From Spirochaetota bacterium (GTDB taxonomy: Bacteria; Spirochaetota; UBA4802; UB4802), in NCBI GenBank assembly GCA_040756435.1, contig JBFLZD010000041.1, positions 1 through 32,606 on the forward strand: a DNA stretch of 32,606 bases, written 5' to 3'. This document shows positions 1 through 32,606 of this stretch, in pieces. Each line of letters starts with the position of its first letter. Within the stretch, counting starts at the first letter, position 1. Under the pieces are notes generated by a model. That model searched no databases. It saw nothing but the letters and a program-made list of their open reading frames with translations, and was not told where the DNA came from. Position numbers and translations under genes: made by a program.

Positions 1-2
1 TT

Positions 3-13
3 GCTCTGACACC
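3..13 (+). repeat. Copy of recurrent 11-bp word GCTCTGACACC
   Basis: Intergenic copy at the window edge, upstream of the transposase. The same 11-mer occurs on the plus strand at 957-967, 1032-1042 and 6044-6054, and on the minus strand at 1891-1901. Near copies lie at 1733-1742 and 2091-2101. The function is unknown. See the finding on this word. Confidence 0.6.
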
Positions 14-149
14 AAATTTGAAAAACTGAACTTAAATTTTTTTCCTTTTTTCTGAAATTTTTCATCATTTCATGTACTATTTTTCACTTTCCTGCGTTGT
101 ATATACACAAAAGCGTTTTTTTACCATATTTACTTTGGGAGGAACTACC

Positions 150-722
150 ATGCGTAAACCTCGTTTTATTGCACCCAACATCACCTATCATGTCACCAGC
201 CGCATCATTGAATGCAAGAATTTGATGGAAGAAGATTCTATCAAAGCACTATTTGAATACTGCATCACGCTGGCACAGGCAAAATATCCTTTTGAACTTA
301 TCAATTATCAGATTATGGATAATCATATTCATTTGCTCATAAGAACAGTGGAAGGTGGTGCTACTATATCCCGTATAGTGCAGTATATTAAGTCGCGGTT
401 TGCACAACGGTTTAATACGATGATGCAGCGAACCGGCCCTGTATGGAATGAGCGCTTCAAAGATAGCATTGTTGAGTTTGCGGACAATCCACGTTTGTAT
501 TTACTCAACTTACTATGGTACTTTGCCAACAATCCGGTGCGGGCAGGCAAGGTGAAAAGCCCTTTTGATAGCTACTTTGGTGGGTCAAAGGCTTATTTTG
601 ACAGTAACTATCGCCCCAGTATAAAGATTACCCTGCATCAGTATTTTTTAGAGTTGGGAGATACACTGGAAGAGTGTATTGAACGTTTTTACTATTATGT
701 GAAAGGTGAATTATTGATTTAA
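150..722 (+). CDS. REP-associated-type Y1 transposase (IS200/RAYT-like)
   Basis: This is a 190-aa single-strand DNA transposase of the Y1/HUH family (PF01797 type). The HUH motif is visible as His59-Ile-His61 (context MDNHIHLLIR), and the family motif WYFANNPVRAG supplies a tyrosine (Tyr124) that lines up with the catalytic Tyr I recall for E. coli TnpA-REP. WNERFKDS near residues 99-106 is also typical of the family. The ATG at 150 is preferred because GGAGG lies about 6 nt upstream; the frame is open back to 72 but has no ribosome site there. No IS ends or TnpB partner are visible, so it resembles a domesticated RAYT more than an IS. RAYTs act on short palindromic repeats. One copy each of two recurrent words lies just upstream (3-13) and inside the gene (602-616). 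Confidence 0.85.
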   Translation: MRKPRFIAPNITYHVTSRIIECKNLMEEDSIKALFEYCITLAQAKYPFELINYQIMDNHIHLLIRTVEGGATISRIVQYIKSRFAQRFNTMMQRTGPVWNERFKDSIVEFADNPRLYLLNLLWYFANNPVRAGKVKSPFDSYFGGSKAYFDSNYRPSIKITLHQYFLELGDTLEECIERFYYYVKGELLI

Positions 723-762
723 TTTTTGTGAAATTTATTTTTCAATTTACAGGAAAATGCTT

Positions 763-791
763 TTGTCAATTATTGTATGGAATTATATTAG
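763..791 (+). promoter_or_regulatory. Possible sigma70-type promoter for mpl
   Basis: TTGTCA (763-768) and TATTAG (786-791) are separated by 17 bp, about 50 bp upstream of the mpl start. The match is only moderate. Confidence 0.35.
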
Positions 792-844
792 TTGTTTTTG
801 TATAAAACAAGAGCAAACATTATAATACATTGGGTTTAGTAAAC

Positions 845-2260
845 ATGTTAGATATATTTAAAAAACCGCTATTACATATTCATTTTATAGGTATCTGTGG
901 GGTAGGGATGAGTGCTCTTGCGGGCATGCTGCTTTCACAGGGGCACAAAGTTTCTGGCTCTGACACCGATATGTATCCTCCAATCAGCACTCAGCTTGAA
1001 ACGTTAAACATACCGCTTTTCAAAGGGTTTAGCTCTGACACCATAGAAACAATCAAGCCTGATCTTGTTATCATAGGAAATGCTATTAGTCGTGGTAATC
1101 CTGAAGTTGAAGCTGTGCTTAACAAACGGATTGCATATCTTTCAATGGCTCAGAGCTTATACAATTTCTTTCTCTATAATAAAGAAGTCATTGGTGTGGC
1201 TGGCACCCATGGCAAAACAACAACAACCGCGCTGCTTGCGTATATTCTAGATAAAGCAGGTATGGAGCCTTCGTTTTTTATTGGTGGTATTCCTAAAAAT
1301 TATGGGAAAAATTATCATATTGGGAAAGGAAATTATTTTGTGATAGAAGCTGATGAATATGATTCAGCTTATTTTGAAAAGATTCCCAAATTTATGATCT
1401 ATCGTCCAACACATTGCATTATGACATCGCTTGAGTTTGACCATGCAGATATATATAAAAATATTGATGAGATAGTAGTATGGTTTTCGCGCCTTAAAAA
1501 CCTTATTCCTGCAAATGGATGTATTGTATATAATGGCATGTATTCGCATTTGCGCGCAATTAATGGAAAGCCGCTATCGGTCACAAAAAATTATGGAATG
1601 TCGGATGCTGATTGTCGTTATCTTTATAAGGATGGCATTCTCACAATTTCAATGGATAGCAAAACAATACGTGCAAAGCCAAAAATTTTTGGCAACTTTA
1701 ACTATCAGAATATTGCTGCCGCGGTAGCAATGGCTCTGACCCTTGGAGTATCGGAAGAGGCAATAGCATCTGCCATTGACTCATTTGAAGGAGTAAAACG
1801 CAGACAGGAGATTCTTTATTCCAGTAACTATCTCACAATTATTGAGGATTTTGCACACCACCCAACAGCAATACACAACGTTTTACATGAGGTGTCAGAG
1901 CGCTATCCTGGGTCACAAATCATTGCAGTGTATGAACCGCGATCAGCAACCAGCAGACGCAATGTATTTCAGCAAGAACTACCACTTGCATTTTCTGATG
2001 CAGATTTTGTCTTGATGAAACGGCCATACCGTCTGGATAAAGTGCCAGAACATGAACAGATTAATATTGACCAGGTAATTGATGAGGTAAGGGGTCAGAG
2101 CATTCCAGCGTATGTATTTGAAACTGTTGATGAGATAGTTTGTGAAGCATTTAAACAGATACAGAATAAACATACCGTTATGGTGGTCATGAGTAATGGG
2201 GGATTTGATGGCATATATGATCTTCTGGTTTCACAAGCACAAAAGCTTTTTGGAAATTGA
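845..2260 (+). CDS. mpl: UDP-N-acetylmuramate:L-alanyl-gamma-D-glutamyl-meso-diaminopimelate ligase
   Basis: Mpl is a cytoplasmic ATP-dependent ligase that joins recycled murein tripeptide to UDP-MurNAc. The 471-aa product shows the N-terminal nucleotide-binding loop GICGVGMSALAG (about residues 16-27), SGSD, the Mpl-typical ISRGNPEVEAVL, the Mur-ligase P-loop GTHGKTTTT (120-128), FVIEADEYDSAYF, and LEFDHADIY. The RGNPEVEAVL and EADEYD contexts favour Mpl over MurC. The length is close to that of E. coli Mpl (457 aa). ATG 845 is chosen because the upstream TTG at 830 has no better ribosome site; neither has a strong one. The gene stands alone, and no terminator is visible before the trp leader downstream. 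It carries five copies or near copies of the word GCTCTGAC(A)CC. The presence of Mpl implies a diaminopimelate-type peptide and peptidoglycan recycling (inference). Confidence 0.9.
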   Translation: MLDIFKKPLLHIHFIGICGVGMSALAGMLLSQGHKVSGSDTDMYPPISTQLETLNIPLFKGFSSDTIETIKPDLVIIGNAISRGNPEVEAVLNKRIAYLSMAQSLYNFFLYNKEVIGVAGTHGKTTTTALLAYILDKAGMEPSFFIGGIPKNYGKNYHIGKGNYFVIEADEYDSAYFEKIPKFMIYRPTHCIMTSLEFDHADIYKNIDEIVVWFSRLKNLIPANGCIVYNGMYSHLRAINGKPLSVTKNYGMSDADCRYLYKDGILTISMDSKTIRAKPKIFGNFNYQNIAAAVAMALTLGVSEEAIASAIDSFEGVKRRQEILYSSNYLTIIEDFAHHPTAIHNVLHEVSERYPGSQIIAVYEPRSATSRRNVFQQELPLAFSDADFVLMKRPYRLDKVPEHEQINIDQVIDEVRGQSIPAYVFETVDEIVCEAFKQIQNKHTVMVVMSNGGFDGIYDLLVSQAQKLFGN

Positions 2261-2281
2261 ATGGCGGTGAATAAAAAATAG

Positions 2282-2311
2282 TTGACATTTGTTGTATGTT
2301 TTATGTATTGT
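2282..2311 (+). promoter_or_regulatory. Promoter for trp leader and trpB2
   Basis: A perfect TTGACA (2282-2287) is followed after 18 bp by TATTGT (2306-2311). Transcription would start near 2318, about 27 nt before the leader-peptide ATG. Confidence 0.55.
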
Positions 2312-2344
2312 TTATGTAGGTAAATAAATTTACACGTTATATAT

Positions 2345-2425
2345 ATGGTAGTGGGTAAACTTAATATAACAGCTATTTTAATTTGGTGGTGGTGGCGTCA
2401 GGATAACAACTATCCGGGCGCTTGA
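2345..2425 (+). CDS. trpL: Tryptophan attenuator leader peptide (26 codons, four tandem Trp)
   Basis: This short reading frame lies between the promoter and trpB2. It runs ATG 2345 to TGA 2423-2425 and contains four consecutive TGG codons at 2384-2395 (peptide context ILIWWWWRQD). Trp is the rarest amino acid, so four in a row followed by hairpins and a rho-independent terminator is the hallmark of ribosome-mediated transcription attenuation, as in E. coli trpL. The peptide itself has no further function. No good Shine-Dalgarno sequence precedes the ATG; GTG 2351 is an alternative in-frame start. When charged tRNA-Trp is scarce, ribosomes would stall at 2384-2395 and release the downstream antiterminator (inference). 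Confidence 0.8.
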   Translation: MVVGKLNITAILIWWWWRQDNNYPGA

Positions 2426-2460
2426 GGAAGTTAGTTTATAATAGGGAAATCCTTAAAGGC
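2395..2460 (+). promoter_or_regulatory. Trp attenuator: pause hairpin and candidate antiterminator
   Basis: Immediately after the Trp codons, 2395-2405 can pair with 2411-2421 (core GGATA-ACAAC-TATCC, extended by GCG/CGC with one mismatch). This resembles the 1:2 pause hairpin. An alternative helix pairs 2422-2428 (TTGAGGA) with 2450-2456 (TCCTTAA), with possible extension through 2420-2421 and 2459-2460. It would take up the first bases of the terminator's 5' arm. The two helices compete at 2420-2421 and at 2455-2460, as expected of an attenuator. The pairings were worked out by eye without energy calculation, and the antiterminator is the weakest part. Confidence 0.6.
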
Positions 2461-2491
2461 TACGGATACTATTGTTAACCGTAGCCTTTTT
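2455..2491 (+). terminator. Rho-independent terminator of the trp attenuator
   Basis: The stem AAAGGCTACGG (2455-2465) pairs perfectly with CCGTAGCCTTT (2479-2489) across a 13-nt loop, followed by T-rich sequence. It lies about 50 bp before the trpB2 start and inside its transcript, so it must be regulated for the gene to be expressed. Confidence 0.85.
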
Positions 2492-2544
2492 ATTTGTAAT
2501 AAGCAATATTTTTAAAATTATATGATTCAAAAAAGGAGGATATA

Positions 2545-3909
2545 ATGGCAAAGGATTCAACTAAAATACAGTTACCCGAAAAGGAGATGCCACGGCAATG
2601 GTATAATATTCTGGCTGATTTACCCAAACCTATGGACCCGCCTATAAGTCCTGCAACTGGCAAGCCAGTAACACCAGATGAATTGCATGCTATTTTCCCC
2701 ATGGGATTGATAGAACAGGAAGTTAGTCCTAAAAAGTATATTGATATACCCGAAGATGTATTGCACATTTATCGTTTGTGGAGACCTTCACCGCTTTTCA
2801 GGGCTCGCCGTTTAGAAGCTGCGTTGGGAACACCTGCTAATATTTACTATAAATATGAAGGTGTTTCGCCTGCTGGAAGCCATAAGCTTAATACTGCAGT
2901 TGCCCAGGCATATTATAATAAACTTGAGGGCATAAAGAAATTAGCCACTGAGACTGGAGCCGGGCAGTGGGGCAGTGCTCTGTCACTGGCAGGGAACTTC
3001 TTTGGCATTGATGTGCATGTATATATGGTACGGGTAAGCTATGAACAAAAGCCATACCGTAAGTTTATGATGGAAACATGGGGTGCAACGGTCACACCAA
3101 GTCCAAGTAACCTTACCAATAGCGGAAGAGAAATTTTAAAACGGGACCCTGATAGTCCTGGCAGTTTAGGAATTGCAATAAGTGAGGCAGTGGAGGAGGC
3201 GGCTAACAGCAAAGATACCAATTATTCTTTAGGCAGTGTTTTAAATCATGTATGCCTGCATCAGACGATTATTGGACTTGAAACACTAAAGCAGTTTGAG
3301 ATGGTTGATGATTATCCTGATGTTGTTATTGGCTGTGTAGGCGGCGGTTCAAACTTTGCTGGGCTTGCTTTTCCGTTTGTACGGGATAAAATTAATGGTA
3401 AGAATATCGATATTATTGCGGTGGAACCTGCAGCTTGCCCAACATTAACAAAAGGCATGTATACGTATGATTATGGTGACGTTGCAAAACTTACACCAAT
3501 AATGCCAATGTATACATTAGGTCACTCATTTATTCCACCTTCAATCCATGCAGGCGGATTGCGATATCATGGTATGTCACCACTGGTGAGTTTCTTGTAT
3601 CATGAAGGGTTAATATCGGCAATGGCACTGCATCAAAAGGAGTGCTTTGAAGCAGCAATTTTATTCTCAAAGACTGAAGGCATTATCCCTGCACCTGAAT
3701 CATCTCATGCTATCAGAGCAGCAATCATTGAAGCTCAGAAAGCAAAGGAAGAGGGAAAGCAAAAGACTATTGTTTTTAATTTAAGTGGCCATGGGCATTT
3801 TGACCTGGCATCATATGACAAGTTTTTGTCAGGTGAGCTGGATGATTACGAATATCCAAAAGAATTAATTGATAAAGCATTGCACGATTTGCCAAAAGTT
3901 GGTAATTAA
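2545..3909 (+). CDS. trpB2: TrpB2-type tryptophan synthase beta chain
   Basis: This PLP enzyme of the TrpB2 class makes tryptophan from indole and serine. The 454-aa length, the N-terminal extension ([17 protein letters not shown]) and motifs such as [14 protein letters not shown] distinguish it from canonical TrpB1 (about 400 aa). The PLP lysine is Lys114 in AGSHKLNTA, and the phosphate-binding loop is [22 protein letters not shown] and the C-terminal LSGHGHFDL are also family-typical. AAAGGAGG lies about 6 nt before the ATG. No trpA or other trp gene is adjacent. TrpB2 proteins bind TrpA poorly or not at all and are thought to work alone or to salvage indole. Here the upstream Trp-codon attenuator indicates that expression is governed by tryptophan level. 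A MITE-like element follows 11 bp after the stop codon. Confidence 0.92.
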
Positions 3910-3920
3910 TGTTCTTATAG

Positions 3921-4146
3921 AGGGTGTCCCAAAACAAACAGTGGGGCTAACAATGACGCGGGTGCAAAGTCATTGCAAGTGTAACTCTTGTCCTGAGCTT
4001 GTCGAAGGGGCAATCTCAATGCTGTAGAAGATAAGATTGCCACGCGCCTACGGCGCTCGCAACTAGGGGATTGCTTCGTCACTTCGTTCCTCGAAATGAC
4101 AGGAGAGCAAAATTCATTGCAAAGAGATGTCTTTTGGGACACCCCT
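3921..4146. mobile_element. MITE-like intergenic element with terminal inverted repeats
   Basis: This non-coding 226-bp element is bounded by near-perfect inverted repeats: AGGGTGTCCCAAAA (3921-3934) and TTTTGGGACACCCCT (4132-4146). Inside are further inverted repeats: CAATGAC/GTCATTG near 3950-3975 and GGCAATCT/AGATTGCC near 4009-4041. It also holds the words CCTGAGCTTGTCGAAGG and TCGAAATGACA, which I recognise from interspersed intergenic repeats of many bacteria. It is visibly richer in G+C than its surroundings. No transposase gene is present and no clear target duplication was seen. Confidence 0.75.
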
Positions 4147-4159
4147 AAAATTATGTATT

Positions 4160-5599
4160 ATGAAAAGAATACTTATCATCCTGTTTTTTATTATCAGCTG
4201 TTCTCAAAAATATACGGACTACACACCATTTACCGCGCAGCTAATTTATGACCAGTCACATAATAACGTGTGGGGGTTGTGGGATCATGGTTATTGCGGA
4301 TATTCACATATTGCTGGTGAGCTAAAACAGTATGGAATTCCTGCCTCGGTTAATCTGAAAAAAATTGATGAGTGTATATTTTCTTTACCTTCCATGGGAT
4401 ATCGCTATGCAATACTGATGCTATCGGTTGCTAAATATCAGCGGTTTGATGATCGTGAAATTGATGCCATCTGTAATTTTATTAATGCTGGAGGTCTCCT
4501 TTTTGTTATTGCTGAACATGATAATATGTATAATTGTGCAACTTTTTTAAATGCAGTAACGCAAAAAATAGGCATTACAATAAACAGCGATGCTGCCGGG
4601 AAAGACAATGATACTGTTCAATCGCTTGATGATTTGAATAACAGGGCTTATTCAAAAAAATTTAAACTTAACAATGTTTTGCACATGCTTTCAGCTTCGC
4701 TATCAGGAACTACTGATTCTTTTGAGGTGTTGTTACGTGATGATGAAACAGATAGCATTATTGCTGCTGGATGCAGGTATGGTAACGGCAAAATGCTTGT
4801 AGTGGGTGACAGCGAGATGTTCTGGAATGGCGATGGGAAGGTTGGCATACATGCAGGCGATAACAATGCATTTTTTAAACACTGCCTACAGTGGCTTCTG
4901 GAAAAACATCTTAATCGCATAGTTCATTATGAAGCATCAATACGTTGGTATGACAATCAAAACTCTTGCGTGGGTATAAACAATTCACCATCGGGGGTAC
5001 AGCATTTTATTGAATCACTTATAACATTAATTCCATCATTACGGAATGATTCATCAATTAATATGATAGTCATACCAAAACCTGATACTGTCATTAATAA
5101 AAATAAGCGAAATATTATTTTTATTGAACCATATCAAAAACTCATGCCAGGGTCGGTGTGGGGCAAGCGTCTTATTTTGCTTGGTGCGGTTAATTCTAAG
5201 GTTTATTCGTTTTTGGGCGATAGTAACTGTGAAATACTTCCCTGCTTTATAACTGATGGCGATAATAATTTCTTTGATGTTGTGATTTCCTATAATAAGA
5301 AGAGATTTTATTTTCACAGGCTTGCAGGAGTAATAAAAAAAAGGAACGCTGGTGTCATTGCGCAGATACCATCATCGCTGTGGGGTGAGGTAAGTCATCC
5401 TGGTCTGGAGGTTATTAACGACGGCATTCCATTATATCAGCCAAACGATTATGACACAGCTGGCTTTATATATGCAGATAAAAATCTTTTAGTGGTTGGA
5501 GACGCTGACGCTATCGCCAATCAAAACCGCGATACAGATACGTTTAATGAGATTCTTACCACAGTTATGCACTGGATAAAAACGGGAAAAATTGAATAA
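4160..5599 (+). CDS. Predicted lipoprotein with GATase-like (DUF4350-type) domain
   Basis: This is a 479-aa protein of unknown function. It starts with a short hydrophobic signal and a lipobox ending in Cys14 (IISC), so it should be a lipid-anchored envelope protein. Residues about 20-230 look like a class-I glutamine-amidotransferase-like fold of the kind seen in DUF4350 and GldG-like proteins: a GLWDHGYCGYS segment, INAGGLLFVIAEHDN, then GNGKMLVVGDSEMFWNGDG. No catalytic Cys-His-Glu triad is apparent. The C-terminal half repeats a similar theme, with LLVVGDADAIAN near the end. The ATG at 4160 is 13 nt past the MITE terminus with no clear Shine-Dalgarno sequence; the frame is open into the element, but a start there would destroy the signal peptide. 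A sugar- or ligand-sensing role is conceivable but unsupported. Confidence 0.7.
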   Translation: MKRILIILFFIISCSQKYTDYTPFTAQLIYDQSHNNVWGLWDHGYCGYSHIAGELKQYGIPASVNLKKIDECIFSLPSMGYRYAILMLSVAKYQRFDDREIDAICNFINAGGLLFVIAEHDNMYNCATFLNAVTQKIGITINSDAAGKDNDTVQSLDDLNNRAYSKKFKLNNVLHMLSASLSGTTDSFEVLLRDDETDSIIAAGCRYGNGKMLVVGDSEMFWNGDGKVGIHAGDNNAFFKHCLQWLLEKHLNRIVHYEASIRWYDNQNSCVGINNSPSGVQHFIESLITLIPSLRNDSSINMIVIPKPDTVINKNKRNIIFIEPYQKLMPGSVWGKRLILLGAVNSKVYSFLGDSNCEILPCFITDGDNNFFDVVISYNKKRFYFHRLAGVIKKRNAGVIAQIPSSLWGEVSHPGLEVINDGIPLYQPNDYDTAGFIYADKNLLVVGDADAIANQNRDTDTFNEILTTVMHWIKTGKIE

Positions 5600-5682
5600 C
5601 GTTTCCTGCTTTTTATCTTGACTGTGAGGATGTTTTGTCTTAGTTGTTTTTTACTGTATACCATTATGCAAAAGGGAAAGAT

Positions 5683-6447
5683 ATGAAAACAATTAAAATT
5701 ATGCCATGCCTTGACATGAAGGAAGGAAGAGTTGTCAAGGGCGTTAATTTTATTAATATTAAAGATGCGGGTGACCCTGTTGAAAATGCTGCGTTCTATC
5801 AAAAAGAAGGCGCTGATGAACTGGCAATGCTTGATATTGCTGCCACTGTTGAAAATCGCAAAACACGTCTGGAATGGGTTAAAAATGTTTCTAAAACTAT
5901 CAGCATACCTTTGACGGTTGGTGGTGGAATTGGAAGTATAGAGGATATTGAACTGGTGCTTGAGGCTGGCGCTTCAAAGGTATCAATGAACAGTGCTGCA
6001 GTCAAAAATCCCAACCTGATTGATGAAGCTGTAAAACGGTTTGGCTCTGACACCATAACTATTGCCATTGACGGTAAAAGAAATGATAAGCTTTCATCTG
6101 GGTTTGAGGTGGTTGTTGCCGGAGGCACCAAATCCACGGGAAAAGATGCTGTTACGTGGGCAGTTGAATGTCAGAAACGCGGTGCTGGTGTGCTTCTCCC
6201 CACAAGCATGGATGGGGATGGTACATTAAAGGGATATGATATACCGTTTACAAGGGCAATTGCAGAAGTGGTTACTATTCCTGTAGTTGCATCAGGTGGT
6301 GCTGGTACACTGGAACATTTTTATGAAGCAGTGGTGGAAGGGAAAGCACAGGTTTTACTTGCTGCATCAGTGTTTCATTTCAGGACATTTACTGTACGAC
6401 AGGTTAAGGAATATTTAAAGAATAGAGGTATTACCGTTAATCTATAA
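5683..6447 (+). CDS. hisF: Imidazole glycerol phosphate synthase cyclase subunit
   Basis: HisF is the TIM-barrel cyclase that converts PRFAR plus ammonia into imidazole glycerol phosphate and AICAR in histidine synthesis. The product is 254 aa, with both catalytic aspartates in their usual places: Asp11 in MPCLDMKEGRVVKGVNF and Asp130 in IAIDGKR. The phosphate-binding loops TVGGGIGS and VASGGAGTLEHF are intact, as is LLAASVFHF. The loop usually written LLTSMDRDGT reads LLPTSMDGDGT here. ATG 5683 follows AGGGAAAG; an upstream ATG at 5644 would add 13 residues not found in the family. No hisH or other his gene is within this window, so the glutaminase partner must be encoded elsewhere. Confidence 0.93.
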   Translation: MKTIKIMPCLDMKEGRVVKGVNFINIKDAGDPVENAAFYQKEGADELAMLDIAATVENRKTRLEWVKNVSKTISIPLTVGGGIGSIEDIELVLEAGASKVSMNSAAVKNPNLIDEAVKRFGSDTITIAIDGKRNDKLSSGFEVVVAGGTKSTGKDAVTWAVECQKRGAGVLLPTSMDGDGTLKGYDIPFTRAIAEVVTIPVVASGGAGTLEHFYEAVVEGKAQVLLAASVFHFRTFTVRQVKEYLKNRGITVNL

Positions 6448-6456
6448 ATTTTAATG

Positions 6457-6527
6457 AGCGGGTGATGGGAATCGAACCCACGCTATCAGCTTGGAAGGCT
6501 GAAGTTCTACCATTGAACTACACCCGC
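6457..6527 (-). tRNA. tRNA-Gly (anticodon UCC)
   Basis: The reverse complement folds into a 71-nt cloverleaf with acceptor stem GCGGGTG/CACCCGC, D-arm AGTTCAATGGTAGAACT, anticodon loop CTTCCAA (anticodon TCC) and T-arm with GGTTCGATTCC. The CCA end is not encoded. Confidence 0.95.
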
Positions 6528-6599
6528 TGGTACTTGCGACAGGATTATGCTAAAGCTACTTTTTGTCAATAAATAAATGAACCTTTCAGGCAACAATAC

Positions 6600-6612
6600 C
6601 AGTAACTATCGC
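6600..6612 (+). repeat. Copy of recurrent word CAGTAACTATCGC
   Basis: Intergenic copy 21 bp upstream of the -35 box of the 6634-6662 promoter. Identical 13-mers lie at 602-614, 10319-10331 and, on the minus strand, 17948-17960. Confidence 0.6.
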
Positions 6613-6633
6613 AAAATAAAAATAAAAAAATAC

Positions 6634-6662
6634 TTGTAAAACAATCTTTATAATTTTATAAT
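6634..6662 (+). promoter_or_regulatory. Promoter for the 301-aa/PPDK-like gene pair
   Basis: TTGTAA (6634-6639), a 17-bp spacer and a perfect TATAAT (6657-6662). The predicted start is near 6669, giving a leader of about 90 nt. An A/T-only inverted repeat, AATCAAAAA/TTTTTGATT (6678-6686 and 6696-6704), lies in that leader. Confidence 0.6.
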
Positions 6663-6759
6663 ACCATTATAGTAAAAAATCAAAAAAATATTTTATTTTT
6701 GATTATTTTATATATAGCTATTGCGTATTTATATTAAATTTTCAAAAAGAGGGAAATCC

Positions 6760-7665
6760 ATGGAAACAACATTTTATTCATTAGCAACTAAAGCTAATTT
6801 TAACAAGGCATTAAATCACTTCTTTAGCGTCAATGATGTTGTTGAAGAGGTTGAGGGGGGGAGAAATTTTGCTGATGTGGTAAACATTATGCTTTCTGAA
6901 GGGGATTTAATGGTTGACCAGGTATTACCAATGGTTGGGGCTATTTTGCGTGATAAATATCAGTATACATATGATTCATATAATGTGCCTGTAACCATGA
7001 ATGATTTCAGCAAAATGATTGAGGAAACATCTAAATGGACAGCTCTTGATATTGTTATTGTGTATTTCAACGTCAATGGTGAGCCAATCCTAATTAATCC
7101 CAAAAATGCAGCCCACTGGGAAAGGGTTCGTGAAATTGTCCGTGACCAGCTTATGGTCATTTATACAAAGAAGAAAAAAGAAGCAAACCCAAAGGTTGAA
7201 AATGAAGCCATAAATGCTATTGAAGAAATGATTGCCGGGAAGGATGTGTTTATCAATAAAGAATTTATTGATGAAACAGTTGCGGTGAAAGAAGTTAAAA
7301 AGCCAACTCCAGCTGCTGTTGAGGCTGCAGGCAAAAAGAACATGACGCCAAAATATGCAGTTACTGTGACCAATGAGCTATTTCACAATGGTAATGTTGA
7401 AGCCTGGAAACGCATCATTGAAAGCTTCAAAGTTTCCCATCCTGACCTGGATGTGTTAATCTTCCATGAGGGTGAAAAAATCAATGATATCAACTCACTA
7501 TTTAAATGGGGGAAAGTAAAGCATGGTGACCCAATATTTTTCCAGGTTGTTGGGGAAAATATCAGGGATGTATCTAAATTGCAGAAGTACCTGTTTGAGG
7601 GTGCCTCACCACGGTTTGAACAGTTTTTGAAAATAGCTGTTGGGAAAGTATTGAATCTTTTCTAA
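6760..7665 (+). CDS. Conserved-looking protein of unknown function, partner of PPDK-like gene
   Basis: I do not recognise this 301-aa protein. It has no signal peptide or membrane segment and should be cytoplasmic. An N-terminal domain (about residues 1-135) ends in a basic KKKKEANPK stretch. A lysine- and alanine-rich linker follows at about residues 180-205 (VKKPTPAAVEAAGKK). The C-terminal domain (about 206-301) opens with PKYAVTVTNELFHNGNVEAW and contains DLDVLIFHEGEKIND. No nucleotide-binding loop or catalytic motif is obvious. ATG 6760 is chosen for GAGGGAAA just upstream; the frame is open to a TTG at 6721. It has its own good promoter and ends 34 bp before the PPDK-like gene, so the two are almost certainly co-transcribed and probably act together (inference). 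Confidence 0.7.
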   Translation: METTFYSLATKANFNKALNHFFSVNDVVEEVEGGRNFADVVNIMLSEGDLMVDQVLPMVGAILRDKYQYTYDSYNVPVTMNDFSKMIEETSKWTALDIVIVYFNVNGEPILINPKNAAHWERVREIVRDQLMVIYTKKKKEANPKVENEAINAIEEMIAGKDVFINKEFIDETVAVKEVKKPTPAAVEAAGKKNMTPKYAVTVTNELFHNGNVEAWKRIIESFKVSHPDLDVLIFHEGEKINDINSLFKWGKVKHGDPIFFQVVGENIRDVSKLQKYLFEGASPRFEQFLKIAVGKVLNLF

Positions 7666-7699
7666 TACCATATGAAACAAATTAAAAAGAGAGGGTAGT

Positions 7700-10300
7700 A
7701 TGGAAAATATAGTTTTTTTCAATAAAGATTTTACCGGTGTTGATAATAAGCAATATAAGAAGTTAGGTATCAGAGGCCGCAGGGCTGCTGATTTAGCAAA
7801 AATGGGGTTACCGATAGCTCCAGGATTTATCATAGATGCTGATTTAACCATGAAACTGCCAAAGGTTAATGTAAAGCAATTAATAAAGACCTTTGTTGAT
7901 AAAATTGAAAAAGATATGAAAAAAGGATATGGCGATAGTGACAAGCCATTGCTTTTGAAGGTGGTGTTAAGCTCAGATTTAAATGTCCCATTCTTCCCGT
8001 CTATTCACAACGTTGGTTTAAATGATAAGGTTGTTACAGGTTTTGCCAAATTTACTGGTGAAGACTTTGCCTGGGGTGAATACAGGTTTTTGCTTAGAAG
8101 CATTGCTTCAAAAATTTACGGGATTGATGAAAAAGAACTTGATGAACTTGAAGGCAAGCTTCCCAAAAATGCTAAAGCAAAAGAATATAAAGAAGTGGTG
8201 GCAAAATATAAAAAATTCCTGGGCGACAAGTTCAGTGAAGATGTCTATGATCAGTTAGGACTTATTCTGAAAGGTGCTGCAGCAAAATACTGTGATTCAG
8301 ATATTGATGTTGACAATTCATTGTCAATCATGATTCAGGCAATGGTGTATGGTAACTTTGGTCAGAATTCCTTTGCAGGAAATTATTTTACTCGCAATAT
8401 CATTACCGGTGATGCGCTCATTCAGGGCGAATTTTTGCAGAATGAATTTGATGTGGACCGTGGTACCCCAAAGGACATAGCAAAGATTGATAAAAAATAT
8501 TATGACAAATTAGTTGAGATAGCAAAGAAAGTGGAAGATAACTTTAAAGAAATACGTAATATAAAATTTACCATTGAAGAGGGAAATTTTTGGCTCATTG
8601 AACAGCGCGAAGTTGATGAAAAGTCAACACAGGCACATATCAAGACATTACTTGACCTGCATACACGAAAAGTTGTAACACCTGAATTTTTAATTGAATC
8701 CATAAAGCCAAGCCAGCTTAACGAACTGCTGCACCCGGTTATAGACCCCCGGACAACGAAAAATGTAAAATCAATTAAAGGTGGTATAGCTGGTTCAACA
8801 GGTGCAGCTATTGGTAGAGTATTCTTTTCAACCGATAAGCTGCTTGAAGAATATAAACGAGCAGTAATGCATGGTGGCGATACAAACCTTATATTGGTTA
8901 TGCCAGCAACCTATGCAGAGGATGTTAAGGCAATTGAGGTTGCACGTGGTGTTATCACTTCTGAGGGTGGATTCTCGTCACATGCTCCTGTTGTTGCACG
9001 AAGTTTGGGTAAAGTTGCTATGGTCCAGCCTGAGATGAAGATCAGGGGTAATTCATTTACACTGGCAGGTAAAACTATAAAAGAAGGTGATTATGTTTCC
9101 ATAAATGTGCCGTATTATGAACCCCCTACAATTTATTTGGATAAAGTGGGCTTGATAGAACCAGATTTTGAAAAGAATGGATTAACTGATTTCTTAAAGA
9201 TAGTACAGAACTTCATTAAAGATTTTGATGTGCGCGCTAATGCTGACCAACCACGTGATGCCAAAGTGGCTAAGATGTTCTTTGCTGATGGTATAGGCTT
9301 GTGTCGTACTGAACATATGTTCTTTAATGAAAAGCGCATCATGAAGTTCCGTGAGATGATATTGTCAGAAACTGAAGCTGAACGGCGAAAAGCGCTGGAT
9401 GACCTCAAACCCATGCAGAGGGGTGACTTCTATGAATTATTCAAGATTATGCAGGGTCATCCGGTTACCATACGTTTGCTTGATGCTCCATTGCATGAAT
9501 TCCTGCCCCGAACTGAAGACAGCATGAAAGAGTTTATACAATACATGAAATCGCGTAAAAAAGGAATGTCTGATGCTGAAATACGTGCGCGATGTGAAGA
9601 ACTTTCTGAAATGAACCCAATGCTTGGGCACAGAGGTTGCCGCGTTGCTATCACATATCCTGAAATTTATGAGATGCAGTGTAGGGCAATTTTTGAAGCT
9701 GCTTGTATGCTGAAAAAAGAAGGCATCAATGTTGTTCCTGAAATCATGATTCCTATCGTTATGACGGAAACAGAAATCAAATTCATAAAGAATGGCAAGA
9801 AGATTGAAGGGAAAACGGTAAAAGGTATTCGCGATATCAAGGATGAGGTTGTTGAAGAATATGGTATTGACGATTTAGAGTATGAGGTTGGTACAATGAT
9901 TGAATTGCCCGCTGCTGCAGTTGGTGCTGGCAGAATTGCCCAGTATGCTGAGTTTTTTAGCTTTGGTACCAATGACCTCACGCAGACGACGTATGGATTG
10001 TCGCGAGATGACATTAATTCATTCTTCCCAAGTTATTCACTGTATGACCTTATTCCCAATAACCCCTTTAAGGTTCTGGGAAGAGAAGTTAAAGAACTTA
10101 TAGAGATAGCTGCAACACGCGGCAAGCTCACTCGTCCTGATATAACCATGGGACTTTGTGGAGAACATGGTGCTGATCCTGATAACATTGAGTTCTGTAT
10201 GAATGTGGGATTGAATTATGTATCGTGCTCGCCATATGCTATTCCACTATCTAAATTAGCGATAGCTCAGTTGAACATAAAACAGGCAAAGAGTAAATAG
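7700..10300 (+). CDS. Pyruvate phosphate dikinase-like protein with degenerate ATP site
   Basis: The 866-aa protein has the full PPDK layout: N-terminal ATP-grasp region, central phosphohistidine domain (His428 in GGFSSHAPVVARSLG) and C-terminal PEP/pyruvate TIM barrel. The barrel residues are intact: GLCRTEHMFF, VTIRLLDAPLHEFLP, Glu735 in MIELPAA, Asn758 in FGTNDLTQ and Cys820 in GLCGEHGADP. The nucleotide half is not. Aligned by eye to Clostridium symbiosum PPDK, Arg92 of VSVRSG is replaced (LLLKVVLSS), Asp321 and Glu323 become Asn287 and Lys289 (NIKFTIEEG), Gln335 becomes Glu301, and Lys22 falls at an Arg. It may use another phosphoryl donor or be regulatory. AGAGAGGG precedes the ATG. A terminator follows at 10355. 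PPDK family membership is certain; the classical reaction is not. Confidence 0.85.
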   Translation: MENIVFFNKDFTGVDNKQYKKLGIRGRRAADLAKMGLPIAPGFIIDADLTMKLPKVNVKQLIKTFVDKIEKDMKKGYGDSDKPLLLKVVLSSDLNVPFFPSIHNVGLNDKVVTGFAKFTGEDFAWGEYRFLLRSIASKIYGIDEKELDELEGKLPKNAKAKEYKEVVAKYKKFLGDKFSEDVYDQLGLILKGAAAKYCDSDIDVDNSLSIMIQAMVYGNFGQNSFAGNYFTRNIITGDALIQGEFLQNEFDVDRGTPKDIAKIDKKYYDKLVEIAKKVEDNFKEIRNIKFTIEEGNFWLIEQREVDEKSTQAHIKTLLDLHTRKVVTPEFLIESIKPSQLNELLHPVIDPRTTKNVKSIKGGIAGSTGAAIGRVFFSTDKLLEEYKRAVMHGGDTNLILVMPATYAEDVKAIEVARGVITSEGGFSSHAPVVARSLGKVAMVQPEMKIRGNSFTLAGKTIKEGDYVSINVPYYEPPTIYLDKVGLIEPDFEKNGLTDFLKIVQNFIKDFDVRANADQPRDAKVAKMFFADGIGLCRTEHMFFNEKRIMKFREMILSETEAERRKALDDLKPMQRGDFYELFKIMQGHPVTIRLLDAPLHEFLPRTEDSMKEFIQYMKSRKKGMSDAEIRARCEELSEMNPMLGHRGCRVAITYPEIYEMQCRAIFEAACMLKKEGINVVPEIMIPIVMTETEIKFIKNGKKIEGKTVKGIRDIKDEVVEEYGIDDLEYEVGTMIELPAAAVGAGRIAQYAEFFSFGTNDLTQTTYGLSRDDINSFFPSYSLYDLIPNNPFKVLGREVKELIEIAATRGKLTRPDITMGLCGEHGADPDNIEFCMNVGLNYVSCSPYAIPLSKLAIAQLNIKQAKSK

Positions 10301-10318
10301 GTGGTGGTGATTGATTTT

Positions 10319-10333
10319 CAGTAACTATCGCCC
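10319..10333 (+). repeat. Copy of recurrent word CAGTAACTATCGCCC
   Basis: Intergenic copy 18 bp after the PPDK-like stop codon and just before the terminator. It is identical over 15 bp to 602-616 inside the transposase gene. Confidence 0.6.
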
Positions 10334-10354
10334 AAATTAATATAAAACAATTAA

Positions 10355-10380
10355 GGCTGCGTGTGAGAGCGCAGCCTTTT
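10355..10380. terminator. Rho-independent terminator, probably bidirectional
   Basis: The stem GGCTGCG (10355-10361) pairs with CGCAGCC (10370-10376) across an 8-nt loop, followed by TTTTG. It sits between the convergent PPDK-like and ThiF-like genes. Confidence 0.85.
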
Positions 10381-10382
10381 GT

Positions 10383-11111
10383 TTAATTTTTGCAGACTTT
10401 ACATGCAGGATTTTGTTCAAGTGTGATAGATGAAAACCGCATGGCAAGGCCATCAAAAAGAAGAAGTTTACCTGCAGTCACTGTGCCAAGACCTGTAATT
10501 AACTTTATTGCTTCCATTGCCTGCAGGGTGCCCATAACACCGGGGGTAACGCCAGCAACAGGGATGGGCTTTTTAATGCTTTTTTTGGGAAGAAAACATG
10601 ACAGGCAGGGCGTTTGATGGGGTAATACTACGGTAAGCTGGCCACTGAAACCTTCGACACCTGCGTGGATAAGTGGTTTTTGCAACTGGATGCATGCTTT
10701 GTTAAGTATATGTCGAGTTTCAAAATTATCAAGGCAATCAAGAACGATATGTGAGTTTTCAAGTAATGTGTGAATATTTTTTGTTGTAATTTTTGTATTT
10801 TTAATTTCAACCTGAATATAAGGATTTGTCTGGGTTAATGTTGCATAGGCCGAGTCAGCTTTGTGCATGCCCATTCGTGTATGGTTGTGGAGTATCTGCC
10901 GGTTAAGATTTGAAAGTGAAATGGTATCAAAATCGCAAATTGTGATTTTGCCAAAGCCGGCAACAGCACAGTATAGAGCAGCAGGGCTGGCCAGACCGCC
11001 GGCGCCAGCTATAAAAAGGTGAGTATTTTTGATTTTTTCCTGTGCTTCTTTCCCCCACCCTTTGATGATAAGCTGTCGTTGATAAAGTTCAAGTTCTTCT
11101 TTGGTTATCAT
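10383..11111 (-). CDS. ThiF/MoeB/HesA-family E1-like adenylyltransferase
   Basis: This cytoplasmic E1-like enzyme (242 aa) adenylates the C-terminal Gly-Gly of a small sulfur-carrier protein such as ThiS or MoaD. Visible are the family N-terminus ELELYQRQLIIKGWG, the ATP loop AGAGGLASPAALY, DFDTISLSNLNRQ with its conserved Asn-Arg, DCLDNFETRHILN, and two zinc Cys pairs (PCLSCF and CKVC at the C-terminus). The region IPVAGVTPGVMGTLQAMEAIK matches the family, but the crossover-loop cysteine used by ThiF for acyl-disulfide formation is not seen, so MoeB-like chemistry is more likely. No thiS, moaD or other cofactor gene is adjacent, so the pathway cannot be assigned. The gene runs convergent to its upstream neighbour. 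Confidence 0.88.
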   Translation of the reverse strand: MITKEELELYQRQLIIKGWGKEAQEKIKNTHLFIAGAGGLASPAALYCAVAGFGKITICDFDTISLSNLNRQILHNHTRMGMHKADSAYATLTQTNPYIQVEIKNTKITTKNIHTLLENSHIVLDCLDNFETRHILNKACIQLQKPLIHAGVEGFSGQLTVVLPHQTPCLSCFLPKKSIKKPIPVAGVTPGVMGTLQAMEAIKLITGLGTVTAGKLLLFDGLAMRFSSITLEQNPACKVCKN

Positions 11112-11505
11112 GGTTGTACCTGTGCTTTTTTTGAAATAAATATTGCTTATATTTTCGACACAATTTTAAAAGAATAAATAATAACTAAAAATATTTTTTA
11201 GTAATACAATTTAAAGCTCATAAGAAAATTATTTATAATAAGTCAATGCAATTTTTGTAAATATTTGTATTTGATGTATAATATGAGGATGTGAATCTCC
11301 TACAGATATCATTTGAAACTATTTTATCATACATGGAGCATACTCCCATCGATTTTGGTGGAAAAATTATGAAACCATGTTATGATAGTAAAAATACTTG
11401 ACTTTAATTATAACTATAATGTAACGAGAAAACACATTGTTTTATTGCAAAATATATTTTCATAATATTTTTTTGATCATATTAATAGAAAGGAGCTTCT
11501 CGTTA
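11112..11505. other. Intergenic region with candidate promoter and an inverted repeat
   Basis: This very AT-rich 394-bp gap between divergent genes holds no convincing gene. A possible plus-strand promoter is TTGTAA (11255-11260) with TATAAT (11277-11282) at 16 bp. A larger inverted repeat pairs TATCATACATGG (11325-11336) with CCATGTTATGATA (11375-11387), one bulged base, around a 38-nt loop. Another TATAAT lies at 11415-11420. If the first promoter is real, the FrhB-like gene has a long structured leader. Confidence 0.4.
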
Positions 11506-12870
11506 ATGCCTGTAAAAGCAAAATACGATTTTAATGACCTTACCCAAAAACTTGGTGGAAAAAAGATGCCGCTGTGCAATTTTTGTGGAACATGTATTGG
11601 GATATGTCCATCAGGAGCTTTAACCAGCGATTATGAGGCAGGGAAGCCTGTATTTGATGAATCCAGGTGTACTCAATGTAGTCTTTGTTATCTTCATTGT
11701 CAGGGTATAAAGGTAAATTTTTCAGAACTGGATGCATCATTCAAAGGTGGTGATAAATTTGATACCTATCTTAAAAGTTATCAAAAATGTTTTCTGGGAC
11801 ATTCAGAAGATGATCAGGTAAGAAAAAAAGGGGCTTCTGGTGGAAGCGTAACTAGATTACTGGTATATATGCTGGAAAAAAAACTTGTTGATGGTGTAAT
11901 ACTTCCAAGGAATAAGCCTGACCAGAAATGGTTATTCAGGCCGGAGATAGTAACTGATATTAAAACTGTTAAAGCCTCTTCGCAGTCAAAATATTGCCTT
12001 ATTCCAACAAATGAAATTTTAAAAACCCTCAAGGACAAAAAAGGGAAATATGCAATAGTGGCTCTCCCATGCCAGATACATAGTTTGAGGAAACTTCAGA
12101 ATGAAGGCAATAAACATGCAAGGAAAATTGAATATATACTGGCATTGATCTGTGGGCATAATATGGAATATGGGGCAACAACGTTTGGAATGAAGAAGCT
12201 GAAAATAAATAAAGAGAATGTTATTGATGTTAAATACAGGGAGCATGGTGACTGGCCTGGTGGTTTATCATTCCATTTAAAAAATGGTGAAAGGAAAGGC
12301 ATTAATTTTTTTAATTATCACTATCTTAATGCTGTTTATTTGCCAAACAGATGCAGATTGTGCCCTGATTATTATGGCAACTATTCAGATATTAGCTTTG
12401 GCGATTCATGGCTGATACGTTTACTTGGACGAGGAATGAATGAGAGAGGCTTGCCAAAAGGTTGGTCAAGTATTATTGTAAGAACAAAAAAAGGCTTATC
12501 TTTGATTGAATCAGCTCAGAAGGATGGAGCAATGCATCTTGAGGAAATTGAGCCAGCAGAAATCCATGAATCCTTTCCCTTTAATATATCCTATAAGCTG
12601 AACGGGATATTCATACGTCTGAAATTAGCAAGGAAGAAGCCAGAGTTTATTGGATTACAAAAACCTGATAAACTTGATCGCTATTTGTATCACTATATTT
12701 ATAACTTTGTTCTTATTTTTGGTGCATCACGTGCATTCAGATTTTTCCTCAGTATTATGCCTTTGAATTTTAATCTTTTCCTTATTAAAAATTTTAAAAA
12801 GCTTATGGGGTATAAACCCAACGCGCGTGATATGGTCTTGAAATATAATGAGAAAGCAAATGTTGAGTAA
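11506..12870 (+). CDS. FrhB-like iron-sulfur flavoprotein of a glycan cluster
   Basis: This 454-aa protein belongs to the family annotated as coenzyme F420 hydrogenase/dehydrogenase beta subunit. It begins with a two-[4Fe-4S] ferredoxin domain (Cys24, 27, 30, 34 and Cys55, 58, 61, 65), followed by the FrhB N-terminal domain (KKGASGGSVTRLL) and C-terminal domain. The latter shows ALPCQIHSLRKL and CRLCPDYYGNYSDISFGDSW. In non-methanogens such proteins are common in polysaccharide clusters and are thought to reduce or modify sugars. The position ahead of a methyltransferase and glycosyltransferases agrees with that, so F420 use should not be assumed. AAAGGAG precedes ATG 11506; the frame is open upstream to 11437 without a better start. 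The next gene follows after 40 bp. Confidence 0.85.
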   Translation: MPVKAKYDFNDLTQKLGGKKMPLCNFCGTCIGICPSGALTSDYEAGKPVFDESRCTQCSLCYLHCQGIKVNFSELDASFKGGDKFDTYLKSYQKCFLGHSEDDQVRKKGASGGSVTRLLVYMLEKKLVDGVILPRNKPDQKWLFRPEIVTDIKTVKASSQSKYCLIPTNEILKTLKDKKGKYAIVALPCQIHSLRKLQNEGNKHARKIEYILALICGHNMEYGATTFGMKKLKINKENVIDVKYREHGDWPGGLSFHLKNGERKGINFFNYHYLNAVYLPNRCRLCPDYYGNYSDISFGDSWLIRLLGRGMNERGLPKGWSSIIVRTKKGLSLIESAQKDGAMHLEEIEPAEIHESFPFNISYKLNGIFIRLKLARKKPEFIGLQKPDKLDRYLYHYIYNFVLIFGASRAFRFFLSIMPLNFNLFLIKNFKKLMGYKPNARDMVLKYNEKANVE

Positions 12871-12910
12871 GACGATGTACATTTGAAAGATTAAATTTAG
12901 GATAAAATTT

Positions 12911-13702
12911 ATGTCCAAGCAATATTATTTCACCCTGAAAGGTTTCTGGAAAAGAGCTAAACAGGAATATGACTACTATACAAAAAGACCATGGACACTG
13001 CAACAGGTTGGGGAATTTTGGGATACAGTTGAAGATTATGATGCAGTCAACGAGGAATTGTATACTTATTTCAGGCGATTTACCAATTCTTATGACCTGG
13101 CAATAAAGCATCTGAAAAAAGAAAAATATACCATGATTGATATACAGGCTCGCAGTGGTAAGGGAAGCCTGTTCTGGTATCAAAAAGGCAAAATTAAAAG
13201 TTCTACCTGTGTGGATTTTTCAGATTTTTTGATTTCCTTAGCAGATAGAAGATTAAAAGGGAGTGGATTGAAATATAAAATAGTAAAAGTACTGGATTTT
13301 CCGTTGCCTTTCAAAGATGGCCAGTTTGACTTTGTTTGCTCATATGAAACTATTGAGCATATTTATGATTACAATACCTTTTTTGATGAACTGGTGCGTA
13401 TACTAAGCAAAGATGGTATAATGATTCTGACATGCCCTAACAGGTTATGGGAATGGGTACACTGGTTATCTGCTGCAATCAATATCAATCACAGCGAGGG
13501 TCCACATAGATTTTTAAAGAGAAAAGAATTGCTTGCATGTATAAAAAGAAATAAAATGAAAATTTTGGAAGAAAACAGCACTATTATTCTTCCATTTAAC
13601 AATAAAGTATCAATAGTAATGGACACATTTCTTGAAAAATATCTTCCAGAGTATATAAAAAGAATTTTAGCTTTAAGAAGGACCTTTATACTGTGTAAAT
13701 GA
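12911..13702 (+). CDS. Class I SAM-dependent methyltransferase (type 11-like)
   Basis: This 263-aa protein has a Methyltransf_11-type core. LPFKDGQFDFVCSYETIEHIYDY is the recognisable post-motif region (given in two parts: LPFKDGQFDFV and CSYETIEHIYDY), followed by LVRILSKDGIMILTCPN (motif III area). The SAM-binding motif I, normally like LDIGCGTG, reads MIDIQARSGKGSLFW and keeps only part of the glycine pattern. The N-terminal 70 residues (FWKRAKQEYDYYTKRPW) precede the core. It follows the FrhB-like gene at 40 bp and probably shares its transcript, so a role in methylating a sugar or lipid-linked glycan is likely but inferred. The ATG is preceded only by a weak TTAGGAT. Confidence 0.8.
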   Translation: MSKQYYFTLKGFWKRAKQEYDYYTKRPWTLQQVGEFWDTVEDYDAVNEELYTYFRRFTNSYDLAIKHLKKEKYTMIDIQARSGKGSLFWYQKGKIKSSTCVDFSDFLISLADRRLKGSGLKYKIVKVLDFPLPFKDGQFDFVCSYETIEHIYDYNTFFDELVRILSKDGIMILTCPNRLWEWVHWLSAAININHSEGPHRFLKRKELLACIKRNKMKILEENSTIILPFNNKVSIVMDTFLEKYLPEYIKRILALRRTFILCK

Positions 13703-14015
13703 GACGCTATATATTGTAATGCAGCTAACAAAGTTTTTAAAATAATAATATATTATTTAATGAATAATTATTTACTACGTCATTTGGATGTGTAATTTTT
13801 GCATTAATATTAGAAATAACTGTTTTGTGCTGTCCTTTCGGTAAGCTGTTATCGTGTTGTCGTTCTGATAAGCGTTTTATATTGTCATTTCGAAGAGCGA
13901 TGCGAGGAGAAATCTTATTTTATATAGAATGGGGAGAAAAGATTTCACATGTATTCAAAATCGGAAATGGCAATTGTTGTTATCCTTTATTTTTAAAGGA
14001 GTATAATAACACGAC
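13703..14015. other. Intergenic region with repeat remnant
   Basis: The first 130 bp are AT-rich without clear signals. The rest holds the palindromic repeat at 13884-13946 and an AAAGGAG (13995-14001) that serves the next gene. A 64-codon open frame here is not convincing because it follows repeat sequence and has no ribosome site. Confidence 0.5.
13884..13946. repeat. Interspersed intergenic palindromic repeat (cgaaatgaca type)
   Basis: GTCATTTCGAAGAGCGATG, continuing to GAGAAATCTT (13907-13916), resembles a common bacterial interspersed repeat. GAAATCTT (13909-13916) can pair with AAGATTTC (13939-13946). The 11-mer TGTCATTTCGA (13883-13893) occurs in reverse complement at 4091-4101 inside the MITE-like element, so the two repeats are related. 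Confidence 0.55.
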
Positions 14016-14660
14016 TTGAAAAAAATAAGTATAATTACATTGATACTAATTATTTTATACTGTATTAGTTTTTTATTTGTAGAGCGGTACCTTACTATAC
14101 AGTATTCAATTACAAACATTCCATTACATGCAAAATTTGATGCAGCTGTCATCTTTTATGGTAGTTTTGATACTACAGGAAATCCTGATAAAGAATCAAA
14201 ACGAAGGCTTTCACTTGCAGTAGATTTATACCATAAGGGTATAATCCAAAGTTTAATTTTTGTAGGGGGATGGAGACCTTCAAAAAAATTAGCAGGTTCT
14301 CAATTATTGGCTCAAGAAGCAATTACTTTGGGTGTAAAACCTGCACGTATATTTATTGATACCCATTCACGAGATACTTTCCATAATTGGAATGAAGCAA
14401 AGAAGATTATAACTGAAAATAAGTTTAAAAAAATACTGTTAATTTCATCCCCTTTCCACCTTTTCAGACTAAAACATTTGATTGATAATGACAATGATGT
14501 GAAAATATTTTATGGTACATATCATAAAACAAATACTTTCCCCCATAAATCTTTTTGGGAGAATGTTATTGACTATAATTATCACATGATTTCATTTGTC
14601 ACATATTCATTATTGCCTTCAGAATTGTATCAGTTTTTGATAGAGAAAATAAGGAAGTAA
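14016..14660 (+). CDS. DUF218 (YdcF/SanA-like) membrane-anchored protein
   Basis: This 214-aa protein has one N-terminal membrane segment (about residues 4-22) and a DUF218 domain: FDAAVIFYGSFD, KGIIQSLIFVGGW, LGVKPARIFIDTHSRDTFHN and KKILLISSPFHLFRL. Proteins of this family (YdcF, SanA, ElyC) act at the inner membrane, and ElyC/SanA influence envelope polysaccharide metabolism; the biochemical reaction is not established. The start is a TTG: AAAGGAG lies 14 nt upstream, and no ATG keeps the membrane segment. It lies between the methyltransferase and a flippase-like gene, so a role in handling lipid-linked glycans is plausible. Confidence 0.8.
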   Translation: MKKISIITLILIILYCISFLFVERYLTIQYSITNIPLHAKFDAAVIFYGSFDTTGNPDKESKRRLSLAVDLYHKGIIQSLIFVGGWRPSKKLAGSQLLAQEAITLGVKPARIFIDTHSRDTFHNWNEAKKIITENKFKKILLISSPFHLFRLKHLIDNDNDVKIFYGTYHKTNTFPHKSFWENVIDYNYHMISFVTYSLLPSELYQFLIEKIRK

Positions 14661-14707
14661 TCAAAGCAAAGCTTTACGATATACTGTACTTTTGACAGGT
14701 GATCCCA

Positions 14708-15700
14708 TTGAAAGATAAGATTAAATATTTAAATTTTATTGGCATTATCCTATTTGTAGTTATTCTATGGAAAATTGATTTAAAACAACTATTCCATTAT
14801 TTGAAGACTGCAAACTACTGGTATTTAATATTGGCTTATCCCTTTTTACTGCTACTGATTTTTTTCAAAGCAATACGATGGAATCTTTTAATGAGAAGCC
14901 AGAATGTCAAAACACCAATATTTGAAACATTTTATGTTTATCTATGGGCTTTTTATTTTGGTGCGGTTACTCCCGGTAGAATTGGTGAGATTTCAAAAGC
15001 AATATATTTTCAGGATAAATTTGACAACATTGGTAGGGCATTTGTTTCTGTGGTTATTGACAGGCTCTATGATGTTGGAATACGTGTTGCTGCACTTTTT
15101 TTGCTTTACCCTTTTTTCAGCCATCTTTTTGCTTTTAATTATATTGGGTTTATAATTATTATTTTATCAATAGTTTCAGGTATAGTTGCTCTTATAAAGT
15201 TTAAGTCAATTCATAATATAATTGCCAGGTTCAGTAAATTTATCTTACCCAAGAAATATTATCCAGTAATTCAGCAAAATATATCAGGGTTTATTAATGA
15301 TACTGTAATGATGTTAACCAGTATACGATATGTAACACTATCTACGTTTTTAACTATTCCTAGTTTTATCAGTTATTGTCTGGTTGCATACTTAATCCAA
15401 AAAAGTTTTTCCATAGAAATGCCGTTTAGCTATACAGTATTTTGCCTGGTTTTATCAAGTTTTTCTGTGGTAGTTCCTATTTCGGTTTCTGGTTTAGGGG
15501 TCAGGGAAGCTATTATGATTTTTCTATTTAAGAGCATAGGATTGGGAAGCGAAGCAGCAGTATTATTCTCATTATCAATTTTTGCATTAAGCCCTGTACT
15601 GGGATTTCACGGGTGGTTAGTAAATATTTTAATGATCATATATGGTTATTTTAAAAAAAAGAAAATGGATAAAAACCTTCCTGAAAACGTTTCGGATTAA
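14708..15700 (+). CDS. LPG synthase TM-region/UPF0104 flippase-like membrane protein
   Basis: This polytopic membrane protein of about 330 aa belongs to the PF03706 (lysylphosphatidylglycerol synthase TM region, UPF0104, AglD-like) family. Typical motifs are FGAVTPGRIGEISKAIYF, VSVVIDRLYDVG and VVPISVSGLGVREAIMIF, with about eight hydrophobic segments. It lacks the cytosolic LPG synthase domain, so it is not an MprF. Related stand-alone proteins are found with dolichol-phosphate-type glycosyltransferases, and the gene sits next to one here. I prefer TTG 14708 because AGGTGAT ends 4 nt before it; GTG 14699 is an in-frame alternative without a good ribosome site. Confidence 0.82.
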   Translation: MKDKIKYLNFIGIILFVVILWKIDLKQLFHYLKTANYWYLILAYPFLLLLIFFKAIRWNLLMRSQNVKTPIFETFYVYLWAFYFGAVTPGRIGEISKAIYFQDKFDNIGRAFVSVVIDRLYDVGIRVAALFLLYPFFSHLFAFNYIGFIIIILSIVSGIVALIKFKSIHNIIARFSKFILPKKYYPVIQQNISGFINDTVMMLTSIRYVTLSTFLTIPSFISYCLVAYLIQKSFSIEMPFSYTVFCLVLSSFSVVVPISVSGLGVREAIMIFLFKSIGLGSEAAVLFSLSIFALSPVLGFHGWLVNILMIIYGYFKKKKMDKNLPENVSD

Positions 15701-15792
15701 ACACCGTAAACAGAATAAATATCTTGACATGAATACATTCAATTATTCATTTATATAAACCATAAAATTGTTAAAATATAAAAGGTGAAATC

Positions 15793-16668
15793 ATGAAACA
15801 GGGTTTAACGCTTATTGTACCGGTTTATAATGAAATTAGTGCCATACAAAATAGTATTATCCATCTGAAGACTATTAAAAAAAATTGTAAGGACTTTAAT
15901 CTTGAAATCATATTGGTCAATGATGGCTCAACTGATGGGACGGAAAAGATATTGCAGGGTGTTGCAAACGACAAAGATTTAAAAATAATCCACCATTCTA
16001 AAAATCGTGGTTATGGTGCAGCACTCAAGACCGGTGTCAAATCTGCAAAATATAACTATATTGCAATTACTGATGCTGATGCAACGTATCCTGATGAACG
16101 TATCCCTGAATTTTTTAAGGATGTTATAGCAAATGACATTGATATGCTTGTTGGCGCAAGAATAGGCGAATCTGTTAATATACCTTTAATACGGAAATTC
16201 CCCAAATGGGTCATCAATCAGCTGGCAAATTATATGGTAGGGACAAAGATTCCTGACCTTAATTCAGGTATGCGGATTATGAAAAAATCAGTAATTGAAA
16301 AGTTTATGAAAATTCTTCCTGAGGGTTTTTCTTTTACGTCTACCATCACCATAGCTATGCTTGCCAATGATTATCAGGTAAAATATGTGCCTATCGATTA
16401 TCATCAGCGTAAAGGTAAATCAAAAATAAGGCCTTTTTATGATACATTGAATTTTGTAAGGCTAATTGTACGTACTGTTATGTTCTTTGATCCCTTGAAA
16501 GTTTTTCTGCCTTTAAGCCTTCCATTGCTTTTGTGTGGAGTTGTACTGGTTCTGGTAGAAGGTATACTGTATAGAAATATTAATACAGTATCAGTGCTTA
16601 TCACGCTATCAGGTTTAAATATTCTGACTGTTGGTATGCTTGCGGAAATGATTGCGCATAAAGAATAA
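15793..16668 (+). CDS. GT2 glycosyltransferase, polyprenyl-phosphate type
   Basis: This 291-aa family-2 glycosyltransferase resembles bacterial DPM1/GtrB enzymes that transfer a sugar from a nucleotide sugar to polyprenyl phosphate on the cytoplasmic face. It shows LIVPVYNE at the N-terminus, EIILVNDGSTDGT, the metal-binding ITDADATYPDERIPEF, LVGARIG and DLNSGMRIMKK. Two C-terminal membrane segments (about residues 232-285) follow. AAAGGTGA lies just before the ATG. It ends 7 bp from the convergent GT2-GtrA gene, with no terminator between them. The donor sugar cannot be deduced. Confidence 0.9.
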   Translation: MKQGLTLIVPVYNEISAIQNSIIHLKTIKKNCKDFNLEIILVNDGSTDGTEKILQGVANDKDLKIIHHSKNRGYGAALKTGVKSAKYNYIAITDADATYPDERIPEFFKDVIANDIDMLVGARIGESVNIPLIRKFPKWVINQLANYMVGTKIPDLNSGMRIMKKSVIEKFMKILPEGFSFTSTITIAMLANDYQVKYVPIDYHQRKGKSKIRPFYDTLNFVRLIVRTVMFFDPLKVFLPLSLPLLLCGVVLVLVEGILYRNINTVSVLITLSGLNILTVGMLAEMIAHKE

Positions 16669-16675
16669 TTTTGAT

Positions 16676-17767
16676 TCATTTCCCAAAAACAATATATTTG
16701 GAACCCAGGAAATTAATCAGTAATCCCCCCATAATTCCTATAAACACAGCCAGAAGATAAAATTCCTTAAAATATGGGTATGTGGAATATAGGTAAACGG
16801 AAATAAACCAGTTAAAAAGTCCACCAATGCTACAAACAATGAAAAAATTTCTGTATTGAATAAAAAGATTTTTTTGCGGCGAGTCAGGAAATGTCAGCTT
16901 CCTGTTGAGGAAAAAGTTCCATGTTAATGCCACAATAAATCCAATAGCCCGTGCAATCTTGAAATTAATATGCAACAATCCGTATGTAACAAATACGGTG
17001 GTCATATCAACAACCATGCCCGTTGACCCAATAAGGGAAAAGAACAAAAACTGATATAGCGAGGGATATTTATAGTGAAACAAACGTTTTAAATGCAATA
17101 TATACAGTATCTGTTCACGTAACGACAGCTTGCTTTGGCCAAAAAGCCGTTCTCTGAATGATATGGGAATTTCTGTTATTGTTTTGGGGTTACACTTCAC
17201 AATAATTTCAAGGCCAATTTTAAAACCAAGTGGGTTCAACACATTAAGGATTTGAGGGGTGAGTATTTTAGCATCAAAAGCAAAAAATCCTGCCATGGGA
17301 TCTTTTACCTTTGTAAACGGCCTGGCTAACATCTTGGATACCCATGCATTGAGCTTTCGGTACCAATTAAAATGCTCTGCTGAACCACCCTTAACAAATC
17401 TACTACCAACAACAAATTCAGCTTTACCATTGATGATTTGTTCAACAAGCTCAGGTATTTTTTCAGGTGGATGGCTCAAATCAGCATCCATGACACAATA
17501 GATGGTGCCTTTAGCCTGTCTGAATCCTTCAATGACAGCTGAGGAAAGTCCACGTTCGTTTACGCGTACTTTTATAGAAACAGGGTAACCTTTTTTCTTA
17601 AGCGCTTTAACGTTATCTTCAATTCCATCTTTAGAATTATCGTCCACAATAATAACTTCGTAATCAAGCTTACTATGCTTCATGGCTTTATCAATTGATT
17701 CAATAAGAACAGGGATATTTTCTGCTTCTTTGTACGTTGGGACAATAATGGAAATGAGATGTTTCAT
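16676..17767 (-). CDS. GT2 polyprenyl-phosphate glycosyltransferase fused to GtrA domain
   Basis: This 363-aa protein joins a DPM1-like GT2 domain (about residues 1-230: ISIIVPTYKEAENI, VIIVDDNSKDG, CVMDADLSHPPEKIPELV, VVGSRFVKGG, FRERLFGQSKLS) to a four-helix GtrA-like membrane domain (about 238-363: YQFLFFSLIGSTGMVVDM, FIVALTWNFFLNRKLTF, GGLLINFLGSKYIVF). Such fusions make a polyprenyl-phosphate sugar on the cytosolic side, and the GtrA part is thought to help move it across the membrane. The product would be the donor for GT39/GT-C enzymes, two of which follow divergently. It is the only minus-strand gene of the glycan region and shares a 105-bp divergent upstream region with the first GT39-type gene. 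Confidence 0.92.
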   Translation of the reverse strand: MKHLISIIVPTYKEAENIPVLIESIDKAMKHSKLDYEVIIVDDNSKDGIEDNVKALKKKGYPVSIKVRVNERGLSSAVIEGFRQAKGTIYCVMDADLSHPPEKIPELVEQIINGKAEFVVGSRFVKGGSAEHFNWYRKLNAWVSKMLARPFTKVKDPMAGFFAFDAKILTPQILNVLNPLGFKIGLEIIVKCNPKTITEIPISFRERLFGQSKLSLREQILYILHLKRLFHYKYPSLYQFLFFSLIGSTGMVVDMTTVFVTYGLLHINFKIARAIGFIVALTWNFFLNRKLTFPDSPQKNLFIQYRNFFIVCSIGGLFNWFISVYLYSTYPYFKEFYLLAVFIGIMGGLLINFLGSKYIVFGK

Positions 17768-17872
17768 AGAGTATTCCTTTTAGGGTTTAATAAAAAACTT
17801 ATTGACGACAGCATATGCATTTACACATTATTTTCCTATTCAAAATAGTCAATTGATTTATGGAGAAAATAC

Positions 17873-19570
17873 TTGTCACGCACTGATCCTGTCAAATATT
17901 TTTATAATATCTTCCAGCTCCCTACCGTTTTCACTTTTTTTTTCATAGCGATAGTTACTGTAATACTACGACTGCCATCAGTGGTTATAGATTTTATCCA
18001 TGTTGATGTGCTCACCTCATATTTACTGGCTAAAAGGGAATTGTTGGGCCTGTCGTTTGGTATGAACAAGGGATGGCTGTATCACTGGCTCATGAAATTT
18101 TCCATTACATATATAGCCGACACTCCTTCATCATTTCACTTTATCGGGCTTTTATTTGTTCTTGGGACCATGTATGGTATTTTTCTTCTGGCAAAAAAAA
18201 TATATGATGAACGGATAGGGTTGTTTGCTGCTTTCTTGTATGGAGTTGTCATTTCATGCTATCATACTGAATATTTAGCTGCAAATGGTGAGATATTTTA
18301 TAATTTATTCAATATCTATGCATTGTATTTTTATTACCGTACACTCTATGAAAAAAAGAAATGGTATGGAGTATTGGTGCTTGTAAATATTATTGGTTCA
18401 TATCTCATAAAATTTCAGGGCATTTTTATACTTCCTATTATTCTTGTGCATTTTATAGTTGTGTACCCACTGAGCTTTGAAAAACAAAAATATTTACAAT
18501 TTTATAAATACCTTATAGGCATAATTATAAGTGCGATAGTTATCGGCATAGGACTTGCTGCTTCCCTGAAAGTATATTATGCAATCGATGTATTTGAAAA
18601 AATCCATACATCATTGTCAGGTATGTATTCATATGTTGCAAACAGAGGTTTCAATCCATTATTAATCCTTATGAAACTTTTGTGGCGGGTTTATCAGTTC
18701 TCACTATTTCATGCATTTTTCTGGTATTCTGGTGTTATACTGATTATCAGTTTTTTCAAAAATCTTCGTGCTAAAACGTTTGATAGTGGAGCGGCTTTTC
18801 TTGTATATGTTGCACTGTGCTTTTTTATCCTTATTTTTGCGGCTGGCTCACGAGTGTCGGTTCATTACTTCATTCCTATTATGCCTGTTCTCGCAGCGCT
18901 ATCGGCAAAACAAATTCTTGATGTGTGTACTGAAAAAGGGAAGAAACTGGTATATATACAGCTTATGATTACACTGATGTTTTTCTTAGTATGGAATTAC
19001 AAAGATTTATATATTTACAAATGTAACCATAATTTGAAACATAATGAAAGTAAGCTTACGGAAATATTCAGAATAGCTGTTATTGGTTCGTATGGTGAAT
19101 ATCTTTTGCCTCATAAAAGTTTACTTCCTGTTATAGATTATATTAATAACAACTATCCTGACAGGACCATGCTGGTATGGCCCATGGGAACAGAGATAGA
19201 TTATTTTACAAAAGGGCATTCAGTGGTGCCTTCATACTGGTTTAATGAAAAGGCATTATTTGCGATAGTTCAAAGGGAAAAGGGCAATGATGCATTTATA
19301 CATGAACATGAAGATAATATTATCAACATCATTCGTGAATATAAACCTGAACTGTTTGTTGATGTTGGCTCTACAGATATGATTAAGAAAGTAATGGTTT
19401 ATAGAAAAAAAGGTGAGCCAGCATTTTATTTCAATATTCATGAAACACCAATATTGCGATTAGGAAGGTTTGCAAGTCTTGATGATTTTCCAAAAATTTT
19501 AAAATACCTTAATGAAAAGTATGAGTTTAAAGGATATTTTGGGAAGGTGCGATTATGGGTAAGAAAATAA
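17873..19570 (+). CDS. GT39/PMT_2-type integral membrane glycosyltransferase
   Basis: This 565-aa membrane protein has an N-terminal hydrophobic block of about ten segments and a soluble C-terminal part (about residues 390-565). It resembles the ArnT/PMT family (GT-C), which uses polyprenyl-phosphate sugars outside the cytoplasmic membrane. The first periplasmic loop reads VIDFIHVDVLTSYLLAKRE, where the family usually has an Asp-Glu pair; only the Asp is present. DERIGLFAAFLYGVVIS and GSRVSVHYFIPIMPVLAAL are family-typical. The start is TTG 17873, with TGGAGA 7 nt upstream. The last 16 nt overlap the next gene, a close relative in type. It carries minus-strand copies of the word GCGATAGTT at 17948, 18533 and 19262. 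Confidence 0.8.
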   Translation: MSRTDPVKYFYNIFQLPTVFTFFFIAIVTVILRLPSVVIDFIHVDVLTSYLLAKRELLGLSFGMNKGWLYHWLMKFSITYIADTPSSFHFIGLLFVLGTMYGIFLLAKKIYDERIGLFAAFLYGVVISCYHTEYLAANGEIFYNLFNIYALYFYYRTLYEKKKWYGVLVLVNIIGSYLIKFQGIFILPIILVHFIVVYPLSFEKQKYLQFYKYLIGIIISAIVIGIGLAASLKVYYAIDVFEKIHTSLSGMYSYVANRGFNPLLILMKLLWRVYQFSLFHAFFWYSGVILIISFFKNLRAKTFDSGAAFLVYVALCFFILIFAAGSRVSVHYFIPIMPVLAALSAKQILDVCTEKGKKLVYIQLMITLMFFLVWNYKDLYIYKCNHNLKHNESKLTEIFRIAVIGSYGEYLLPHKSLLPVIDYINNNYPDRTMLVWPMGTEIDYFTKGHSVVPSYWFNEKALFAIVQREKGNDAFIHEHEDNIINIIREYKPELFVDVGSTDMIKKVMVYRKKGEPAFYFNIHETPILRLGRFASLDDFPKILKYLNEKYEFKGYFGKVRLWVRK

Positions 19571-21117
19571 TGAAAAATAAATATTATTTTTTTGTATTGA
19601 TGTTTTTTATAATACTTATTCTTCGCATTCCTGCTTTATATCATACAATAATTGATATTGATGAAGCTGCTTTTGCCGAATTTGCAAACAAGTGGTTAGG
19701 TGGAGCTATACCCTATGTTGGGGTTTATGATAACAAGCCAATTGTAACGTATTTATTTTATTACATCATCTTTTATTTGTTTGGAATCAATAACCTCTTT
19801 GCAGTTCACGTAGCAACACTATTTCTGGTTTTCATATCTACTATTGTTGTCTACTGGTTTATTGAAAAGATTGCAGGAATACATGAAGCTAAAGCTTCAA
19901 GTTTGTTCTTTATATTTTTAATGCACACGTATGAGCCAAAATACATTGCAACCAATACCGAGACACTCTATACGCTTCCTGTGTTACTGGCATTTATATG
20001 GTATTATATTGTTGTATGGGAAAAGAAGAATATTCTGTATGCCGTACTATCGGGTATGTGTGCGGGCATAGCTTTTTTGATAAATTATAAGGCAGGTGTT
20101 ATAGTAGCCGCCTTTGGTATATTTGGCATCTATGTGCTATTTAAAGCCAGTGATAAAAAGAGTGAATTGCTCAGCCAGATAAAAATTTTGGTATCTCTTG
20201 GTATTGGATTTATTATCCCTCTATATATTGCAATAGCATATTTTTATCATATGGGAGCTTTGCAAGAATTTATTAGCTTAGGCTTTTTGTATAATTTCAA
20301 ATATATTCAAAGTGGTATGGTTACTGTCCCATATCTAAAAGCTATTGCAAGGTTTTTACTGTTTGGGATATGCAGTTTGCCACTTTGGTTCATTATTGCA
20401 AAACATCTATTTGGCAGGTATGATAAAAGCAAAGCCACTAGCAATCTTATAATGTTCATGCTGATATGGCTGTTTGGTAGCGTTTTTGCTGTTATGTTAG
20501 GTTGGCGTGCCTATGGTCATTATTTTATACAATTGGCATTGCCTCTTTCGCTACTTGCTGGATTAAGTATACATTCTGTGTCAGCACTGTTTCTTAAACG
20601 GTCGTATGTATATCTAACAGCACTGGCTGTACTATTGACAGTGTCTCGCTTTAATATTCCACTAACATATCATTATTTAGGCGATAGTAATGCATTAGCA
20701 GACTTTGCCTATAAGAAAGTTGCAGTAAAAGTACAGTCTATAACCAAACCACAAGATACTATGTTTGTATGGGGTTCAGGAGCTGTTGCATATATTTATG
20801 CAAACAGGCGGTGTTCGTCAAAAATTATTATAACAGATTATGTTTCTGGGCGGCAGTTTGGGGTATCTAATGACGCAATGGGCAAAAATGAAAATCACTA
20901 TATTAACTATTTACGAGAAGAATTTATTATAGAATTTGAAAAACATCTACCCATTGTATTTATTGATACATCGCCTTCAGGATATTATGGTTATGATAAA
21001 TTCCCCTTGAAAAATTTTCCACAACTTGCTATCTTAATAAAAGAACGATATACGCTTGTTGATAGTATTGATAGCATGTACATATATTTGCTGAAAGGGC
21101 ATAAGAAATTACAGTGA
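19555..21117 (+). CDS. GT39/PMT_2-type integral membrane glycosyltransferase
   Basis: This 520-aa GT-C-type membrane protein has the catalytic-loop Asp-Glu (IIDIDEAAFAEFANKWLGG) followed by PYVGVYDNKPIVTYLFYY, the usual pattern of PMT_2/ArnT-like enzymes. About ten membrane segments precede a periplasmic C-terminal domain (MFVWGSGAVAYIYANRRCS). GGAAGG within the end of the preceding gene favours ATG 19555; ATG 19570, overlapping the previous stop by one base, is an alternative. The 16-nt overlap implies translational coupling with the first GT39-type gene. The pair would consume polyprenyl-phosphate sugars made by the neighbouring GT2 proteins (inference). Confidence 0.85.
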   Translation: MGKKIMKNKYYFFVLMFFIILILRIPALYHTIIDIDEAAFAEFANKWLGGAIPYVGVYDNKPIVTYLFYYIIFYLFGINNLFAVHVATLFLVFISTIVVYWFIEKIAGIHEAKASSLFFIFLMHTYEPKYIATNTETLYTLPVLLAFIWYYIVVWEKKNILYAVLSGMCAGIAFLINYKAGVIVAAFGIFGIYVLFKASDKKSELLSQIKILVSLGIGFIIPLYIAIAYFYHMGALQEFISLGFLYNFKYIQSGMVTVPYLKAIARFLLFGICSLPLWFIIAKHLFGRYDKSKATSNLIMFMLIWLFGSVFAVMLGWRAYGHYFIQLALPLSLLAGLSIHSVSALFLKRSYVYLTALAVLLTVSRFNIPLTYHYLGDSNALADFAYKKVAVKVQSITKPQDTMFVWGSGAVAYIYANRRCSSKIIITDYVSGRQFGVSNDAMGKNENHYINYLREEFIIEFEKHLPIVFIDTSPSGYYGYDKFPLKNFPQLAILIKERYTLVDSIDSMYIYLLKGHKKLQ

Positions 21118-21144
21118 ATATATCCATTATTTTCTAAAAAATTA

Positions 21145-21172
21145 TTGACACATATGCTATATTTAATATCAA
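21145..21172 (+). promoter_or_regulatory. Promoter for the tRNA-Thr/tRNA-Tyr unit
   Basis: TTGACA (21145-21150), a 16-bp spacer and TATCAA (21167-21172). The tRNA-Thr gene begins 15 bp downstream. Confidence 0.45.
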
Positions 21173-21186
21173 GGTTTTCATGTTTT

Positions 21187-21259
21187 GCTGGCGTAGCTCA
21201 ATCGGTAGAGCAGCTGATTTGTAATCAGCGGGTTGGGGGTTCGATTCCTCTCGCCAGCT
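21187..21259 (+). tRNA. tRNA-Thr (anticodon UGU)
   Basis: A 73-nt cloverleaf with acceptor stem GCTGGCG/CGCCAGC, anticodon stem GCTGA/TCAGC, loop TTTGTAA (anticodon TGT) and T-loop GGTTCGATTCC. CCA is not encoded. It is separated from tRNA-Tyr by 6 bp. Confidence 0.95.
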
Positions 21260-21265
21260 TTAAAG

Positions 21266-21347
21266 GGTGAGGTTCCCGAGCGGCCAAAGGGGGCAGACTG
21301 TAAATCTGTTGGCGAAGCCTTCGGTGGTTCGAATCCACCCCTCACCA
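21266..21347 (+). tRNA. tRNA-Tyr (anticodon GUA)
   Basis: An 82-nt class II tRNA with acceptor GGTGAGG/CCTCACC, anticodon loop CTGTAAA (anticodon GTA), a long variable arm (GGCGAAGCC) and T-arm GGTGGTTCGAATCCACC. CCA is not encoded. Confidence 0.95.
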
Positions 21348-21350
21348 ATG

Positions 21351-21390
21351 AAAAGAGCTATCGTTCAAAATTGTTCGATAGCTCTTTTTA
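21351..21390. terminator. Rho-independent terminator after the tRNAs
   Basis: AAAAGAGCTATCG (21351-21363) pairs perfectly with CGATAGCTCTTTT (21376-21388) and is followed by T. It contains the hexamer CTATCG seen in the recurrent word. A-rich and T-rich flanks on both sides would let it work in both directions. Confidence 0.85.
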
Positions 21391-21444
21391 TTTGGGCTTT
21401 TTATCCAGAACTGTCGGTATAATTGTTTAAAAGTAAGTTGTGCG

Positions 21445-21651
21445 TTAAACAGCCTGATTTAATTTTTCTAACATTTCTTTTATCTGTGTATCGGTAAGTC
21501 CATGAGCTTTGCTGCCCTGTTCAATAGTTTCATATATGCCTATATGGCAACCAATACAATGGAGTCCGTAAGAAGCTAATACTTGTGCTGCTGTGGGATA
21601 TTTTTGCACCAGTTCACCAAACGTCATATCTTTTGTTATTGTGTTTTTCAT
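21445..21651 (-). CDS. DUF1858 small redox disulfide protein
   Basis: This 68-aa protein is of the DUF1858 type (hybrid-cluster-associated redox disulfide domain). ITKDMTFGELVQKYP at the N-terminus, the Cys pair in LHCIGCHIGIYETIEQGS and HGLTDTQIKEMLEKLN are family-typical. Its role is unknown, but it is often found in anaerobes near redox enzymes. It is convergent to the tRNA terminator. GAGGT lies about 10 nt upstream of the ATG. No hybrid-cluster protein gene is nearby. Confidence 0.88.
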   Translation of the reverse strand: MKNTITKDMTFGELVQKYPTAAQVLASYGLHCIGCHIGIYETIEQGSKAHGLTDTQIKEMLEKLNQAV

Positions 21652-21923
21652 TGTAATAACCTCATATGTAAAGAATTTTACTCAGGTGAATATAGTATAG
21701 CATTGGATTTATTTATTTTCAGAATTATTATTTGGCCTGATAATTTTAAATATTTATTTCATCAGGAACTATCGAAAAACAAATAAAGATTACAATGGTA
21801 TTTGTTTAATATACTTTTTTTAATTGAATATAATTACATCATTATGTAGGATGGTAGAAAGTAGTATATAATTGAATGTATTAAACATCCTTAAAAAAGA
21901 TTAATGATTTCATTTGCAAGGAT

Positions 21924-23330
21924 ATGGATTTATATATGAAATGGATGATATTTCTAAGGCCTTACGTATTATTATTTCTCATTGTTATAGTTATCCTGAG
22001 TGTTGGGTATTATGACAAATTATATGCAGATAATTTTACAAATGCAAATTTAACAGATTGTTTGCAGATAGCTCTGCAAAATAATATTAATATAAAAATG
22101 GCCATGGAAGATGTCAACGCTGCATCCCTTAATCTGAAAATAACGAAAGGTAGTAATAGTATTCAGGTAAATGGCACAGTCCAAACTGTTGAGATATTGA
22201 AATCCGAAGCTGTGAATAGTTCATTTAATGTACCCGGCAAAGATACTCTTATAGGATTATTTGTTGGAGCTTCTGCAAGTTACAAGCTTTATGATGCCAA
22301 TAAAGATAATTATGAACGGTTGCGGATTCTGGAATATAATAATGTAGCATTAACCGCTATGAAGGTAAAAAATACTGTTGTTCGTGATGTAAAAATTGCG
22401 TTTTATCAATTAGCATTTGCCAAAAAGAAAAGTGAATTGTTGGAAAAATTAATTAAAAGTTTTGAAATCAAATTTGCCAACGTTGAGCAGTTATTTAAAA
22501 ATGGACAACGAACCATGCTGGATATTTCCCGGGCACAGGTGGACCTAACTAATGCTCGATTGAATTATCAAAGAGCTCAAAATGAGGTTGCAGTTGCAAA
22601 AAGCAAATTACTATCACTGATGGGTATTCAAATTGATAATTTTGACATAAACGTTACAGATTTTGATGTTGATAGCACTATAAAAGAAATACCATATAAT
22701 TTAGAGGAATTGCTTGAAATAGCCTTGCAATATTCGTTCGATATTAAGTCTGCGGAAATCAATCAGGAAATTGCCAAAACACAGATTGATATTGAAAAGG
22801 ATAGGCGCTTCCCGATTATAAATATTATAGCATCCCTGGGCTATGAAAACAGGGCTATTCAGAATGGTGCTTTTACTGAATCATTGTCGGATAGGGATAA
22901 CTGGAAGCCAACCATGCATGCTGGAATCAGTGCAAGTTTCCCTATTTTTACCAGTGGTGTTCTTTCTTCAAGTATTGACCGTGCTGCTGTTTCATTTAAT
23001 AAGGCCTTATATAACAGCAAAACTGCTGGGGATACCTTATCGGGAAATATAAAAAGTTATTATACTACATTGAAAGATATAAAAGTGCAACTGGATATAT
23101 CTCGGCAACTGATTGAAAATGCAAGAAAATATCTGGAGCTGGTGCAAAAGAATTATGACAGGGGAATAATAACACAGAATGAATTGCAGGATGCAGAGTT
23201 GAATTACATTAATGTTACTATCGATTATATCAAGATTCTTACTGATTATTATATTAATTATAATCAATTGATAAGTTTATTATGTGTTGATGAAACAATT
23301 CTGTTTTCAAAAGGGGTTGATGCCAAATGA
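21924..23330 (+). CDS. TolC-family outer-membrane efflux protein
   Basis: This 468-aa protein is the first gene of a four-gene export operon. It has an N-terminal signal sequence (hydrophobic core about residues 14-28, probable cleavage near YADNF) and the two OEP repeats of long alpha-helices typical of TolC: NLTDCLQIALQNNINIKMA and its counterpart NLEELLEIALQYSFDIKSAE, each followed by coiled-coil segments. It would form the trimeric outer-membrane channel. ATG 21924 directly follows AAGGA at an unusually short distance; ATG 21936 is possible. The last 4 nt overlap the adaptor gene (ATGA). A possible promoter is TTAATA/TATAAT near 21806-21834. The substrate is unknown. Confidence 0.9.
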   Translation: MDLYMKWMIFLRPYVLLFLIVIVILSVGYYDKLYADNFTNANLTDCLQIALQNNINIKMAMEDVNAASLNLKITKGSNSIQVNGTVQTVEILKSEAVNSSFNVPGKDTLIGLFVGASASYKLYDANKDNYERLRILEYNNVALTAMKVKNTVVRDVKIAFYQLAFAKKKSELLEKLIKSFEIKFANVEQLFKNGQRTMLDISRAQVDLTNARLNYQRAQNEVAVAKSKLLSLMGIQIDNFDINVTDFDVDSTIKEIPYNLEELLEIALQYSFDIKSAEINQEIAKTQIDIEKDRRFPIINIIASLGYENRAIQNGAFTESLSDRDNWKPTMHAGISASFPIFTSGVLSSSIDRAAVSFNKALYNSKTAGDTLSGNIKSYYTTLKDIKVQLDISRQLIENARKYLELVQKNYDRGIITQNELQDAELNYINVTIDYIKILTDYYINYNQLISLLCVDETILFSKGVDAK

Positions 23331-24436
23331 TAAAAGAAATAGTATTAAATAATAAGAAAAAAGTCATCATTACTGGTGTTGTCATAATCATCCTTATACT
23401 AATATATTTTTTGCGTTCTGGCGTTGATAATTCAGAATATATATATGATTATGAGAAAGTAAGTGTTGGTGAAATATCTAAAACAATATCAACAACCGGG
23501 ACAATTGATCTGTTAGATCCTGTTTCTATATTATGCCAGGTTAATGGGGTTGTTCAGAAAGTATATGTTGATTTTAATCAGCATGTCAAGCAATATCAAT
23601 TGTTAGCGTTAATAGATGCCGGTGATTTGCAAAATGATATTACAAAAATGCAGAAGAGACTTGAACAGTTAAATATAGACATGAAAAACATGGAAAATGA
23701 CCTGAAGGTCAAAAAAAGCATGTATAATGAACATATGATATCAGCCAGCGCTCTTGAGATGGCTGAAAATGAATATAAGAAGATGCAGTTATCATATAGC
23801 CAGGTACTGGTTGATTATAAAAATTTACTCCAGATGCAAAAAAACACACGAATTTATGCACCCATTAGTGGTATTATAGTATCTCGTGATATTAATGAAT
23901 CAGACCCGGTAGTAAGGAACAAGCGCTTATTCTTAATGGTAAGGGATTTAAAAACCATGCAGCTAATGGTAGTCATAGATGAAACTGATATCGGCAAGGT
24001 TAGAAATGATCAGAAAATTAAATTTACTGTTAATGCATATCCGGATCAAACATTTACCGGAGCTATCAGACAAATACGCTTTAATCCGGTGAACAGGGGA
24101 GGTGTTATTACCTATGATGCTGTTGCAATATGTGATAATTCTCAGTATTTGTTAAAACCGGGTATGACAGCAATAGTAACTATTGAGGTTGATAAAAAAC
24201 AAAATGCTATGAGAATACCCAATGATGCTTTTACTGTTATTCCACCTTTTATTGATAAATATAAGCTTGATAAGGATAAAAAATATATATGGAAAAAGAA
24301 AAGAGGTTCTATAGTGCCTGTTGAAGTGCAAACTGGATTATATGGAGATGAATATACTGAAATAAAAAAAGGTGATGTAAAAGCTGGTGATACTATTCTT
24401 ATCCGTGTAAGAAAACAAATTTCAATTAAAAAGTAG
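23327..24436 (+). CDS. MacA-like periplasmic membrane-fusion protein
   Basis: This 369-aa HlyD/MacA-type adaptor links the inner-membrane transporter to TolC. One N-terminal membrane anchor (about residues 12-29) is followed by a split lipoyl domain (VNGVVQKVYVDFNQHVKQ and RIYAPISGIIVSRDI), an alpha-helical hairpin (about 95-165), a beta-barrel domain (GKVRNDQKIKFTVNAYPD) and a membrane-proximal domain. The start codon overlaps the tolC-like stop (ATGA), implying translational coupling. The ATPase gene follows after 10 bp. Confidence 0.9.
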   Translation: MIKEIVLNNKKKVIITGVVIIILILIYFLRSGVDNSEYIYDYEKVSVGEISKTISTTGTIDLLDPVSILCQVNGVVQKVYVDFNQHVKQYQLLALIDAGDLQNDITKMQKRLEQLNIDMKNMENDLKVKKSMYNEHMISASALEMAENEYKKMQLSYSQVLVDYKNLLQMQKNTRIYAPISGIIVSRDINESDPVVRNKRLFLMVRDLKTMQLMVVIDETDIGKVRNDQKIKFTVNAYPDQTFTGAIRQIRFNPVNRGGVITYDAVAICDNSQYLLKPGMTAIVTIEVDKKQNAMRIPNDAFTVIPPFIDKYKLDKDKKYIWKKKRGSIVPVEVQTGLYGDEYTEIKKGDVKAGDTILIRVRKQISIKK

Positions 24437-24446
24437 TAATTTCAGT

Positions 24447-25166
24447 ATGAATATTCCAATTATTAATATTGAGAATTTGCAAAAAATTTATAAAATAAGC
24501 GAAGAAGTTTCAGTTCATGCTTTGAAAGGCGTTAGCCTTAAAGTTAAAAGAGGTGAATTTGTTGCGATAATGGGAGCCTCAGGTTCCGGGAAATCCACTT
24601 TTATGAATATTTTAGGATTTCTGGATACCCCCACTTCCGGCAAATACATTTTAGATGGTATTGATGGCACATCTTTAAACGATAATCAGAAAGCTGAAAT
24701 CAGAAACAGGAAGATTGGATTTGTATTTCAGGGATTCAATTTGCTATCAAGAACCCCGGCTATAGAGAATGTTGAAATGCCATTGTTCTACAGAGGTGGT
24801 TTTACTCATGAGGAGATGAAAAATAGGGCAAGAAAACTATTGTCAATGGTTGGCTTATCTGGAAGGGAGATGCACCATCCTAATGAGCTATCAGGTGGCG
24901 AGCAACAACGTGTTGCTATTGCTCGAGCGCTAATCAATGACCCTGCAATCTTGCTTGCAGACGAACCTACAGGCAACCTGGATACAAAAAACACGAATGA
25001 GATAATGAATGTATTTACTACATTAAACAAAGAGTATAATATTACTATTATAATGGTAACTCATGAACCTGATGTTGCTGAATATGCAGATAGAAAAGTT
25101 GTATTTAAAGATGGTTTGATAATAGATGATAGCCCAATTAAAAAGTTAAAGAAAAGTAGAAAATAA
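24447..25166 (+). CDS. ABC transporter ATP-binding protein, MacB/LolD type
   Basis: This 239-aa ATPase has Walker [10 protein letters not shown] (43-51), Q-loop FQGFNLL, signature LSGGEQQR (148-155), Walker B ILLADEP (168-174) and the H-loop MVTHEPD. The sequence type is that of the MacB/LolD/FtsE class (type VII ABC systems), which drives mechanotransmission from the cytoplasm and does not itself pass substrate through the membrane. It is the third gene of the tolC-macA-ATPase-permease operon, and its stop lies 1 bp before the permease start. ATPase and permease are separate proteins, unlike fused E. coli MacB. Confidence 0.95.
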
Positions 25167-25167
25167 T

Positions 25168-26346
25168 ATGGATTTCTCAAATCTTTTAATAACTGCATTG
25201 CGGTCGCTTTCTAAAAATAAAGTTCGTTCTATACTTACCAGCATTGGTATAATAATAGGCGTTTCCTCGGTTATTGTAATGATTGGAATTGGAAGGAGCG
25301 CTCAAATTACTGTCGAAGAAAGGGTTGGTACCTATGGTAAAAATGCCATGGAGATTGCCTCTTTTCATACATTGCTTACGGAAGCTGATGCTGAAAATAT
25401 CAAAAAAAAATTTCCTCAGGTTAAATATGCTTCAATTATTATTACCAAGTCAAATGTACAGGTGAATTATAAAGACCGATCAACCATAAGCGGTATGTAT
25501 GGTGTAGAAAATGATTATTTTAAAATGAAATTATGGCCTTTGACCTCAGGAAGATATTTTACTGATGTAGAGATGTCAACACATGAAAAAGTTGTCATAA
25601 TTGGTGCCACAGTCATGCGCGATGTTTTTATTTATGAAGAACCCGTTGGCAATATTGTAATTATTAATAATGTGCCTTTTAAAGTAATTGGAGTACTTTC
25701 TGAACTGGGCGAATCATTTGGCGGTAAGGATTTTGATAATGTTGTAGTAATGCCTTATGGTGCAGCACAGAGAAAAATTATTGGGAACAATAAGATTGAC
25801 CGCATATATGTGTCTGTGTATTCAGACAAACAGATGGACGAAGCAGTTGAGCAAATTAAAGAATATCTACATAGAGCTCATATGATTACACCTGATTCAA
25901 ATGAATTCCGAATTACAACCAGTAAGCAAAAGCTTGAGATGGCGGAATATATATCAAAAACACTATCAATGTTACTGGCAGGAATAGCTTCTATTTCCCT
26001 TTTTGTTGGGGGTGTTGGCATAATGAATATTATGCTTGTTTCTGTAAGTGAGCGTACACGTGAGATAGGTATACGCATGGCAATAGGAGCTAAAAGACGT
26101 GATATATTAAGCCAATTTCTGATAGAATCAGTAACATTAAGTGGATTAGGTGGAATTGTTGGTATTATTCTGGGGTTATTTATTTATTATCTCATAACCT
26201 ATATTGTGGATTGGCCATATATATTTTCAATTACTTCAATACTTGTGTCATTTCTTTTTGCCTGTGCAGTTGGTATATTTTTTGGTTATTACCCTGCCAA
26301 AAAGGCTGCAGATTTAAAACCTATTGAAGCCTTACGGTATGAATAA
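25168..26346 (+). CDS. MacB-type ABC transporter permease
   Basis: This 392-aa permease has the MacB/FtsX-family layout: one N-terminal membrane helix (SILTSIGIIIGVSSVIVMIG), a large periplasmic MacB_PCD domain (about residues 45-265) and three C-terminal helices. The conserved GGVGIMNIMLVSVSERTREI, GIRMAIGAKRRDIL and FGYYPAKKAADLKPIEALRYE are intact. It forms the dimeric inner-membrane part of the tripartite pump with the preceding ATPase, adaptor and TolC-like channel. Spacing of 1 bp to the ATPase gene indicates coupling. No resistance gene or secreted peptide gene is adjacent to suggest a substrate. Confidence 0.95.
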   Translation: MDFSNLLITALRSLSKNKVRSILTSIGIIIGVSSVIVMIGIGRSAQITVEERVGTYGKNAMEIASFHTLLTEADAENIKKKFPQVKYASIIITKSNVQVNYKDRSTISGMYGVENDYFKMKLWPLTSGRYFTDVEMSTHEKVVIIGATVMRDVFIYEEPVGNIVIINNVPFKVIGVLSELGESFGGKDFDNVVVMPYGAAQRKIIGNNKIDRIYVSVYSDKQMDEAVEQIKEYLHRAHMITPDSNEFRITTSKQKLEMAEYISKTLSMLLAGIASISLFVGGVGIMNIMLVSVSERTREIGIRMAIGAKRRDILSQFLIESVTLSGLGGIVGIILGLFIYYLITYIVDWPYIFSITSILVSFLFACAVGIFFGYYPAKKAADLKPIEALRYE

Positions 26347-26470
26347 AATAAATATTTAAATTTTTTCATTAAATCTCTTCAAGACATAATCCATAATTTT
26401 CCGATATTATATCAGAAATAAAAAATATGATAATTTGTTATATTTATCCCGGTAGGATTATTGCGAATCA

Positions 26471-26500
26471 AGGAGGAGTATTATGAAGAGGTGATATACT
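26471..26500 (+). promoter_or_regulatory. Strong ribosome site with a three-codon mini-ORF before xerD
   Basis: AGGAGGAG (26471-26478) is followed by ATG AAG AGG TGA (26483-26494). This is a minimal open frame that overlaps the GAGGTGAT (26488-26495) used by the TTG start at 26501. The mini-ORF is in the same frame as the recombinase. It could modulate translation of the recombinase by termination-coupled reinitiation (inference). Confidence 0.45.
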
Positions 26501-27391
26501 TTGAAAGATATTATAGCTATTAAACGATTCAAGCGGTTTTTGCAGATTGAAAAGGGGCTTTCTCCTAATTCTATTTATTCATACACATATGATTTAAAAA
26601 AATTTTCTGATTTTTTAGCGCGTAAAAATAAAACAATACTCAATGCATCACAGGACGATGTGGAGCAGTTTTTATTTTTTGAGAAAAATAAAAAAAGAAA
26701 TTCTGCAAGGACATTAGCACGATCCCTGGCTGCAATACGCCAGTTTTATAATTATATGGCAAGCATTGAGAATATTAGCAACCCAACTGTAAAAATAGAA
26801 ACACCTCATTTTCAAAAAGCATTACCTGATTTTTTGTCAATAGAAGAAATTGACAGGCTGTTTGCCTCAATACGTGAGGATGATCTGTACCAGTTGCGTG
26901 ATAAAGCCATATTTGAATTATTGTATTCTGCAGGTTTACGGATATCTGAGGCAGTAGAATTAAAGGTGATAGACGTTGATTTGAAAAACAAGTTCTTAAA
27001 AGTATTGGGTAAAGGAAATAAAGAACGCATTGTGCCTATTGGTGACGAAGCAAAGCGCCTGATTGAAAAATACTTAAATGATTCACGCCCTATTATACTT
27101 GGCAACAGAATAAGTGAGTATCTTTTTATAAGTAAGAAAGGTGGCATGTTGAATCGAAAATCAGTATGGCGTTTGCTTAAAGGGTATGCAAAGATGGTTG
27201 ATATACGTAAAAATATTACTCCCCATACATTGCGTCATTCATTTGCAACACATTTGCTTGAACGTGGTGCTGACCTCAGAGCTGTTCAGGAGCTTTTGGG
27301 TCATGTGGATATCTCAACAACACAGATATACACACATTTAGCACGTAAGCAATTGCAGGAAATTCATAAACGTTTCCATCCAAAAAGTTAA
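26501..27391 (+). CDS. xerD: Tyrosine recombinase XerD/XerC-like
   Basis: This 296-aa site-specific recombinase resolves chromosome dimers at dif with its Xer partner and FtsK. The N-terminal SAM-like domain has KGLSPNSIYSYTYDL and RSLAAIRQFYNYM. The catalytic domain contains the complete set: Arg147 (SAGLRISE), Lys171 (GKGNKERIV), His242 and Arg245 (HTLRHSFATH), His268 (LLGHVDI) and nucleophile Tyr277 (TTQIYTH). XerD is preferred over XerC by general resemblance only. The start is TTG with GAGGTGAT 5 nt upstream; the strong upstream AGGAGG serves a mini-ORF whose UGA separates it from this frame. The size and lack of phage or integron context argue for a housekeeping Xer. Confidence 0.88.
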   Translation: MKDIIAIKRFKRFLQIEKGLSPNSIYSYTYDLKKFSDFLARKNKTILNASQDDVEQFLFFEKNKKRNSARTLARSLAAIRQFYNYMASIENISNPTVKIETPHFQKALPDFLSIEEIDRLFASIREDDLYQLRDKAIFELLYSAGLRISEAVELKVIDVDLKNKFLKVLGKGNKERIVPIGDEAKRLIEKYLNDSRPIILGNRISEYLFISKKGGMLNRKSVWRLLKGYAKMVDIRKNITPHTLRHSFATHLLERGADLRAVQELLGHVDISTTQIYTHLARKQLQEIHKRFHPKS

Positions 27392-27409
27392 GGGTTCAGG
27401 TTTTTTATT

Positions 27410-28552
27410 ATGGCGATAGCTCATGTTTTCAGATGGTTGCTGATTATAATCTTAGTATCGATAGCAGGTTGTGTGCCTCCACCTGAATATATGGCTAAAA
27501 CCGGAAAACGTATTGGGCTTGATAATGATTATATTAAAATTCTTTTATTGCGCGACCAGCTCAAAGTTGAAATAGTCACCACAGCCAAGACAAAAGTAAT
27601 ACAACTGCCAAATAATACTATTGTATATAATGGTGATGCCAAACGTTTTGTAGTGTTTGACAATCAATTAACACAGCCACTACAGTTTGAATCCTGGAAT
27701 AATGAAATACAGGTAAATGGCATACCAGTGAGAGGTATAATTCAACTTCATCCTGTTGTTGGGAAAATACAGGTGGTTAATGTATTAAAGATGCATGAAT
27801 ATCTTTATGGTGTCCTTCCTTCAGAAATTATGTCAGGCTGGCCTGAAGAAGTATTAAAAGCACAGGCTGTTGCAGCACGAACGTACGCATACTATCATCT
27901 GATGAAAAACAACAGCACGTACTTTGATCTTGATGCAACAAATAATTTTCAGGTATATAAAGGTAAAGCAGTTGAAACTGAAGCAACCAACAAAGCAGTA
28001 GATGCTACATCTGGTATAATTATGACATATAATAATAAACCCATACTGGCATATTTCCATTCCACTTGTGGAGGAAAAACTACAGATGACAAATATGTAT
28101 GGCAGGGTGAAGATTTGCCATATCTGACATCAGTAGTTTGCCCGTATTGTAAAAATTCACCCAATTATAGCTGGCAGGTTGAGCTTACCTTAAATGAGAT
28201 TTATGAAGCACTTGTCAAAAGGTATAAAACAGTAGGAAAAATTAAGGCTATAACGTTAGGACGTGAAGATACCCGTGTAACTGTGATTAAGATAGAACAT
28301 GATAACGGCATAATCAGAATGAGTGGAAATGATTTCAGGTTACTGTTTGATGCAAAAAAAATAAAGAGCCTGTATTTTGAAGCAAAACAAACCCCTTCAG
28401 GATTAATATTAACTGGCCATGGATGGGGTCATGGTGTGGGTATGTGTCAATGGGGTGCAAAAGAGATGGCACAACAAGGTATACGTTTTGATCGGATTCT
28501 TTCGTTTTACTATAGAGGCATACGAATCATGACATATACTTTCCCAAAGTGA
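27410..28552 (+). CDS. SpoIID/LytB-domain lipoprotein
   Basis: This 380-aa protein has a hydrophobic N-terminus with a lipobox at Cys21 (VSIAGC), so it should be lipid-anchored in the envelope. The SpoIID domain (PF08486, a glycan-strand lytic transglycosylase that acts on denuded peptidoglycan) is clear: EYLYGVLPSEIMSGWPEEVL, AQAVAARTYAYYH, FHSTCGGKTTDD and GHGWGHGVGMCQWGAKEMA. In non-sporulating diderms such proteins are thought to remodel septal peptidoglycan. A Cys pair (VVCPYCKNSP) may form a disulfide or bind metal. It starts 18 bp after the xerD stop and probably shares its transcript. The nearest ribosome site is weak. Confidence 0.92.
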   Translation: MAIAHVFRWLLIIILVSIAGCVPPPEYMAKTGKRIGLDNDYIKILLLRDQLKVEIVTTAKTKVIQLPNNTIVYNGDAKRFVVFDNQLTQPLQFESWNNEIQVNGIPVRGIIQLHPVVGKIQVVNVLKMHEYLYGVLPSEIMSGWPEEVLKAQAVAARTYAYYHLMKNNSTYFDLDATNNFQVYKGKAVETEATNKAVDATSGIIMTYNNKPILAYFHSTCGGKTTDDKYVWQGEDLPYLTSVVCPYCKNSPNYSWQVELTLNEIYEALVKRYKTVGKIKAITLGREDTRVTVIKIEHDNGIIRMSGNDFRLLFDAKKIKSLYFEAKQTPSGLILTGHGWGHGVGMCQWGAKEMAQQGIRFDRILSFYYRGIRIMTYTFPK

Positions 28553-28696
28553 AAATCTTCTTAATTTCTTCTGTACAAGATAAGCTTTAACTGTTTAAAA
28601 TTTAATTTGCAATCCAATACTAATTTATACTATCATTTCCAAACCTTTCATTATCTACAATGAGAGTCATTGTTAAATCCTGCAGCCCATTCCATA

Positions 28697-28705
28697 AACT
28701 ATCGC
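28697..28705 (+). repeat. Copy of recurrent core AACTATCGC
   Basis: Intergenic copy 32 bp upstream of the -35 box of the cytochrome operon promoter. The 236-bp gap around it shows nothing else clear. Confidence 0.5.
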
Positions 28706-28737
28706 ACATAAATAATAATCAAAGTGAAAATATAATC

Positions 28738-28766
28738 TTGACTGCAATATTTGTTCATTATATTAT
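28738..28766 (+). promoter_or_regulatory. Promoter of the cytochrome operon
   Basis: TTGACT (28738-28743), a 17-bp spacer and TATTAT (28761-28766). AGGAGGAA (28778-28785) and the ATG at 28790 follow, giving a very short leader. Confidence 0.65.
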
Positions 28767-28789
28767 AAACATACTCCAGGAGGAATTAT

Positions 28790-30145
28790 ATGAATAAGCT
28801 GAGTATTATTCTTTTTATGCTCTTTGGAATATGCATTTTGGCTATAGCGCAAACACAAAAATTTGGTGAAGCATTACATGGATTGTATACATATAAAGAT
28901 TTTCAAAAGGCAACATACTGCCGGCAATGTCATGTTGAAATTTATTACCAATGGCAAAAGAGTATGATGGCACAGGCTTTTGTTCATCCCTGGGATGAGA
29001 TAGAATATTTTGATTTAGCTGTATCCCATGGTAGACGGAATCCAAAATTCAAACCTGTTGCTGATGGCTGTAATGGATGCCATGCGCCGATTTCATTTAT
29101 GGCAGGAGATACTCCTCCTCCACGGCCAGAGAAAAAATCAATGGCTAATGAAGGAGTAAGTTGTGATGTATGTCATACCATTGTATCATTTAATCAAAAT
29201 GAACAATTTAACTTTAGTTTTTTTTCCAGGCCAGGAAGAACAAAATATGGACCAAGAGGAGGAAAAAATTCCCCGGCACATGATATCGTAAAATCAGAAT
29301 TAATTACAAAACCGGAATTTTGCGCAAATTGCCATAATGAAAAAAGCCCCTGGGGTGTATGGGTAAAAGCAACTTATAATGAGTGGAAGGAGGGTCCATA
29401 TAGCAAAGAGGGAGTAGTGTGCCAGACATGCCATATGCCAAAAGCTGCAGGTAAGCGAGCAAAGACTGAAAACAAAGTATATGATGATCTTAAACAGCAT
29501 ACATTTCATGGAGGCCATTTCCAGGCAAAATATAATGGTGCAATAGATGTGTTGGTATATCCTGATACTGATTTTGTAGAACCAGGGATGAAAACAAAGA
29601 TATCAGTATATCTGTATAATCAAAAGTGCGGTCATAAGGTTCCAACTGGTTCAGTTGAAGACAGGCTTCTGTATTTGCATGTTGAAGCCATTGACAGCAA
29701 AGGGAACGTCTATCATCTTAAAGTTGATAAAAAAGGATTCTCGGGGGAAGAATATACTATCGCTTCGCGTGACAAGGCATATCAGGATTTTGTTGAGATG
29801 ATGGATGTACCTGCAGGTTTTGATGGCATAATCCGTGAAGACGTTCCTGTTGGAGATAGGATATTCAGGATGCCTTATTTTACTGAGAATGGCATTATGA
29901 CAATTGCTCAGTGGAATACAGCAAAGCTTGGAGTGGATTACAGAATAGCGCCACGGGAAACAAAAGTTGAAACATATACATGGACTGTTCCAGACACTGT
30001 TGCACCAGGACCATTGACAATACGAGCTACGTTGTATTATCAATTATTGGTAAGGCCAGTTGCACAATTTTTAAAAGTGCCTGAGTCCGAATCTATGGAT
30101 AGAATGATAAACACTGATGTTGCAACGATTGATGTTATATATTAA
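28790..30145 (+). CDS. Pentaheme c-type cytochrome (cytochrome c554-like)
   Basis: This 451-aa exported protein has an N-terminal signal sequence (about residues 1-20, LFGICILAIA-QTQ) and five CxxCH heme-binding motifs at Cys44, 94, 125, 178 and 211. The arrangement, with HTFHGGHF after the last heme, resembles cytochrome c554-related multiheme proteins. The C-terminal 220 residues form a beta-rich domain (KCGHKVPTGSVEDRLLYLHV) often attached to this heme domain. It would be a periplasmic or outer-membrane-facing electron carrier. A strong AGGAGGAA precedes the ATG. Its gene is followed at 29 bp by a cytochrome-porin fusion, so the two probably pass electrons to each other (inference). No enzymatic domain is recognised. 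Confidence 0.88.
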   Translation: MNKLSIILFMLFGICILAIAQTQKFGEALHGLYTYKDFQKATYCRQCHVEIYYQWQKSMMAQAFVHPWDEIEYFDLAVSHGRRNPKFKPVADGCNGCHAPISFMAGDTPPPRPEKKSMANEGVSCDVCHTIVSFNQNEQFNFSFFSRPGRTKYGPRGGKNSPAHDIVKSELITKPEFCANCHNEKSPWGVWVKATYNEWKEGPYSKEGVVCQTCHMPKAAGKRAKTENKVYDDLKQHTFHGGHFQAKYNGAIDVLVYPDTDFVEPGMKTKISVYLYNQKCGHKVPTGSVEDRLLYLHVEAIDSKGNVYHLKVDKKGFSGEEYTIASRDKAYQDFVEMMDVPAGFDGIIREDVPVGDRIFRMPYFTENGIMTIAQWNTAKLGVDYRIAPRETKVETYTWTVPDTVAPGPLTIRATLYYQLLVRPVAQFLKVPESESMDRMINTDVATIDVIY

Positions 30146-30174
30146 ATAAAGATAGTTTGTTGGAGGAAATATCT

Positions 30175-31404
30175 ATGAAAACATCAAATACACGTAATTG
30201 TATAATAGTATTGGTCATTGTTATAATAGTATATTATACTGTACAATCACAGGCAATGCCAGGATTTGCGCGCAGATATAAGTTTACCTGCCAGACATGC
30301 CATGCGCCGTTTCCCAAGCTTAAACCCTATGGCGAGGAATTTGCTGCAAATGGATTCAGGCTGGCTGAAGGGGAGCCTTCGTATGCAACCATAGATACCG
30401 GTGATCCTTCGCTGGAACTAACCCGTAATTTTCCCATTGGCATACGACTGGACGCGTATGCAGTTGCGGATAAAGATAATACCGTTAGTAATGATTTACA
30501 AATGCCATATATTTTAAAATTAATTTCTGGTGGCCCTATCGCACAGAATCTATCATATTATTTTTACTTTTTCTTTTCTGAAAAAGGTGAGGTTGTTGGT
30601 ATTGAAGATGCTTTCTTGTATTATACTGATTTATTGGGAGCAGGTATTAACATAACCGCAGGTCAATTTTCAGTATCAGACCCCATTTATAAAAATGAAC
30701 TCAGATTGACGTATGAAAGTTATGTTCCATTTGCTGCAAAACCCAATCGCTCATTATGTGATTTAAAATATGATCGCGGCATTATTATAGATAAAGGTTT
30801 TGATTTTGGATTAACGTTAGTTGTGGAGATAGTTAATGGTAATGGGATTGAACCGGCAAATGAACATGATAATTTTGATGGCGACAAGTATAAAAATTAC
30901 TTTTTCAGGGCAAGTCAGGAAATTTTTGATGTGATACGTATTGGAGGTTTTAGTTATATAGGTAAAGAGAAAAATACAGCTGATGATACTGTACCCGATG
31001 TGTTTACGAACAGTGTGTATTACTATGGTAGTGATATGTCGATTTTTTTGGGACCGTTTGAGCTTAACACATTATTCTTATATCGAAAAGATAGTAATGC
31101 GTATTTTACTGCAGATAAAAAATCCATTGCTACAAAAGGTTATATGGCCGAATTAATATTTCAGCCTGAAGGCGATCGTAGTAGCTATGTGCTTACGGCG
31201 CTTTACAATAAGGTCGATTCAGATTATCAGGAAGGTGGCGTTCATACGTTAAATTATGAAAGTGCAACAATATCGGCAACATATCTGTTTGCCCGTAATG
31301 TAAAAATAATAGGTGAGTACACCTACTTATTGCATGATTATTCACAAAGCCAGGATTACAAAAACCACCATAAATTAAAAGCAGGTATATCGGCTGCTTT
31401 CTAA
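30175..31404 (+). CDS. Monoheme cytochrome-porin fusion (Cyc2-like architecture)
   Basis: This 409-aa protein has a signal peptide (about residues 1-27), one heme site Cys39-Gln-Thr-Cys42-His43 in RYKFTCQTCHAPFPKLKPYG, and about 340 residues of alternating beta-strand sequence that ends in phenylalanine (KLKAGISAAF), as outer-membrane barrels do. This order, heme domain then porin, is that of Cyc2 iron oxidases, though overall similarity to Cyc2 cannot be judged here. It also resembles uncharacterised proteins with a FARxYxxxCxxCHxxFPxLxxFGxxFxxNGF N-terminus. ATG 30175 is chosen because GGAGGAAA lies 5 nt upstream. With the pentaheme protein it could form a route for electrons across the outer membrane (inference). 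Confidence 0.8.
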   Translation: MKTSNTRNCIIVLVIVIIVYYTVQSQAMPGFARRYKFTCQTCHAPFPKLKPYGEEFAANGFRLAEGEPSYATIDTGDPSLELTRNFPIGIRLDAYAVADKDNTVSNDLQMPYILKLISGGPIAQNLSYYFYFFFSEKGEVVGIEDAFLYYTDLLGAGINITAGQFSVSDPIYKNELRLTYESYVPFAAKPNRSLCDLKYDRGIIIDKGFDFGLTLVVEIVNGNGIEPANEHDNFDGDKYKNYFFRASQEIFDVIRIGGFSYIGKEKNTADDTVPDVFTNSVYYYGSDMSIFLGPFELNTLFLYRKDSNAYFTADKKSIATKGYMAELIFQPEGDRSSYVLTALYNKVDSDYQEGGVHTLNYESATISATYLFARNVKIIGEYTYLLHDYSQSQDYKNHHKLKAGISAAF

Positions 31405-31458
31405 AAGAAAAATTTTATTTTTATTGTGCTATAATTGCTATCAAGATAATTGTTGGAC

Positions 31459-32496
31459 ATGGGAAAAAATTTATATCTTTTAGAAAGCTACGATTTTGAC
31501 CTTCCACAGGATTTGATTGCTCAGTATCCGGCTGATAAACGTGAGGAATCGCGCCTTTTTATTCTTGATAGAAAATCGAATCACTATGTGCATGAAAAAT
31601 TCTACAATTTGCCGCAGTATATTAATCCCAATGATATTTTAATATTTAATGATGCTAAAGTAATACCAGCAAGAATTTTTTGTAAACGCTCAACAGGGGC
31701 TACGGTTGAAATTGTTTTAACAAAACGATTGTGCGATACTACCTGGGAAGCTATCTGTAATCGGTTAAAAAGAATTAAACCTGGTGAAAAACTCTATCCA
31801 ATTAAAAATGATACAGTGGCGATAGTTGTTGTGGAAAAATCTGATGCAAGTATTACGGTAACATTTGAGCCCCATTTTGATTATGGAATGCTTGAAGCAA
31901 TAGGAGAGATACCTCTCCCACCCTATATCCAGCGAGTGCCTGATAAAAATGATTATGAACGCTATCAAACAGTATTTGCTAAACAATACGGAGCAGCAGC
32001 AGCACCAACAGCGGGATTACATTTTACTAATGATTTGCTGAATCAGATACAAGCTAAGGGTGCTGCTATTTCGTTTTTAACACTGTATGTATCCTGGGGA
32101 ACATTTCAGCCTGTAAGGGTGGACGATATACGGCAACATACTATGCATACCGAAGAATACTTTTTGCCAGAAAAAACCGTAGAAAATATTTATAAAGCAA
32201 AAGCAAAAGGGGGAAGGGTGATAGCAGTTGGCACTACGTCGCTCCGTGTACTTGAATCAGTATATCATAATGATGAGTATAAGCCTGGATATGGAGCTAC
32301 TAACATTTTTATTTATCCTCCCTATACTGTCAAATCTGTAGATGCTCTGATTACTAACTTCCACACCCCTAAATCAACATTGCTTATGCTGGTAGCTGCA
32401 TTTGCAGGGTATAATTGTATTATGGAAGCTTATAGGGAAGCAGTGAATAAAAAATACAGATTTTTTTCATACGGCGATGCAATGTTTATTATGTGA
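31459..32496 (+). CDS. queA: S-adenosylmethionine:tRNA ribosyltransferase-isomerase
   Basis: QueA transfers and rearranges the ribosyl part of SAM onto preQ1 in tRNA, forming epoxyqueuosine at the wobble position of GUN anticodons; the tRNA-Tyr at 21266 would be a substrate. The product is 345 aa (E. coli 356) with YDFDLPQDLIAQYPADKRE, the conserved QYGAAAAPTAGLHFT, HTMHTEEYFLPE and VGTTSLRVLES. The C-terminus NKKYRFFSYGDAMFIM is complete. ATG 31459 is chosen; two upstream TTG codons at 31450 and 31453 are in frame, and no strong ribosome site exists. The 110 bp after the stop codon to the window end show no gene. Confidence 0.95.
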   Translation: MGKNLYLLESYDFDLPQDLIAQYPADKREESRLFILDRKSNHYVHEKFYNLPQYINPNDILIFNDAKVIPARIFCKRSTGATVEIVLTKRLCDTTWEAICNRLKRIKPGEKLYPIKNDTVAIVVVEKSDASITVTFEPHFDYGMLEAIGEIPLPPYIQRVPDKNDYERYQTVFAKQYGAAAAPTAGLHFTNDLLNQIQAKGAAISFLTLYVSWGTFQPVRVDDIRQHTMHTEEYFLPEKTVENIYKAKAKGGRVIAVGTTSLRVLESVYHNDEYKPGYGATNIFIYPPYTVKSVDALITNFHTPKSTLLMLVAAFAGYNCIMEAYREAVNKKYRFFSYGDAMFIM

Positions 32497-32606
32497 TAGA
32501 GATAATTAAATAATCAATTTATATAATTCTTAGAGATAGTAGTTATAAGATATAAGACTGAAAATAAATATTATTTGTATATAAAAATTTTTAAATATTG
32601 TAAAAT

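Follow-up and report, generated by a model that had tools for sequence, protein, structure and literature searches.

The 32,606-nucleotide stretch analysed here (the window), from a Spirochaetota bacterium, encodes a stand-alone tryptophan synthase beta-2, TrpB2, of 454 amino acids on the plus strand at 2545-3909. Profile searches assigned the protein to TIGR01415 (679 bits, cut-off 519) and PRK12391 (760 bits, cut-off 366), and the classical trpB model TIGR00263 gave 163 bits, far under its cut-off of 392. A strong Shine-Dalgarno sequence, AGGAGG, precedes the trpB2 ATG. Upstream lies an Mpl-like ligase gene, and the downstream neighbour begins at 4127, 217 nt away, and codes for an unrelated protein; trpB2 is therefore taken to stand alone as a monocistronic gene. 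By location it is of the trpB2_o type, with trpB2 on contig C41 and trpB1 in a trpEGDCFB1A operon on C67. The intergenic segment 3' of trpB2 (3990-4100) contains GATTGCTTCGTCACTTCGTTCCTCG, which resembles a dispersed intergenic repeat and occurs as one copy in the window.

A consensus scan located a putative sigma-70-type promoter upstream of trpB2 on the plus strand (2282-2311), comprising a -35 box TTGACA (2282-2287), an 18-nt spacer and a -10 box TATTGT (2306-2311). With a score of 10/12 this is the region's best consensus match, in agreement with the promoter proposed by the first-pass annotation of this DNA, and a TTGACA box occupies the equivalent place in orthologous leaders. The same annotation described a 26-codon leader with four consecutive TGG codons, and this ORF is present on the plus strand at 2345-2425, encoding the putative leader peptide MVVGKLNITAILIWWWWRQDNNYPGA followed by a stop codon. 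Its four tandem Trp codons (2384-2395), which would act as the regulatory codons, are kept together with the reading frame in four genus members and in family f5. On inspection of the sequence, no Shine-Dalgarno is visible before the leader ATG at 2345, so translation of the leader is presumed.

Thermodynamic folding of the leader gives a pause hairpin, a terminator and a stepwise switch of state. The 1:2 pause/protector hairpin (2394-2422, plus strand) pairs 2394-2399 with 2417-2422 and 2401-2405 with 2411-2415, close to the 2395-2421 originally suggested for a hairpin directly after the Trp codons. The intrinsic terminator (3:4; 2456-2491, plus strand), earlier placed at 2455-2489, pairs 2456-2465 with 2479-2488 and is followed by a U tract. 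Both stems belong to the minimum free energy (MFE) structure, which has a z-score of -2.5 relative to dinucleotide shuffles, 2 of 200 being equally stable. The alternative pairing uses the 3' arm of the pause hairpin and the 5' arm of the terminator: segment 2, the antiterminator 5' strand (2411-2419, a UAUCCG core plus GGC), pairs through 2411-2416 with the segment 3 core CGGAUA (2463-2468), and in this genus the helix is extended by 2417-2419:2459-2461.

When the nascent RNA is folded with the ribosome halted on the first Trp codon and segment 4 unmade, 2411-2419 pairs with 2459-2468, and a helix of 2422-2428 with 2450-2456 is nested within the 2:3 structure. The full RNA, or the RNA past a ribosome at the stop codon, folds into the terminator. 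Since the terminator (-18.5 kcal/mol) is thermodynamically favoured over the 2:3 helix (-12.0 kcal/mol), the switch would have to be kinetic. The first-pass annotation had cast 2422-2428:2450-2456 as the terminator's competitor. That helix (2422-2456, plus strand) can form, but the folds argue for an accessory part only: it overlaps the terminator by at most one or two A residues and is compatible with both predicted states, a similar local helix being predicted beside the terminator, and among the aligned leaders it is confined to the genus.

These features suggest a mechanism of the classical kind. With ample charged tRNA-Trp, the ribosome would pass the four UGG codons, reach the stop at 2423-2425 and cover segment 2, whereupon the 3:4 terminator would form and transcription would end near 2489. 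Under a shortage of charged tRNA-Trp, the ribosome would stall at 2384-2395 and mask segment 1, leaving segment 2 (2411-2419) to pair with segment 3 (2459-2468) ahead of segment 4 synthesis; this pairing would pre-empt the terminator and allow read-through into trpB2. TrpB2 enzymes use O-phosphoserine, and the product here may use indole, together with serine or O-phosphoserine, to make Trp beside a trp operon that carries its own Trp attenuator.

That second attenuator emerged from the distribution of the codon run itself. Across both strands of the 3.61-Mb genome, TGGx4 occurs at two sites only, before trpB2 and before the trp operon. The latter site (L072, 12300-12500 on C67, minus strand) comprises a WWWW leader, MKITLLTFAINNSWWWWTNMMST followed by a stop codon, a long 2:3 helix and two tandem terminator-like hairpins, with a clear conflict between 2:3 and 3:4 pairing. 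It precedes a complete trpEGDCFBA operon on a contig distinct from that of trpB2; trpE, trpG, trpD, trpC and trpF were named from gene order and sequence, trpA by model and trpB1 by similarity. The genome thus carries trpB1, trpA and a separate trpB2, with a Trp attenuator at both loci. Short ORFs and hairpins are common and the trpB2 leader lacks a Shine-Dalgarno, as would suit mere chance, a spurious reading frame with a TGG run beside an unrelated terminator, but both TGGx4 sites of the genome precede trp genes. Together with the fact that relatives keep the leader, its codons and the terminator, and with a covariance model specific to trpB2 (below), this leaves coincidence with almost no plausibility and effectively refutes it. 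Additional TGGx4 loci examined across the phylum gave no convincing leader except one in genome G088, close to a contig end.

Alignment of the regions upstream of trpB2 orthologues, the check proposed at the outset, recovered both conserved UGG runs and covarying stems in three families. Equivalent leaders precede trpB2 in 13 genomes from three families of the order, f1 (four), f5 (eight) and f2 (one), so that every f5 genome that carries trpB2 is represented, as are the three remaining genus members that carry it; one further genus member, G002, has no trpB2 match. Each conserved leader has either two to four Trp codons in a row or an interrupted run of the WGW kind (as in G013), and the frame has not shifted relative to the RNA structure: in most leaders YPGA lies over UAUCCGGGCGC. 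In the terminator stem, 100% of cells are paired, three pairs are compensated, and the covariation score was reached by none of 500 shuffles. The antiterminator core pairs in all 11 aligned leaders, with a G-U outermost pair in one leader and a gap at that pair in another. The f2 genome (G006) has a CAUCCG:CGGAUG core, a compensatory UA to CG change; the core is otherwise almost invariant, and covariation is weak for that reason. The f5 and f2 leaders have an equivalent of the pause hairpin, its register shifted.

A covariance model trained on 11 of these leaders was searched against 393 genomes of the phylum and gave 13 matches at E<1e-11, each lying immediately before trpB2, besides weaker matches at E 1e-6 to 1e-2. 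G028, of another f5 genus, and G006 lay outside the training set. No Rfam leader family, Trp_leader or other, matches this leader at the gathering threshold or at E<=5. The partial conservation of the leader peptide end (YPGA) across f1 and f5 might point to a stalling uORF that acts through its nascent peptide, as TnaC does, or through Rho, instead of through codon stalling. The conserved residues, however, overlie segment 2, which is constrained as RNA in any case; an intrinsic terminator with a U tract exists, and the stop codon adjoins segment 2 with the Trp codons just 5' of segment 1, as attenuation needs. We consider the uORF explanation very improbable. With leader frame, codons, terminator and antiterminator kept in 13 leaders and a parallel attenuator at the trp operon, the ribosome-mediated attenuation first proposed for this stand-alone gene is borne out at the level of sequence, and a classical Trp attenuator dedicated to monocistronic trpB2 is very probable.

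The mechanism is ordinary; the target gene is unusual. The tandem-Trp leader ORF with its stop near segment 2 is shared with E. coli trpL and with the trp leaders of Corynebacterium and Streptomyces (PMC1262725), and trpL-type trp operon attenuators likewise combine 1:2, 2:3 and 3:4 hairpins with an intrinsic terminator and a Trp-biosynthesis gene downstream. In contrast, those attenuators control trpE or a whole operon, whereas the present leader precedes a monocistronic trpB2 and matches no Rfam model. The open literature searched yielded one attenuator ahead of a gene named trpB2, the candidate at the Corynebacterium diphtheriae trpB2A operon (Seliverstov 2005, PMC1262725). It too lies before a second trpB, and the other trp operon of that genome is also attenuated, but there the gene named trpB2 forms an operon with trpA, whereas the TIGR01415-type gene of the window is solitary.

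The view of the first-pass annotation that an attenuator dedicated to trpB2 is unusual holds in part, as the arrangement recurs. In families f10 and f28, trpB2 is preceded by WWWW leaders of different sequence that follow the same logic, with a clear 2:3 / 3:4 conflict. Outside the phylum collection, a Trp leader precedes trpB2 in one MAG labelled as Caldithrix sp. (L123) and one labelled as Acidobacteria (L143); at L122, trpB2 is the first gene of a trpB2-trpE cluster, and L182 (Deferribacteraceae) has a possible, weak leader. Trp leaders were found at trpE in most genomes examined in the order, which indicates that Trp attenuation is common there, and both the trpB2 and trp loci carry attenuators in f2 and in two f10 genomes. 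Trp attenuators, frequently as a pair within one genome, are documented here for a section of the spirochaete phylum in which Rfam does not cover this leader. Separately, four genomes of f5 genus g6 without trpC and TrpE matches had raised the idea of Trp auxotrophs living by indole salvage. We rejected it: the trp operon of G032 runs off a contig end, the trpBA contig of G018 appears foreign by our reading, and the remaining two genomes are 73-77% complete.

Genomes that lack the attenuator offered a second regulatory clue. Among 79 genomes with trpB2, 17 have an attenuator and 62 do not. All 17 of the former are devoid of TrpR-family matches anywhere in the genome. In 23 of the 62, a trpR-like gene lies directly upstream of trpB2 on the same strand; the others comprise one with a nearby trpR-like gene in another orientation, 11 with TrpR elsewhere and 27 with neither. 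Fisher's test of this mutual exclusion gave p = 1e-5, a value overstated because shared ancestry is ignored, and at the family level the exclusion holds in 5/5 attenuator families. Pfam PF01371 exceeds its cut-off in 67 of 146 genomes. The small ORF upstream of trpB2 has the NCBIfam TrpR model TIGR01321 as its best match at 42-59 bits, under the equivalog cut-off of 67, and we accordingly call the gene trpR-like. It stands immediately before trpB2 in families f4, f6, f7, f13, f27 and f36 (L046, L044, L035, L055 and L011-L013, among others). It also adjoins trpB2 at L108 (Spirochaetes bacterium GWF1_49_6), which shares 93.6% identity over 3.1 kb with an f36 genome and thereby marks the phylum of the window as the spirochaetes, and in the Neomarinimicrobiota MAG L166. 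From this gene order we infer that the TrpR-like protein may control trpB2. Neither trpB2 with leader peptides in spirochaetes nor trpR adjoining trpB2 turned up in the open literature, and both trpB2 as the target and the alternation of attenuator and trpR-like gene appear unreported in the open papers searched.

The role of TrpB2 outside the operon bears on how these observations are read. A Geobacter study describes trpB2 as indole-scavenging (PMC2700814). The available text of Merkl 2007 (PMC1854888) argues that trpB2 has a further, not yet identified function outside operons. The trpB2_o genes treated there share with ours a location apart from an operon-borne trpB1, but no Trp-responsive control is described for them in that text, whereas it is evident here. 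The attenuator could accordingly respond to Trp while TrpB2 serves an end other than net Trp supply, such as processing indole derivatives, with starvation as a proxy signal; the argument of Merkl 2007 and the presence of trpB1 and trpA in the same genome lend this some weight. Against it, trpB2 repeatedly comes with one of two unrelated candidate Trp controls, the attenuator or a neighbouring TrpR-like gene, and the trp operon of the same genome has a parallel attenuator, so that we judge a role outside Trp supply to be unlikely.

TrpB2 is probably made for tryptophan supply, and this reading gains from the many attenuator-less relatives in which a trpR-like gene adjoins trpB2. More broadly, we lean towards the view that the phylum's stand-alone trpB2 belongs to a Trp-starvation response governed by interchangeable switches, an attenuator or co-transcription with a TrpR-family gene, and that its product is hence a bona fide Trp-supply, indole-capturing enzyme. 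A Trp-tRNA sensor at trpB2, joined by trpR-like genes in sensor-less relatives, would be a direct regulatory argument for Trp supply and makes the role of trpB2 testable by simple read-through and indole-growth assays. If the two-switch reading is true, it answers the question left open on TrpB2 outside the operon.

Elsewhere in the window, an ORF at 72-719 resembles a REP-associated tyrosine transposase, scoring 70.8 bits against NF047646 (cut-off 80) and exceeding the cut-off of Pfam Y1_Tnp. Short repeats sharing GCTCTGACACC lie at 1022-1045, 6034-6057, 3-23 and 1881-1901, in both orientations and in some cases within genes.
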